DNA of 64,000 bases from Acidobacteriota bacterium (GTDB lineage Bacteria; Acidobacteriota; Vicinamibacteria; Vicinamibacterales; UBA8438), in contig VXRJ01000032.1 in the NCBI GenBank assembly GCA_009838525.1, positions 129,186-193,185 of the forward strand, written 5' to 3'. The position numbers were made by a program, and so were the translations under genes. The notes below the pieces were generated by a model. The model did not search any database. It was not told where the DNA came from and worked only from the letters and a program-made list of their open reading frames with translations. Of the stretch, positions 1-64,000 are shown piece after piece; the first letter of the stretch is position 1; each line of letters opens with the position of its first letter.

Positions 1-365
1 CGCAGCCAGATCGAGTTGTCGTAGTGGATGTTCTCCTGGGTCTGCCGGGTCACCTCGGCCCGTTCCTCATCGGTCTCGGCCGCGAGCACGCTACGCGCGC
101 GGAGTGGGTCGACGCCTTCTGCGGTAAGGAGCTCGTTGAGCTCGGCCAGCTCCTCTTCTGAGAGCAACCCCTGATCCGCGAGGTTCTCGGGGCGCTCCAG
201 CGGCGTGTAGGTGGAACTCGTCCAGTACCCTTGAAGGTCCGGATGACCCCACGGCGTCCGGTCGGACGGCGCATCACCCGATTGTGCGACAACGGGCGCC
301 ACCGCCAGCGACGCCGCCGCGAAGGCCCCAGCCGCCAGATGCAACACCACAGGTCGTCGGCGCAT
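1..365 (-). CDS. PDLQG-family secreted protein, N-terminal part only
   Basis: The gene runs off the left edge; 121 codons are visible from an ATG at 365. The product begins with a signal peptide (MRRRPVVLHLAAG..., probable cleavage after VVAQ), followed by TPWGHPDLQGYW and TPLERP. This is the N-terminal signature shared with five other genes in the window. The function of the family is unknown. Later residues (Glu/Ala-rich, TEEERAEV-like) match the region that precedes the conserved core in relatives. It is divergently arranged with the relative at 600. Family membership is seen directly; export is inferred from the signal peptide. Confidence 0.8.
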   Translation of the reverse strand, partial: MRRRPVVLHLAAGAFAAASLAVAPVVAQSGDAPSDRTPWGHPDLQGYWTSSTYTPLERPENLADQGLLSEEELAELNELLTAEGVDPLRARSVLAAETDEERAEVTRQTQENIHYDNSIWL

Positions 366-599
366 GACAACTTCCCCCTTCAGCCGGATCGGACCATCAT
401 GGCCTGACCGGGGTCAAGTTGCAATACCGGCCGCGTCGGCCTCAGGCGCCGGGTCTGGGTAGGACGCTCGAAGAACCGGAATCGGACGCGGTGTCCCAAC
501 AGGATCCGGCGGGACGGACCGCCCGATTCCGAGTTCGTTGCTGACCGAAGCTCGTTGCTGTTAACATTCACACTTACGCTTGCACGAGCAGCACGATAG
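366..599. other. divergent intergenic region, probable promoters
   Basis: This 234-bp gap lies between two divergent PDLQG-family genes and should hold both promoters. I see no convincing ORF and no clear -35/-10 pair; the most AT-rich stretch is around 550-585. Confidence 0.5.
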
Positions 600-1436
600 A
601 TGATGACAACTGCACGTTTTTCTCCTGTACGAATGGCGCTCCGGTTCGCGGCGATGGTGGCGCTCGTTGCGACTCCCGCATGGGCTCAGAGCGGTGACGT
701 TCCGCGCACTTCCTGGGACGACCGGCCCGACCTCAACGGCGTCTGGCAGACCATGAGCACCGCCAACTGGAACCTGGAAGACCATCAGGCCTCGGCCGGT
801 CATCCCGACCTGGGGGCCATCGGCGCGCAGCCCCCGGGACAGGGCGTGGTGGTCGGTGGGGAGATTCCCTACACCGCCGAGGCGCGGCGGCAGCGGGACG
901 AGAACTTCGCGAACCGGATGGGCAACGACCCGGAGGCGAAGTGCTTCATGCCTGGCGTGCCCCGCGCCAACTACATGCCCTACCCCTTCCAGATCATCCA
1001 GGGCGACCGGAAAATCCTCATGATCTACGGCTTCGCCGAGGCGAACCGGACGATCCACATGGACAAGGAGAATCCCGAGTCACCGCCGCTTGACAGCTGG
1101 ATGGGCCGATCGCACGGCCGATGGGAGGGCGACACGCTCGTCGTGGACGCCGAGGGCTTCACCGGCGAGCAGTGGTTCGACCGAGCCGGCAACTTCGCCA
1201 GTTCGGGACTGCACGTGACGGAGCGTTACACGCCAATGGGGCCGAACGTGCTCCGTTACGAAGCGCGGCTCGAGGATCCGAACACCTTCACCCAGCCCTG
1301 GGACATCAGCCTCCTGCTCTATCGCCGGCTGGAGGAGAACGCGCGGGTACTGGAATTCAAGTGCATCGAGTTCTCGGAGGACCTGCTGTACGGCCACCTG
1401 AGGAGGGTGCCGAGCAGGCCGCCACCGGACCAGTAG
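600..1436 (+). CDS. PDLQG-family secreted protein of unknown function
   Basis: A 278-residue protein with a signal peptide (hydrophobic stretch, then TPAWAQS). DRPDLNGVWQ follows at about residue 43. The conserved core is present: KCFMPGVPR, MPYPFQIIQ, SHGRWEGDTLVVDAEGF, then a WFDRAGNF segment and DPNTFTQPWDI. It is most like the protein at 12040-12816, sharing PGQGVVVG, EIPY and WFDRAGNF. The start is uncertain because no strong ribosome site is visible and ATG 633 is also possible. The next gene starts 37 bp downstream on the same strand. Nothing visible identifies a catalytic residue. Confidence 0.85.
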   Translation: MMTTARFSPVRMALRFAAMVALVATPAWAQSGDVPRTSWDDRPDLNGVWQTMSTANWNLEDHQASAGHPDLGAIGAQPPGQGVVVGGEIPYTAEARRQRDENFANRMGNDPEAKCFMPGVPRANYMPYPFQIIQGDRKILMIYGFAEANRTIHMDKENPESPPLDSWMGRSHGRWEGDTLVVDAEGFTGEQWFDRAGNFASSGLHVTERYTPMGPNVLRYEARLEDPNTFTQPWDISLLLYRRLEENARVLEFKCIEFSEDLLYGHLRRVPSRPPPDQ

Positions 1437-1473
1437 GACTTTGATGGCCGCATCGACGCGGAGGAGACAGGCC

Positions 1474-3225
1474 ATGACCACCACACGCATTGCACTGACA
1501 CTATTTGCCGCGGCGCTGTTTGTCGCCGGCGCTCCGGAGATGGTCCGGGCCGCCGAGGCGGACTACCACCATGTGTACATCACCTCGTCCGCGCCTCCCG
1601 AATCGGTCCGGTGGTACATTCGGCATCTCGGCTGCGAGGCCATCGCCGACCGGGACGACGCCGCGAACTGCCACGGCGTCGACGTGGCCTTCATCGTGCA
1701 GCCGACTATGGGGAGCACGCAGGGCACCGGCGTGAACCACATCGGCTTCTCGTTCGCCGACCTGACGGCGAAGATGGCGGAACTCGAGGCGGTCGGCGTA
1801 CGCGGCTCGGGCGTCCGGCTTCAGCGCTTCTCCGATGGCTCGACGCTGCGCGAATCGCCGGGCGGCTATCTCCATGGCTACATCTTCGACCCGTGGGGCA
1901 CGCGTATCGAGATGGTGGAGGATTCTGACAAACTCGGTTTCCATCACATCCATCTGAGTGCGACCGATCCGGCGGCGACGCTCGCCTGGTATCAGCAGAT
2001 GTTCGGCGGCGAGCAGGCCACGCACGCGGGAACGGACGACGGCCTGCAATTCGACAACCTCTGGATCTTCGCGACCGAGCATCCGGAAGGGACGCCCGCG
2101 ACGACCGAGGGGCGCGCAATCGACCACATCGCCTTCGTCGTCGACGACCTCGACGCGGCGGCCGAAGAGATGCGCTCGGCAGGTGTCGAGTTCGCCGAGG
2201 ATCCACAAGTGCCCGCGAACGGCCGCACGTCGGCCCGGCGCGCGCTCGTCCGCGGCCCGGACAATGTCCGGCTGGCGGTGGTGGAGACGGGTTTCGCCGG
2301 CATCGACAGTGCGAGCGCGGCGCGGGTCTTTGCCGACGTGACCGAACCGTTCGACACGCCGCAGACACCGTGGGGGGAGCCGGATCTGCAGGGGGTCTGG
2401 ACCGGCAACGCGTCGCACGGCATCCCGCTTGAGCGCCCCGAGGACCTGGTTGACATCGACTCGCTCACTCCCGAGGAGGCGGCGGCGCGGCGCGAGCGCG
2501 GCACGCTCGGCAGCATTTGGGGTTACGAGCGCGAGTGGCGCGACACGACGCTCAGCTACGACAAGAACGCGCCGTCGACGCAGGTGGCGATGATCATCGA
2601 TCCGCCGGATGGCCGCATTCCCCCGCTGACGCCGGAAGGCGAGCAGCGCGCGGCCCAGGTGGCGGCCGACAACCGTCGCTATTCGACCAGCAACGTGGCC
2701 GGGCCGGAGGAAGTATCCCCCTACGTCCGCTGCATCACGCGCGGGTTGCCGAACCTGATGTTCCCGGGCGTCTACAACAACGGCCTGCAGATCTACCAGG
2801 GTCCCGGTTTCGTCGCCATTCAGAAGGAAATGATCCACGAGACGCGGGTCATTCCGACGACCGCCCAGCCGCGGCTGGGCGACAAGCTCGACACTTGGCT
2901 GGGCGACCCGCAGGGCCGCTGGGAGGGCGACACCCTGGTCGTCGAGACGACGAACTTCAACGGCCGCGCGTCGTTCCGCGGCTCGAGCCCCGACATGGTG
3001 CTGACCGAGCGGTTTACGCGGCTCAGCCCGACGCGACTGGAGTACCAGTTCACGGTGAGCGACCCGGCCATCTGGACCGCGCCGTACACGGGTCGCTTCA
3101 CGTTCGATCTGGACGACGAGCAGTATGAACTGGTCGAGTACGCCTGCCACGAAGGCAACTACGGGATGACGAACATCCTGAGCGGCGCGCGGGCGCGCGA
3201 GGCCGAAGAGGCTAGCGGCCGCTAG
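1474..3225 (+). CDS. secreted fusion: two VOC (glyoxalase-fold) domains plus PDLQG domain
   Basis: A 583-residue protein. ATG 1474 is chosen because GGAGGAGA lies about 8 bp upstream; in-frame TTG 1441 and ATG 1444 lack this. After a signal peptide (cleavage near VRAAEA) come a VOC domain at about residues 30-150 (HHVYITSS, NHIGFSF, IEMVED: the His/His/Glu pattern of metal-binding VOC folds) and a second at about 155-275 (HHIHLSATDP, DHIAFVVDDL). A full PDLQG domain follows from about residue 298 (TPWGEPDLQGVW, DPPDGRIPP, CITRGLPN, GDPQGRWEGDTLVVETTNF). The fusion is continuous in one frame. VOC proteins usually act on small molecules through a divalent metal, which hints that the PDLQG partner acts on the same kind of substrate; that is inference. 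Confidence 0.85.
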   Translation: MTTTRIALTLFAAALFVAGAPEMVRAAEADYHHVYITSSAPPESVRWYIRHLGCEAIADRDDAANCHGVDVAFIVQPTMGSTQGTGVNHIGFSFADLTAKMAELEAVGVRGSGVRLQRFSDGSTLRESPGGYLHGYIFDPWGTRIEMVEDSDKLGFHHIHLSATDPAATLAWYQQMFGGEQATHAGTDDGLQFDNLWIFATEHPEGTPATTEGRAIDHIAFVVDDLDAAAEEMRSAGVEFAEDPQVPANGRTSARRALVRGPDNVRLAVVETGFAGIDSASAARVFADVTEPFDTPQTPWGEPDLQGVWTGNASHGIPLERPEDLVDIDSLTPEEAAARRERGTLGSIWGYEREWRDTTLSYDKNAPSTQVAMIIDPPDGRIPPLTPEGEQRAAQVAADNRRYSTSNVAGPEEVSPYVRCITRGLPNLMFPGVYNNGLQIYQGPGFVAIQKEMIHETRVIPTTAQPRLGDKLDTWLGDPQGRWEGDTLVVETTNFNGRASFRGSSPDMVLTERFTRLSPTRLEYQFTVSDPAIWTAPYTGRFTFDLDDEQYELVEYACHEGNYGMTNILSGARAREAEEASGR

Positions 3226-3287
3226 ACCAGCCACACCGACAAACCGAGAGGGCCTGGGAACAACAAGATCAGCGAGGTATTTCACCG

Positions 3288-3725
3288 ATGCGGAACAGAC
3301 TGACACTGACTTGCGCGGGTATCGCGCTCGCAGTCTTGCTGGCGGGCGGATCGGCGCTCGCGCACCACGCATTCTCGGCGGAGTTCGACGCGACGAAGCC
3401 GGTGGCGTTGCGGGGCAAGATCACCAAGATGGAGTGGATCAACCCGCATGCCTGGATGCATCTCGAGGTGACCAAGGAAGATGGCACCATCGAGAACTGG
3501 ATGATCGAGGCGGGCCCGCCGGGAGCGCTTGTCCGGCGCGGCTGGCGGAAGGACTCGGTCACTCCCGGTATCGAGGTGCTCGTCGAGGGCTACCAGGCGA
3601 TTGACGGCGCCCTACGCGCCAACGGCCGCGACGTGACGTTCCCCGACGGGACACGCCTGTTCGCCGGATCGTCCGGCACCGGCGCTCCGCTCGACGGTCG
3701 CGACCCGACCGAGCCGGCGCGCTAG
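3288..3725 (+). CDS. DUF6152-like secreted small protein
   Basis: A 145-residue protein with a signal peptide ending in ALAHH. Then come HAFSAEFDATKPV, LRGKITKMEWINPHAW and a C-terminal FPDGTRLFAGSSGTGAP. It is clearly homologous to 12832-13245 (same HHxFSAEFD, EWxNPHxWxH, FAGSSGTGAP blocks). I assign the family as DUF6152 from these motifs. The conserved histidines after the signal peptide could bind a metal, which is inference. It follows the VOC-PDLQG fusion by 62 bp, so it is probably cotranscribed. The second homologue also sits beside PDLQG genes, so the link is repeated. Confidence 0.8.
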   Translation: MRNRLTLTCAGIALAVLLAGGSALAHHAFSAEFDATKPVALRGKITKMEWINPHAWMHLEVTKEDGTIENWMIEAGPPGALVRRGWRKDSVTPGIEVLVEGYQAIDGALRANGRDVTFPDGTRLFAGSSGTGAPLDGRDPTEPAR

Positions 3726-3728
3726 CCG

Positions 3729-3752
3729 GGTGCGCCGGCCTCCGGGCCGGCA
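3729..3752. repeat. palindromic intergenic repeat, family A
   Basis: GGTGC followed by a perfect 7-bp stem GCCGGCC (3734-3740), loop TCCG, GGCCGGC (3745-3751) and a final A. The same unit recurs at 6127, 30873 and 36515. It sits between converging genes. Confidence 0.75.
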
Positions 3753-3808
3753 CAAGTCAGTTTCTTCTGGATCTGGAACACGCGGCACCGCCACGCACTC
3801 GGCGGCAG

Positions 3809-4846
3809 CTACCGCGCTGCTTCTTCGGCCAGCCGCGCCGTCCGTAGCATCCCCACGATCGACACGTTCCCCTCGTGGCAGGCGAACTCGAAGAGCGCCT
3901 CGTCGCCGCCACGGTCGTGTAGCGGTAGTTCCGCCGTCCACGGCGTCTCCCACGTTGTCGGATCGGCAAGCGTCACGTGGTACATCAGGGTGTCCGCCGC
4001 CACCCGGGTGAACCGCTCCACCAGATGCAGGCCTTCCGCTGCCCCCTGGTACTCGCTCTTCGGTGAGAAGTTCGTCGTCTCGACCACCAGAGTGTCGCCT
4101 TCCCATCGGCCCCTCGAGTCGCCGTTCCATTGCCGCACCGACTCGGGAACGTGCGGCCTCCCGTCGATCGGAATGATCCGCGCGTCGTGGAAGGCCTCCA
4201 TCAGAAAGACGACGTGATCCGGCGTCTGGAAGATCTGGTAGTAGCTGTACGGGCCGGCGCCGAAGTTGCCGCCCAGGCGCGGCACACCGGTCGTAATGCA
4301 ACGGTGGTTGTTGCTCAGGTCCTCGGGTCCGAGCTTCTCGTTCCAGCCCCGATCGACTTCGGCGAGCCGCGCCGCCCCGTCCGGCCGCCGCGGCGGGATC
4401 CGCCCGTCCGGCGGGTCGATCACCAAAGAGGTCCGCTCGTCGAACACGAAGCCGATCATGCCGATCGAACTGCTGGTGGACCATGCCTCGTAGGTGTCGA
4501 CATCCTGGACCGCGGCGCGGAAGGCCCCGTCCGCCGTGGCGAACGCACTCCGGCCGTTGTCGAAGATCCGGTCCGCCCGTTCCTGCAGCGTAGCTACTTC
4601 CTCCGCGGTCCACTGGTCGCGGTCCGCCACGTAGGCGGGGCGCTCGAGGGGCGTGCCGCTGTCGCTTACCCAGACTCCCGACAGATCCGGCGTGCCGTCC
4701 GGCAGACGCGGCGTTTCCCAGCTCTCGGCCGCTTCCTGCGCCGCGGCCGGAAGCGCGATGAATCCCGCCGCAAACGCCGCCAGCGCGAACGTCACGACCG
4801 CCGGCCGCAAGCCGGCGATGCACCGATCCGGCATCCGTTCCTGCAT
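3809..4846 (-). CDS. PDLQG-family secreted protein of unknown function
   Basis: 345 residues from ATG 4846, chosen because AGGGGAGG lies 6-7 bp upstream; an in-frame start at 4894 lacks this. The signal peptide ends at ALPAAAQE. Family blocks follow: DGTPDLSGVW, TPLERP, DPPDGRIPP, CITTGVPRLG, a Tyr-rich segment, DGRPHVPESV, GDSRGRWEGDTLVVETTNF and FACHEGN. It belongs to the longer subtype, like the C-terminal domain of the fusion at 1474 (both keep a DPPDGRIPP block and end with ACHEGN plus an Ala/Arg-rich tail). It converges with the DUF6152 gene. No enzymatic motif is recognised. Confidence 0.85.
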   Translation of the reverse strand: MQERMPDRCIAGLRPAVVTFALAAFAAGFIALPAAAQEAAESWETPRLPDGTPDLSGVWVSDSGTPLERPAYVADRDQWTAEEVATLQERADRIFDNGRSAFATADGAFRAAVQDVDTYEAWSTSSSIGMIGFVFDERTSLVIDPPDGRIPPRRPDGAARLAEVDRGWNEKLGPEDLSNNHRCITTGVPRLGGNFGAGPYSYYQIFQTPDHVVFLMEAFHDARIIPIDGRPHVPESVRQWNGDSRGRWEGDTLVVETTNFSPKSEYQGAAEGLHLVERFTRVAADTLMYHVTLADPTTWETPWTAELPLHDRGGDEALFEFACHEGNVSIVGMLRTARLAEEAAR

Positions 4847-4953
4847 GCGGAGCCTCCCCTGGTACTGGGGCCATCCTACCCCTTTCGGGCACATCTGTGA
4901 TACGAATAGTGCCGATCAGCGGATGACCGCGACCTAGTGAGGGAGACCGAAGA

Positions 4954-6120
4954 ATGTCGAAGGAAACGACCCGGCGTGATGTCCTGAAAGGAAGCGTGGC
5001 AGCGGCAGGTTTCGGGATGGTGGGGCTGCCTCACTGGGCGATGCCCGCACTCGCGCAGGGCGAGACACTGATGGAGTTCACGGACGTTCCGGAGGACACC
5101 CAGTGGATCCGCGGACCGGATCGCCGGATCATCGACGTCCGGCAGATCGACGGCCAATTCACGCCGATCAATCAGTTCTTCACGACACAGCATTACGGCC
5201 ACCCCGAGATCGACACCGCGACGCACCGGCTGCGCGTCTCCGGGCTGGTCGACACGCACCTCGAACTCTCTCTCGCCGACCTGCGCTCCATGCCGAGCCG
5301 CGATCTCGTCTTCGGCTTCGAGTGCTCCGGCAACCGCGGCCCCCTCAACGGCCTGTCGAGCAACGGCCGCTGGACCGGCGTCCCGCTGCGCGCGGTCCTC
5401 GAGCGCGCAGGTGTGCAGGACGAGGCGCGCGAGTTCGTCTTCTTTGGCGCCGACCGCGGCGAGGAAGAAGTCCTGTGGCGTGGCCGGACGTTCAACGTCG
5501 ATCAGCAGTACGGCCGGAGCCTAGAGCGAGATCAGGCCCTGGGCGACGAAGCCCTCCTCGCCTATGACCTGAACGGGGAGCCGCTGACCGCACACCAGGG
5601 CCGCCCCCTGCGGCTGCTGGTGCCCGGCTGGTACGGCGCGCCGAACGTCAAGTGGCTGGCCGAGATCCACGTGCAGAAGGACCAGTACCTCGGCCGGTGG
5701 CAGGCCCGTTCCTACCGGACGCTCAAGGGCGAGATGGTCAACGGCGAGATGAAGTGGAAGGAAACCGCCATCTCGACCATGCGCCTGAAGTCGTACGTCG
5801 CGCGGGTGACGGCGGTCGACGGCGCGCACAACGTCTTCGGCGTCGTGCTCAACGACGGGACGCCGATCCACTCCGTCGAGGTGCAGATCGACAACGGTCC
5901 GTGGCAGCACGCAACGCTCGACCCGTCCACGATGAGCGAGAGGTACTCCTGGAAGTTCTTCAACTACCGGTGGGAAGGCGCCACTCCGGGTGAGCACACC
6001 GTCACGTCGCGCGTGACTGACGCCAATGGCAACGTGCAGCCGACGGCGGAGGAACTCGAGAACAAGATGACGTTCCTCGAGTCCAACGAACAGTTCCCGC
6101 GGAACGTGATCATCGCGTAG
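4954..6120 (+). CDS. sulfite-oxidase-like molybdopterin enzyme, Tat-exported
   Basis: A 388-residue protein with a good ribosome site (GAGGGAGA). The N-terminus carries a twin-arginine signal (TTRRDVLKG, then a hydrophobic stretch ending ALAQG). The catalytic domain of the sulfite oxidase family spans about residues 80-260; Cys124 in FECSGN is the expected molybdenum ligand. The C-terminal third (about 275-388) matches the Mo-cofactor dimerisation domain, with an Ig-like fold. There is no haem b domain, as in bacterial SorA/SorT-type enzymes. Family membership is confident; the substrate (sulfite or another oxyanion or organosulfur compound) is not determined by the sequence. No adjacent cytochrome gene is visible. 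Confidence 0.88.
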   Translation: MSKETTRRDVLKGSVAAAGFGMVGLPHWAMPALAQGETLMEFTDVPEDTQWIRGPDRRIIDVRQIDGQFTPINQFFTTQHYGHPEIDTATHRLRVSGLVDTHLELSLADLRSMPSRDLVFGFECSGNRGPLNGLSSNGRWTGVPLRAVLERAGVQDEAREFVFFGADRGEEEVLWRGRTFNVDQQYGRSLERDQALGDEALLAYDLNGEPLTAHQGRPLRLLVPGWYGAPNVKWLAEIHVQKDQYLGRWQARSYRTLKGEMVNGEMKWKETAISTMRLKSYVARVTAVDGAHNVFGVVLNDGTPIHSVEVQIDNGPWQHATLDPSTMSERYSWKFFNYRWEGATPGEHTVTSRVTDANGNVQPTAEELENKMTFLESNEQFPRNVIIA

Positions 6121-6126
6121 GCAGCA

Positions 6127-6162
6127 GGTGCGCCGGCCGGTGCGCCGGCCTCCAGGCCGGCA
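6127..6162. repeat. palindromic intergenic repeat, family A, 1.5 copies
   Basis: A partial unit (GGTGCGCCGGCC) is followed directly by a complete unit with stem GCCGGCC, loop TCCA, GGCCGGC. It lies between the converging molybdoenzyme and arsS genes, 6 bp from the arsS stop codon. Confidence 0.78.
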
Positions 6163-6167
6163 GGGCC

Positions 6168-7217
6168 CTACTCGACAGTCGCGCCCGAACAGCTCGACCC
6201 GGCGCCCGCCGTGCACCCGAAGCAATGGCGGTCGGTCACGATCGTGCGCGCTTCAAGTGCGCCCAGATCGAAGTCCCCGATGTGCCGCGGCGATCGTCCG
6301 TTCACCGGTAGTTCCAGCATCTGATTGAAGTCGCAGTCGTACAGGGTCCCGTCCCAGCCGACCGACAGCGTGTTCCGGCACATGACGCCTCTCGCCGCCG
6401 TCGGATTGTAGGCATCGACCAGCCGGTGCATGTAGGACTCGAGGTTGCCCGATTCAATCAGCCATTCCAGGAACCGGCTGATGGGCATATTGGTGATCGT
6501 GTACAGCGCGTCGAAACGGATGCCGTACCGCCGATCCAATTCCCGCTTCCATTCCTGCTCCAGCGAGGCCTGTCTCGGCGGCAGGTACGCTCCGACCGGA
6601 TTCGTGACCAGCACGAGCCGCAATCCGGAGCGACCGGCGCCGTAACCCGCCGCATTCAAGCGCTGCAGCGCCTCGATCGACTTCTCGAAGACGCCCTCGC
6701 CCCGCTGCGCATCGGTATTGAGTTGCCGGTAGTGCGGCAACGAACAGACGACCTCCACCCGGTGCCTGGCGAGAAAGTCGACCAGGTCCGCCTGCGACGG
6801 CAGATTCAGAACCGTCAGATTGCAACGGTCGATCACGTGGCGGCCGAGGGCGCTGCACTGCTCCACCAGCCAGCGAAAGTTCGGGTTGAGTTCCGGCGCT
6901 CCGCCGGTGATGTCGACCGTCGGGATAGCGGTCCCGCGCAGCGCCTCGACACACTGCACCATGGTCTCACGCGTCATCACTTCGCTCCGATCCGGCCCGG
7001 CATCGACATGGCAATGACGGCAGGTCTGGTTACAGAGCTTCCCGACGTTGATCTGAAGGACCTCGAGGCTCGTGGGACGCAGCGGATGCAGTCCCCCCGC
7101 ATGGAGCGCCGCCGCAAACTCCCGGTCGATTGGCAGGCGACGCAACACGGCAAGCTGCTCGCGGGCTCCGGCCAGCGGGGCCTCGCGCGCGGAAAGAGTC
7201 GGCAGCGCTATGGCCAT
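6168..7217 (-). CDS. arsS: arsenosugar biosynthesis-type radical SAM protein ArsS
   Basis: 349 residues. The radical SAM cluster motif is CNQTCRHCH near residue 62, followed by VDITGGAPELNPNF (SAM-binding GG motif). The C-terminal half is the DUF3641-type region with MCRNTLSVGWDG, DCDFNQML and the Cys-rich end HCFGCTAGAGSSCSG. This pattern is that of ArsS, which makes an arsenosugar precursor from a methylated arsenical and SAM. Some relatives are selenoproteins; here the reading frame has ordinary Cys codons and ends at TAG. The peroxidase-like partner lies 54 bp upstream on the same strand. No arsM is seen nearby. Confidence 0.88.
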   Translation of the reverse strand: MAIALPTLSAREAPLAGAREQLAVLRRLPIDREFAAALHAGGLHPLRPTSLEVLQINVGKLCNQTCRHCHVDAGPDRSEVMTRETMVQCVEALRGTAIPTVDITGGAPELNPNFRWLVEQCSALGRHVIDRCNLTVLNLPSQADLVDFLARHRVEVVCSLPHYRQLNTDAQRGEGVFEKSIEALQRLNAAGYGAGRSGLRLVLVTNPVGAYLPPRQASLEQEWKRELDRRYGIRFDALYTITNMPISRFLEWLIESGNLESYMHRLVDAYNPTAARGVMCRNTLSVGWDGTLYDCDFNQMLELPVNGRSPRHIGDFDLGALEARTIVTDRHCFGCTAGAGSSCSGATVE

Positions 7218-7271
7218 ATACGTGTCAGCGCCCGGAACCCATAGTGAACGACAGCTTGGCAGACACCCGCG

Positions 7272-7667
7272 TCACATGCCGATGCGGCCAGCGCGATTCC
7301 GCATCTGGACACCGTGAACCAGCGACGCGCCGCCCCGGATGGCCGAGGCGACGTGGACCGCTTCGGTCATCTGGTCCACGTCGGCGCCTTTCTCCAGGGC
7401 GTCGGCGCTGTAGGCATCGATGCAATACGGACACTGCACCGCATGGGCGACCGCGAGGGCGATCAGCGACTTCTCGCGGGCCGAAAGGGCGCCGTCTTCG
7501 AACACGGCGTTGTACCAGGCGAAGAACTTCTCCGCCAGTTCCGGCCGGTTCTTGCCGATCTCAGAGAACCGTTCGAGGTCGTCCGCATGGTAGTAGGTGT
7601 CGTGCATGGCTCCCGGCGCACCTCCCAAAACGGCTGGCGCTATGGCGCCTGACGTTTCTGGTTTCAT
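7272..7667 (-). CDS. AhpD/carboxymuconolactone decarboxylase-like protein, arsenosugar-associated
   Basis: 131 residues from ATG 7667, with TTGGAG about 6 bp upstream; a longer frame to 7751 has no such support. The AhpD-fold core has the redox pair CPYC in AVQCPYCIDAYS, a typical alkylhydroperoxidase-like active site, preceded by EKSLIALAVAHA. Proteins of this type are found next to arsS as peroxidase-like partners. It is the first gene of a two-gene operon with arsS. The C-terminal RGGASLVHGVQM is typical of the subgroup. Its precise reaction is unknown. Confidence 0.82.
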   Translation of the reverse strand: MKPETSGAIAPAVLGGAPGAMHDTYYHADDLERFSEIGKNRPELAEKFFAWYNAVFEDGALSAREKSLIALAVAHAVQCPYCIDAYSADALEKGADVDQMTEAVHVASAIRGGASLVHGVQMRNRAGRIGM

Positions 7668-7761
7668 CGTACTCCAAGTACCCCGAACCTGTACCGTGCG
7701 CGTAGGCCCTTGGTCACGGATCTGGTCGGGCTGCCAGCGAGCCACCCCCACGGTCGGCGTA

Positions 7762-7787
7762 CTGACAGAATGTGACAGTCCTACCGT
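7762..7787 (+). promoter_or_regulatory. putative operator/promoter: TGACA direct repeat upstream of WYL regulator
   Basis: CTGACAG (7762-7768) and GTGACAG (7772-7778) place two TGACA half-sites exactly 10 bp apart (7763 and 7773), one helical turn. CCTACCGT follows at 7780. The same arrangement occurs at 8839, ahead of the next gene. It lies 26 bp before the regulator's ATG. Confidence 0.55.
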
Positions 7788-7803
7788 GTAGAAGGGAACC
7801 TCA

Positions 7804-8826
7804 ATGAGTCGCCCCGCCCGCCTGCTGGATCTCGTGCAACTCCTGGCCGGACGCCGCGCGCGGCCGCTGAAGGAAATCGCCGAACGGTTCGGGATCTCCG
7901 AACGGACGGCCTACCGCGACCTCGCGGAGCTCTCCCTCCGCGGGATTCCGGTCTACCGGAACGACTACGGCTACCAGCTCGTCGAGGGCGCCACGATTCG
8001 CCCCCTTGCACTGACCGCGGCGGAACGCGCCGTGCTCAAACTGCTGCTCGACAACCCCGCGGCCCGGAAGGCGCCGGACGTGGTCAAGACGTTGGATCTC
8101 GTGGAAGCGAAGCTCGACAAGGCCACCCGCCAGCTCGAGGAAACGCCGGACGCCCTGACCCTCGCGGGCCCGGAACGATCGGGCGCACTCGCGCCGGGGC
8201 TGACTTCCCAGCTTGAAGTGGCGATCCGGGAACGCAAACCCATCTCCATCCACTACCGCTCGCTGGCAGGAGGGCTCCTGGCCTGGCGCGGCGTCGACCC
8301 GTACGGGCTGTTCCACCGCGAGAACGCGTGGTACCTCGTCGGGCGCTGCCATCTCCACGACGAACCTCGCACTTTCCGGGTCGATCGGATCTCCCAGGCG
8401 AGACCGCTGACCGGAACCTTCAACCGGCCAGAGTTCGACATCGACAGATTCCTCGAGAGCACCTGGGCGATCTACCGTGGCCGTAACCTGCACGACATCG
8501 TCATCCACTTCGACCCGTCGTTCGCCCCGCTGATAGAGGAGGGGTCCCACCACCCGACGGAAACAGTGGCGAAGCTGGGCAATGGAGATCTCGAGTACTG
8601 CGTGCAGCTCTCGCACCTCGAGGAGATCGCCCGCTGGGTCGTCAGCTTCGCTGGCCAGGCCCGAGCGGTCCAGCCCCCGGAGCTCGTCACGCTCGTCCAT
8701 GAGATTGCGTCTGCCGCCCAGGACGCCCACGACCCAAAGGCCGGCAAACGCCCCAGCCGGCGGCAACGGCCACTCCCCGGCCTTCCCACTCTCGACGAAC
8801 CGTCGGACCAGCGCCCGTTGATCTGA
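7804..8826 (+). CDS. HTH/WYL-domain transcriptional regulator (YafY type)
   Basis: 340 residues. An N-terminal DeoR-like winged helix (IAERFGISERTAYRDLAEL at about 25-45) is followed by a linker, a WYL domain at about 135-215 (ISIHYRSL, DPYGLFHRENAWYLVGRC, RTFRVDRIS) and a WCX-type C-terminal domain to about 300. The last 30 residues are basic and proline-rich. WYL regulators sense small ligands or nucleic-acid-related signals; the ligand is unknown here. TGACA direct repeats precede both this gene and the small secreted protein gene at 8934, which suggests autoregulation and control of the neighbour. It is divergent from the arsS operon, which might also be a target. Confidence 0.9.
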   Translation: MSRPARLLDLVQLLAGRRARPLKEIAERFGISERTAYRDLAELSLRGIPVYRNDYGYQLVEGATIRPLALTAAERAVLKLLLDNPAARKAPDVVKTLDLVEAKLDKATRQLEETPDALTLAGPERSGALAPGLTSQLEVAIRERKPISIHYRSLAGGLLAWRGVDPYGLFHRENAWYLVGRCHLHDEPRTFRVDRISQARPLTGTFNRPEFDIDRFLESTWAIYRGRNLHDIVIHFDPSFAPLIEEGSHHPTETVAKLGNGDLEYCVQLSHLEEIARWVVSFAGQARAVQPPELVTLVHEIASAAQDAHDPKAGKRPSRRQRPLPGLPTLDEPSDQRPLI

Positions 8827-8838
8827 CCCTGGATCGCT

Positions 8839-8871
8839 CTGACAGGTTCTGACACGTCGGCCCCCTACGGT
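8839..8871 (+). promoter_or_regulatory. second TGACA direct repeat, upstream of small secreted protein
   Basis: TGACA at 8840 and 8850, again exactly 10 bp apart and each preceded by C, followed by CCCTACGGT (8863-8871). The arrangement copies the one at 7762, except that the CCTAC block is 7 bp further downstream. It is probably a shared operator. Confidence 0.55.
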
Positions 8872-8933
8872 TGACTTCGTCCGGTCGTCACCCGCCAATC
8901 CCGGCGATGTCTGGTCGGAGTAAGGAGTCCGTC

Positions 8934-9374
8934 GTGCAGAAGCTCACAGTCATCGTTGCCATCGTGACGGTCGTCGTAGCGAGCCTGCCCCCCCTGGTCG
9001 AAGCTGGTCCTATTCGCGAATCGGCGGAACGCGCCGCCGTCGCCGCCGCGCGCCGGGCAATCGTCCTTCAGGACTGCGATGCGGCCGCAACGCAGGGTCG
9101 AGAAGATGCCAGGGACGCGCAGGGCCGCACCGGTTGGTTCGCGGGAGGTCTGATTCTGGGCGTGATCATGCCGATCGTGGCCCATGTCAGCGCGCCGCAA
9201 CCAAGCGCCAACATGTTGTCCAGGCAGGATTCAACGACGGTGAACTGCTACACGGCGGGCTACTCCGCCGAAGCCAAGTCGCGCCGGGTAACGAGTTCCT
9301 GGCTCGGTACCGCGGTATGGGCCGGGGTCGTCGTTGCTGCCGTAGCGGCGGCTGACGATCCGTACTCCTACTAG
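8934..9374 (+). CDS. small exported/membrane protein, unknown
   Basis: 146 residues from GTG 8934, chosen because TAAGGAG lies 7-8 bp upstream and a signal-like hydrophobic stretch (LTVIVAIVTVVVASLPP) then begins at residue 4. Ala-rich segment AERAAVAAARRAIV follows, then a hydrophobic segment GGLILGVIMPIVAHV, and a third near the C-terminus (AVWAGVVVAAVAAA). Two Cys residues may form a disulfide. I recognise no family. The shared upstream motif links it to the WYL regulator gene. An in-frame ATG at 8907 is an alternative start. Confidence 0.7.
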   Translation: MQKLTVIVAIVTVVVASLPPLVEAGPIRESAERAAVAAARRAIVLQDCDAAATQGREDARDAQGRTGWFAGGLILGVIMPIVAHVSAPQPSANMLSRQDSTTVNCYTAGYSAEAKSRRVTSSWLGTAVWAGVVVAAVAAADDPYSY

Positions 9375-9465
9375 CCAACAGGCACTGGTCGCCAACTACA
9401 TACAGGTTTGCGGTGCCGGAAGTCCCATTCCGGCCCGCTCACCTGCCTTGGAAACGACCAGCAGC

Positions 9466-10638
9466 TCACATTCCCGCGAGCAGGCTCGCCATCTCACGCA
9501 GGCCAATCGCCTCGATATCCTCCGCGATCGGGTAGCGATCCTCGCCGGAGTAGACGACAAACGATCGATCTACTTCCAGGTCGTCGCGCGCGTGGTAGAA
9601 ACCGCGTGCCAGTGCAGGCGCAAGGCCATGCTTTACCTCGATCGCCCAGCGGCCGCGGCGGCCCGGCAGGTCAAGCACGAGGTCGATCTCTGCTCCCGCG
9701 GACGTCCGGTAGAAGCCAGCGTCCGTAAAGGACGGCGCAACGCGCAGCAGGTTCTCGATGACGAAACCCTCCCAACTCGCGCCGACCACCGGATGCCCCA
9801 TCAGAGCCCCGTAGTCATCGATTCGAAGCAGAGCATGCAGAAGCCCGCTGTCACGGACGTAGACCCTCGGCGACTTGACAAGTCGCTTGCGAACGTTTGC
9901 ATGGACGGGCCGGAGCCGCCGGACCATGAGCAGGTCGACCAGGAGGTCGACATAGCGGCTGACGGTCGGTGAACTGACCGACAACGATGCCGCGAGCTTC
10001 GAAGCGTCCAATAGCGTGCCCTGGCCGTGGGCCAGCATGGTCCAGAGCCGCTCCAGCGTTTCTGCCGGAATGCGCGGCCCGAACTCGGCAACTTCCCTCT
10101 GCAGATACGTGCGCACGAGGTTGCCCCGGTAGGCAAAGCTGTCGACGTCGGTGTTCGCAAGGAAGCTGAGTGGGAACCCGCCACGCAGCCAGAGACTTCT
10201 GGTGGCCGCCGCCTCGGACGGCACTTCCATTACGTCAAACGGCTGCAGTTCGATGTACTCGATCCGGCCCGCGAGGCTTTCGCCCGACTGACGGAGTAAC
10301 TCCATCGAAGCCGATCCGAGAACCAGGAAACGGCCGATCCCTCGGCCCTGCCGACGCCCCTCATCGATGATCCCGCGAAGCTCACGAAAGAGCTCCGGCG
10401 TCCGGTGAATCTCATCCAGGACTACCAGCCTGTCTTGGTACTCCCGCAGGAAGAGCGCCGGGGACGTCAACTTCTCGCGCGCCTCGGACGTCTCCAGATC
10501 CAGGTACAGTGCGTCCGCGCGCGTGGCGATCTGATGCGCCAGCGTTGTCTTGCCCACCTGGCGCGGGCCGATCAGCGCCACTGCCGCCTGACGCCCGAGA
10601 CCGCGCATCATATCGTCGGCCACCCTCCGATCTATCAT
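9466..10638 (-). CDS. AAA ATPase with C-terminal DUF4143
   Basis: 390 residues. Walker A is GPRQVGKTT (about residues 24-32) and Walker B is LVVLDEIHR; sensor segment FLVLGSAS follows. A winged-helix-like region is at about 200-250 (SKLAASLSVSSPTVSRYVDLL), then DUF4143 with a nuclease-like core (WEGFVIENLL, FYRTSAGAEIDLVLD, WAIEVKHG: the E-x-D...E-x-K pattern of PD-(D/E)XK folds). The role of this widespread family is unsettled. The promoter seems leaderless (see 10639-10675). A second, only distantly similar member lies at 23498. Both stand alone among unrelated genes, which fits mobile or accessory genes. Confidence 0.88.
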   Translation of the reverse strand: MIDRRVADDMMRGLGRQAAVALIGPRQVGKTTLAHQIATRADALYLDLETSEAREKLTSPALFLREYQDRLVVLDEIHRTPELFRELRGIIDEGRRQGRGIGRFLVLGSASMELLRQSGESLAGRIEYIELQPFDVMEVPSEAAATRSLWLRGGFPLSFLANTDVDSFAYRGNLVRTYLQREVAEFGPRIPAETLERLWTMLAHGQGTLLDASKLAASLSVSSPTVSRYVDLLVDLLMVRRLRPVHANVRKRLVKSPRVYVRDSGLLHALLRIDDYGALMGHPVVGASWEGFVIENLLRVAPSFTDAGFYRTSAGAEIDLVLDLPGRRGRWAIEVKHGLAPALARGFYHARDDLEVDRSFVVYSGEDRYPIAEDIEAIGLREMASLLAGM

Positions 10639-10675
10639 CCTTGCAATACTAATGGCGTGCGTTTAAATTGCAAGG
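10639..10675 (-). promoter_or_regulatory. palindromic promoter of DUF4143 ATPase, likely leaderless
   Basis: A perfect 9-bp inverted repeat: CCTTGCAAT (10639-10647) and ATTGCAAGG (10667-10675), 19-bp spacer. On the minus strand TTGCAA (10673-10668) and TAGTAT (10651-10646) form a -35/-10 pair with a 16-bp spacer. The predicted transcript start falls on or next to the ATG at 10638. The repeat overlaps both boxes, as an operator would. Confidence 0.6.
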
Positions 10676-10691
10676 TTGGAAGGGAGATACC

Positions 10692-11102
10692 ATGCCCAGA
10701 CTGAACACCACGCTAACCGTCGCCCTGACACTCTTCGTCCTGACGCCGCCCGCAACCGCCCAGCAATCCGAACAGCCGGAGAAATACCTGCTGCTTGCCA
10801 CCAACCGCACGGGCACGATGGAAGAGGAGCTAAACGAGGCCGGCGCGCGCGGCTACCGCTTCGCTGGCGCGCAGGGTGGCGAAACCGCCTTCGGAGGTCG
10901 TGAAGCGGTCGTCATCATGACACTCGACCCGGAAGGGCGCCGTTTCCGCTACATGCTGCTCGCGACGAACCGCACGGGTACGATGCAGGAAGAGATGAAC
11001 GCGGCTCCAACCGAGTACGACTTCGCCGGCATGACCGTGTTTTCTTCGACGTTCGGCGGCCGGGAGGCCGCCGTCATACTCGAGGCCGAAATCACCGACT
11101 GA
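10692..11102 (+). CDS. secreted protein with two tandem copies of a ~45-residue repeat
   Basis: 136 residues from ATG 10692 (GGGAGA 6 bp upstream). The signal peptide ends at ATAQ. Two repeats follow, residues about 32-76 and 87-131, each with YxLLATNRTGTMxEExN at the start and FGGREAxVI near the end; the period is about 55 residues. The duplication is obvious in the protein. I do not recognise a named family; the fold is likely a small alpha/beta unit. It faces the convergent PDLQG gene with an 18-bp gap. It shares the palindromic upstream region with the ATPase gene but is transcribed the other way. Confidence 0.8.
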   Translation: MPRLNTTLTVALTLFVLTPPATAQQSEQPEKYLLLATNRTGTMEEELNEAGARGYRFAGAQGGETAFGGREAVVIMTLDPEGRRFRYMLLATNRTGTMQEEMNAAPTEYDFAGMTVFSSTFGGREAAVILEAEITD

Positions 11103-11120
11103 CTGCCGTCAGCTCCCTGG

Positions 11121-12008
11121 CTACCGCGGCGACTCTTCGTGGGTGTGCATCTGCCGTTCGCCGGCCTCGACGGCCATCCGCCCCGCCGCCAGCCTATGCT
11201 TGTTGGTGACGCCCTCCCAGCACCCTTCCTCGTAGAACTCGTAGGGCTCGTCGGGGATGCGGGTCGTCGTGAACGCCAGCGTAAAGGGCTGCGTAAACAC
11301 GGTGGGATCCTCGACCGTCGCCTCGTAGTGGAGCGTGTCGGCGTCCGTCAGGGTCCATCGCTCGACCACCCGGAGCGACTCGCTGTAGAAGCTCCCATGG
11401 GAATCGAGCCACGGCACGTCGTTGAAGTTCCTGGTGTCGACGACCAACGTGTCGCCCTCCCAGCGGCCACGTGAGTCGCCGTTGAACAGCACGATGTCCT
11501 CGCCCACGTGCGGGCGTCCGTCCATCGGGATGATGCGGTAGGCGTGGGCCCATTCGTAGAGAATGACGACGTAGTCGGCGTTCTGACGTATCTGCAGATC
11601 TCCGCGATAGTTGCTGCGCGGCACCCCGAGCAGCAGGCAGCGATCCTCCGGATCGATGTGTTCCAGCTCGGTAGGTGTCTCCATATCCCACAGATACTGG
11701 TTTCGCTTCTCCAACGCCCACTGCTGGTAGGGAATCCGCCCGTCCGGCGGGTCGGTAATCAACTGAAAGGGAAGCCCCAGGCGCTCCGGCCCGCGGCTCT
11801 GCATTCGGGCGTGGATCGGATCGCAGCAACCGTCTTCGATGCTGTGCGACGCGTTGACGGGTCCACCGCGCCAGTACCCCTGCAGGTCGGGACGGCCATC
11901 GTCAGTGCGAGGCAATGCCCCGGACGGCTCCTGACCCGCGACTGACAGCGACGCAACGGCAAGAACGGCGGCAAGTGCGAGCACCGTCCGGATCACTCGA
12001 CTACTCAT
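11121..12008 (-). CDS. PDLQG-family secreted protein of unknown function
   Basis: 295 residues from ATG 12008, which has GAGGGGG 6 bp upstream; the frame is open further but that part is the antisense shadow of the next gene. Signal peptide ending at SVAGQE, then DGRPDLQGYWRGG, DPPDGRIPYQQW, CLLLGVPRSNY, DGRPHVGEDI, GDSRGRWEGDTLVVDTRNF and DPTVFTQPF. Third gene of a same-strand run with DUF6152 and another PDLQG gene. A His-rich end (MHTHEESPR) is unusual among the copies. Confidence 0.87.
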   Translation of the reverse strand: MSSRVIRTVLALAAVLAVASLSVAGQEPSGALPRTDDGRPDLQGYWRGGPVNASHSIEDGCCDPIHARMQSRGPERLGLPFQLITDPPDGRIPYQQWALEKRNQYLWDMETPTELEHIDPEDRCLLLGVPRSNYRGDLQIRQNADYVVILYEWAHAYRIIPMDGRPHVGEDIVLFNGDSRGRWEGDTLVVDTRNFNDVPWLDSHGSFYSESLRVVERWTLTDADTLHYEATVEDPTVFTQPFTLAFTTTRIPDEPYEFYEEGCWEGVTNKHRLAAGRMAVEAGERQMHTHEESPR

Positions 12009-12039
12009 CGAAACCCCCTCGAACCTGTCAACGTTTGGG

Positions 12040-12816
12040 TCACTTGTCAGCCGCCAGTTCCCGCTCGGAATAGGCATAGCACTCGTACTCCAGAAGCTGG
12101 AGGTGCGCCTCCTGGCGACGGTAGAGCGGCATGCTAATGGTCCACGGCCGCGTGAAGACGTTCGGATCCTCGATGGTTGCTTCGTAGAGCAGATGATCGG
12201 GGCCTGTCGGCGTGTAACGCTCGACCACGTGCAGGGCCTCGCTGTGGAAGTTCCCGGCCCGATCGAACCAGGTCCGATCGTTGAAGTGGATGACGTCGAC
12301 GACCAGCGTGTCACCCTCCCATCGCCCCCGCGAATCCCCCATCCAGAAATCGATGTGCCCCTCCGGGTGCGGACTGCCGTCCATGTAGATGGTGCGCGTG
12401 ACGTGCAGGTACTCGTACAGAATCAACACGCGATCCGAGAACTGCAGGATCTGAAACGGATACGGCATGTACGTGATCCGCGGGACACCCGGCATGTAGC
12501 ACTGCGTCTCGGGGTCGGCGGTCAGGCGGTTCTCGTAGTTCTCCTGCTTCTGCGCCAGCGCCCACTCCTGGTACGGGATCTCGTTGCCGACGACGACGCC
12601 CTGCCCGGCTGGCACGCCGGCGCTCGCGGAATGGTCCTGAATATCCCAGGCGGCGGTGTTGAGCGCCTGCCAGATCCCCTGGAGGTCGGGATGACCATCC
12701 GGCGTGCGCGGGGGAACGTAGGCCTCGTCGGAACTGGCCTGCGCCAAACCCGCCGACGGCAGCAGGACGATCAGGCAGGTGCAGGCGGCCGCGACAACGA
12801 CCGGCAGGGACCGCAT
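12040..12816 (-). CDS. PDLQG-family secreted protein of unknown function
   Basis: 258 residues. Signal peptide ending at AGLAQ, then DGHPDLQGIWQ, PAGQGVVVG, CYMPGVPR, MPYPFQILQ, GDSRGRWEGDTLVVDVIHF, WFDRAGNF and DPNVFTRPW. It is closest to the 600-1436 protein. Its start is 15 bp after the DUF6152 stop, so translation is probably coupled in the operon. No catalytic signature is recognised. Confidence 0.87.
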   Translation of the reverse strand: MRSLPVVVAAACTCLIVLLPSAGLAQASSDEAYVPPRTPDGHPDLQGIWQALNTAAWDIQDHSASAGVPAGQGVVVGNEIPYQEWALAQKQENYENRLTADPETQCYMPGVPRITYMPYPFQILQFSDRVLILYEYLHVTRTIYMDGSPHPEGHIDFWMGDSRGRWEGDTLVVDVIHFNDRTWFDRAGNFHSEALHVVERYTPTGPDHLLYEATIEDPNVFTRPWTISMPLYRRQEAHLQLLEYECYAYSERELAADK

Positions 12817-12831
12817 GGATGCGCCGCGTGT

Positions 12832-13245
12832 CTAGCGCTGGCCAGGTGGCACCGGCGCTCCGGTGCCCGACGACCCGGCGAAAAAGTCGCGGCCGTCCGG
12901 GAACGTGATGGTGATGCCGTTGGCGGTCGGCGTCCCGTCCTTGGCCATGTAGCCCTCGACCACGAACTCGATTCCAACCGGGAAGTCGCTGCGTCGCAGG
13001 CCACGCCGCAATAGCGCGGTCGGATTACCGAGCTCGACCGCCCAGTTCACGACCTGGCCGTCGACACCCTCCACGTCCATGTGCAACCACCCGTGCGGGT
13101 TGACCCACTCGAGTTCGGTCAACTTGCCCTGAAGCGTGATGGGCTTCTCGATGTCGAACTCCGCCGAAAACGAGTGGTGCGCCGATCCGGTTGAAGCCAC
13201 CAGCAGCACACCGGCACTCACGAGCGCGATCGCCAGCGTTCTCAT
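12832..13245 (-). CDS. DUF6152-like secreted small protein
   Basis: 137 residues from ATG 13245 (GGAGGT immediately upstream). Signal peptide ending at GSAHH, then SFSAEFDIEKPI, LQGKLTELEWVNPHGWLHM, and FPDGRDFFAGSSGTGAP. Homologous along its full length to 3288-3725. First gene of the DUF6152-PDLQG-PDLQG operon. The repeated linkage suggests joint action at the cell surface or periplasm, which is inference. Confidence 0.83.
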   Translation of the reverse strand: MRTLAIALVSAGVLLVASTGSAHHSFSAEFDIEKPITLQGKLTELEWVNPHGWLHMDVEGVDGQVVNWAVELGNPTALLRRGLRRSDFPVGIEFVVEGYMAKDGTPTANGITITFPDGRDFFAGSSGTGAPVPPGQR

Positions 13246-13483
13246 CGGACTGACCTCCTCATGTACCGCGCCGGCCGCCCGGGGAAGTGGGGCGTCAGCC
13301 CGTGGCCGAAGGCCAATGGTGGCGCTCCACGCAACTCTGCCCCTGAAGCTACCGCAAGTGCAGATGCACTGCAACACTTGGCATTCCAATCCCGCCTGCG
13401 CGACACTCCCCGCGAAGGAGCGCCATGACGCGCGCTTCGCCCGGCACCGTCGCTCCGGAATAGGTCCGGACCACCGCTCGCGG
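13246..13483. other. intergenic region upstream of DUF6152 operon, with palindrome
   Basis: This 238-bp gap holds the operon's promoter. The only clear structure is the perfect palindrome AGTGCA-GA-TGCACT at 13357-13370, about 110 bp before the DUF6152 start, possibly an operator. No gene is supported here. Confidence 0.4.
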
Positions 13484-16400
13484 CTATTGCGCCGGCAGGA
13501 GACGGATAATCCGGTCGTCGCCGTGCCGCGGCTCGCCACGGCCATCCCGATTGCCCGTCGCAATGAACAGCTCGCCGTCCGGGCCCGCTACGACGTCGCG
13601 CAGGCGACCGAACTCGCCCTTCAGCAGACGCTCGGTTCCGGCGATTCGGTCGGGATCCGCCCGATCGAAAAGCACGCGCAGGAGGTGTGCGCCATCGAGG
13701 GCCGCCAGGAAGAGATCGTGCTGGAAACCGCCCATCTCCGACCCTGCGTAGAATGCGGCCCCGCCCACGACCATTGACCCGGAGACAAGCAGGTCGGGCC
13801 GACGCATTCCGGGCAGCATCGCTTCGTCGACACCCCCCGGCCACCCGTAGTTGCCCCCCGCCTCGACGCGATTGAGCTCCGTGGTCCCGGGCCGGCCCGG
13901 TTCGGCTACCCACAAGGCGCCGGTGACCGGATGCCAGGCGAGGCCGCGCGGGTCACGATGCCCCATCGAGTACACGGGCGACGCACGCGGATTGTCGCGT
14001 GGAGTCGTCCCGTCCGGCCGCAGGCGCAGGATCTTGCCGCCGTACGACGCCATGTCCTGCGCCGCCCCGGAATCCGCATCACCCAGCGCCACGTAGAGAA
14101 GACCGTCGGGCCCGAATCGGAGCGCGCCGCCGCCGTCCAAGGCAGCCAGCGGCAGGTCATCGAGCAGGATCGCCGCCTCGGCCAGCGTGTTCTCCACCTC
14201 GCGGTACCGGACAATTCGCGCCACCGGTGACGCGTTGGGGCCAACCCTGGCCTGAAGCAGATAGACGAGACGGTTGTGCTCGAACTCGGGGTCGAGGGTG
14301 ATCCCGAGCAGGAGCTCATCGCCGGCAGCGAGCGCTTCGCCGAGCGTCAGCGCCGGTTGCGGCACCAGCCGTCCTTCCTTCACGACTCGCACCCGGCCGG
14401 GTAGCTCGGCTACGAACAGACGGCCGTCTGGAGCGAACGCAAGGCCGGTCGGGACTTCAAGGCCGCTCACTACGGTCTTCGTCCGGAACCGCGTTCCGTC
14501 GAGAGCCGCGAACTCTCCGCCGACACCGTCCGCGGACCGTGGCGCCGACGGCCCGGGCAGCGACGGACGTTCGGGAACGGCCGTCTCCTGGGCGTCAGCC
14601 CGGGGAATCGGATATGTCTTGCCATCGCCGCCAACTGGACGCCCGAAGAAGATGAAGTCGTTGCTGAACAAGCCGTCCGGATTCTGGACCTGCACGAAGT
14701 GGATACCGGGCAGTGACTGGAGTTCGATGACAACCCGCTCGCCCAGGCAGTCGGGCAGTTGTCCGCCTTCGCAACGCACATGGCCGGGCACCCGTCTACC
14801 GTTGACGAAAACGCTCGCTCCCTCCCGGATGTGCCGGCCACCGACGAGGATGCTTCCGTCCGACGCTGACGGGAATTCCTGGGCGCCCCGCTGCTCCTGA
14901 ATCGGCCCGACGCTCCAGAGGGCGGGCTGCGGATGGTCGACGTCCACGTTGACGCCGAGACGCGCGGTGAAAGTGCCGACAAAGCGGCCCTCGGCCGCAA
15001 GCGCCATCAGCTCGGCGCGGCTGAATGACTGCGCATCATCGCCTCGCACGGAGTAGAAGCCACGGTCGAACTGCAATGCCACCGACGTCGCGGCCGCGCC
15101 CGTCAGGAACAGGCCCTCACCCCTGAGGAGAACGGCGCCTTCCCGCGCGGCCAACTCCAGGGCGTCCAGCAGGTCCTCCGTCAACGGAGTCTCGCCGGAC
15201 GTGTGGTTCAACGTGACCTGCCGGGCAAAAGCCCCGGAGAAGCCGGTGCTACCCTCCACCACCATGTCCCAGAAGACCGCGCGCTGGCCGCGCAGGGCGC
15301 CCCACACGCTCCGTTCGGGAAAGGCATTGTCCCGGTCGGACTGGCCTCGAAGGTCGATCACGTTCCAGCGACCCTGCGGCAGGATGAGCCACCGGTCGTA
15401 GGCGCCTCGCCACGTCGGTGCGTCCATGCCGGTGAACGGCGTATTCGTACTCACCCAGAACGGCATCCGGTGGCAGTTGCCGCACGTGTTGATTCTGCCG
15501 TCGCTTCCGTCGGGCACCCCGTGCATGTGGAAGCGCTTGAACCCGGTCGCCGCATCGTCTGACAGGACGTTCGAATAGGAGCGCCGCTGGGCGGGCGGGT
15601 ACGGAACACTGAGCAGGAACTTCGCCAGATCATCGCGCTCGGCCCCGGACAGGGCGCCCGCCTTGCCCTCGTCGTTGACGGGGCACTCCCCCACCAAGCA
15701 CATGGTGGTCCGGAGCGTGGCGTCCACCAGAAACCGCGTGCAGCTCTCCTCATCCCCGATGTCGCAGTTGGGCGCCACGCCCGTCCGCGTACTGGCCGTG
15801 TTGACCCCGCCGTAGGGATCGCCCGGAATCCCGTCCCAGTGATAGGGAGCCGTATCGCGCAGACCGCGAATGGGCATCGTCGAGCGGGGCGGGATCTGCG
15901 TGCAGCCCTGCCGGTCGCAGACCGGAGTGTTCAACACCCACACCAACTGGTCGGTGTGACCATCCGGATGGCAGCTCTCGCATGAGAAGGTGCCCGTCGT
16001 CGACGCCCCGGCGTCGTTGAACGCGACGCGCCCGCGCTTGACGGCGGCATGCGTCGGATCGTCGAGCCCGATGGTCGCAACGACACGCGGGGCGGAGGAA
16101 TCGGATACGTCGACGTGGGAGACCGTGTTGGCCACCGCGTTGAGGACCCAGGCTCCCGCGGGACCGCCGCCCGCGTTCGATTGGAGCGCGATTCCCCTGG
16201 GCGCCGCGTCCACGTCCGTGCGCCCGAGCACGTTCCCGCTCGCCGTATCGACGGTGAAGAGCTTGTCCGAACCGGCCGCGGCAACCACGAGCGTGGAATC
16301 ATCCTCGCTGATCTGAATCGCGAAGGGCGTAGCCAAGGCCAGGCCCGGCGCCGGATGGACCGGCGGCAGCGGTTCCAGTTCGATGAAGGCGGGCGCACCA

Positions 16401-17467
16401 CAGGCGCCGCCGAGGCAATCAACGCGGGTAATCCGATTGAGGAAGGCGCGGTTCTCCATCTCCGCCAGCCCTTCCTTCTCGGTGCCGGCGCGGCCGTTGG
16501 AGTCGTTCCGGGCTTCGGTCTGCGCGACAAAGACGCGCCCCCCGGAGTCGACGACGAGACCGTAGAGCAGCGTGCCCACCGTGCTGACGACGTCGACAAG
16601 CCTGTCGTTGCCGGTCTCGAACACGAAAAGGTCGCGGTCCGGAATGCCCGGATGCTTGACGATGTCGACGTCGATGCCCAGGGAGAGCACGTTGTTGTTG
16701 TCGACCACGTGCACCTGGGCGTCGAACGTGCAGAGTTCGCCACCAACCCTGCCGCGACAGCCCGAGATCTGCGTCTGATTGTTGGACTCGAACGGGATGA
16801 CATACAGAAGGCCGTCCCGGACGACGAGGGCGCGCGGATCCTGCGCCGTGATGGCAAGCCGGTTGACTACTTCGCGGGCACCCACGTCGATCACGGCGAC
16901 CTGGTTCTCGGACGAGAGAGCCACATACGCCTTCGCATTGCTGGCGAAGGCGATACCCACCGGTTCGTCGAAACGGGTCGCTCCGGTTTCCCTGTCGAAA
17001 TCCTGAACGGTGGCGACGACCTGCAGATAGGTGAGGCTGTCCGGATTGGTGTCGATCACGCTCACCGAGTCCGAGACATGGTTCGCGGCCCATACCTCGA
17101 GACCGTCCGGTCGCACCGCAAGCCCCACCGGGTCGATTCCGACGTCGATCCGCGCGACGACGGCGCGGCTGGACGCCTCGATGACGTCGACCGTGTCGGC
17201 GGGCGTGTTCGCGACGTAGACGTAGCCGCGATTCACGACGATCGGCGATGCATGGGGGCTGTTGAATGTCGGATGTCCCGCATCGCGCCAGCGATCCTCA
17301 GCACCTCGCCCGACCGGCTGGCCGAATCGCAGCGGGGCGGCGACACCGGGCGCGCTTCCGGCGCCCGCGTCGATGGGAAACTGCCGGGCATCCGTCAGGG
17401 CGAGCGCTACGAAACCCCCGACGGCAACCAGAATTCCCTTCGACAGCCGTGGCCGCGCCCCTGTCAT
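13484..17467 (-). CDS. large exported beta-propeller / cytochrome c / sorbosone dehydrogenase-like fusion
   Basis: 1327 residues from ATG 17467. An N-terminal signal-anchor is followed by a YVTN-type beta-propeller (about 70-480; repeats such as VYVANTPADTVDVI and VWAANHVSDSVSVID). Two haem c motifs come next, CESCH near residue 494 and CGNCH near 660, in a region resembling dihaem peroxidase/MauG-like or c-type domains. An IPT-like segment lies at about 880-960. The C-terminal third from about 995 (TKTVVSGLEVPTGLAFAPDG, LRFGPDGLLYVALGD, HRDPRGLAWHP) is a glucose/sorbosone dehydrogenase-type propeller, usually PQQ-dependent. The frame is continuous with no sign of an assembly join. It probably oxidises a substrate and passes electrons to its own haems; the substrate is unknown. 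Confidence 0.83.
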   Translation of the reverse strand: MTGARPRLSKGILVAVGGFVALALTDARQFPIDAGAGSAPGVAAPLRFGQPVGRGAEDRWRDAGHPTFNSPHASPIVVNRGYVYVANTPADTVDVIEASSRAVVARIDVGIDPVGLAVRPDGLEVWAANHVSDSVSVIDTNPDSLTYLQVVATVQDFDRETGATRFDEPVGIAFASNAKAYVALSSENQVAVIDVGAREVVNRLAITAQDPRALVVRDGLLYVIPFESNNQTQISGCRGRVGGELCTFDAQVHVVDNNNVLSLGIDVDIVKHPGIPDRDLFVFETGNDRLVDVVSTVGTLLYGLVVDSGGRVFVAQTEARNDSNGRAGTEKEGLAEMENRAFLNRITRVDCLGGACGAPAFIELEPLPPVHPAPGLALATPFAIQISEDDSTLVVAAAGSDKLFTVDTASGNVLGRTDVDAAPRGIALQSNAGGGPAGAWVLNAVANTVSHVDVSDSSAPRVVATIGLDDPTHAAVKRGRVAFNDAGASTTGTFSCESCHPDGHTDQLVWVLNTPVCDRQGCTQIPPRSTMPIRGLRDTAPYHWDGIPGDPYGGVNTASTRTGVAPNCDIGDEESCTRFLVDATLRTTMCLVGECPVNDEGKAGALSGAERDDLAKFLLSVPYPPAQRRSYSNVLSDDAATGFKRFHMHGVPDGSDGRINTCGNCHRMPFWVSTNTPFTGMDAPTWRGAYDRWLILPQGRWNVIDLRGQSDRDNAFPERSVWGALRGQRAVFWDMVVEGSTGFSGAFARQVTLNHTSGETPLTEDLLDALELAAREGAVLLRGEGLFLTGAAATSVALQFDRGFYSVRGDDAQSFSRAELMALAAEGRFVGTFTARLGVNVDVDHPQPALWSVGPIQEQRGAQEFPSASDGSILVGGRHIREGASVFVNGRRVPGHVRCEGGQLPDCLGERVVIELQSLPGIHFVQVQNPDGLFSNDFIFFGRPVGGDGKTYPIPRADAQETAVPERPSLPGPSAPRSADGVGGEFAALDGTRFRTKTVVSGLEVPTGLAFAPDGRLFVAELPGRVRVVKEGRLVPQPALTLGEALAAGDELLLGITLDPEFEHNRLVYLLQARVGPNASPVARIVRYREVENTLAEAAILLDDLPLAALDGGGALRFGPDGLLYVALGDADSGAAQDMASYGGKILRLRPDGTTPRDNPRASPVYSMGHRDPRGLAWHPVTGALWVAEPGRPGTTELNRVEAGGNYGWPGGVDEAMLPGMRRPDLLVSGSMVVGGAAFYAGSEMGGFQHDLFLAALDGAHLLRVLFDRADPDRIAGTERLLKGEFGRLRDVVAGPDGELFIATGNRDGRGEPRHGDDRIIRLLPAQ

Positions 17468-17530
17468 CAATGGTCCCGCGAAACCAGTCCGACCTCGTAG
17501 TAGTATGAAACCGCGGTCAAGGGAGATCTA

Positions 17531-19114
17531 TTGCAGGCTGGAGGTTCGTCCAGGGTAGCGCTGACGGCGGTGCTCGTGGTTGCCGGCCTGGGAGCAACTA
17601 CCCCGATCAGGGCGGCGGCCGAGCAGGACGCCGCACTCGCTGACGCCGTGCAGCGCGGCGACGCCGAGGTGGTCCGTTCGCTGCTCGCCCGGGGCGCCGA
17701 CGTCGACGCCGCGCAGGGCGACGGCGCAAGGGCCCTGCACTGGGCTGCCCACCGGAACGACGCGGAGACGGCGGCCACGCTGATCCGCGCGGGCTCCGAC
17801 GTCCACTCGCCGAACCACTACGGCGTCACTCCGCTGGCCCTCGCGGCGCGCACCGGCGACGCGCGGATCCTGTCGCTCCTGCTCGCCGCCGGTGTCGATC
17901 CGAACGACCCCGGCCAAGCGGTCAACGCCGGCGAGACACCACTCATGCTGGCCGCGCGGACCGGCCAGGTCGACGCGGTGCGCGTGCTCGCTGACGCCGG
18001 CGCCGACGTCAACGCACAGGAGACCTGGAACGGCCAGTCGGCCCTCATGTGGGCCGCCGCCGAGGGTCACGTCCCGGTCGTCGAGACGTTGATTGCGCGC
18101 GGCGCCGACATTGCCGCCCGCTCCAATACCGGCGCGACGCCGCTCCTGTTCGCCGCGCGCAAGGGGAGCATCGGCAGCGTGCGCGCCCTGCTGGAGGCAG
18201 GGGCCGAGGTCAACGAGGCGCGGCCGGACAGGGCGACCCCGCTGCTCGTAGCGGTTGTCAACGGGCACGAGGATCTCGTCGACCTGCTGCTCGAACGGGG
18301 CGCCGATCCGAACACCGAGGGAGGTTCTACCCGACTGACCGTACAAGGGATGCGGGCCCAGCCGATGCCGCTCGAAATCCGCAAGCTCGGCTACAGCGAG
18401 CGCGAGTCGGAGGGCATCATTCCCGGCAACATCTTCGGCCGGGTCCTGCAGGCGGCCGTGCACGTCGCGAACTGGCACATCAGCGATCAGTTCATCTCCG
18501 TGAACCTGGACCGCCTGCGCGTGATCCGGGCCCTGCTCAACCACGGCGCCGACGTCAACGGCCGGAATACGATGGAGGAACCCCGCTGGTCGGGCGCACG
18601 GTACCGCCGGCATATGACCGGCGCAACGGCGTTCATGCTGGCGGCCAAGGCGGCGGACGTCGAGGTGATGCGGCTGCTGCTCGAGCACGGCGCCGACCCG
18701 GCCATCAACACAGAGGACAACATTACGCCGCTGATGGCGGCGGCGGGCATTTCGTGGGCATCGAATCAGGACCGCGCGAGCGAGGCCCAGGTGCTCGAGG
18801 CGGTCCGGCTGCTGGTCGAGGAGCTGGGCGCCGACGTGAACGCGGTCAACGACGTGGGCGAAACGGCGATGCACGCGGCGGCGTACCGCGGCGCCAACAG
18901 CGTCGTCCAGTATCTCTACGACCAGGGCGCCGAGCTCGACGTGGTGGCCCTCGACGGGCGTACGCCGCTGCGGGTCGCGGACGGCGTGGAGTACGGCAAC
19001 TCGTTCGCCGCCCACCCCCACACGGCAACCCTGCTGCGACAGCTCGGCGCCAGCGAGATCCCATGCCCGGCGCCCTGCGCGGCCGCGATACCAGAGGAGG
19101 CGCTCGGACGGTGA
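17531..19114 (+). CDS. secreted ankyrin-repeat protein
   Basis: 527 residues from TTG 17531 (GGGAG 6 bp upstream). The signal peptide ends near IRAAAEQ. About ten ankyrin repeats follow, many with the canonical G-x-TPLxxAAxxGxxxxVxxLLxxGAD pattern (for example ARALHWAAHRNDAE, ATPLLFAARKGS, TAMHAAAYRGAN). A non-repeat insert sits at about 275-345. Ankyrin repeats are protein-binding scaffolds; here they would be periplasmic or surface-exposed. Its stop overlaps the start of the DUF1592 gene by 4 bp (GTGA). The same three-gene association recurs at 30962-36512. Confidence 0.87.
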   Translation: MQAGGSSRVALTAVLVVAGLGATTPIRAAAEQDAALADAVQRGDAEVVRSLLARGADVDAAQGDGARALHWAAHRNDAETAATLIRAGSDVHSPNHYGVTPLALAARTGDARILSLLLAAGVDPNDPGQAVNAGETPLMLAARTGQVDAVRVLADAGADVNAQETWNGQSALMWAAAEGHVPVVETLIARGADIAARSNTGATPLLFAARKGSIGSVRALLEAGAEVNEARPDRATPLLVAVVNGHEDLVDLLLERGADPNTEGGSTRLTVQGMRAQPMPLEIRKLGYSERESEGIIPGNIFGRVLQAAVHVANWHISDQFISVNLDRLRVIRALLNHGADVNGRNTMEEPRWSGARYRRHMTGATAFMLAAKAADVEVMRLLLEHGADPAINTEDNITPLMAAAGISWASNQDRASEAQVLEAVRLLVEELGADVNAVNDVGETAMHAAAYRGANSVVQYLYDQGAELDVVALDGRTPLRVADGVEYGNSFAAHPHTATLLRQLGASEIPCPAPCAAAIPEEALGR

Positions 19115-21588
19115 GGGGCCGCGAAGCCGTGGAGCAGCAGGGTCGGAGATTCCTGACGCGGGCGGTGTTGGCGTGCCTGGCGGCCGTGCTCGGCGGGCCT
19201 GCCCTGCACGCGCCGCTGGACGCGGCGCCAGCGGCGCCGGCTGCCGCCGCGGCGAGACCGGCCGCCGCGACCGCCGCGCAGGCAACGGAGCCGGCTCCTC
19301 GCGCCGTCCTGCAACGCTACTGTTTTACCTGCCACAACGAGCGCCTCCGCACGGGCGGGCTGGCTCTCGACGCTCTCGACATGACGCAGGTCGGCGAGCA
19401 CGCGGACGTCTGGGAGGCGGTGATCCGCAAGCTGCGGACCGGCGCCATGCCGCCCGCCGGACGCCCGCGGCCCGACCCTGCGACCTACGACGCCATCGTA
19501 GCCTGGCTCGAAACGGAGCTCGACCGCGCCGCCCTCGCCAGCCCCGACCCCGGCCGGCCTACCCTGCACCGCCTGAACCGCACGGAGTACCGCAACGCAG
19601 TCCGCGACCTGCTTGCGGTCGACATCGATCCGGCCCTGCTCCCCGCCGACAACGCGGCGTACGGCTTCGACAACAATGCCGACGCGCTCACCCTGTCATC
19701 GGCCCTTACCGAACGCTACCTGGGCGCAGCCGCGCGGATCGCCGAGATGGCGCTCGGGCGGCCGCGCGGCACGCCCGCACCGGAGACGTTCTTTGTCCCG
19801 ACCGACCGCGATCAGGACACCCGGGTGAGTGACGAGTTGCCATTCGGCTCGCGGGGCGGCGCCTCGTTCCACTACTACTTCCCGGCCGACGGCGAGTACC
19901 TGTTCGAGATGCGGCCGAAGGAAAGCGGCGTCGCGGGCGGCTTTGAAGGGGTAACCGCGGAGCCGCACGAGCTCCATGTAAGCCTCGACGGCGAGAAGGC
20001 CTGGACCGGCATCGTGCAGAGGCCGCCGGACGTGCGCGGCGACGAACGGAACCGGCTGATCCTGGAGAGCATGCGTTTCCGCGCACCGGTGTCGGCCGGC
20101 TCCCGTCGGGTGCGGGTGTACTTCACCGCCAAGACCTCCGCCTATGTGGAGGACCTGTTCGATCCCTACCTGCGCCGTGATCCGTACCGGGCGCCGAACG
20201 GCGAACCGCGAGTATCCAGTGTCACGATTACGGGCCCGTTCCCGGAGACTGCAGCACCCGGAGACTCGCCCAGCCGCCGCCGGTTGCTGATCTGCGCCCC
20301 GCCCCCCGCCGCCGCCGAGGCGGAAGCTGCCGCCTGCGCGCACCGGATTATCGCAACGCTGGCCCGGCGCGCCTGGCGGCGCCCGGTCACCGATGCCGAC
20401 CTGGAGATCCCGCTGGGCCTGTATGGCGACGGCGCCGCCCGGGGCGGTTTCGAAGCGGGCATCGAACTCGCGGTGCGGGGGATTCTGGTCAGCCCCAACT
20501 TCCTGTTCCGCTTCGAGGACCAGCCGGCGTCGGTCGAATCCAATACGCCATACCGCATCTCCGACCTGGAATTGGCCTCGCGCCTCTCGTTCTTCCTCTG
20601 GAGCAGCGTCCCGGACGACGAGCTACTCGACCGGGCCGTCGCCGGCGAGCTACGCGACCCGGAAGTGCTTCGGGAACAGGTGCGGCGAATGCTGTCGGAC
20701 CCGCGCTCGCAGGCGCTGGTCGACAACTTCGCCGGCCAGTGGCTGCACATTCGCAACGTGGCGGGGTTCCAGCCGAGCCCGGAGGTGCTGTTCCATTTCG
20801 ACGACAACCTGCGCCAGGCCTTCGAGCAGGAAACAAAGCTGTTCTTCGAGAGCATCATCCGCGAGAACCGAAGCGTTCTCGACCTGCTGGACGCCGACTA
20901 CACCTTTCTGAACGAGCGCCTGGCCCGGCACTACGGCATCCCCGGCGTGTACGGCGAGCACTTCCGCCGGGTCGCGCTGCCGCCCGACAGCGTGCGGCGC
21001 GGGCTCCTCGGCCAGGGCTCGATTCTCACCGGCACGTCGAGAGCCAACCGGACGTCGCCCGTCATCCGCGGCAAGTGGATCATGGAGAACATTCTCGGCA
21101 CGCCCCCGCCGCCCCCGCCACCCGACGTCCCCGACCTCGTCGAGGAGCGCGACCCTCGCAAGGTGCTTCCGATGCGGGAGCAGTTGGCGGTCCATCGCGC
21201 CAACCCGGTCTGCGCGGCCTGTCACGCACAGATGGACCAGTTGGGCTTCGCGCTGGAGAATTTCGACGCGATCGGCGAGTGGCGCGATATCTATACCTCC
21301 GGCCTGCCGATCGACGCGTCGGCGGAATTCCCCGACGGCACCACCTTCGACGGCCCGGGCGAGCTTCGCGAACTGCTGCTCAGCCACTCGGACGATTTCC
21401 TGATCACGGCGATCAACCGGCTGCTGACCTACGCACTCGGGCGCGGGCTGGAAGCGACCGACATGCCGACGGTGCGGCAGATCAAGCGGGGCGCGGCGGG
21501 CGACCGCTACCGGTTCGAGTCGCTGGTTCAGGGAGTGGTCGCGAGCACGCCATTCCAGATGCGGATGGCCCAGGATCGGACGAACTGA
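19111..21588 (+). CDS. multi-domain haem protein: PSCyt1/DUF1587/DUF1595/DUF1592/DUF1588/DUF1585
   Basis: 825 residues from GTG 19111, overlapping the ankyrin stop; the open frame upstream is only the ankyrin gene read out of frame. After a membrane/signal segment (LTRAVLACLAAVLGG) and an Ala/Pro-rich linker comes the haem motif CFTCH (71-75), then a DUF1587-like part (HRLNRTEYRNAVRDLL), DUF1595/DUF1592 (LASRLSFFLWSSVPDDELL) and DUF1588 with a second motif CAACH from residue 701, then DUF1585 to the end (LLTYALGRGLE). The family is typical of Planctomycetes and Acidobacteria and always exported; its reaction is unknown. It is followed 33 bp later by its usual DUF1552 partner. Confidence 0.88.
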   Translation: MRGREAVEQQGRRFLTRAVLACLAAVLGGPALHAPLDAAPAAPAAAAARPAAATAAQATEPAPRAVLQRYCFTCHNERLRTGGLALDALDMTQVGEHADVWEAVIRKLRTGAMPPAGRPRPDPATYDAIVAWLETELDRAALASPDPGRPTLHRLNRTEYRNAVRDLLAVDIDPALLPADNAAYGFDNNADALTLSSALTERYLGAAARIAEMALGRPRGTPAPETFFVPTDRDQDTRVSDELPFGSRGGASFHYYFPADGEYLFEMRPKESGVAGGFEGVTAEPHELHVSLDGEKAWTGIVQRPPDVRGDERNRLILESMRFRAPVSAGSRRVRVYFTAKTSAYVEDLFDPYLRRDPYRAPNGEPRVSSVTITGPFPETAAPGDSPSRRRLLICAPPPAAAEAEAAACAHRIIATLARRAWRRPVTDADLEIPLGLYGDGAARGGFEAGIELAVRGILVSPNFLFRFEDQPASVESNTPYRISDLELASRLSFFLWSSVPDDELLDRAVAGELRDPEVLREQVRRMLSDPRSQALVDNFAGQWLHIRNVAGFQPSPEVLFHFDDNLRQAFEQETKLFFESIIRENRSVLDLLDADYTFLNERLARHYGIPGVYGEHFRRVALPPDSVRRGLLGQGSILTGTSRANRTSPVIRGKWIMENILGTPPPPPPPDVPDLVEERDPRKVLPMREQLAVHRANPVCAACHAQMDQLGFALENFDAIGEWRDIYTSGLPIDASAEFPDGTTFDGPGELRELLLSHSDDFLITAINRLLTYALGRGLEATDMPTVRQIKRGAAGDRYRFESLVQGVVASTPFQMRMAQDRTN

Positions 21589-21621
21589 TTTTTTGCGTAT
21601 GATGGCCACGGGAGAGATGCG

Positions 21622-22953
21622 ATGCTGATCACGAAGCAGGCGCTGCCAAGACGGACCTTCCTGCGCGGCATGGGCGCGACGCTGGCCCTTCCGCTGCTCG
21701 ATGCGATGACGCCGGCCATGTCGGCCCGGGCGCCGGGAGCGCCGCGGTTCGCCGCGGTCTACGTCGGCAACGGCATGAACATGTTCGACTGGACCCCGCC
21801 GACCGACGGCGTCGGATTCGAGCTCTCCCCCATCCTGCAGCCGCTGGAGCCATTCCGGAAGCAGATGCTCGTGCTGAGCGGGCTGGACAATTACCCGGCG
21901 ACCGATCAGGGCGACACCGGCGGCCAACACCCGCGCGCCGCTCCGGCCTTCATGAGCTCCATGCATCCGAAGCAGACCGAGGGCGCGGACGTCGAGGCGG
22001 GCACGACGGTTGATCAGATGATCGCCGAGTTGATTTGCGCCGACTCCAAGCTCCCCTCCCTCGAGGTTTCCGTCGACCGCAACGATGTCGTCGGCGCCTG
22101 CGACCACGGTTACGCATGCGCCTACATGAATTCGCTCTCGTGGAAGACGCCGACCATGCCGCTTCCGGCCGAGACGAATCCGCGGTTCGTCTTCGAGCGG
22201 CTCTTCGGCAGCGGTGACACCCCCGAGGAGCGTCAGTTGCGCGTCGAGGAGGACCGCAGCATCCTGGACGGCCTCACCCGAGAGATCGGGGCGCTGGCCA
22301 GCCGTCTCGGCGGACACGACCGCGGGAAGCTGAACGAGTACCTCGACTCCATCCGCGACGTCGAACAGCGCATCGCGCGCGCCGAGTCGACGAACAGCGA
22401 CTTCGCGGTGCCGGAACGCCCGGTCGGCGTGCCGGAGACCTTCCGCGAGTACGCCGAGCTGATGTTCGACCTGCAGGTGCTCGCGTTCCAGGCCGACATC
22501 ACCCGCGTCACGTCGTTCATGCTGGCCCGCGAGAACATCAACCGGTCCTACAACGAGATCGGGCTGCCCGAGGCGCACCACTCGATGTCGCACCACGGGA
22601 ACAACCCGGAGAAGATGCAGGACTTCACGAAGCTGAACACCTACCACGCCGACACCCTGGCCTACTACCTGGACCGACTGCGGTCGATTCCCGACGGCGA
22701 CGGGACGCTCCTTGACGCAACCGTCGTCCTCTACGGCAGCGGAATGAGCGACGGCAACATCCACAACAACTACAACGTGCCGGTGGTTGTCGTCGGCGGG
22801 CCGGAGCGCGGACTCCAGGGGAACCGCCACCTCGTCTATCCGAAGGGCACTCCGCTCGCGAACCTGTCGCTCAGTCTGATGGCCAAGTTCGGCGTGCACG
22901 AGGAGCAGTTCGGCGACAGCACCGGGCGACTGCCTCTGCTCTCCGGCGTGTAG
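21622..22953 (+). CDS. DUF1552 protein, Tat-exported
   Basis: 443 residues. Twin-arginine signal PRRTFLRGMG, then ATLALPLLDAM. The DUF1552 body follows: ERLFGSGDTPEERQLR, EDRSILDGL, YLDSIRDVEQRI, MFDLQVLAFQADITRV, HHSMSHHGNNPEK, and a metal-site-like LYGSGMSDGNIHNN near the end. The fold is thought to resemble alkaline phosphatase/sulfatase-like DUF1501 proteins, but no activity is established. It is invariably the partner of DUF1592 proteins. It belongs to the operon starting at 17531. Confidence 0.88.
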   Translation: MLITKQALPRRTFLRGMGATLALPLLDAMTPAMSARAPGAPRFAAVYVGNGMNMFDWTPPTDGVGFELSPILQPLEPFRKQMLVLSGLDNYPATDQGDTGGQHPRAAPAFMSSMHPKQTEGADVEAGTTVDQMIAELICADSKLPSLEVSVDRNDVVGACDHGYACAYMNSLSWKTPTMPLPAETNPRFVFERLFGSGDTPEERQLRVEEDRSILDGLTREIGALASRLGGHDRGKLNEYLDSIRDVEQRIARAESTNSDFAVPERPVGVPETFREYAELMFDLQVLAFQADITRVTSFMLARENINRSYNEIGLPEAHHSMSHHGNNPEKMQDFTKLNTYHADTLAYYLDRLRSIPDGDGTLLDATVVLYGSGMSDGNIHNNYNVPVVVVGGPERGLQGNRHLVYPKGTPLANLSLSLMAKFGVHEEQFGDSTGRLPLLSGV

Positions 22954-22998
22954 AAACGCCGAAACGAGACGCCGCGCCGTCACCACGACACATCATCG

Positions 22999-23409
22999 AT
23001 GACTGACGGCGCGGACTCGTCCCCACTCTACAAGGCGGCGTTTCCGTTCGCCGACGACGTCCTGGCGCTGCCCGTTCAGGACATCGATCGGGCCGCCGAG
23101 TGGTACGGCGCCAGGTTCGGACTCGTCGAAACAGAGCGACGCACGAGCCCCACCCCCACCGTGATCATGGAGCGGGACGGCGTCCGCATAGGATTCGCCG
23201 TCAACGGTGGCGACCCGAGCCAGGAAGGCGCCGCCATCCTCGTGACCGACATCGCCAGAGCCCGCGACGAACTGAAGGCCAGCGGCGTGAAGGCCGCCAA
23301 CTGGCGAGTGGACGAGCGCGACGGCCGGAAGTACCAGGTCTTCTTCGTCGTAGCGCCGGACGGGCTCTGCTACTACTTTCACCAGCCACTCCGCCAGACC
23401 GGCGCGTAG
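22999..23409 (+). CDS. VOC family (glyoxalase/bleomycin-resistance fold) protein
   Basis: 136 residues without a signal peptide, so cytoplasmic. A single VOC fold: VLALPVQDIDRAAEWYGARFGL at the start, GAAILVTDIARARDELKASGV in the middle, and VAPDGLCYYFHQP at the end. Metal ligands are incomplete compared with glyoxalase I. Function not predicted. It follows the DUF1552 gene by 45 bp and may be cotranscribed. Confidence 0.82.
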   Translation: MTDGADSSPLYKAAFPFADDVLALPVQDIDRAAEWYGARFGLVETERRTSPTPTVIMERDGVRIGFAVNGGDPSQEGAAILVTDIARARDELKASGVKAANWRVDERDGRKYQVFFVVAPDGLCYYFHQPLRQTGA

Positions 23410-23464
23410 GTCCGCAAGGGCAGCGGCAGAGCTTTGTTTCTAATGTGGACGAAGTTATATCAGT

Positions 23465-23497
23465 ATAGTGTAATTGTTTCGTTTATACTAGAAATAA
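23465..23497 (+). promoter_or_regulatory. AT-rich promoter of second DUF4143 ATPase, probably leaderless
   Basis: TATACT at 23484-23489 lies 8 bp before the ATG, so the transcript would begin at or near the start codon. It is embedded in an imperfect inverted repeat: TAGTGTAA on the left against TTATACTA on the right. The 60 bp before the gene are far more AT-rich than the surroundings. Confidence 0.5.
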
Positions 23498-24721
23498 ATG
23501 CAGCTCCTGAGAGAGCACTACCTCGACCGGCTTCGGCAGTTCCTCGACGCACCCGTGATTACCGCAGTCACGGGCATCCGGCGCGCCGGCAAGAGCGTGC
23601 TGTTGCGACAGTTCGCAGACGCCCTGCGCAGCGAGCGGCAGGTCGTCTACGTCGACAAGGAATCGCTGGAATTCGAGCCCGTGCGCACGGCCCGCGACCT
23701 GATCGATCACGTCAACTCAACGACGCACCGCAACGAGCCACGCGTCGTGATCGTCGACGAGGTGCAGGAAATCGATGGCTGGGAACGCGCGATCGCCTCC
23801 CTCAACGGCGAGCACAAGACACAGGTGGTGCTCTCGGGCTCCAACGCCAGGTTGCTTTCGGCAGAGCTTGCGACGCTGATTGCCGGCCGCTACGTCACGC
23901 TCCGGGTCTTTCCGCTCACGCTACGCGAGTTCGGCGAGCTGTACCGGCAACGCCCCAACGCGTCACTCGATGATGCGGGTCTGTTCCATCTCTACCTGCG
24001 CGTCGGGGGGCTGCCAGGCGTGCTCCACACCGACCTCAGCGACCCGGTGGTTGATCAGATGCTGGGCGACATGGTGAACACGATCGCCATCCGGGACGTG
24101 ATCCGACGGCACCGGATCCGCGACGTCGCGCTCTTCGAAGCGATAACGCGCTTCGCCGTCGACAGCGTCGGCAGTCCAGTGTCCGCCAAGCGCATCGCCG
24201 ACTTCATGAAGAGCCAGCGCCGAACAACCGCGGTGGATACGGTGCTCAACTATCTGGCTCATCTGGGCGATGCGTTCCTGCTGGAGGCAGTTCCCCGCTT
24301 CGATCTTCGTGGCCGGAAGCTGCTCCAGGTCAATCACAAGTACTTCCTGGGCGACGTAGGGCTGCGTAACGGAATCGTCGGCTACCGCGAGAGCGACATC
24401 GGCGGAGTCCTCGAGAACCTCGTGTTCCTGGAGCTGCGGCGTCGAGGCTACACGGTGACGGTCGGTATTGCCGGCAAGCACGAGATCGACTTCGTGGCGG
24501 AAAAGCGATCCGGGCGTTGCTACGTGCAGGTGGCCTATCTGCTCGAGTCGCGGGCCACCATCGCGCGCGAGCTCAACGCCTTCGACGCCGTCCGGGACGC
24601 TTATCCGCGGGTGCTGCTCTCGCTCGACCCGCATCAGCCGGCCGACTTCGAGGGCGTCCGGCACCAGTCGTTGACCACTTTTCTTCGGGGTGCGCCCCTC
24701 GGCGCGTCGACCGCCACATAA
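23498..24721 (+). CDS. AAA ATPase with C-terminal DUF4143
   Basis: 407 residues. Walker A GIRRAGKSV and Walker B VVIVDEVQEI; sensor LSGSNARLL; winged-helix-like part at about 220-265 (SAKRIADFMKSQRRTTAVDTVLNYL); DUF4143 with ENLVFLELRRRGY and a nuclease-like core (KHEIDFVAEK, CYVQVAYLL). It is only distantly similar to the 9466-10638 protein. No RBS is visible, which fits the leaderless promoter. The AT-rich upstream DNA and lack of links to neighbours suggest acquisition by transfer, an inference. Confidence 0.88.
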   Translation: MQLLREHYLDRLRQFLDAPVITAVTGIRRAGKSVLLRQFADALRSERQVVYVDKESLEFEPVRTARDLIDHVNSTTHRNEPRVVIVDEVQEIDGWERAIASLNGEHKTQVVLSGSNARLLSAELATLIAGRYVTLRVFPLTLREFGELYRQRPNASLDDAGLFHLYLRVGGLPGVLHTDLSDPVVDQMLGDMVNTIAIRDVIRRHRIRDVALFEAITRFAVDSVGSPVSAKRIADFMKSQRRTTAVDTVLNYLAHLGDAFLLEAVPRFDLRGRKLLQVNHKYFLGDVGLRNGIVGYRESDIGGVLENLVFLELRRRGYTVTVGIAGKHEIDFVAEKRSGRCYVQVAYLLESRATIARELNAFDAVRDAYPRVLLSLDPHQPADFEGVRHQSLTTFLRGAPLGASTAT

Positions 24722-24792
24722 CGGTCTGGCGCCCGGCGGGTGGCCATGGCAAGATTCACCTGCACCGAAGGGCGAGGCGAAGGAGACCCGTA

Positions 24793-26877
24793 ATGTCGAA
24801 GAAACGTAACCCTGACCGCGACGATCCGCGCATCGCGAACGAGCGCGGGGTCAGCCGGCGTGACTTCGTCAGGACGGGGACGGCGGCCGGACTGGGGGCC
24901 GGCGCACTGCTGACGCCAGACCCGGCGAACGCGCAAGCCACCGCCGGACGCGGTGAGGACATCGATTGGGACTACGAAGTGGACGTCGTCGTCGCGGGGG
25001 GCGGGTGCGCAGGTCTGACCGCCGCCATTCGCGCGCGAGACCTCGGGGCCAGCGTGCTGGTGGTCGATCAGAACTTCGACCTCGGCGGCAGGATGCTGCA
25101 CAGCGGGTCCTTCGTCTCGCTCGGCGGCGGCGATCCGGTTCAGCGCCGCGACATGCGGGGCGAGGGCGACAAGGAGGGATTGATACAGGTCGATCCCGTC
25201 GAGGCGCCGGAGGAGCTCGACGACAGCGTCGACCTGCTGTTCACCGACCTCACCGACTGGTCGGTCGTCGACGGGAAGGCCCAGAGCCCGTACCGGTACA
25301 ACGAGCGGGAACTCTCCCGCTCGTGGGCAGAGAACTGCCCGGCCACGCGGCAGTTCCTCATGGACAACTACGTCCGGTTCACGCGAGTCAACGGCACCCA
25401 CGGCGGCGGCGGCCTGTCGCGAGCGCGAGGCGCGCGCTGCTTCCTCATGCTGGGTGACCGGACAGACATGAAGGCAGGCACGATTACCCCGGAGGACGCA
25501 GGCGTCGCGGACCCGGAACGAACGAGCGCCTTCGCACCCGTGCAGATGAACGACGCGAGACGCTTCGTCGGCCCCGGCGCCGTGAGCAACGGCGTGGCCC
25601 TTTCCCGGCCGCTGGAGTTCTCGGCGCGGGAGAAGGGCGTCGAGTTCATGCTGCATCGCCGCTTCGCCGACCTCATTCGTGAACAGCCCTTTGCCGGCAG
25701 AATCGTGGGCGTCACAGCCCATTACTCGCCGCGGCGCCACCCCGAGACCGGCGAGATCCTGCAGAGCTACTGGCAGAACGGCAACATCGACGAGCGGCGC
25801 GAGACGGTGACGATCCGTGCACGCCGAGGCGTCATTCTGGCGAGTGGCGGTCATGCCGGCAATCCGCAGGTCCGGAGCATGTTCTACCCCGCGATGCGGG
25901 AGCCTGCGTTCCCCACGAGCGGCGTCGCCCTGCAGGGCCCGCACGGCCAGGATGCCAGTGCGCTCGTCGCCGGTCTGAAGGTGGGCGCCAATCTGGCCGG
26001 AATGCAACAGAACCTTTCGTATCCCACCACCTTTCACATCTCGACCCGTCTCGGCACGCGAGACGCCTACACAACGATGATGCCCGGGCATCCGACCTTC
26101 GGCTTCCGGGGCTCCGCGGGCGTCAACGTCGGCAGCGCCGGCTTCGAGGAGTTCATCGCGGTGAACCAGGTCGGCAAACGCTTCTTCAACGAGGTCCGTC
26201 TGCCCGCCAGGCCCCGCGGGAGCCGATACCCCGGCGATGGCGCCGCCCCGGGGCAGGGCCTCGACCACAAGCCGCTCGACTGGCGCAACTGCCAGCAGAA
26301 GTGGGTCCGGGAGATGTACGACTACGACCACGGCCTCGACGCCGCGCTGGCCATGAACGAGGGCTCGGAGCCCCCGGACTACTACTCGGGTCCGCTGTGG
26401 GCCATCTTCGATGAGGAGGCGGTCGAGCGCACCGGGTGGGAGCTCCGCCATCCCTACGTGGCCGACAACGGCTACTTCTTCCAGGCCGACACCCTCGAGG
26501 AACTGGCCGAGAAGATTGCCGCCGGCCACGAGTTCCAGCGGGTGCCGCTACGTTATCTGGCCGAGACGGTGGCCAGGTGGAACGATTGCGTGGACGCCGG
26601 CGCCGATCCCGAGTTCGAACGCGAGGCGGACGCGCCGATGTATCGCATCGAGCGGCCGCCGTTCTATGCGCTGTCCATCATGGTGATCTGGCACGACTCC
26701 TATGGCGGACTGCGGGTCAACGGCCGGCAGCAGGTCGTGGACATGCAGGGCCAGGTCATTCCGGGCCTCTACGCCGGAGGCGAGGCGGTGGGAGGATTCA
26801 ACAAGCATGGCCTCGGCAAGGGCCACGTCCAAGGCTATATCGCCGGCACGCACGCCGCCGAGGAACCCCACGGGTAG
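24793..26877 (+). CDS. Tat-exported FAD-dependent dehydrogenase (FAD_binding_2; flavocytochrome/KstD-like)
   Basis: 694 residues from ATG 24793 (AAGGAGA 7-8 bp upstream). Twin-arginine signal SRRDFVRTG at about 21-29. The FAD motif VVAGGGCAGLTAA is at 67-79, followed by GASVLVVDQNFDLGGRML. The C-terminal FAD-site block is GLYAGGEAVGGFNKHGLGKGHVQGYIAG. The family includes fumarate reductase flavoproteins and 3-ketosteroid dehydrogenases. A substrate cannot be read from the sequence. It is followed by a carboxypeptidase-regulatory-like protein and a dihaem cytochrome c on the same strand, so electrons from the flavin probably go to that cytochrome. Confidence 0.87.
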   Translation: MSKKRNPDRDDPRIANERGVSRRDFVRTGTAAGLGAGALLTPDPANAQATAGRGEDIDWDYEVDVVVAGGGCAGLTAAIRARDLGASVLVVDQNFDLGGRMLHSGSFVSLGGGDPVQRRDMRGEGDKEGLIQVDPVEAPEELDDSVDLLFTDLTDWSVVDGKAQSPYRYNERELSRSWAENCPATRQFLMDNYVRFTRVNGTHGGGGLSRARGARCFLMLGDRTDMKAGTITPEDAGVADPERTSAFAPVQMNDARRFVGPGAVSNGVALSRPLEFSAREKGVEFMLHRRFADLIREQPFAGRIVGVTAHYSPRRHPETGEILQSYWQNGNIDERRETVTIRARRGVILASGGHAGNPQVRSMFYPAMREPAFPTSGVALQGPHGQDASALVAGLKVGANLAGMQQNLSYPTTFHISTRLGTRDAYTTMMPGHPTFGFRGSAGVNVGSAGFEEFIAVNQVGKRFFNEVRLPARPRGSRYPGDGAAPGQGLDHKPLDWRNCQQKWVREMYDYDHGLDAALAMNEGSEPPDYYSGPLWAIFDEEAVERTGWELRHPYVADNGYFFQADTLEELAEKIAAGHEFQRVPLRYLAETVARWNDCVDAGADPEFEREADAPMYRIERPPFYALSIMVIWHDSYGGLRVNGRQQVVDMQGQVIPGLYAGGEAVGGFNKHGLGKGHVQGYIAGTHAAEEPHG

Positions 26878-26908
26878 GTCCCCTTACCCCGGAGATGGCC
26901 GGCCGGCC

Positions 26909-27535
26909 ATGGCTGCTGTGGAAGACCACGTCGAATCGCACGACACGCGCGTAGTCGTCTGGGATGTGCCACCGGCCATCGTGCGCGGGAAGTCCTTTGC
27001 CATCCGGCTCGGTGTCGCCTGCTCCGCCCGGTGCGGGCTTACCGGTCTGGCGGTGGTAGTGCGTGACCACCACGGCAACCGGCGGACGATGGCTACCCTC
27101 GGGGACGCCCCCTGGTCCGGCACCGACGCGCTGCATCATGCGCAGGTCGCCCTGAACGCCCCGGACACTGAAGGTCTGTACCACTGGGAAGCCTCGGCGC
27201 TGACGGACGACCTGCCGATCGCACACACCGACAGTCGAGCGCGCTTCGGCGTCCGCGTCGTGGCCCCGCCGGCCTGCCAGGTGACCGTCGTCGTCGTCGA
27301 CGCGCAGAGCGGGACGCCGGTAGAGGGCGCAAGGGTGGTTGCGCAACCGTATCGGGCGGTCACGGATGACCGCGGCCGGGCGGGAATGCACGTTCCGGCC
27401 GGCGAATACCGGCTCTTCGTGTCCGGCAAGGGCTACGTCCCTTTCCGCTTCGAGGGAGAAGTGACGGCCGACAGGACCATTCGCGCCGAACTGACACGGG
27501 ATGTGGAACTCTCGGATGCCGACATCTGGTCCTGA
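26909..27535 (+). CDS. protein with carboxypeptidase-regulatory-like (transthyretin-type) domain
   Basis: 208 residues from ATG 26909; there is no signal peptide in this frame, and GGAG is rather far upstream (14 bp), so the start is uncertain. The N-terminal half resembles an Ig-like or sulfur-carrier SoxZ-like beta domain (FAIRLGVACSARCGLTGLAVVVRD). The C-terminal part is a transthyretin-like segment: VVVVDAQSGTPVEGARVVA, DDRGRAGMHVPAGEYRLFVSGKGYVPF. It lies between an FAD dehydrogenase and a cytochrome c, overlapping neither. It is probably an accessory or scaffold subunit of that redox group. Confidence 0.68.
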   Translation: MAAVEDHVESHDTRVVVWDVPPAIVRGKSFAIRLGVACSARCGLTGLAVVVRDHHGNRRTMATLGDAPWSGTDALHHAQVALNAPDTEGLYHWEASALTDDLPIAHTDSRARFGVRVVAPPACQVTVVVVDAQSGTPVEGARVVAQPYRAVTDDRGRAGMHVPAGEYRLFVSGKGYVPFRFEGEVTADRTIRAELTRDVELSDADIWS

Positions 27536-27554
27536 TCTTCGTCGCCGGGGCGGG

Positions 27555-28322
27555 ATGGCGGTGCGCTGGACGGGATGGGCCGCCATCGCCGCCCTGGGTG
27601 CTGGCTGTCTCGTCTTTCCTGCCGCCGCCAGGGCGCAGCCCGACGACGCCGCGATCTCCGACCGGGGGCAGCAGCTCTACGCCGAGCATTGCACGCGGTG
27701 CCACGGCGCCACGGGCGAAGGGAATCCCCCGACATTTCCGGCCCTGAGTGGCAACAACCAGCTCGAAGACGCCGCCCGGATCGTCCAGGTCATCGGCCAG
27801 GGTTCGGGCAATATGCCACCGTTTCCGACCCTGACCACGGCGGACATCGCGGCTCTGGCGAGTTACGTCCGCAACGCGTGGACGAACAGCTTCGGCGGTG
27901 TGTCGGCAGACACGGTCGCCGCGGAAGCAAGTCTGTCCGCGGATGCGGACCGGACCACGTCCGTCTGGGACGGCGTCTTCACCGACGACCAGGCGGTGCG
28001 GGGCCAGTCCGCGTATTCCGGCGCGTGCAGTTTCTGCCACGGCCGGCGACTGAACGGAGCGCCGGACGATCCCGATATGCGGTCCTCGCCCCCGCTGGCG
28101 CGGGCGCGGTTCCTCCGCGAGTGGGAGGGACGGTCGCTGGCGACCCTCTACGAGTACACGCGCCTGACGATGCCCGAGGACAATCCGAACTCTCTGGCCG
28201 ACGAAGAGTACGCCGACATCATCGCCTACCTGCTCTCGGCCAGTGGAATGCCGGCCGGAGATGACGAACTCGCGCCCGACTCACGGAGCCTGGCGCGCAT
28301 CGTCATCCGGCAGCAGCAATAG
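27555..28322 (+). CDS. exported dihaem cytochrome c
   Basis: 255 residues from ATG 27555; an in-frame ATG at 27501 overlaps the previous gene. Signal peptide ends at AARAQ. Two class I-type haem motifs: CTRCH at 46-50 followed by an axial Met region (GNMPPFP), and CSFCH at 158-162 with TMPEDN as likely ligand segment. Two cytochrome c domains in tandem, each about 100 residues. Likely electron acceptor for the upstream FAD dehydrogenase. Confidence 0.88.
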   Translation: MAVRWTGWAAIAALGAGCLVFPAAARAQPDDAAISDRGQQLYAEHCTRCHGATGEGNPPTFPALSGNNQLEDAARIVQVIGQGSGNMPPFPTLTTADIAALASYVRNAWTNSFGGVSADTVAAEASLSADADRTTSVWDGVFTDDQAVRGQSAYSGACSFCHGRRLNGAPDDPDMRSSPPLARARFLREWEGRSLATLYEYTRLTMPEDNPNSLADEEYADIIAYLLSASGMPAGDDELAPDSRSLARIVIRQQQ

Positions 28323-28325
28323 GCT

Positions 28326-29828
28326 TCAGCTCTCCGGGGCGGCTTCCATCAGGAGGGCCAGGGCGCGGCGCAACGCGCGGCCCCCGTCACCCGCTCCGCT
28401 GTAGTGGCCCTGGCGGACGACGACCAGATCGTGCGACGGGATGATCAGCGTGGTCTGCCCACCCGCGCCCGACATGTAGTAGGCGTCCCGCGGCACGGGG
28501 AACGTGCCGGTCGTGTTGAGCCAGAAGAACCCGCCGTAGATGGGCCGCCCGTCCGCTTCCCAGGCGGGGGCGACGCTGCTCACGAAGTCGACGAAGCCCT
28601 CGGGCAGGATCCGCTCGCTCTCCCAGACGCCGTCCTGCAGGTAGAGGTTGCCCAGCCTCGCCCAGTCGCGGGCCGGAGCCAGCTCGTAGCCCTGCAGCAG
28701 GTAGTTGCCGTAGGGGTCGGTCTCCAGGACGAAGCCGCGGATGCCCAGCTTGTCGAACAGTTCGCGCTGCGGGAACGAAAGGTAGTCATCGCCCCGGCCT
28801 TCGACGCCGAGACGCACGAGGTAGTTGGTCAGCACCGGGTCGGAGTTGCGGTAGCGGCCGATGGTGTTGGGCGGCCACTGCTGCGGGCGGGTCGCCGCCC
28901 ACTCGAAGGAGTTGGCCGAGCCGGTGTAGACGTAGAGGTGATCCGGATAGCCAAGAGACGGATCGAGGTCCGGGTCGGCGACGCCGCGGAAGCGCAGGCC
29001 GCTCGACATGCGGAGGATGTCGGAGATCCGGATCTCCTGGCGTGGGTCGCCGGGTGTCTGCCACTCCGGGACCGGCGCGGGTTGATGCAACTCGTACACG
29101 CCCTGCTGAATCAGCACGCCCATCAGCGTCGCGGTCAGGCTCTTCCCCATCGACCAGCTCTCGAGCGGCGTGTGGGGCGTAATGCCGGGGCCGTACCGCT
29201 CGGCGATCAGGCGGCCGCGATGGGTGATGACGAACGCCGCCGTCAGCCCCTCTTCCGGGTCGAATGCGGCATCGACCGCCTGCTGCAGTTTCTCGCCGTC
29301 GATCTCCATCGGCAGGGGACCATCCGGCATCCGATCGCCCATCGGCCAGGGAAGGGTCTCGGCGGGCGCGAGCGTGGTGCGGATATCGACGGGATCGAAG
29401 AAGACATCCTCCTCCCCCACCGGCAGGGTGACGCAACCATGGTCGCCGTTCAGCTTTGCGGTCCGAACCGTGCCGTCCGGCAGCGTCAGGTGGACGCGCC
29501 GGCCGTCCTGATCGACCTCGCGCCGCGTGACATGGCGGCGGTGCTGGTACGGTCCGCTGAAGAAACCGACGTTCTCGGCCGCGAAGTCCGCGTCCAGGCC
29601 GGTTACGAAGACGGCCGAGCAGAGGGTCTTGGCGAATCCGGAGATGTGGTGCGAGAGCGGATCGCCCGGCGGCGCGACGTATTCGGTGTCGAGTTCCGCC
29701 TCGGCGGCTCGCGCCAGCATCGCCGTTCGCTGATCCTGGCCCTGCCCCGTGGCGGCAAGAACCGCGACGGCGGCGAGCGCCACGACGCACAGCCCGGCGC
29801 TCCACGTCCGTTTAGTCGGCTTCCGCAT
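28326..29828 (-). CDS. beta-lactamase-fold serine hydrolase, exported
   Basis: 500 residues with an N-terminal signal-anchor (LCVVALAAVAVLAA). The catalytic SxxK motif is Ser226-Met-Gly-Lys229, with a Tyr-containing YRNSDP segment as the YxN element and a C-terminal GAGGQTT as the KTG-like box. An N-terminal extension of about 190 residues is not typical of class C beta-lactamases. Such proteins usually act as esterases, peptidases or amidases; substrate unknown. It converges with the cytochrome gene with 3 bp between the stops. Confidence 0.85.
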   Translation of the reverse strand: MRKPTKRTWSAGLCVVALAAVAVLAATGQGQDQRTAMLARAAEAELDTEYVAPPGDPLSHHISGFAKTLCSAVFVTGLDADFAAENVGFFSGPYQHRRHVTRREVDQDGRRVHLTLPDGTVRTAKLNGDHGCVTLPVGEEDVFFDPVDIRTTLAPAETLPWPMGDRMPDGPLPMEIDGEKLQQAVDAAFDPEEGLTAAFVITHRGRLIAERYGPGITPHTPLESWSMGKSLTATLMGVLIQQGVYELHQPAPVPEWQTPGDPRQEIRISDILRMSSGLRFRGVADPDLDPSLGYPDHLYVYTGSANSFEWAATRPQQWPPNTIGRYRNSDPVLTNYLVRLGVEGRGDDYLSFPQRELFDKLGIRGFVLETDPYGNYLLQGYELAPARDWARLGNLYLQDGVWESERILPEGFVDFVSSVAPAWEADGRPIYGGFFWLNTTGTFPVPRDAYYMSGAGGQTTLIIPSHDLVVVRQGHYSGAGDGGRALRRALALLMEAAPES

Positions 29829-29872
29829 TGATCCCTCCCCGCCTCAGGCCGTCAGCGTAGCACGAGGGCGGT

Positions 29873-29880
29873 GCTACAAT
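29873..29880 (+). promoter_or_regulatory. extended -10 promoter element of NHL gene
   Basis: TGCTACAAT (29872-29880) matches an extended -10 box (TGnTACAAT) and sits about 36 bp before the ATG at 29916. A matching -35 is not clear. Confidence 0.45.
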
Positions 29881-29915
29881 GCGGCGCATTGACGGACACA
29901 TCCCGAGGAGCTGCC

Positions 29916-30863
29916 ATGCTGCCAGACACTCGCCTGATCCGGACGTTCGCCGCCGCCGTTTTCATCCTCTTCAGCGGGGCCGCCTTCGCCGGCGCGCAGA
30001 TCCTCGACGGGCCCGATCCGGCGCAGATGGAAGATGCGCCGCACCTCGGCTATCACCCGGTCGAGACCGGACTGCAGATTCCCGCCAACGTCGAGATGGG
30101 CGCGCCTTCCAGCGTCGGCTGGACGTCGACGGGCCGGCTGCTGGTGTTCAACCGTGGCCCGAACCCACTGATGGAGTTCGAACCGGACGGCACGTTCATC
30201 CGGTCGTGGGGGCAGGGGCAGTACGACCGGCCGCATGGCATGCGCATCGACGGCGAGGGACACATCTGGACCACCGACGTCAACGGCGACACCATCCGCA
30301 AGATGGATCCGCAGGGCGACATCCTGATGACGATCGACTCGGACGACACGCCGCTCCTCGAGGAACCGACGGACCTGGCGATTGGCCTCGAAGGCGAGGT
30401 CTACGTCCTCGTCGGCCACGGCCAGGGCGTGCCGCGGGTGCTCAAGTTCAATCCGGAAGGCGAGCTGATCCACAACTGGGGCGGCCCCGGCACCGGGCCG
30501 AGCGAGTTCGACACGCCGCACTCGATCGTCGTGGACGCCGAAGGGCTGATCTACGTCGCCGACCGGCAGAACCGCCGCGTGCAGATCTTCGACAGCGAGG
30601 GGACCTACGTGAAGGAGTGGGCCTACAAGGGCCTGCCGTGCGGGCTCTTCATCAACAGCGACGGGACGATGTACATGGTGAGCGGCTTCGCCGGCGAGAT
30701 CCTGGAGCTGGACGAGAACGGCAAGGCGGTCGGCGCGACCGGACAGCCGGGCCGCGGGCTGGGCGAGTTCGGCGAAGCCCACTACATGACGATAACGCCG
30801 TCAGGTGATATCTACGTCGCCGATACCGTGAGGCCGGCGCTTCACAAGTACGTCAGGGACTAG
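29916..30863 (+). CDS. exported NHL-repeat beta-propeller protein (peptidylglycine-lyase-like)
   Basis: 315 residues from ATG 29916 (GAGGAG 6 bp upstream). The signal peptide ends at FAGAQ. A six-bladed NHL propeller follows, with blades such as FDTPHSIVVDAEGLIYVADRQNRRVQIFD and RPHGMRIDGEGHIWTTD. The layout resembles the peptidyl-alpha-hydroxyglycine alpha-amidating lyase family, but catalytic residues were not verified. It may only be a binding propeller. Confidence 0.83.
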   Translation: MLPDTRLIRTFAAAVFILFSGAAFAGAQILDGPDPAQMEDAPHLGYHPVETGLQIPANVEMGAPSSVGWTSTGRLLVFNRGPNPLMEFEPDGTFIRSWGQGQYDRPHGMRIDGEGHIWTTDVNGDTIRKMDPQGDILMTIDSDDTPLLEEPTDLAIGLEGEVYVLVGHGQGVPRVLKFNPEGELIHNWGGPGTGPSEFDTPHSIVVDAEGLIYVADRQNRRVQIFDSEGTYVKEWAYKGLPCGLFINSDGTMYMVSGFAGEILELDENGKAVGATGQPGRGLGEFGEAHYMTITPSGDIYVADTVRPALHKYVRD

Positions 30864-30872
30864 CAGCAAGGA

Positions 30873-30896
30873 TGCCGGGCTGGAGCCCGGCGCACC
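30873..30896. repeat. palindromic intergenic repeat, family A, opposite orientation
   Basis: TGCCGGGC-TGGA-GCCCGGCGCACC is the reverse complement of the family A unit. Compared with 6127 the stem has GC in place of CC at two paired positions, a compensatory change. It lies between converging NHL and ankyrin genes. Confidence 0.75.
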
Positions 30897-30961
30897 AGGC
30901 TCGCGCGCCACTGCGGGCGCATCGGGAGTTTCGCTGGCGCGAGACTCTGAGTCGCAAGCTC

Positions 30962-32497
30962 CTAGCGTTGGGGTTGAGCAGCGGCTTCCTGCTCCTCCTC
31001 GACGATCTTCCGCCAGTCGACGCCGAGGTCGAAACCGATCGTCGTGTCGGCGCCCAGCGCCGCCAGCGCTTCGCCCGTTTCCTCGTGGCGGTAAAAGGAC
31101 CCCGCGCGGTACTCGCCCTGCGCGGCAATCATCCAGGGCGTCTGGCCGCGGCCGTTGATCACGTCCATCTCGGCCCCCTCCTCCACCAGGTACGGCGCGA
31201 TGAGCGTCCCGCCCATATAGACGGCGCCGTGTAGCGGCGTCTGGCCGTCGTCGTTTACCGCGTTCAAGTCGAGACCCAGTTCCAGGCAGTACTTGACCGC
31301 CTCGAACGCGCGCCGCTGCAACGTCTCGTAGTAGGCGGGATACGAGCGGAAGCCGTACTTGTCCTGCCCTTCCACATAGTCGGCGCCGGCCGCGACCATC
31401 AACGAGGTCGTGTTGTCGACGGTGGTCAGGAAGGGATCGGCGCCTCCTTCCTCCACCAGGATCCGCATGATCTCGACATCGCCGAAACTGGCCGCGAGCA
31501 GGAACGGCGTCGAACCCTCGGTCTTCGGCGTGAGGCCATTCGCCTGCGTGATTCGGCGCGACACGAACGGCAGCCGCTCCTCCAGGCGGGCGTCCGGGGC
31601 GGCGCCCGCCGCGAGCAACGCGCGCACCACGTCCGGCATCTGCCGCTGAACCGCAGCATGGAGCGGCGCTCGTCCGGCGCCGGCGTGGTTCGGGTCGGCG
31701 CCCCGCTCGATCAGAAACAGCGCCATCTCGGCGTGGCCGCTGTCGATGGCGACAAGGAGGGCCGAAGCGTCGGTATCCTCACGGAACAGCACGCGCGCGT
31801 TGGTGTCGCCGCCAATCCCGTCGGGCGCCGATTCATGGACGCTGGCGCCGGCGGCGAGCAGAAGGCGGGCCACCTCGGTGTTCCCCTGCTGCGCCGCGAA
31901 CAGCAACGGCGTGAAGCCGTTCGTCGATCGCGTCGTCGCGCCGCCCCCCGTCTCGAGGAGGACACTCGCCGCCGCGGTGTGGTTCTCGGCGAGCGCCCAC
32001 ATCAGGGCCGTCTGGCCGCGCAGCGATTCCGCGGCGGTGGGGTCCGCGCCCGCCGCCAGCAGCCGGCGCACTACGTCAACGTTCCCGACGCGCGCCGCCG
32101 TCATGAGGGGCGTGACGCCGGTAACGCGGGCCAGATTCGGGTCCGCGCCGCCATCGATCAGCAGTTCCACCATCGGCAGACTTGCGTTGAGCACGGCGAG
32201 CGCGAGCGCCGTCACGCCATGGTCATCCGCCGCATCGACCCGCGCTCCGGCGCCCAGCAGCAACCGGGCCGCATCCAGGTGGTCCCGGTGCGCCGCCCAG
32301 TGCAGCGCCGTCGCGCCATCTCCCTGGGGCAGGTTGACGTCCGTTCCGCCGGCCACGAGTCGTTCCGCACGTGGCAGATCGCCCAGCCTGATGGCCTCGA
32401 TCAGCGGCAGTTCGGCTGGCGCGGCCGAGGCGGCAACTCCCAGAAGCAGAAACGCAGCCGCGATGAACGACGGGACGCAACGACGCCGGTCACTCAT
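30962..32497 (-). CDS. secreted ankyrin-repeat protein
   Basis: 511 residues from ATG 32497 (GGAGAGG upstream). Signal peptide ends at ASAAPAE. About nine ankyrin repeats with TALHWAAHRDHLD, TPLMTAARVGNVD, FTPLLFAAQQGNT and TPLHGAVYMGGT; a non-repeat insert around 240-270. Clearly a paralogue of 17531-19114 in length, layout and position. It diverges from the DUF1592/DUF1552 pair at 32638. Confidence 0.87.
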   Translation of the reverse strand: MSDRRRCVPSFIAAAFLLLGVAASAAPAELPLIEAIRLGDLPRAERLVAGGTDVNLPQGDGATALHWAAHRDHLDAARLLLGAGARVDAADDHGVTALALAVLNASLPMVELLIDGGADPNLARVTGVTPLMTAARVGNVDVVRRLLAAGADPTAAESLRGQTALMWALAENHTAAASVLLETGGGATTRSTNGFTPLLFAAQQGNTEVARLLLAAGASVHESAPDGIGGDTNARVLFREDTDASALLVAIDSGHAEMALFLIERGADPNHAGAGRAPLHAAVQRQMPDVVRALLAAGAAPDARLEERLPFVSRRITQANGLTPKTEGSTPFLLAASFGDVEIMRILVEEGGADPFLTTVDNTTSLMVAAGADYVEGQDKYGFRSYPAYYETLQRRAFEAVKYCLELGLDLNAVNDDGQTPLHGAVYMGGTLIAPYLVEEGAEMDVINGRGQTPWMIAAQGEYRAGSFYRHEETGEALAALGADTTIGFDLGVDWRKIVEEEQEAAAQPQR

Positions 32498-32555
32498 GTC
32501 TGACCTCTCCGGTGCAGTGCCTTCACAAGCGGTCGCCAGGGTCGCCCCCGCCCGC

Positions 32556-32584
32556 TTGACCTCCCCGAAACACGTCATGATAAT
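32556..32584 (+). promoter_or_regulatory. sigma-70-type promoter for DUF1592 operon
   Basis: TTGACC (32556-32561) and GATAAT (32579-32584) with a 17-bp spacer, 53 bp before the ATG. This is a better consensus match than most upstream regions in the window. It is divergent from the ankyrin gene. Confidence 0.55.
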
Positions 32585-32637
32585 GCACTGATACTCAGCC
32601 CGTTACAAGGCTTCTTCAGCACCCGGCAGGGGTATAC

Positions 32638-35100
32638 ATGCGCGTCATGCCGAAGCGGCGATCATCCTGCGTACGGCCCGGCATCACCGCCGCCGTACTG
32701 ACGGGCGCCCTCGTTGCTAGCGGCCTGGCCGCCGGCCCCGCCGCGGCCCAGGGCACCCCGGCTTCGACCGGCGGCGCCGAAGCGACGGAGTACCGCCAAC
32801 TGCTCAACCGCTACTGCGTCGGCTGTCACAACGACCGGACGCTTACCGCCGGCCTGACGCTCCAGCGACTCGACCTGGCCCGCGCCGGCGAGGATCCCCA
32901 CGAGGCGGAAACCTGGGAAAAGGTCATCCGTAAACTCCAGACCAGATCCATGCCGCCAGCCGAGCGTCCGCGCCCCGACGAGACGACCTACGAGGCGTTC
33001 ACGGCCTGGCTTGAGGACCGTGTCGATAACGCGGCGGCGCGCAACCCGAACCCGGGCCGCCGCCACGCAGTCCACCGCTTGAACCGCTCGGAGTACGCCA
33101 ATGCGATCCGCGATCTGCTGGACCTCCGAATCGACGCGCCGACGCTGCTTCCGCCCGACGATTCCGGATTCGGCTTCGACAACATCGCCGATGTCCTGTC
33201 GATGTCGCCGATGCTGACCGAACGCTATCTTGCCGCGGCGCGCAAGATCAGCCGCCTCGCGGTTGGTGACGTCTCGCTGCAGCCCACCACCGACGTCTAC
33301 GAGGTCGACAAGCACCTGCGCCAGGACCAGCGCGTCAGCGACGAACTGCCCTTCGGCTCCCGCGGCGGGCTGGCCATAGAGCACTATTTCCCGCTCGACG
33401 GCGACTACACGGTGCGCATCTTCCTGCTGCGGACCTACGACGGCGAGGTGCGTGGCCTCCTCGACGAGCATCAGCTCGAGATTCGGCTCGACGGCGAACT
33501 GATCGACACCCTGACCGTCGGCGGACCGATCTTCGACGAGAACGGCGAGGAAGTGCGCCGGGACCTGCGCAACGTTCCGGACGACGGGCAGCAGGTCCGC
33601 TTCACGGCGAAGGCCGGACCGGCCACGCTCGGCGTCAGCTTCGTCGATCAGACCGCCTACCTCGAGGGCATGCTGCGCCCCGACTACCGGGTCACGAGCT
33701 ACGAATACGCCGGCGACCAGACCATCCCGCCGGCCATCGCCAACGTCGAGGTGAGCGGGCCGTACGAGACGACCGGCCGGGGCGACACACCGCCGCGCCG
33801 GCGCATCTTCTCGTGCCGCCCCGACCCCGGAATGGACGAGATCGGTTGCGCGTCCCAGATTGTCTCGCAACTTTCACGGCTGGCGTTCCGCCGTCCCGTG
33901 ACGGGCCACGACATGGCGATGCTGCTCGACTTCTACCGGCAGGGGCGGGCGCAGGGGGACTTCGAAGCCGGCATCGAGATGGCCCTCCGACGCATTCTGG
34001 TGAGCCCGGACTTCCTTTTCCGTCGTGAGTCGGACCCGGAAGGCGTCGCGCCCGGCGCCGCGTACCCGATTACCGACATCGAGCTTGCCTCGCGCCTGTC
34101 CTTCTTCCTCTGGAGCAGCATTCCGGACGACGAGCTCCTGTCGGCCGCCGAGCGGGGCGAGCTGCGGGACCCGGACGTGCTCGGCGCACAGGTCCGCCGG
34201 ATGCTGGCCGACCCACGCGCAAGGGCGCTCGTCGACAACTTCGGCGGGCAGTGGCTCTACCTCCGGAACATCCGGCTGGTCACACCCGACCCGCAGGCAT
34301 TCCCGGACTTCGATGCGAACCTCCGCGAGGCAATGGAGCGTGAGATGACGCTCTTTCTCGACAGCCAGATCCGGGACGACCACAGCGTGCTCGACCTGCT
34401 GACCGCCGACTACACCTTCGTCAACGAGCGTCTGGCGAGGCACTACGGGATGCCGGGTATCTACGGCAACCACTTCCGGCAGGTGGAACTCGACGGACGG
34501 CAGGACGCCCGCCGCGGTCTGCTCGGCAAGGGGAGCCTGCTGACGGTGACGTCCTACGCGCACCGCACCTCCCCGGTGCTGCGCGGCAAGTGGCTGCTCG
34601 AGAACGTGCTCGGCACGCCGCCGCCACCACCGCCGCCCGACATCCCGGCGCTCGAGGAAAACGACGAGCCGGGCGTCGCCCCGCGTTCCGTGCGGGAGCG
34701 GCTGGAGGCGCACCGGGCCAACCCGGCCTGCGCGAGTTGCCACCGAATCATGGACCCGCTCGGCTTCGCGCTCGAGAACTTCGACGGCATCGGGCGGTGG
34801 CGCGACGCGGGCGACGGGGGCGATCCGATCGACGCCAGCGGAACGTTGACCGACGGCGCCGCGGTCGACGGCCCCGCGACGCTCCGGCAGGCGTTCGTCG
34901 ACCGGGGCGAGAACTTCGTCACGACCGTTGCGGAGAAACTGCTGACTTACGCCGTCGGACGAGGCGTGGAATCGTTCGATGGCCCCGCCGTTCGCGGCAT
35001 TGTGGACGCCGCCGCGGAGGAGGAGTATCGTTGGTCAGCACTCATCGCCGGTATCGTCCAGAGTACGCCGTTCCAGATGAGGAGATCAGCCGAGCCATGA
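32638..35100 (+). CDS. multi-domain haem protein: PSCyt1/DUF1587/DUF1595/DUF1592/DUF1588/DUF1585
   Basis: 820 residues, paralogue of 19111-21588. Signal peptide ends at GPAAAQG. First haem motif CVGCH at 60-64, second CASCH from residue 698. Domains appear in the same order: HRLNRSEYANAIRDLL (DUF1587), LASRLSFFLWSSIPDDELL (DUF1592), and LLTYAVGRGVE (DUF1585). A beta-rich, carbohydrate-binding-like part sits at about 240-360. The stop overlaps the DUF1552 start by 4 bp (ATGA), so the pair is translationally coupled. Confidence 0.88.
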   Translation: MRVMPKRRSSCVRPGITAAVLTGALVASGLAAGPAAAQGTPASTGGAEATEYRQLLNRYCVGCHNDRTLTAGLTLQRLDLARAGEDPHEAETWEKVIRKLQTRSMPPAERPRPDETTYEAFTAWLEDRVDNAAARNPNPGRRHAVHRLNRSEYANAIRDLLDLRIDAPTLLPPDDSGFGFDNIADVLSMSPMLTERYLAAARKISRLAVGDVSLQPTTDVYEVDKHLRQDQRVSDELPFGSRGGLAIEHYFPLDGDYTVRIFLLRTYDGEVRGLLDEHQLEIRLDGELIDTLTVGGPIFDENGEEVRRDLRNVPDDGQQVRFTAKAGPATLGVSFVDQTAYLEGMLRPDYRVTSYEYAGDQTIPPAIANVEVSGPYETTGRGDTPPRRRIFSCRPDPGMDEIGCASQIVSQLSRLAFRRPVTGHDMAMLLDFYRQGRAQGDFEAGIEMALRRILVSPDFLFRRESDPEGVAPGAAYPITDIELASRLSFFLWSSIPDDELLSAAERGELRDPDVLGAQVRRMLADPRARALVDNFGGQWLYLRNIRLVTPDPQAFPDFDANLREAMEREMTLFLDSQIRDDHSVLDLLTADYTFVNERLARHYGMPGIYGNHFRQVELDGRQDARRGLLGKGSLLTVTSYAHRTSPVLRGKWLLENVLGTPPPPPPPDIPALEENDEPGVAPRSVRERLEAHRANPACASCHRIMDPLGFALENFDGIGRWRDAGDGGDPIDASGTLTDGAAVDGPATLRQAFVDRGENFVTTVAEKLLTYAVGRGVESFDGPAVRGIVDAAAEEEYRWSALIAGIVQSTPFQMRRSAEP

Positions 35101-36512
35101 CGCTTCCGAAGCCGAACGTCCCGAAGTCGCCCGTCGTGCCGTCGCGCGGCGCTACCCCGGTGACCGGCCTCGCGCTGCACCGCCGCACGTTCCTGCGCGG
35201 TGTCGGCGCCACGCTCGCCCTTCCGCTGCTCGACAGCATGGTCCCCGCCTTCGCCGCCGTGCGGAACACCGCCGCGAAACCGGTGCAGCGGTTCTTCACG
35301 GGCTACGTTCCCAACGGCATCATCATGAAGGAGTGGACGCCGGCGACCGAGGGCGCCCTGGGCGACCTGCCGTCGACGCTTGAGCCGCTCACTCCGTTCA
35401 AGGACCGCCTGCTCGTGGTGAGCGGCCTCGCCGACGCGCCCGCCTTCCCGCTGCCGGGCGAAGGGACCGGCGATCATGTCCGGGCCGCCGCCACCTTCCT
35501 GACCGGCATCCACCCGAAGAAGACCGACGGCCCGGACATTCGGGCCGGCAAGTCGATGGATCAGATCGCGGCCGAGAAGTTGGGGACCGAGACGATGCTC
35601 GCGTCCCTGGAACTCGCGATCGACCCGAACGAGCTGATCGGCGCCTGCGAAGCGGGCTGGAGCTGCGCGTACGCGAACACGCTGTCGTGGCGGACGCCGA
35701 CCAACCCGCTCCCGATGGAGAACCAGCCGCGCGCCGTCTTCGAGCGGCTGTTCGGCGACACCGACAGCACGACGCCCGAAGCGCGCCTCGCGCGGATCCA
35801 GGAGGACCGCAGCATTCTGGATTCGCTCGTGCACGAGGTGGCCGACTTCCAGCAGCAGCTCGGTCCCGGCGACCGCACCAAGGTGACGCAGTACCTCGAC
35901 GCCATCCGCGACATCGAACGGCGCATCCAGTTCGCCGAGGCGCAGAGCGAGCGGGAACTGCCGGAACTGGCGCGTCCCGCGGGCGGCATCCCCGACACGT
36001 TCGCCGAGCACGCCCGGTTGATGTTCGACCTGCAGGTGCTCGCCTTCCAGGCCGATCTGACGCGGGTCAGCACGTTCATGATGTCGCGCGAGGTGAGCCC
36101 GCGCACCTATCCCGAGCTGGGGATCCCGGATCCGCATCACGGGATGTCACACCACCAGAACCGGCCCGAGCAGATAGTCAAGCTGGCGAAGCTGAACCGG
36201 CATCACATCGAGCAGCTCGTCTACTTCATCGAGAAGCTTGAGGCGACGCCGGACGGCGACGGCACGCTGTTCGATCAGGTGCTCATGCAGTACGGCTGCG
36301 GCATCAGCGACAGCAACCAGCACCTGCACGTCAACCTGCCGGTCCTCGTCGCCGGCGGTGCGGCGGGACGGATCAAGGGCGGACGCCACCTGCGGGTCGT
36401 CGAGGAAACGCCGCTCACCAACCTGCAGGTCGCGCTCCTCGAGAAGCTCGACGTGCCGATCGAGTCGCTCGGCGACAGCACCGGCGCCGTCAAGCACCTT
36501 TCGGGCGTCTAG
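35097..36512 (+). CDS. DUF1552 protein, Tat-exported
   Basis: 471 residues from ATG 35097, overlapping the previous stop. Twin-arginine signal HRRTFLRGVG preceded by about 29 residues. Body as in 21622-22953: ERLFGDTDSTTPEARLAR, EDRSILDSL, MFDLQVLAFQADLTRV, HHGMSHHQNRPE and GCGISDSNQHLH. Partner of the DUF1592 protein; activity unknown. A short run of family A repeats begins just after its stop. Confidence 0.88.
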   Translation: MTLPKPNVPKSPVVPSRGATPVTGLALHRRTFLRGVGATLALPLLDSMVPAFAAVRNTAAKPVQRFFTGYVPNGIIMKEWTPATEGALGDLPSTLEPLTPFKDRLLVVSGLADAPAFPLPGEGTGDHVRAAATFLTGIHPKKTDGPDIRAGKSMDQIAAEKLGTETMLASLELAIDPNELIGACEAGWSCAYANTLSWRTPTNPLPMENQPRAVFERLFGDTDSTTPEARLARIQEDRSILDSLVHEVADFQQQLGPGDRTKVTQYLDAIRDIERRIQFAEAQSERELPELARPAGGIPDTFAEHARLMFDLQVLAFQADLTRVSTFMMSREVSPRTYPELGIPDPHHGMSHHQNRPEQIVKLAKLNRHHIEQLVYFIEKLEATPDGDGTLFDQVLMQYGCGISDSNQHLHVNLPVLVAGGAAGRIKGGRHLRVVEETPLTNLQVALLEKLDVPIESLGDSTGAVKHLSGV

Positions 36513-36514
36513 CC

Positions 36515-36581
36515 GGTGCGCCGGCATGGTGCGCCGGCCTCCAGGCCGGCATCTAACGGTGCGCCGGTGTCCACGCCGGCA
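36515..36581. repeat. cluster of family A palindromic repeats
   Basis: A partial copy (36515-36526) and two full copies (36528-36551, 36558-36581) sit in tandem directly after the DUF1552 stop. The last copy has GCCGGTG-TCCA-CGCCGGC, retaining pairing with one G-T wobble. Confidence 0.78.
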
Positions 36582-36587
36582 CTACGG

Positions 36588-36690
36588 ATTGCCATTCCCA
36601 AAGGGATCTACCAGCTTTCCAGCAATTGCCATTTGTAGAGGAAAATGGCACTCATAAAATCTAGTGCCATCACAATCTACTAATGCCATT
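36588..36690. repeat. TGCCAT array with nested inverted repeats
   Basis: Five copies of TGCCAT or its complement occur in 100 bp: 36590, 36627, 36645 (inverted), 36665 and 36684, about 19 bp apart after the first gap. They form two perfect inverted repeats: GCCATTT/AAATGGC (36628-36634, 36643-36649) and ATGGCACT/AGTGCCAT (36645-36652, 36663-36670). The stretch is clearly more AT-rich than its flanks. It looks like a binding-site array or a degenerate palindromic element. Confidence 0.6.
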
Positions 36691-36729
36691 GCGTGCCCTT
36701 TGAGCCAGACAGCAGAAAACTACCACTAG

Positions 36730-36751
36730 GAGCCCGTGGTGAAATACCGCG
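36730..36751. repeat. intergenic repeat, family B, partial copy
   Basis: GAGCCCGTGGTGAAATACCGCG matches the left half of the longer repeats at 45624, 52389 and 54248. The right half is absent. Confidence 0.6.
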
Positions 36752-36764
36752 TTGGCCACGCTCC

Positions 36765-37037
36765 CTACCACAGCCAATAGAACAGGAAGATGTTGAGCGG
36801 GACACAGCACCCGATCGGATACAACACCGCCGCTTCACACAGCATCTCCATCGTCGAGTCAGGCTCTTCTCGCTCCCGCTCCAGTACTTTCAGGTGGCGT
36901 ATCAACCTGTTCTCGGCCGCGATGCCACTGGAAACCCAGAAGGCCACACCGACTGACAGGGCTGTGTGCAACCACGTGGACGTGCCAGGCCCCGCGACGC
37001 TGTAGAACAGCAGCACCCCAAGCGTCACACAGAACAA
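36765..37037 (-). CDS. possible small membrane protein
   Basis: 90 residues from a TTG at 37037. Two hydrophobic segments (TLGVLLFYSVAG with following LHTALSVGVAFWVSSG, and LYPIGCCVPLNIFLFYWLW at the C-terminus) flank a charged stretch (KVLEREREEPDS). No ribosome site is visible and no family is recognised. It lies in an otherwise empty, AT-richer gap with repeats on one side, so it may be a remnant or a chance frame. Confidence 0.35.
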   Translation of the reverse strand: MFCVTLGVLLFYSVAGPGTSTWLHTALSVGVAFWVSSGIAAENRLIRHLKVLEREREEPDSTMEMLCEAAVLYPIGCCVPLNIFLFYWLW

Positions 37038-37117
37038 GAATTACGCCTGTATGCGTACCTGGCGTAGGGTGCCCAGCTTGTATCTCATTCGCACATGCTA
37101 CTGTTGGCTGTCTCGCC

Positions 37118-37954
37118 ATGGCTGGCCCATCCCCGCCGATGATTCAGGCCATGGGCCTGACGAAGCGCTACGGCGCCACGGCGGTCGTCGATGACCTGAC
37201 CCTCGACGTCGGCGCGGGCGAGCTGGTGGTCCTGCTCGGCGGCTCCGGATCCGGCAAGACCACCACGCTCAAGATGATCAACCGGCTGATCGAACCGACG
37301 GTCGGTTCGATACACCTGGACGGTGTCGACGCCGCAACGTTGCCGCCGCACGAACTGCGCCGCCGCATCGGTTATGTATTCCAGCGAATCGGCCTTTTCC
37401 CGCACCTGACGGTCGGCGAGAACATCGCGGTCACGCCAACCTTGCTCGACTGGCCGGCGGACCGGATCGCGGCCCGGGTCGACCAGTTGCTCCGCCTGGT
37501 CGAACTCGATCCCGCCCTGCGCGACCGGTGGCCGCGACAACTCTCGGGGGGCCAGCAGCAACGGGTGGGCGTGGCGCGGGCGCTGGCCGCGGAGCCGCGC
37601 GTGATGCTGCTCGACGAGCCGTTCGGCGCGCTCGATCCGGTGACGCGCGAACGGCTGCAAGCGTCGTTCCTCCGGATCCGGGAAGAGCTGAACCTGACGG
37701 CGCTGTTCGTGACGCACGACATGACCGAAGCGCTCACCCTGGGTGACCGGATTGGGGTAATGCAGGACGGCCGGCTCGTGCAGGTAGGAACGCCGCAGGA
37801 GCTGCTCACGCAACCGGCGGACCCGTACGTGGAACGGATGATGAGCACGCCCCGGCGTCAGGCGGCGGCGGTAGACGCACTGATCGCGGGCGCCGGCGAG
37901 GGTGGCGCCGGGAACGGTGGGCCCGCCGATGGCGGGACGGGCGCGCCATGCTGA
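37118..37954 (+). CDS. glycine betaine/choline-type ABC transporter ATP-binding protein
   Basis: 278 residues. Walker A GGSGSGKTT, Q-loop VFQRIGLFPHLTVG, signature LSGGQQQRVGVARAL, Walker B MLLDEPFGALDP and switch VTHDM. The sequence is typical of the OpuCA/OsmV subgroup that energises uptake of compatible solutes. ATG 37118 is used; ATG 37139 is possible. The stop overlaps the permease-binding fusion by 7 bp, so the two form one operon. The last 30 residues are Gly/Ala-rich. Confidence 0.88.
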   Translation: MAGPSPPMIQAMGLTKRYGATAVVDDLTLDVGAGELVVLLGGSGSGKTTTLKMINRLIEPTVGSIHLDGVDAATLPPHELRRRIGYVFQRIGLFPHLTVGENIAVTPTLLDWPADRIAARVDQLLRLVELDPALRDRWPRQLSGGQQQRVGVARALAAEPRVMLLDEPFGALDPVTRERLQASFLRIREELNLTALFVTHDMTEALTLGDRIGVMQDGRLVQVGTPQELLTQPADPYVERMMSTPRRQAAAVDALIAGAGEGGAGNGGPADGGTGAPC

Positions 37955-39483
37955 GTGAACAGCTCGCCCTGCTGCCGGGCTACCTGACGGCGCATCTGCA
38001 GCTCACGCTGCTCGCCCTGCTGCTCTCGACGGCCATCAGCGTCCCGCTCGGCATTGCCGCAACGCGCATCGCCTGGCTGGAACAGCCCGCCCTGGCCGTC
38101 GCCGGCGTCATTCAGACAGTGCCGAGCCTGGCCCTGCTCGCGGTGATGGTGCCGGTGCTGGCCGCGCTCGACCTCCAGAGCATCGGTTTCCTGCCCGCGG
38201 CGATCGGCCTCACGCTCTACGGAATCCTGCCGGTGCTTCGGAACACGGTGACCGGGATTGCCGGGATCGACCCGGCGCTCAAGGAGGCGGCGCAGGGGGT
38301 CGGCATGACGTCGCGGCAGCAACTGACGCGCGTGGAACTGCCGCTCGCGATGCCGGTGATCGTCGCCGGCATGCGAACCGCCACCGTCTGGGTGGTGGGC
38401 ATCGCCACACTCTCGACGCCGGTCGGAGCAACCAGTCTCGGCAACTACATCTTCAGTGGACTCCAGACGCGCAACTCGGTCGCGGTGCTGGTCGGCTGTG
38501 TTGCCGCGGCCGGCCTTGCCCTGTTGCTCGACGGCCTGGTCCGCGCCATCGAGGTGTCTCTCGCCGCGCGCCGCCGCGGCGTGCTCGTCGCGGCGCTGAC
38601 TGCCGTCGCCGTCCTCTACGCCTACGCCGGCGCGACATTCGCGGCGCCGTTTCTCGGTGGGCGCGACCGGCCGGTGGTAGTCGGCGCGAAGGGCTTCACC
38701 GAGCAGTACATCCTGAGCGAGGCGATGGCGCGCTGGATCACGCGCCAGACCGGCCGGCCGACCCGCCTTGTGCAGGCGCTGGGGTCGACCGTTACGTTCG
38801 ACGCTCTGGAAGCCGGCGAAATCGACCTGTACGCCGACTACACGGGGACGGTCTGGGCGAACATCATGGGCCGGGGCGCCGACGGCGTGATACCCCGTCG
38901 GCAAGCCGTGCTGGCTGAAGTGCAGGGCTTCGTCGAGAGCCGCGACATCGCGCTCACCGCTACGCTCGGCTTCGAGAACACGTACGCTCTGGCGGTCCGC
39001 ACCCCAGATGCCGAACGGATGGCCCTCGAAACCATCAGCGACCTCGTGCCGGTCGCGCCGCAACTGTCGATCGGCAGCGACTACGAGTTCTTCATTCGCA
39101 CCGAGTGGCCGGCCCTCCGCGACAGCTACGGCCTCGCTTTTGCCGAGTTGCGCACCATGGACCCGACGTTGATGTACGAGGCGGCGGCGACGGGCGAAGT
39201 CGACGTGATCAGCGCCTACTCGACCGACGGCCGGATCACCGCCTACGACCTCCATCTGCTGGTCGACGACCGGGAAGCCATCCCCCCTTACGACACGATC
39301 ATTCTGACGGGTTCGCGCCTCGCCCGTGACGCGCCGGACGTCGTCGAGGCGATCCGGCAGCTCGATGGTGCGATCGACGCGGAAGCGATGCGCGCCATGA
39401 ACCGGGAAGTGGACCAGGACGGCGAGGCGCCGGCCAGCGTCGCCGAGGCATTCGTCGAGAGGCTTGCAACCGGAGTACGCTGA
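37948..39483 (+). CDS. fused ABC permease and substrate-binding protein for compatible solutes
   Basis: 511 residues. An OpuCB-type permease with several membrane segments covers about residues 1-235, with the EAA-like segment DPALKEAAQGVGMTSRQQL for ATPase contact. The C-terminal half (about 245-511) is an OpuAC/ProX-type binding domain (VVVGAKGFTEQYILSE, DLYADYTGTVW, EVDVISAYSTDGRI). Such fusions are known in OpuC/OsmF-like systems. Predicted substrates are glycine betaine, choline or related compounds. Confidence 0.88.
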   Translation: MLSEQLALLPGYLTAHLQLTLLALLLSTAISVPLGIAATRIAWLEQPALAVAGVIQTVPSLALLAVMVPVLAALDLQSIGFLPAAIGLTLYGILPVLRNTVTGIAGIDPALKEAAQGVGMTSRQQLTRVELPLAMPVIVAGMRTATVWVVGIATLSTPVGATSLGNYIFSGLQTRNSVAVLVGCVAAAGLALLLDGLVRAIEVSLAARRRGVLVAALTAVAVLYAYAGATFAAPFLGGRDRPVVVGAKGFTEQYILSEAMARWITRQTGRPTRLVQALGSTVTFDALEAGEIDLYADYTGTVWANIMGRGADGVIPRRQAVLAEVQGFVESRDIALTATLGFENTYALAVRTPDAERMALETISDLVPVAPQLSIGSDYEFFIRTEWPALRDSYGLAFAELRTMDPTLMYEAAATGEVDVISAYSTDGRITAYDLHLLVDDREAIPPYDTIILTGSRLARDAPDVVEAIRQLDGAIDAEAMRAMNREVDQDGEAPASVAEAFVERLATGVR

Positions 39484-39488
39484 TCACC

Positions 39489-40052
39489 ATGCCTATTCTC
39501 GACTTCCTCGGTCTAACCGGCGGCGCCCCTCCGGCGCGCGACGAGTCGGCGGAGGCGGATGTCGTTCGCCACATCGTCGAGGAGCTGGAAGCGCTACCGG
39601 AATCGCGCGCCCGGTATCTCGCGACGTTCGCGTGGGTCCTCGGGCGCGCCGCGCATGCGGACGCGGGGGTGAGCGACGCCGAAAAGCGCAAGATGGAGGA
39701 GATCGTCCGCGTCCTGGGCCATTTGCCGGAGCCGCAGGCGGTGCTGGTGGTGGAGATGGCGCGGCACCAGGTGCGCCTGTTCGGCGGCACGCAGAACTAC
39801 ACGATCACGCAGGAGTTCCGGGAACTGTCGACGCCGGAGCAGCGGGTCGAGTTGCTGGAGTGCGTATTCGCGGTGTCGGCGGCTGACGACTCGATCACGG
39901 TGGCGGAGGAAGGCGAGGCCCGCAAGATCTCCAAAGAATTGAGACTGACGCACGCCGAGTTCATGGCGGCGCGGGCGGCGTACGTTGAGCACCTCGAAGC
40001 GTTGAAGTCGTTACGGGCCGTGCGTGACGAAGGGGCCGACCGCGCCGGCTAG
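39489..40052 (+). CDS. TerB-family protein
   Basis: 187 residues. The TerB fold is recognisable from DAGVSDAEKRKMEEIVR and AADDSITVAEEGEARKISKEL, acidic metal-binding-like helices. No signal peptide. TerB-like proteins are linked to tellurite or stress responses, but single-gene members often lack a known role. Starts 5 bp after the ABC operon stop, so it may be cotranscribed. Confidence 0.8.
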   Translation: MPILDFLGLTGGAPPARDESAEADVVRHIVEELEALPESRARYLATFAWVLGRAAHADAGVSDAEKRKMEEIVRVLGHLPEPQAVLVVEMARHQVRLFGGTQNYTITQEFRELSTPEQRVELLECVFAVSAADDSITVAEEGEARKISKELRLTHAEFMAARAAYVEHLEALKSLRAVRDEGADRAG

Positions 40053-40105
40053 CGCTTGTCCTGCACCTGCCCCGTCGACCTCGGTTTGAGCGGGCGCGGC
40101 CCGCG

Positions 40106-41182
40106 TCACTCCTTCGCCGCCGGCTGGGGAGCCGGGTTGGCGTCGAGCAGGATGGCAACCCAGCGGAACTCCCGGCTGTTCTCCAGGACGATCTTCACGG
40201 CCATGGTCAGGGGCACGGAGAAGAGCATGCCGACCGGGCCCCAGACCCAGCCCCAGAAGACGAGCGAACCGAAGACGACGAGCGTCGACAGGCCGAGGCG
40301 CCGGCCCATCAGCGTCGGCTCGATGCCGTTGCCGAAGATGACGTTGATTGCCAGGTAGCCTGCCGCGATTACCGCCGCCCGGCCCGGCCCGAACTGCACG
40401 ATCGCCAGCATCACGGCCGGGACCGCGGCCACGATCGATCCAAGCGTCGGGATGAAGTTGAACAGGAAGGCCAGCACCCCCCAGAGCAGAGGGAAGTCCA
40501 GGCCCATCAGCGCCACCCAGATCCCCACGGTGAGGCCGGTTGCGGCGCTCATGGCGGTCTTGACGACGAGATAGGTCTGCACCTGCTGGGCCATGCGGGT
40601 GAACTGGCTGAACGATTCGCGCGGGGCGCCGAAAGCGGCGGTGATCTTCCGGCTGAAACCGGCCGCCTCGAACAGGATGAAGATCACCGTCAGCAGCACG
40701 AGAAACGTGTTCGACAGGAACGCGCCGACGGCCCGGACGGTGTCTCCGATGACCCCGCCGAGGAGGTCGAACACCCCGGACGGGGCCAGGTCGAGCGACG
40801 TCCACTGCTCCACCGGCAGACCGAACCGCGCACCGACCCCCATCAGCGATTCCGCCAGCTCGCCCAGCCGCGCCTGGTAGGCCGGCACCGCGGCGGTCAA
40901 CTGGTTGATCGATCCCGCGAGCACCGCCACCAGCGCCCCGATCACGGTGACCGCCATCAGGATCGTCCCCAGCACGGCCAGCGGCTTCGGCACCTTCATC
41001 CGGACCAGCCAGTTCATCACCGGGACATTCACTATCGCCAGAAAGACCGCGACCAGAAACGGGAGGATCAGCTCCGCCGCCGCGCGGAGACCGGCGATGA
41101 TGATGACGAGGCAGGCGGCGGCCACGAGATACCGCACGCTCATTCCGCCCATCGCCCGATGATCGGCTGCCGGATCGGTCAT
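40106..41182 (-). CDS. AI-2E family transporter (PerM/YdiK-like)
   Basis: 358 residues with about eight membrane segments in the family's layout: two near the N-terminus (YLVAAACLVIIIAG, LPFLVAVFLAIVNVPVMNWL), one after 60, a long periplasmic loop, then a C-terminal group with GLDFPLLWGVLAFLFNFIPTLGSI. The family carries diverse small-molecule or Na+/H+ exchange activities; substrate unknown. Its start overlaps the egtD stop by 4 bp, and with egtB it may form a three-gene operon. Confidence 0.86.
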   Translation of the reverse strand: MTDPAADHRAMGGMSVRYLVAAACLVIIIAGLRAAAELILPFLVAVFLAIVNVPVMNWLVRMKVPKPLAVLGTILMAVTVIGALVAVLAGSINQLTAAVPAYQARLGELAESLMGVGARFGLPVEQWTSLDLAPSGVFDLLGGVIGDTVRAVGAFLSNTFLVLLTVIFILFEAAGFSRKITAAFGAPRESFSQFTRMAQQVQTYLVVKTAMSAATGLTVGIWVALMGLDFPLLWGVLAFLFNFIPTLGSIVAAVPAVMLAIVQFGPGRAAVIAAGYLAINVIFGNGIEPTLMGRRLGLSTLVVFGSLVFWGWVWGPVGMLFSVPLTMAVKIVLENSREFRWVAILLDANPAPQPAAKE

Positions 41183-42171
41183 GCCACGTCAAACAGCGTC
41201 AGCGCGAACCGCGTCTCCTCCTCGATCCACTGTGCCCGCCGGACGAAACCGGCCCGCTCTCCCAGGTCCACGATCTGCTCCGGCTCGTACTTGTAGGAGC
41301 TCTCGGTCCAGATACCTTCACCTTCGTCCAGCCGGATGCAACAGTCGATCTCCCGGAAGCAGACTGTCTGGTCCGCCTGACTCACCAGGTACGACTCGAC
41401 TCGCGACCGCCGGGCGTTCCAGACCACCTGGTGGGTGAACTGCTCCACGTCGAAGTCGGCGTCCAGCTCGCGGTTCAACCGAACCAGCAGATTGCGATTG
41501 AACGCCGCGGTGACGCCGAGCGGATCGTCGTAGGCAATGATGAGATCCGCTTCCGGCTTCACCAGGTCGGCGCCCAGCAGGAAGCTGTCGCCCGGACGGA
41601 GACCCTCACGGATCTCGGCGACGAAGCGATCCGCCTCATCGGGATGCAGATTGCCGATGTTGGACCCGAGGAAGAGCACCATCGCCGACCGGTTCGGCTC
41701 GAGTCGTGCGGTCGCCTCCCGCAGCCCGGCCGCGTACTCCGCGCGATGGCCATGGACCCTCACCGTCCCGTAGCGGGCGACCGTCTGGCACGCCCGCTCC
41801 AGAGCGGTCGCGGAGATGTCAATCAGGTGGACGTCGGCCGTGCGTCCCGCCAAGGCGAAACCCTCGGCCAGGATCGCCAGCTTCTCGCCGTTCCCGCCAC
41901 CCAGCTCCACCAAGGTCGCCGGCGTGTCGAGGCGGTCCAGAATGGCATCCCGTTCGCGCGCCAGGAGCGCGCACTCCCCCCGCGTGATGGGGTACCACGG
42001 CAGCTCACAGATGGCCTCGAAGAGTTGCGACCCGAGGGCGTCATAGAGATAGAAGGGCGGGATCTGCTTCGGTTGCCGCCGCAGCCCGTCGACGACGTCA
42101 GTGGCCAGTCTGGCGGCTTCGAGGCCCTGCCGCCGTTCCGTCGCCGCCGCGCCGGCCGAGCCCTCCACCAT
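41179..42171 (-). CDS. egtD: L-histidine N-alpha-methyltransferase EgtD
   Basis: 330 residues. SAM-binding motif LVELGGGNGEKLAIL, then VHLIDISATALE and FLGSNIGNLHPDEA, all typical of EgtD, which trimethylates histidine to hercynine. The family block VTAAFNRNLLVRLNREL and TESSYKYEPEQI is present. egtB is 7 bp upstream in the same operon. No egtA, egtC or egtE is seen nearby. Confidence 0.9.
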   Translation of the reverse strand: MVEGSAGAAATERRQGLEAARLATDVVDGLRRQPKQIPPFYLYDALGSQLFEAICELPWYPITRGECALLARERDAILDRLDTPATLVELGGGNGEKLAILAEGFALAGRTADVHLIDISATALERACQTVARYGTVRVHGHRAEYAAGLREATARLEPNRSAMVLFLGSNIGNLHPDEADRFVAEIREGLRPGDSFLLGADLVKPEADLIIAYDDPLGVTAAFNRNLLVRLNRELDADFDVEQFTHQVVWNARRSRVESYLVSQADQTVCFREIDCCIRLDEGEGIWTESSYKYEPEQIVDLGERAGFVRRAQWIEEETRFALTLFDVA

Positions 42172-42178
42172 TCCGCGG

Positions 42179-43576
42179 CTACGCGTCGTCCCGGGCGCAG
42201 CGGAACGTGGCGTACATGTAGGGATAGTACGGACGGAACCAGTTCCGGAAGCTGCGGCGGATCAGACCGGCGGGAGTCGCGGGCGACGCACCCTTCACCA
42301 CGAAGTGGTCCCCGTCGAAGAAGTCCGCCGAGTATTCCGGGTAGGAGGCCATCGCCTCGAAGCCCGGGAACCCGTCGAAGGCGGTCGACGTCCACTCCCA
42401 GCCGTTGCCCACGAGGTCCTGAATGCCCCAGGCGCTCGCGCCGACCGGGTGCGATCCAGCCGGCACCGGATCCCACTGCCGGAAGTCGAAGTTGCCGTGC
42501 GCGGCCGCGGGCAGCGTCTCGCCCCACGGATGCGTCCGTTCGGTTCCCGCCGGCGTGCCGTAGGCGGCGCGGTGGAATTCCGCCTCGGTCGGAAGCCGCA
42601 GCCCACGCCAGCGGGCATAGGCGGACGCCTCGTCGTGCGTGACCCAGACCGGCCAGGCGGGCGGGAGCGGTACGCAATGAAACATGCCGCGCCAGTACCA
42701 CCGCTCGCCCTCGCGTTCCCAGAAACGGGGGTGGGCGCGACCGGAACCCTGCTGCCGCGCCCAGGCCGACTCGGACCAGACGGACCGCATCGTGTAGCCA
42801 CCCGCCTCGACGAACTCGAGGAACCGGGCGTTGGTGACGTCATGGACATCGATCGCGAACGCGGGCACATCGACCGGACACTCCGGAAACTCGTTGTCCC
42901 AGCCGAACGGGATGTCCTCGATCCGCGCACCCAGCGTCGTCCGGCCCGCCGGCACTGCCGCCATCTCCTCCTGCGGCGGCGCGGGCGCATCGAGCCCAAC
43001 CGGTTCGTAGCCGGCAGGACAGCGCTTCTGCGACCCTTCGAGCCAGTGCCACATATAAAGCAGCGTCTCCTGGTGCATCGCCTCGTGCTCCAGGATCGTG
43101 AAGACCCCCTGACCGCGCCGGACCACCCCGTTCGCCGTCCCCTCGATCGGCCCCGAAGCGAGGGCGGAGAGAATGGCCTGGTCGGCCTTCGCGACATAAC
43201 GCTCCACCGCATGGCGCGACGGCCAGGCGTCGCGGGCCGAGCTGGCGGCGGCCGAACGATCCGCAGGGTCGATGCCCCGCGCGAAGAGCATCTCGAGATC
43301 GTTGTCGATCCCGGGATGGCCCAGGCCGCGCTTCAGCAGTGCGTTGACCGCGAAAGCGGGAATATGGCCGTCGTAGAAGACCACCGGATGCCGAAGCGGG
43401 ATCGGATGCGCGTAGTACGCGTCGGGCGTCAGCAGGTCGAAGAGCGCCTGCGTCCGGGCGCGGTTGTTGCGGTAGGCCTCGACCGCCTCTTGGCGGTCGA
43501 CGATCGCTCTCGCGCGGGCGGCGAACGCCTCCTGCCCGTCGACAACCCCTTGTGCGGCGGACAGCGACGCGTCCAT
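42179..43576 (-). CDS. egtB: ergothioneine sulfoxide synthase EgtB
   Basis: 465 residues. N-terminal DinB-like part with the iron-binding block ILEHEAMHQE (His164 and His168), plus an earlier His in YDGHIPAF; C-terminal formylglycine-generating-enzyme-like domain (GWDNEFP, WVTHDEASAYARWRG, LPTEAEFHRAAYG, NGWEWTSTAF, RRSFRNWFRPYYPYMYATFRCA). It catalyses the non-haem-iron C-S bond step from hercynine and a thiol donor. The nearby egtD supports the assignment; whether the donor is cysteine or gamma-glutamylcysteine is open. Confidence 0.9.
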   Translation of the reverse strand: MDASLSAAQGVVDGQEAFAARARAIVDRQEAVEAYRNNRARTQALFDLLTPDAYYAHPIPLRHPVVFYDGHIPAFAVNALLKRGLGHPGIDNDLEMLFARGIDPADRSAAASSARDAWPSRHAVERYVAKADQAILSALASGPIEGTANGVVRRGQGVFTILEHEAMHQETLLYMWHWLEGSQKRCPAGYEPVGLDAPAPPQEEMAAVPAGRTTLGARIEDIPFGWDNEFPECPVDVPAFAIDVHDVTNARFLEFVEAGGYTMRSVWSESAWARQQGSGRAHPRFWEREGERWYWRGMFHCVPLPPAWPVWVTHDEASAYARWRGLRLPTEAEFHRAAYGTPAGTERTHPWGETLPAAAHGNFDFRQWDPVPAGSHPVGASAWGIQDLVGNGWEWTSTAFDGFPGFEAMASYPEYSADFFDGDHFVVKGASPATPAGLIRRSFRNWFRPYYPYMYATFRCARDDA

Positions 43577-43620
43577 GTCGGGATCGTAGCAGACGTGCTA
43601 GGCTGGGGCCGGCTACCCAT

Positions 43621-43707
43621 GCGAAAGTGGCGGAATTGGCAGACGCGCCGGATTTAGGATCCGGTAGCCGCAAGGCTATGGGGGTTCAAATCCCCCCTTT
43701 CGCACCA
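43621..43707 (+). tRNA. tRNA-Leu (anticodon UAG)
   Basis: Acceptor GCGAAAG (43621-43627) pairs with CTTTCGC (43697-43703), discriminator A, CCA encoded at 43705-43707. The anticodon stem CCGGA/TCCGG encloses TTTAGGA, with anticodon TAG at 43655-43657. A long variable arm and GGTTCAAAT T-loop fit tRNA-Leu. Located just before tig. Confidence 0.95.
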
Positions 43708-43743
43708 ACCTGCGCGCCCTCACCACCCCGCACCCGGTAAATC

Positions 43744-45030
43744 ATGAAAACCGAAGTAATGGACGTCGGCGCCTGCCGGAAGCAGATGACGGTCGAGATC
43801 CCGGCCGACCGGGTCGATCGGGCGATCGACCGGCTCTCGAACCGTTACCGCCGGACGGCGAAGCTGCAGGGATTCCGCCCCGGCAAGGCGCCGGCCAAGG
43901 TGATCCGGACCCGTTTTCGCGATCAGATCCTCCGCGAGGTGGCCGAGGATCTGGTGCGTGAGGCGGTCGACGAGGCAATCGACAACGAGGAGATTCAACC
44001 CGTCGCCACCCCCGAGATCCGCGACGTCGAGGTAGACGAAGGCAAGCCGCTCACCTTCACCGCGCTCTTCGAGACGTTGCCCGCCATCGATCCGGGCGAC
44101 TACACGGCCTTCACGTTGCGGCAGTCACCGGTCAACGTCGAGGGCGAGGCCATCGATCAAGCCATCGAACGGCTACGGCAGCGCGCCGGCCGCCTCGAAC
44201 CGGTCGAGGGCCGGGTGGCAGCCCGTGGCGATATCGTCACCCTCGACCTCGACCGGCGCCTGGCCGACAGCAAGGGCGGGAAGGGGTCCGAGCATCTCGA
44301 CGGCGTTCGGATCGAGATCGGAAGCGATGTCAACCCGCCCCGCTTCGATGCCGAACTGACCGGCCTGTCCGTGGATGACGCCCGTTCGTTCACGGTCACC
44401 CACGCCGAGAACGATGCGGTAGAGCGGCTCGCCGGCCGTGAAGTGACCTACGACATCAAGGTAACCGCCCTCAACCAGCCGGTGCTCCCGGACGTGGACG
44501 ATGCGTTCGCGCAGGGCCTGGGCGATTTCGCCGACCTCGCCGCGCTCCGCACCCGCATCGAGGAAGACCTGAAAGCCGCCGCCGAGCAGGACGCGCGCCA
44601 GGAGGTGCGCGGCGATCTGCTGCGCCAGCTCGCCAACCGGGTCACCGTCGACGTTCCGACGGCGCTGGTGGAGCGCGAGCTGGACCGCCGCATCGAGCAG
44701 GTTGTGCAGCGCATGGCCGCCGAGGGTGTCGATCCGCGCAAGGCGCCGGTCGACTGGCAGGGTTTCCGGGAACAGCAACGCCCGTCGGCCACCGACGCGG
44801 TGCGGAGCACGCTGGTGCTCGACGAGATCGCCCGGCGCGAGTCGATCGAAGCGAACGACGACGACGTCACCCGCGAGATCGATCGTCAGGCGAAACTATC
44901 GGGGCGGACCCCCGCCGCGGCCCGTGCGCTGCTCGAAAAGCAGGGGGGAAAGGCCCGCCTGCAGTCCGGGCTGCGCCGCGAGAAGGCGGTCGAGTTCCTG
45001 ATGTCGCGTGCTACGATCATCCATGCCTGA
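43744..45030 (+). CDS. tig: trigger factor
   Basis: 428 residues. N-terminal ribosome-binding domain with [15 protein letters not shown] (signature loop), central FKBP-like PPIase region at about 150-245, and helical C-terminal chaperone domain ([19 protein letters not shown]). Ribosome-associated folding helper. The gene leads the tig-clpP-clpX-lon set; its last 8 bp overlap clpP. Confidence 0.93.
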
Positions 45031-45625
45031 TCAGCACGCGCAGCTCATCCCGATGGTGGTCGAGCAGACCAACCGCGGGGAGCGAGCCTACGACATCTAC
45101 TCGCGCCTGCTGAAGGACAGCATCGTCTTCATCGGCTCCCCCATCGACGATGGCCTGGCCAATCTGATCATTGCGCAGATGCTCTTTCTCGAGGCGGAGG
45201 ATCCGGACCGGGACATCATGCTGTACATCAACAGCCCCGGCGGGTCGATCTCCGCCGGCCTCGCCATCTACGACACGATGCAGTTCATCAAGCCCGACGT
45301 GCAGACCACCTGCATCGGGCAGGCGGCTTCGATGGCGGCGGTGCTCCTCGCGGCGGGCACGCCGAAGAAGCGTTTCTCGCTGCCGAACTCCCGCATCGTC
45401 ATCCACCAGCCGCTGATGACAGGGCTGAGCGGACAGGCCACCGACATCGATATTCACGCCAAGGAAATCCTCCGGATGCGGCAGGGACTGAACGAGATTC
45501 TCTCGTCGCACACCGGCCAGCCGCTCGATCGGATCGCCGAGGACACCGAGCGCGACTACATCATGAACTCCGAGCAGGGGCGCGAATACGGTATCATTGA
45601 CGACGTGATTCGCCAGCGCGCCTAG
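45023..45625 (+). CDS. clpP: ATP-dependent Clp protease proteolytic subunit
   Basis: 200 residues from ATG 45023, which matches known ClpP N-termini ([23 protein letters not shown]). Catalytic Ser103 (GQAASMAA) and His128 (VIHQPLM), Asp in the DTERDYIM region. Forms a barrel with ClpX. Downstream clpX is 62 bp away and the gap carries a family B repeat. Confidence 0.94.
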
Positions 45626-45679
45626 CAGCCCGTGGTGAAACTCCGCGTCACACCGAGAGCGGCGAGGCGCCCGGCTGAC
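45624..45679. repeat. intergenic repeat, family B
   Basis: AGCAGCCCGTGGTGAAA at the left, CGAGAGCGGCGAGGCGC at the right, about 55 bp. It fills the gap between clpP and clpX. See the copies at 52389 and 54248. Confidence 0.7.
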
Positions 45680-45687
45680 GCACCGTG

Positions 45688-46935
45688 ATGGCCAAGCAGT
45701 CCGAGAGCGAGACCCTCCGTTGTTCGTTCTGTAACAAGGATCAGAACGACGTCCGCAAGCTGATCGCGGGCCCCACGGTCTTCATTTGCGACGAGTGCGT
45801 CGACGTCTGCAACGACATCATCGCTGACGACGCCCGGTTCGACAGCAAGGGCGGGCTTCGTTCCGGACTGCCGGTTCCCGGCGAGATCAAGAAGTTCCTC
45901 GACCAGTACGTCATCGGCCAGGAGGTGACCAAGAAGAAGCTCGCGGTCGCCGTCTACAACCACTACAAGCGGGTCGAGATCCAGAAGCAGTCCCGGAGCC
46001 GCAACGATCCCGAGCTCAACAAGTCGAACATCCTGCTGATCGGACCGACCGGCACCGGCAAGACGCTGCTCGCGCAGACACTCGCCCGCCTGCTGTCGGT
46101 TCCCTTCACCATCGTCGACGCGACGACGCTGACCGAGGCGGGGTACGTCGGCGAGGATGTCGAGAACATCATCCTCAAGCTGCTGCAGGCCGCCGGCGGC
46201 GACATCGAAAAGGCCCAGCAGGGGATCATCTACATCGACGAGATCGACAAGATCTGCAAGAAGGACGAGAACCCGTCCATAACCCGCGACGTCTCGGGGG
46301 AAGGAGTGCAGCAGGCGCTGCTCAAGATTCTCGAAGGGACGGTCGCCAACGTGCCTCCCCAAGGCGGACGCAAGCATCCCCACCAGGAGTTCTTCCACGT
46401 CGATACGACCAACGTGCTGTTCATTTGCGGCGGCGCGTTCGTCGGCCTCGACAAGCAGATCCAGCGGCGGCTGGGACGGAAGACTCTCGGCTTCCGGGCC
46501 GACATCCGCTCGGCCCGTCAGGCCGACGTCGGCACGCTGCTGCAGCAGGTCGAGCCGGAGGACCTGATCAAGTTCGGTCTGATCCCCGAGTTCGTCGGCC
46601 GGCTGCCGGTGCAGGGGACGCTGCACGAGCTGGACAAGGCAGCCCTGATCCAGATCCTGACGGAACCGCGAAACGCCATCACTCGGCAGTACCAGAAGCT
46701 GTTCGAGTACGAAAACGTGAAGCTGCGGTTCACGGACGACGCCATCGAGGCTATCGCCGAGCAGGCGCTCAGCCGAAAGATCGGTGCGCGTGGCCTCCGC
46801 ATGATCATCGAGGACCTGATGCTCGATATCATGTTCACGTTGCCAGGCAACAAGAAGGTGACCGAGTGCGTCATCACGCGTGACGCGGTGTTGGCCCAGG
46901 ATCCGTCGCTCACGCTGATCGAAAAGGCCGGATAA
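45688..46935 (+). CDS. clpX: Clp protease ATP-binding subunit ClpX
   Basis: 415 residues from ATG 45688. N-terminal zinc finger (CSFCNK and CDECVDVC), Walker A GPTGTGKT, Walker [10 protein letters not shown], and a [10 protein letters not shown] segment. AAA+ unfoldase for ClpP. Operon partner of clpP, followed 23 bp later by lon. Confidence 0.95.
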
Positions 46936-46958
46936 GGCGGCCGGAACGTTACACGCTT

Positions 46959-49343
<2,385 letters not shown>

Positions 49344-49370
49344 TACCCGGCGGGCCCGGGGGACCGCCCG

Positions 49371-50003
49371 GTGAAGATCCTCGACGCCGCCTTCGTCACC
49401 AGCGTGCCGGCCGATGGGCGGCTGCCCGCCGACTGCGGGCCGACGGTAGCCCTCGTCGGCCGCTCGAACGTGGGCAAGTCGAGCCTGATCAACGCCCTGA
49501 CCGGCCGCCGCATCGCCCGCGCCGGCCAGAAACCGGGCACGACTCGACTCGCCAATCTCTACGCGCTGCACACCAGCGAACCGGGACGCAAGCCGCAACG
49601 CGTGACCCTGGCCGACCTTCCCGGCTACGGCTACGCGCGGGGAGGCGGGAACGCCCGGCGTCAGTTCGACGAGCTGACCCGCACTTTCTTCAGCCAATTG
49701 GCCAGGCCGGACACCGCGGACCGGCCCGTCGGCACGGCCTGGCTTGCCGGCGCCCTGCTGGTCGTCGACGCGCGCCACCCCGGCCTGGGCAGTGACCGGG
49801 ACGCGCTCGCCTGGCTCGAGGACATCGGTTCCCCGATCACGGTCGTCGCCACCAAGATCGACCGGCTCTCCCGGAGCGCGCTCGCCGCCGCCCGGCGCGC
49901 CCACCCAACGGCGCTTGGCGTTGAGGTCTTCCCGCTATCCAGCCGGACGGGCGAAGGAGTCCGCCCCGTTCTGGCCGGACTTGCCGCGATGCTCGACGCC
50001 TGA
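49371..50003 (+). CDS. engB: ribosome biogenesis GTPase EngB/YsxC
   Basis: 210 residues from GTG 49371. G1 GRSNVGKSS, G2/3 GTTRLANL then DLPGYGYARG, G4 TKID, G5 SSRTGEG. Assists large ribosomal subunit assembly. Last gene of the tig-clp-lon-engB run, the usual order in many bacteria. Confidence 0.93.
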   Translation: MKILDAAFVTSVPADGRLPADCGPTVALVGRSNVGKSSLINALTGRRIARAGQKPGTTRLANLYALHTSEPGRKPQRVTLADLPGYGYARGGGNARRQFDELTRTFFSQLARPDTADRPVGTAWLAGALLVVDARHPGLGSDRDALAWLEDIGSPITVVATKIDRLSRSALAAARRAHPTALGVEVFPLSSRTGEGVRPVLAGLAAMLDA

Positions 50004-50065
50004 GCGACACCCGGCCAACCGCCACCGCGTGGCGCGCCACCGTAAACTATGGGAAGCAAAGCAAC

Positions 50066-52378
50066 ATGGTGTTAACAGGCCGAGCCGGTGGGGCACGCGA
50101 CGTCCCCGCGCTCAGCGTCGCCCTGCTCTGGGCTCTCGTCGTAACCCTCGCGGAACCCTTCGTGGCATTGGCCCAGCAGGAAGCCGCGGGCGCGCAGGCC
50201 GAGAGCGAGCAGGAAGCCGACGCTACGGAGACGACCGACGATCCGCTCACATTCCTGGACTCCGTAACCGTCAGCGCGACGCTCCGGCCCGCACCGGTGC
50301 GCGATACGCCCGGCATGGTGTCGGTAATCGACGCCGACACGATCCAGGAACGCCTGGCCGAGAACTTCGCCGACCTCGTCAAGTACGAGCCGGGCGTCTA
50401 CATCGAGAGTAACGTCACCCGGCTCGGCTTGAACGGCTTCAATATCCGCGGCATCGGCGGCAACCGCGTGATGACGCAGGTGGACGGCGTCCAGATGTCG
50501 GAGCAGTTCGACTTCGCGCCGTTCAGCGTGCATCAGGCCAGTCTCGATGTGGATGCCCTCAAGTCCGTCGAGATCGTCCGTAGCGCCAATTCGGCGCTCT
50601 ACGGCAGCGACGCGCTCGGCGGTGTCGTTTCGCTCTTCACAAAGGATCCGGCCGACTACCTTCGTGGCCGGAACTTCCACGTCGGCGCCAAGACGACGTG
50701 GGACGGCCGCGCCAACGACGTGAGCGGCAACATCTCACTGGCCGGCGGCAACGACCGGCTGCAGGGATCGCTTTTCACGAGCGTGAACCGCGGACACGAG
50801 ATCCGGAACATGGGTACCGTAGAGACGCAGGACAACACCCGTACCGTGCCTAATCCGCAGGATGTCCGCGGGGCGCAGTTCCTCGCCAAGCTGGTCTACA
50901 CGGCCTCGCCGGGCAACGTCTGGCGCGTGGCGATGGAGCGGTACGACACGCGCGTCGACACGGAGTGGCTGTCGGATCAGGGAATGGTCTACCTCGGACC
51001 CTTCCGGTGGAACACGGTCACGTCGAATGCCCTCGATACCCAGGCTCGCACACGCGCGTCGCTCGACCACAGGCTGCTGGGCGGCTGGCTCGATTCAATA
51101 TCGTGGCGTTTGTACGTCCAGTCGAACGACACCGCCCAGACCGTCGACCGCGAGCGGCTGACGTTCGGCGCCGGCCCGCCGGTCCCGCTGTTGCGCCACG
51201 GCACGCTCACCTACGAGCAGGCGGGCTACGGCGGCTCGACCCAGGGCCAGCAGTGGATCGGCAACCAGGACGACGGGATGCTCCTCACGTTCGGGGCCAG
51301 TTACAAGACCGACTACTTCGACATACTGCGCGACCGGACGGAAACCCACGCCGTCACCGGCGACCCGATCCCGACCGACCTGATCCTGCCGACCAAGTAC
51401 TTCCCGGAGAGCGAGGTGGTGGAAGGAGGCGCGTACCTGCAGGGAGAACTGCAGTTCGGCCGATTCAGCCTGGTGCCCGGCGTTCGCATCGATCACTATG
51501 CGCTCGACGCGAACCAGGCAGACCCGGTCTACGTCGCCAGCCTCAATCCGCCGGCGTCGGACTTCTCCGACACGGCGATATCGCCGAAGCTCGGCATCGC
51601 CGCCCGTGTATCCGACGTCGTAACGGTGCATGCCCAGTACGCCGGCGGCTTCCGGGCGCCCCCCTACAGCGACGTGAACACCGGCTTTACGAACCCGAGC
51701 GCCAGCTACACAACCCTTTCCAACCCCGATTTGCTCGCCGAGACGAGCGACAACCTCGAGGTGGGAATCCGGACCTCTTTCGAGCGGGCCAGTTTCGGCT
51801 TTACCGCGTTTTCCAATTGGTACGACAACTTCATCGAGCTGACCCAACTCGGTTTCAATTCGATGACCCGGTTGCTCGAGTTCCAGAGTCAGAACCTGGA
51901 GGAGGCGGAGATCCAGGGAATCGAGTTGCGCGGCGAGGCGTACCTCACGGACAACCTGATGCTCCGCGGCAGCTACGCATGGATCGAGGGCGCCGAGATC
52001 CTGAAGGACGCCGCCGTGGCGCCGATCGCCACCCAGACGCCACTCGGATCGATCGCGCCCGACGAGGGCGTGGTGGGCATCCGGTACGCCCCGCCATCGA
52101 ACCGCTGGGGCGGCGAACTGTCCATCCGGTTGGTCGAGTCGTACCAGGGCGCGCCCGGAGAGAATCAGTTTGCCCCTCAGGCCTATCAGGTTGTCGACCT
52201 GGTGGGCTTCGTGTCACTTGCCGACGATCTCCGGCTGCGTCTGGGTGCTCTCAACCTGACCAACAGCACCTACTTCGAGTGGTGGAACGTCCGCGGCCGC
52301 CTTGCGAACGACCCCGTCATCGATCGCTATTCCAGCCCTGGCCTGAGCGTCATCGGGTCGCTGGCATACGACTGGTAG
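50066..52378 (+). CDS. TonB-dependent outer-membrane receptor, haem/hemoglobin-type
   Basis: 770 residues. Signal peptide ending at ALAQQ, a TonB-box-like LTFLDSVTVSATL, plug domain with LNGFNIRGIGGNRVMTQVDGV and SANSALYGSDALGGVVSLFTKDP, then a 22-strand-type barrel ending in DW. The plug pattern is like hemoglobin/haem and siderophore receptors; the ligand is not determined. No TonB, ExbB or haem gene is nearby. Confidence 0.88.
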   Translation: MVLTGRAGGARDVPALSVALLWALVVTLAEPFVALAQQEAAGAQAESEQEADATETTDDPLTFLDSVTVSATLRPAPVRDTPGMVSVIDADTIQERLAENFADLVKYEPGVYIESNVTRLGLNGFNIRGIGGNRVMTQVDGVQMSEQFDFAPFSVHQASLDVDALKSVEIVRSANSALYGSDALGGVVSLFTKDPADYLRGRNFHVGAKTTWDGRANDVSGNISLAGGNDRLQGSLFTSVNRGHEIRNMGTVETQDNTRTVPNPQDVRGAQFLAKLVYTASPGNVWRVAMERYDTRVDTEWLSDQGMVYLGPFRWNTVTSNALDTQARTRASLDHRLLGGWLDSISWRLYVQSNDTAQTVDRERLTFGAGPPVPLLRHGTLTYEQAGYGGSTQGQQWIGNQDDGMLLTFGASYKTDYFDILRDRTETHAVTGDPIPTDLILPTKYFPESEVVEGGAYLQGELQFGRFSLVPGVRIDHYALDANQADPVYVASLNPPASDFSDTAISPKLGIAARVSDVVTVHAQYAGGFRAPPYSDVNTGFTNPSASYTTLSNPDLLAETSDNLEVGIRTSFERASFGFTAFSNWYDNFIELTQLGFNSMTRLLEFQSQNLEEAEIQGIELRGEAYLTDNLMLRGSYAWIEGAEILKDAAVAPIATQTPLGSIAPDEGVVGIRYAPPSNRWGGELSIRLVESYQGAPGENQFAPQAYQVVDLVGFVSLADDLRLRLGALNLTNSTYFEWWNVRGRLANDPVIDRYSSPGLSVIGSLAYDW

Positions 52379-52388
52379 CGGCGCCAGG

Positions 52389-52440
52389 AGGCCCGTGGTG
52401 CGATCCGCCACACTCGAGCGGCGAGGCATCCCGGTTGGAC
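52389..52440. repeat. intergenic repeat, family B
   Basis: GGCCCGTGGTG at the left and CGAGCGGCGAGGC at the right. It lies between the TonB receptor and the rpmE promoter. Confidence 0.7.
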
Positions 52441-52451
52441 AGCGTTGCCGC

Positions 52452-52460
52452 TGCTATAAT
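52452..52460 (+). promoter_or_regulatory. extended -10 promoter of rpmE
   Basis: TGCTATAAT (52452-52460) is a perfect -10 with TG extension, about 32 bp before the GTG. The best -35 candidate, TTGGAC (52435-52440), is only 14 bp upstream; an extended -10 can work with a poor -35. Confidence 0.6.
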
Positions 52461-52492
52461 GTTCGTTTGTACAGGGAGCGGAGGTAGAGAGC

Positions 52493-52732
52493 GTGAGGGT
52501 CGAGATTCACCCGGAATACCATGAGGTCGACGTCCGGTGCGCCTGCGGCGCCACCTGGAAGACCCGGTCGACCAAGCAGCAGCTCCACCTGGAGATCTGC
52601 TCCTCCTGCCATCCCTTCTTCACCGGCAAGCAGAAACTGGTCGATACCGAAGGCCGCGTCGATCGCTTCCGGAAGCGCTTCGGCGAGGTGACGGTCGCGA
52701 GCCGGCGCAAACAGCAGCGCGCCCGCCGTTGA
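52493..52732 (+). CDS. rpmE: 50S ribosomal protein L31
   Basis: 79 residues from GTG 52493 (GGAGG upstream). CAC near residue 16-18 and [24 protein letters not shown] are the L31 signature; the Cys pattern suggests the zinc-binding (C+) form. Its TGA overlaps the TTG proposed for the next gene. Confidence 0.93.
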
Positions 52733-54213
52733 AACTCAAGCTCTTTGTGAACGGTCGCCTGGTCGACAGCCGCGCGAGCGGCATCGACGTGACCGATCCC
52801 GCCACGCAGGAAGTCATCTGCGAGGTTCCGTTCGCCACCACCGACGAGGTGGACGACGCGGTCCAGGGCGCGAAGGCGGCGTTCCGGACCTGGCGCGACG
52901 TGCCGACGCCCGAGCGCGCGCGGCTGCTGTTCGCCTACCAGGACATCCTGAAGAAGAATCAGGACGACATCGCCCGCCTGCTCTGCCGCGATACCGGCAA
53001 GACCTGGGAGGATGCGCGCGGCGAAGTGTGGCGCGGCATCGAGGTCGTGGAGCACGCCTGCAGCATCGCCTCGCTGATGATGGGCGAGACGGTGGAGAAC
53101 GTCGCCCGGGGCATCGACACCTACAGCCTCGTGCAGCCCGTCGGGGTCTGCGTCGGCATCTCCCCGTTCAACTTCCCCGCCATGGTGCCCCTGTGGATGT
53201 TTCCGCTCGCCGTCGCCTGCGGCAACACGTTCGTGCTGAAACCGTCCGAGCAGGATCCGACGGTCCCCAACCGGCTGATGGAGCTCCTCACCGAAGCCGG
53301 CGCCCCGGACGGGCTGGTGCAGGTGATCCATGGCGGCAAGCCGCAGGTCGAGGCCCTGCTGGACCATCCGGACGTGCGCGCCGTCAGCTTCGTCGGCTCG
53401 GCGCCTGTCGCCAGGGCCATCTACACCCGCGCCGCCGCGAACGGAAAGCGGGTCCAGGCGCTCGCCGGCGCCAAGAACCACCTCGTGATCCTCCCCGACG
53501 CCGACAAGGACCAGGCCATCGCCAGCCTCGTCGGCGCCACCTGCGGCGCCGCCGGCCAGCGCTGCATGGCGATCAGCGCCGCCGTGCTGGTGGGCGAGGC
53601 GGCGGACTGGCTCGACGACCTGAAGGACGCCATGGCCGCGGTACGTCCCGGCCCCTGGGACGATGCGAGCGCTGCCTACGGCCCGCAGATCACCCGCGCC
53701 GCCCGGGAGCGCATCCTCGGCTACATCGACCGGGGCAAGGCCGAGGGAGCGCGGTGCGTGCTCGACGGCGCCGGCTGCACGGTGGATGGCTATCCCGACG
53801 GCAACTGGGTCGGCCCGACGCTCTTCGCCGACGTCAACCCCGAGATGTCGATCTACCGGGAAGAGATCTTCGGCCCGGTGCTGGTCACCTCCCGCACGGA
53901 AACGCTGGACGATGCGATTGTGCTGGTCAACGGCAATCCCTACGGCAACGGCGTCTCCCTCTTCACGTCATCGGGCGGCGCCGCGCGCCGGTTCCAGCGC
54001 GAGATCGAAGTCGGGCAGGTGGGAATCAACGTGCCGATTCCGGTGCCCTTGCCGTTCTTCTCGTTTACTGGCTGGAAGGACTCCTTCTTCGGCGATCAGC
54101 ACGTCTACGGCAAGCAGGCGGTCCGGTTCTACACGGAAACGAAGACCGTCACCGCGCGCTGGTTCGACGACACGCCGGTCGATCGCCCCAACATGACCAT
54201 CCGGTTGCGATAG
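52729..54213 (+). CDS. mmsA: CoA-acylating methylmalonate-semialdehyde dehydrogenase
   Basis: 494 residues from TTG 52729, overlapping the rpmE stop (TTGA); GTG 52747 is the alternative. Start [13 protein letters not shown] fits the family's N-terminus. Aldehyde dehydrogenase fold with NAD site [17 protein letters not shown], the catalytic Cys in GQRCMAI, and the family ending [26 protein letters not shown]. Converts methylmalonate semialdehyde to propionyl-CoA in valine, inositol or thymine breakdown. Linkage to rpmE is unusual. Confidence 0.88.
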
Positions 54214-54247
54214 CGACCATCCGGCCCGGCCCGTCGAGCGCGCCTGG

Positions 54248-54312
54248 CAACCCGTGGTGGAACCCCCGCTACATTCGAACGGCGATGCGCGGGGTTTAAC
54301 GACGGGCTGCTA
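54248..54312. repeat. intergenic repeat, family B, near-perfect palindrome
   Basis: AACCCGTGGTGGAACCCCCGC is mirrored by GCGGGGTTTAACGACGGGCT at the other end, making a long stem over about 60 bp. It separates the converging mmsA and SDR genes and could act as a bidirectional terminator. Confidence 0.7.
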
Positions 54313-55101
54313 GATCAGAGACCGCGACTGGCAGCCGTCGACGGTAACGGCAGCTCCGCTCACCCAGCTCGCGCGGTCGGACGCGAGGAACGCGACGACG
54401 TCCCCCACCTCTTCCGCCCGGCCGAACCGGCCGAACGGAAGCTGCGCCCGGACGAAGGCCGCCATCCCTTCGGGGTCTTCCTGCTGCCGGCGGTGCCACG
54501 ACCCGCCGGGGAAGGAGATGGAACCGGGACAGACGCTGACGACCCGGATCTGTTCCGGCGCCAGTTCCTGGGCCATCGACTTCGCGAGGCTGATCTCGGC
54601 TGCCTTGACGGCATTGTAGGTCATCCGGCCGCCCGATTCGCGTCCCCAGATCGACGCGATCATGATGACGACGCCGCCTCCTCGCGCCCGCAGGTGCGGA
54701 ACCGCGCGGCGCGACGCGCGGATGGCCGGCCATAGCGTCTGGTCCAGCGCGGCGCGCCAGTCATCGTCGGTCGCCTCCGCGATGCCCCCACCTGCCGCAC
54801 GGCCGACGTTGTTCACCAGGATGTCGAGTCCGCCGAAGGCGTCGACGGTCCGGTCGATGACGGTTGCGATGCCCGATTCGGTGGCCAGGTCCGCTTCGAT
54901 CGCGATGACGCGATCCGCACCACGCCCGACGGCGCTCGCCACCTGACGCAGCTCGGCAGCCGCCGCACTGAGCCGATCCGCGCCTCGCGCGCAGATCGCG
55001 ACCCGGGCTCCCTCCGCGGCGAGGGCGCGGGCAGACGCGAAGCCGAGTCCGCGGCTCGATCCGGTCACCAGCGCCACGCGGTCGGTCAGGTGCAGATCCA
55101 T
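54310..55101 (-). CDS. short-chain dehydrogenase/reductase
   Basis: 263 residues from ATG 55101 (GGGAG upstream). Rossmann motif TGSSRGLGFASARAL, NNVG, a Ser in the ASIWG block, YNAVK catalytic pair, and VCPGSISFPG. Classical NAD(P)-dependent SDR of about 250 residues; the substrate is not evident. The gene ends inside the family B repeat. Confidence 0.88.
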   Translation of the reverse strand: MDLHLTDRVALVTGSSRGLGFASARALAAEGARVAICARGADRLSAAAAELRQVASAVGRGADRVIAIEADLATESGIATVIDRTVDAFGGLDILVNNVGRAAGGGIAEATDDDWRAALDQTLWPAIRASRRAVPHLRARGGGVVIMIASIWGRESGGRMTYNAVKAAEISLAKSMAQELAPEQIRVVSVCPGSISFPGGSWHRRQQEDPEGMAAFVRAQLPFGRFGRAEEVGDVVAFLASDRASWVSGAAVTVDGCQSRSLI

Positions 55102-55166
55102 GATCTCCCAGCCTCCCCACTGCCGGTTCCGACCCGCAGGGAGCGCGGCATGATACAACAGAGGTC

Positions 55167-55526
55167 ATGCTGGCCGCCGCCGCCGCCGGGATGTTCCTCT
55201 ACGGCGTCTACGCCGTCTTCGCGGGAATCGCCGACCTGCTCTTCATCGGCGCCCTCGAATGGTGGGCCAATCTGTGGGGCATCTTCGCCGGCGCCATCCT
55301 GGCCCTCGCCGCCGTCTTCGTGCGGATCTCCCTGCCGGGCGGCCTGGCGCTGGCCGTCGCCGGGCTGCTGGGCCTGCAATCCATCAGCCTGCACAACGAC
55401 AGTCTTTACTACGGCCAGTTGCTCTGGACACAGGCCGCCCGCGCCGGGTTTTCCATCCTCCTGGTCGCGCTCGCCTGGTACGGCTGGGAGCCGATTCCCG
55501 GCGGCAAGTTGCCCGAGGAGCAGTAG
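55167..55526 (+). CDS. small integral membrane protein, unknown
   Basis: 119 residues with GAGGT before ATG 55167. About four hydrophobic stretches (AGMFLYGVYAVFAGIADLLFI, ANLWGIFAGAILALAAVFV, GLALAVAGLLGLQSI, AGFSILLVALAWYGW). No family recognised. It is divergent from the SDR and converges on nrdJ with 17 bp between stops. Confidence 0.75.
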   Translation: MLAAAAAGMFLYGVYAVFAGIADLLFIGALEWWANLWGIFAGAILALAAVFVRISLPGGLALAVAGLLGLQSISLHNDSLYYGQLLWTQAARAGFSILLVALAWYGWEPIPGGKLPEEQ

Positions 55527-55543
55527 ATCGAGCCGGCAGGCTC

Positions 55544-58348
<2,805 letters not shown>

Positions 58349-58691
58349 GAACACCCCTCCCTGCCGTTGAGACGGACAAGCCCGCCTCCGCTCAAATTAC
58401 CTTCTAGGCAACTTGGATGTTAGCGGAGGCAGCGAAAGCTAGAGGCGTTAGGACTCGCAGGAAGCCAGCGGCGTTTAGGGCGAAGGAATGCGGCGCGAAG
58501 CGAGGTTTCGGCAGAGACCTGCACGCCAGTGGAAACCCTCATCAGGGGTAGCAAGAAAAACAGTACTGGAACACAACATTTTGTGCCGACTCGGCATAAC
58601 GGCCCAAGATATACCACAGAGGCATAGGGGGATTCAAGGTCGGTCCAGTGCTCCTGCTGCACCCCTCCGGCCAGGCTGCTACAGTCGTTCC
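58349..58691. other. intergenic region upstream of nrdJ, with stem-loop
   Basis: 343 bp between divergent genes, so it must hold the nrdJ promoter. The clearest structure is GGTTTC (58504-58509) facing GAAACC (58532-58537), with an inner hairpin GCAG-AGAC-CTGC (58511-58522). No riboswitch or gene is supported. Confidence 0.45.
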
Positions 58692-59453
58692 GTGACGCAG
58701 CACGTTTGGGCGGTCCCCCCGGTGGCGCTCGGCCTTCCCCCCGTTTCACGCGCGGCCTGGCGTCGAGACGTGCTCCGCGCGATTGCCGAAGTGGTGCTCT
58801 GCTCCGGCTTCCCGACGCAACTCGCGATAGCGGCGGTGCTGAGCGCCGCCGGTCTCGCCGCGCTCGCGCCGAATGGCTTTCCGTCGTTCACCTACGTCGT
58901 CATCCTCTCGTTCGTCGACGCGGCGGTTCTGGTGCTGCTGATCGTCCGCCTGCTCCACCTGCGAGGCGAGACGGTCCGCGGGCTGCTGCTCGGACGGCTG
59001 CCGATCCGGCGCGAGACCACCATCGGCCTGGCGCTGACTCCGTTCTTTCTCGTCGCCGCGACCGGCGGGATTCTCCTGATCGGCGCACTGGCGCCGTCGC
59101 TCCGTAATGTTCCCGACAACCCGTTCGCCGGCATGCTCACCACGCCCGCGCAGGTGGCCATCTTCGCCCTCGTCGCCGTCGTTGCGGGCGGCCTGCGCGA
59201 GGAACTGCAGCGAGCGTTCATCCTCCGGCGGTTCGAACAGCATCTCGGGGGCGGCTGGGTCGGCCTCGTGATTTTCAGTACGGCCTTCGGGCTCGGTCAC
59301 GCGCTGCAGGGCTGGGACACCGCGATCGTCACCGGCCTCCTCGGCGCCGCGTGGGGGGCAATCTACCTCCGCCGCCGCAGTGCGGTCGCCTCCATGGTGA
59401 GCCACGCCGGCTTCAACCTGCTGCAAATCGCGCTGGCGATGGCCGCAGCCTGA
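58692..59453 (+). CDS. CPBP-family intramembrane metalloprotease
   Basis: 253 residues from GTG 58692; the open frame upstream has no support. About six to eight membrane segments. Motifs of the CPBP (CAAX-processing-like) family: EELQRAFILRRFE, GLGHALQGW and VSHAGFNLLQ, the Glu and His metal ligands. Substrates are unknown; relatives act in immunity to bacteriocins or protein maturation. Confidence 0.85.
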   Translation: MTQHVWAVPPVALGLPPVSRAAWRRDVLRAIAEVVLCSGFPTQLAIAAVLSAAGLAALAPNGFPSFTYVVILSFVDAAVLVLLIVRLLHLRGETVRGLLLGRLPIRRETTIGLALTPFFLVAATGGILLIGALAPSLRNVPDNPFAGMLTTPAQVAIFALVAVVAGGLREELQRAFILRRFEQHLGGGWVGLVIFSTAFGLGHALQGWDTAIVTGLLGAAWGAIYLRRRSAVASMVSHAGFNLLQIALAMAAA

Positions 59454-59486
59454 CCCGTCCGTCGGCTGTGGTTTGACTGTAGCCTC

Positions 59487-60683
59487 TCACCTGGTTGCCC
59501 CGTCGACAGGTGCCGGGGTGGGCGGGGGCGGCTCGCACGCCTCGCCGGTCACGCGCGACCGCCATGCGCAGTCGATCGCGCGATGCACCCCTCCTCCGTT
59601 CGAGCCGTTGGTCATGACGACGAGGCCGTCGCCCGTCGCGGGCGCCAAGTTGAGCAGCGCCATCCATCCGTGATTGGCCCCGCCATGACCGACGAGAGCC
59701 ACACCCTCGGACACTTCGTAGGTGTAGCCGAAGCCATAGTCGCGGCTGGGCTCGACCGGGAGCTGCATGAGGGCCAGGGTCTCACGGCCAAGGACGCCGG
59801 CTGTCCCGTGCTCGCCGCTCAGTCGGCCCAGGCTGGCCAGCGCGAACCGGGTGATGTCATCCAGCGTCGTCTGGAGCCCCGCCGCCGCCATCGCCGTGAA
59901 CCGCGGTCCCCCGATCGGCTCGCCCCGCGGCCCGTACGGCGTCGCCGCGATACGGTCGATGTCTTCGTCCCAAACGTAGGAGCTCGAGCGCATGCCCAAC
60001 GGCTCGAGGACCTCACGCTCCATGTACTCGGCGAACGGCCGCTCCGTCACCTCTTCGATGATCAATTGGGTGAGCGTGTATCCGCCGCCCGAGTACTCCC
60101 ACCGCGAGCCCGGCTCGTACGCGACGAACAGGCCGCCCGTTCCGTTGGTCGCTCCCGACAGGGACTCCTCGACCGTAGGTAACGGCTCGTCCGGCTGGAA
60201 CCCCGGATACCAGGACAATGAAAGCCCTGCCGTATGGCTCAACATCCGACGAACCGTCACGCCGTCGTGGTCGAAGGCGGACTCGGGAAGTTGCCAGCGC
60301 GTGAGATACCTGCTCGCCGGCGCATCCAGATCGAGGTCTCCCGCCTGAACCAGCTTCATGACGCCCCATGCGGCCACGGTTTTCGAGATTGACCCGATGT
60401 TGAACGCCGTGCCCGCGTCGACGCGGCGGCCGCTCGCGACATCCGCGTAGCCGAATCCGCGCTGCATCCAGATCTCGCCCTCGTGGATGATGCCGACCGC
60501 GGCGCCCGGCACCGCGAACGCGTCAAGCAGCGTCGGGACGAGCGAATCGAGCTCCGCCTCGAGACCCGCCAGCGGGCCAGGCTCAGCGACTTCCCCGGAA
60601 CTGGAACGGTCGCACGCCGAGATGGCGATAGCGACGCCTATCAGTGCGGCAACCAGTGCGAGCAAACGAGCTGGGGATCCCAT
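59487..60683 (-). CDS. lipoprotein beta-lactamase-fold serine hydrolase
   Basis: 398 residues from ATG 60683 (GAGGAG 5 bp upstream). Signal with lipobox ending in Cys24 (AISAC). SxxK is Ser98-Ile-Ser-Lys101, YxN element YSGGGYTL, and KTG-like HGGANHG. Esterase/peptidase-like activity likely; substrate unknown. Distant paralogue of 28326-29828. The gene is inside the segment bounded by the nrdJ inverted repeat. Confidence 0.87.
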   Translation of the reverse strand: MGSPARLLALVAALIGVAIAISACDRSSSGEVAEPGPLAGLEAELDSLVPTLLDAFAVPGAAVGIIHEGEIWMQRGFGYADVASGRRVDAGTAFNIGSISKTVAAWGVMKLVQAGDLDLDAPASRYLTRWQLPESAFDHDGVTVRRMLSHTAGLSLSWYPGFQPDEPLPTVEESLSGATNGTGGLFVAYEPGSRWEYSGGGYTLTQLIIEEVTERPFAEYMEREVLEPLGMRSSSYVWDEDIDRIAATPYGPRGEPIGGPRFTAMAAAGLQTTLDDITRFALASLGRLSGEHGTAGVLGRETLALMQLPVEPSRDYGFGYTYEVSEGVALVGHGGANHGWMALLNLAPATGDGLVVMTNGSNGGGVHRAIDCAWRSRVTGEACEPPPPTPAPVDGATR

Positions 60684-60755
60684 CAGTCTCCTCGCGCCCT
60701 TGACGCGAACCACCGCATCGTAAGACTCGCCGCCCCAGCATGCAATGGCTGAGCT

Positions 60756-61199
60756 GTGCTCCGGGCTATCCCGGAGCAAAACTGGACGACCATCGTCCCG
60801 ACCGCCTCTCAGGATTCCCTCCCGCTATTGATCGCACCGCGCGATGTCGGCGCGGCGGGCGAGGGGAAGTCGATCGTCGACTACATCTTCCGTTGGATGG
60901 CCTCGAAGCTCCTCTCGGCGGAAGCGCAGCACGCCGCCGGCGTCAACGTTACGTCGGCCGCCGAGGGCCAGGATGGCGAGCAGCTCTCGTTCACGGATGC
61001 TCCGGCAGTGAATGGCTGCCGCGATGCGCCCGCGACAGCTTCCGGCGGTCCAGCCCCGGAGGCGCCTTCGACGGCGACGAACTTCGCGATCCAGAACGAT
61101 CAGGACGCGCCGTCGTGCGCCACCTGCGGCGCCATCATGATCCGCAACGGCGCCTGCTACAAGTGCATCAACTGCGGCGCCACGAGCGGCTGCGCGTAG
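60756..61199 (+). pseudogene. duplicated 3' fragment of nrdJ
   Basis: Open frame of 147 residues. Its last 110 match the nrdJ C-terminus (10 differences, the last 43 identical), while the first 37 (MLRAIPEQNWTTIVP...) are unrelated and come from the neighbouring upstream DNA. GTG 60756 follows an in-frame stop and has no ribosome site. It cannot be a reductase but could encode a free Cys-rich tail if expressed. Most likely a pseudogene. Confidence 0.8.
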
Positions 61200-61202
61200 G
61201 AG
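60867..61202. repeat. arm 2 of 336-bp inverted repeat (nrdJ 3' copy)
   Basis: Inverted partner of 55541-55876; identity begins abruptly at the AAG-TCG codons and ends at TAGGAG. The two arms enclose about 5.0 kb. Confidence 0.88.
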
Positions 61203-61236
61203 GACTACCCGGCGTCGGCACCGCGGCAGGCGTCCT

Positions 61237-64000
61237 CTAGAAGCCCAAGCCGCCAGTCAGCGCCAGGCGATTGTAAGACCAGCCCGACGTCATGACGATG
61301 CGCTCGCCGGCGACTTCGACGTTGAGCGGTGCCGACATGTGGGGCGCACTCGTCACCGACATACCTACCCGCAGGCGCCGGGAATCGGCGCGCCGGATCG
61401 CCAGTTCACTGAATGGCATGACCATCCGCCCCGCACCAAGCGCCATCCCGTAGCTCACCCGGGTATCCACGGACGCTGCGTCGTTCACGAACTCTCCCAA
61501 GGACCTCCTCCCGGCCAGATGATCGCGCCAGAGCGTAGCCCCACCAGCCCCGGTTCCCCACTGCGGTGTCACCGCCACCGATAGTCCCTGGCCGCTCGTG
61601 CCACCCGGGGTCCAGAGTGTCATCACGCTCAGTCCGCGCTCCTGATAGCGATGCGTCGTGTGCATCGCCAGCATGTGGCCCCGCGCCTCGATCCCGAGGC
61701 CTGTTCCGGCGTGCGTCACTCGAACCCCGCCCTCCAGTTCCAAGCCGTTGCCCGTCAGGCCGTCGCCGCTGTCGTGACGCGCGCCTACAACCACGAACGA
61801 CGTTGCGTCGGCGGCGCGCGCCTGCTGGGTGTGCGACACCTCCATACCGATGCGATACCGCTGCACCGTGGCCGACAAACCGTCGATGACCTCCTCGCCA
61901 TCACCAGTTGCGAGCTGCACGACGCCTGCGTCGCCACGCACCGCCAGCTCCGTTTGGCCCGGCGACACCAAGGTCTGACGCCCGCCGACGACACCCAACC
62001 TCATGGACAACTCGCCCGTCTCCTGCCGATCCCCGACAAGTCGGCGGAGGTTGTGCACCGAGCCCGTGCCAGCACCTGCGATCGTCCAGACGGACGTGCC
62101 ATCGCGCGGACTCCATCGCAGATACGGCTGCACACTCGTCAGTGTCATCGTCAACTCGCCCGCCCCGGTCCCAGCGCCAACGGGCTCGTTGCCGTAGCCG
62201 CTGAAACCATAGGACGCCTGCCCCGTGCTTCGCGACACCACCGTTCCGGCCAGCCACCGTTCGGTGCCTACGTCCAAGCCGACGTGCCCGGCCAGCAGGT
62301 GCCCGTCGTAGGCCGCGTCGTCCGCCGGTTCTCCCTCGAAAGACTGCAGGTCCCCGCCGCCCCATACCGTCCAGCGCACAGCCGGTGGCTCCGCGGCACC
62401 ACCGCTCTCGTCAGCCGTTCCCTGGTCGTCGAGCGCCAACAGGAATTGGCTGCCGCGGAGCAAGTCACCCCCGCGCAGGCGGCCTGCGGGCGGGCTGCCG
62501 GGAAACATCGCCGGTCTGTCCGAAGCGGGCAGGGTCGAATCCGCACTGTGCGCCAGCCCGGCCATTGGAACACTGCGCCCCGCGCCATCTGACACGGCGC
62601 CCGATGTTCCAAGAGGAAGCTGCCGCCCGGCAATCATGAGAGTCGTCTGACGGGGCGTGGCGTCGAACCGCCCCTCGATCGTCCGAGTCACGCTTGCAAG
62701 CAGGTTCCGACCGAACGCGGCCAGGGTGTGCTGCAGCACAATCGTCTCCGCAGGGTCGGTCACCACTGTGACCTCGAGATGCGCGTTAGCCACCTCGGTC
62801 GCATTCCGAGCCGTCACGTCGATCGTCGCCGTGCCCTCCAATAGCGGAGACACTGTCAGCACGGCGTCCGAGATGGCTACCGCCGCCACCTCCGGATTCG
62901 AAGACACGGCGGTGGCCGACACGATCAGCCCATGAAACACCTGTGACAGATCTACCGCCGTCGCCTCATGACCCGCCAGGAGTCTCAGGGGCGGTGTCCC
63001 GACCGCGGTGAGGGGGCGGCCGTCCACCCTATGGGACGGATCGTTGGTAATCGCGTGCGCACCCAAGTTGAAATCCATGAGATCCGTGACGTCCCGTCCC
63101 TGCCCGTCGTAGATCGTCCATCCCCCCACGAAGCGCAATGCGTCTGGTGGAATACTGATGCCATCGGGATCGTAGTCCGACACCTGCACCTCGTAGCGAA
63201 ACAACCCTACGCCGCTCGCCCGTTTCTTAACGCCACCGACCTGAATCGCCAACTCAAAGGGCTCATGACCGGAGGGGCCGAAGAAGAACAGGGTTTCATC
63301 GAACTCGATCCGTACTTCGATCGTCTCCCCTCGCCCGTACGTATCGTCGTGCAAGGGCTCGGACAACACCGCGACGAGGTCAACACCCGGAGCGTACACG
63401 GCGCGGCCGTCCACCTTGTGTCTCGGGTTGTCCGTAATCGCCCAAGCGGCCAGATCTGTCGGGACATCGTTGCCGCTGTCGTCGCGGATGCTGCCCCCGT
63501 TCAGACGCAAGGCGTCCGCGCCGACACTGATACCATTCGTGTCCACATCCGTCGCTTGCACCCGATACGCGAAGAAATGAGCTTCCGGGTCGAACTTTGC
63601 AGGATAGTGAGTGGCCTCCCGAATCTGAGAGCCAATCTCTATCGCCAGTGTTGGTGCCCCTGTAACGGTGACGTGCTCATCGAACCAGACGATGACGCGG
63701 ATCTCCTCCCCGAGCCCGTACGTGTCATTAGCCTTCGGTACCGTGTTCAGCCCCATGGACGAGATCATCGGCGGATGATCCAGGCCGCCATCGACCTTGT
63801 GAATCGGATCATCAACAACCGCATGAGGACCGAGACTCACGTCGGCATCGTTACCCGCAAGGTCGCGGATGCGCGTTCCGTTGAGCCGTATGGCGTTCAC
63901 CTCGATTGACAAGCCGTCTGGATCGTAATCCCCGGCCTGTATGTAGTAGTCAGCCCAGAACCCCTCAATGGGGCCCCCGCAACGGTAGTGCCCCCGGCGC
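61237..64000 (-). CDS. large surface protein with cadherin-like repeats and C-terminal beta-barrel, 5' end outside window
   Basis: The frame is open to the right edge; 921 codons are visible. Two full repeats and one partial (about 120-125 residues each) carry GxGExIxVxIxFDE near the start and DPxHxVDG at the end, with ALRLNGGSIRD in between; they resemble bacterial cadherin-like or SwmB-type units. A BIG2-like Ig domain follows (about 320-400 of the visible part). The last 330 residues form an autotransporter-like barrel ending in Phe (ALTGGLGF). Probably exported to the outer membrane; function unknown. Confidence 0.82.
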   Translation of the reverse strand, partial: RRGHYRCGGPIEGFWADYYIQAGDYDPDGLSIEVNAIRLNGTRIRDLAGNDADVSLGPHAVVDDPIHKVDGGLDHPPMISSMGLNTVPKANDTYGLGEEIRVIVWFDEHVTVTGAPTLAIEIGSQIREATHYPAKFDPEAHFFAYRVQATDVDTNGISVGADALRLNGGSIRDDSGNDVPTDLAAWAITDNPRHKVDGRAVYAPGVDLVAVLSEPLHDDTYGRGETIEVRIEFDETLFFFGPSGHEPFELAIQVGGVKKRASGVGLFRYEVQVSDYDPDGISIPPDALRFVGGWTIYDGQGRDVTDLMDFNLGAHAITNDPSHRVDGRPLTAVGTPPLRLLAGHEATAVDLSQVFHGLIVSATAVSSNPEVAAVAISDAVLTVSPLLEGTATIDVTARNATEVANAHLEVTVVTDPAETIVLQHTLAAFGRNLLASVTRTIEGRFDATPRQTTLMIAGRQLPLGTSGAVSDGAGRSVPMAGLAHSADSTLPASDRPAMFPGSPPAGRLRGGDLLRGSQFLLALDDQGTADESGGAAEPPAVRWTVWGGGDLQSFEGEPADDAAYDGHLLAGHVGLDVGTERWLAGTVVSRSTGQASYGFSGYGNEPVGAGTGAGELTMTLTSVQPYLRWSPRDGTSVWTIAGAGTGSVHNLRRLVGDRQETGELSMRLGVVGGRQTLVSPGQTELAVRGDAGVVQLATGDGEEVIDGLSATVQRYRIGMEVSHTQQARAADATSFVVVGARHDSGDGLTGNGLELEGGVRVTHAGTGLGIEARGHMLAMHTTHRYQERGLSVMTLWTPGGTSGQGLSVAVTPQWGTGAGGATLWRDHLAGRRSLGEFVNDAASVDTRVSYGMALGAGRMVMPFSELAIRRADSRRLRVGMSVTSAPHMSAPLNVEVAGERIVMTSGWSYNRLALTGGLGF

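Follow-up and report, generated by a model that had tools for sequence, protein, structure and literature searches.

The described protein closest in fold to the one highlighted here is the two-domain glyoxalase I of Zea mays (PDB 5d7z, 6bnx), which is also a tandem VOC protein with one complete metal site. In a tomato enzyme modelled on maize glyoxalase I, Val278 replaces the glutamate of the second site, which was read as an inactive site (PMC11168688). Here we describe a bacterial tandem VOC protein that continues into a further domain, belonging to the PDLQG family, and is encoded next to a protein of the family DUF6152; a literature search returned no relevant paper naming DUF6152 or PDLQG. 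The gene was found in a 64,000-nucleotide stretch of an Acidobacteriota contig (VXRJ01000032.1), hereafter the window. We propose that its product is an exported two-part protein, which would have arisen by the one-time joining of adjacent exported proteins and in which a metal-dependent VOC unit and a barrel would share a small molecule. To this reading we assign a probability of roughly two in three.

The fusion gene (window 1474-3225, plus strand) is a single frame of 583 amino acids with no internal stop. Its ATG is preceded by a purine-rich, ribosome-site-like stretch and lies 37 bases past the stop codon of a same-strand upstream gene. The product begins with a signal peptide (residues ~1-26, 1474-1551), recognised from the sequence as an N-terminal hydrophobic segment that the aligned fusions have in common. 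It is followed by VOC domain 1 (residues ~29-150, 1558-1923), delimited by an AF2 model, PDB profile alignment and ligand counts, and by VOC domain 2 (residues ~154-275, 1933-2298), in which Pfam PF00903 matches residues 156-268. A linker (residues ~276-295, 2299-2358) leads to the PDLQG domain (residues ~296-578, 2359-3207), for which an AF2 model (pLDDT 90), Foldseek, VIA-align and the alignments A2 and A3 were used. The first-pass annotation, in which a single frame placed two VOC domains and a whole PDLQG domain behind one signal peptide, is thus confirmed. Pfam matches comprise Glyoxalase PF00903 (E 1.5e-18, two stretches) and Glyoxalase_4, and the C-terminal half has zero matches in Pfam or NCBIfam. 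Export is supported by the predicted signal peptide, and the location is probably the periplasm rather than the outer membrane or the outside. Since the only cysteines of the protein (54 and 66 in VOC domain 1, 420 and 558 in the PDLQG domain) are invariant across 69 fusions, they would fit two disulfides in an exported protein.

The fusion is the second gene of an operon, all of it on the plus strand. The first gene, SHORT (600-1436; 278 amino acids counted from 600, with an alternative start possible at 633), encodes an exported, shorter PDLQG-family protein, which hhalign matches to the PDLQG profile A3 with a probability of 99.6 and an E-value of 7e-25. The third (3288-3725) encodes an exported DUF6152 protein of 145 amino acids (Pfam PF19649, E 9.4e-33). 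A promoter scan of the operon gave no signal above chance. SHORT lies immediately upstream in 40 of the 64 fusions with enough upstream flank and DUF6152 downstream in 26 of the 54 with enough downstream flank; at least one module partner is present at 39 of the 50 fusion loci having both flanks, and the other 11 have no recognisable partner beside them. These flanks were counted on six-frame open reading frames, as loci of low GC content contain genes that a simple gene caller overlooks. Elsewhere in the window a second SHORT-PDLQG-DUF6152 set is encoded on the minus strand (11121-13245), in this case without a VOC domain, and is adjoined by a large gene with a glucose/sorbosone dehydrogenase domain (13484-17470). 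The window also encodes a Tat-signal SorA/SoxC-like molybdopterin oxidoreductase (4954-6120, plus strand), which scores below all NCBIfam equivalog cut-offs.

The architecture is not restricted to this contig. A search of other genomes, which the first-pass annotation had suggested, yielded 68 further distinct fusions of full length, spread over many assemblies from both Acidobacteriota and Gammaproteobacteria. They align end to end through residues 272-297, with a linker region that measures 25-30 residues in every one of them. The first-pass annotation would have given up the fusion had the architecture been absent elsewhere and an assembly join been present near 2340-2365; as 68 relatives cross that junction, an assembly join is ruled out as the source of the fusion. 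An assembly or annotation artefact at 2340-2365 more generally, for which we found no supporting point, is contradicted by the same relatives and can be given practically no weight. A scan of GTDB genomes recovered dozens of full-length relatives at ~52-78% identity, and the hosts comprise Vicinamibacteria, Thermoanaerobaculia, Holophagales, Bryobacterales and several Gammaproteobacteria. Within the family of the window's genome the fusion is present in 26 of 28 genomes, as counted from open-frame lengths, and it also occurs in another class, in 19 genomes belonging to a single genus. The distribution is patchy, since a phylum sample of 396 genomes gave the fusion in two families only, that of the window and one other (f56); the Bryobacterales fusions came from the GTDB scan, outside this sample. 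Truncated or decaying extra copies lie between intact tandem copies at L050 (2795-4263) and on contig C7 of genome G007 (4259-4760).

The origin of the fusion can be approached through an unfused relative. At locus L090 (L177 denotes the same locus) the order is SHORT, VOC-VOC, PDLQG and DUF6152, all as separate genes. The VOC-VOC gene carries a signal peptide and ends in a stop codon of its own, and the PDLQG gene, likewise with a separate signal peptide, starts 23 bases later; the linker of the fusion occupies the position of this stop and second signal peptide. With standalone exported VOC-VOC proteins as the outgroup, the VOC-VOC tree groups all of the 41 fusions in a single clade (100/99), to which L090 is sister (100/98). 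In the PDLQG tree the fusions likewise form one clade (100/99), including two fusion pieces, one cut by the locus edge (L018) and one from a broken copy (L050), and L090 and L091 fall directly outside. Because the trees of both halves put L090 just outside the fusions, the data fit one fusion event, apparently from adjacent genes of one operon. Since L090 sits next to the outgroup, the trees favour it as the parent state over an early fission, short of certainty; its genome (G020) carries a fusion at another place too.

The first-pass annotation had argued that fusion implies a shared job. This argument is strengthened by the unfused adjacent genes at L090 and by the single origin followed by retention across classes and two phyla, on account of which the VOC-VOC pair and the PDLQG domain very probably share one job outside the cytoplasm. 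Points against this single-origin, shared-job explanation include the 11 flanked fusion loci without a recognisable module partner, and L091: the PDLQG tree puts this unfused gene close to the base of the fusion clade, and gene calling places no VOC gene next to it. It could also be argued that the fusion does no more than couple two co-exported proteins so that their dosage is equal or their stability assured, each domain handling a different molecule of one pathway. This would agree with the very diverse operon partners of PDLQG genes elsewhere in the genome, which show that the family as a whole is not bound to VOC chemistry, but the pair is kept across classes and two phyla and its unfused form keeps the same operon order, which makes such an explanation rather improbable.

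The AF2 model of the full protein has a pLDDT of 88. In fold the VOC pair comes closest to maize glyoxalase I with its two domains (Z 22.2, rmsd 3.0, 242 residues), followed by GLOD4 and 2,6-dichlorohydroquinone dioxygenase. Two specific identities were rejected: glyoxalase I (lactoylglutathione lyase), for which the NCBIfam equivalog TIGR00068 scores 33 bits where the cut-off is 120, and a fosfomycin resistance thiol transferase (Fos), with at most 29 bits against NCBIfam cut-offs of 171-310. In profile alignments H33, H89 and E146 of VOC domain 1 fall on known ligand positions. VOC domain 2 provides H158 and H218, and its A268 aligns with the C-terminal Glu of human glyoxalase I (the 'IEIL' strand) in the third-ligand place, which matches the Val replacing Glu in plant glyoxalase I. 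With site geometry taken from alignment rather than from atomic coordinates, either pairing of the modules gives one 2-His-1-Glu site and one site without Glu.

Among the 69 fusions, H218 is unchanged in all, H89 is kept in 64, E146 in 63, H158 in 62 and H33, the most variable, in 53; the full pattern H-H-E-H-H-A occurs in 39. Sums over these ligand patterns show the set H89-E146-H158, which would come together in one site under a glyoxalase-I-like pairing of the modules, intact in 54 fusions versus 44 for H33-H89-E146, and we lean for this reason towards the swapped pairing, without proof. Judged by sequence, one complete 2-His-1-Glu set appears to be present in the window protein and most relatives and lost in some; conservation of the ligands is thus incomplete, and a metalloenzyme function may not extend to every member. 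The main rival to the metalloenzyme reading, a non-catalytic binding pair, starts from here: the VOC unit would be a non-enzymatic module that, like bleomycin-resistance-type VOC proteins, sequesters a small molecule (a toxin or a signal) outside the cytoplasm, and the PDLQG domain would be a second binding site. Ligand losses in a minority of fusions, the degenerate second site and the ligand-carrier type of the PDLQG fold would all suit this proposal, but the complete H89-E146-H158 set in 54 of 69 fusions speaks against it, and we consider it unlikely. An exported tandem VOC metalloenzyme with a ligand-binding barrel attached most likely describes the protein.

The PDLQG domain modelled on its own (pLDDT 90) takes the form of an antiparallel barrel to which a helical insertion and a C-terminal helix are added. 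Its core aligns in VIA-align with FABP5, CRBP1 and NanoLuc at Z ~10 over ~120 residues; the best Foldseek E-value is only 2.2e-3, and the barrel match spans ~40% of the domain. We therefore read the modelled fold as a probable calycin-like (FABP/lipocalin-like) barrel, with moderate confidence. The domain carries the family marks seen in A2 and A3, i.e., the PDLQG motif, the invariant cysteine pair and the C-terminal CHEGN-type motif, and C420, C558, R419 and E560 are invariant in A2. None of 117 aligned PDLQG domains gave any Pfam match, and sequence searches of the PDB, Pfam and NCBIfam gave no relatives beyond one weak, probably chance NCBIfam match (1/117). A PDLQG domain with a C-terminal Lipocalin_5 domain was observed at L152 (4682-6127), and the Lipocalin_5 part recurs in 13 of the family's 28 genomes, where most of the frames are 430-590 amino acids long.

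In its own genome the PDLQG half of the fusion matches ~75 other PDLQG genes at up to ~50% identity, and gene calls around these matches give 79 family genes or fragments. Altogether this 4.3-Mb genome contains ~77 PDLQG-family genes, many in tandem and without a Pfam or NCBIfam model. Their operon partners are diverse, the commonest being PQQ-type beta-propeller proteins (6/53). Because of this diversity, the VOC fusion informs one PDLQG clade and not all ~77 paralogues, so that the earlier suggestion of a functional hint to the family holds for that clade and does not extend to the family as a whole. We speculate, tentatively, that PDLQG proteins might constitute an undescribed and very large class, made up of exported barrels that bind small molecules or act as catalysts, each with its own substrate and envelope enzyme, of which the VOC fusion would be a self-contained case uniting a metal-dependent VOC and its barrel in one protein.

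How could the two parts work together? After Sec export, the tandem VOC unit would fold like two-domain glyoxalase I and hold one divalent metal at its sole complete 2-His-1-Glu site, the second site being degenerate. The molecule bound by the VOC unit, small, organic and probably hydrophobic or oxygenated, would also be bound by the PDLQG barrel, which would either present it to the VOC site or hold the VOC product, and SHORT and DUF6152 might act on the same molecule or complex. We infer the metal binding, the small-molecule cavity of the barrel and the shared substrate. A small organic substrate, as the first-pass annotation envisaged, agrees in kind with the barrel fold, the glyoxalase-I-like VOC pair and the one 2-His-1-Glu site; its alternative of a metal-bound substrate found no support. 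The PDLQG family has previously been without a functional handle, and the single-origin fusion, the unfused sister operon and the modelled fold now give one of its clades a testable role, that of exported proteins in which the binding of a small molecule is linked to a tandem VOC site.

Several known systems can be compared with the fusion. A standalone exported VOC-VOC protein of the same genome (C4:31692) shares 41% identity, a signal peptide and the same tandem VOC, but has no PDLQG domain and lies outside any SHORT-DUF6152 operon. These genomes often encode exported VOC-VOC proteins, so the earlier statement that exported VOC domains are uncommon is wrong for this lineage; genomes of f56 also carry two exported tandem-VOC genes side by side (L172:5303-7053 and L173:5435-7233). 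DUF6152 is an operon partner of the fusion as well as of other PDLQG genes. FABPs, cellular retinol-binding proteins and NanoLuc possess a barrel core like that of the PDLQG domain, which differs from calycin-type barrels in its helical insertion, C-terminal helix and two invariant cysteines, with no sequence relation detected. The tandem VOC fold is also like that of the PcpA/LinE-type hydroquinone dioxygenase (4huz) and GLOD4 (3zi1, 9csj), both at Z ~19, but the fusion is exported and its rmsd to 4huz is larger (4.1). With Zea mays glyoxalase I the fusion has in common a second site lacking Glu, taken by Val278 in the plant enzyme and by Ala268 here, whereas it differs in its low identity (~14%), its export, its invariant C54 and C66 and its extra domain.
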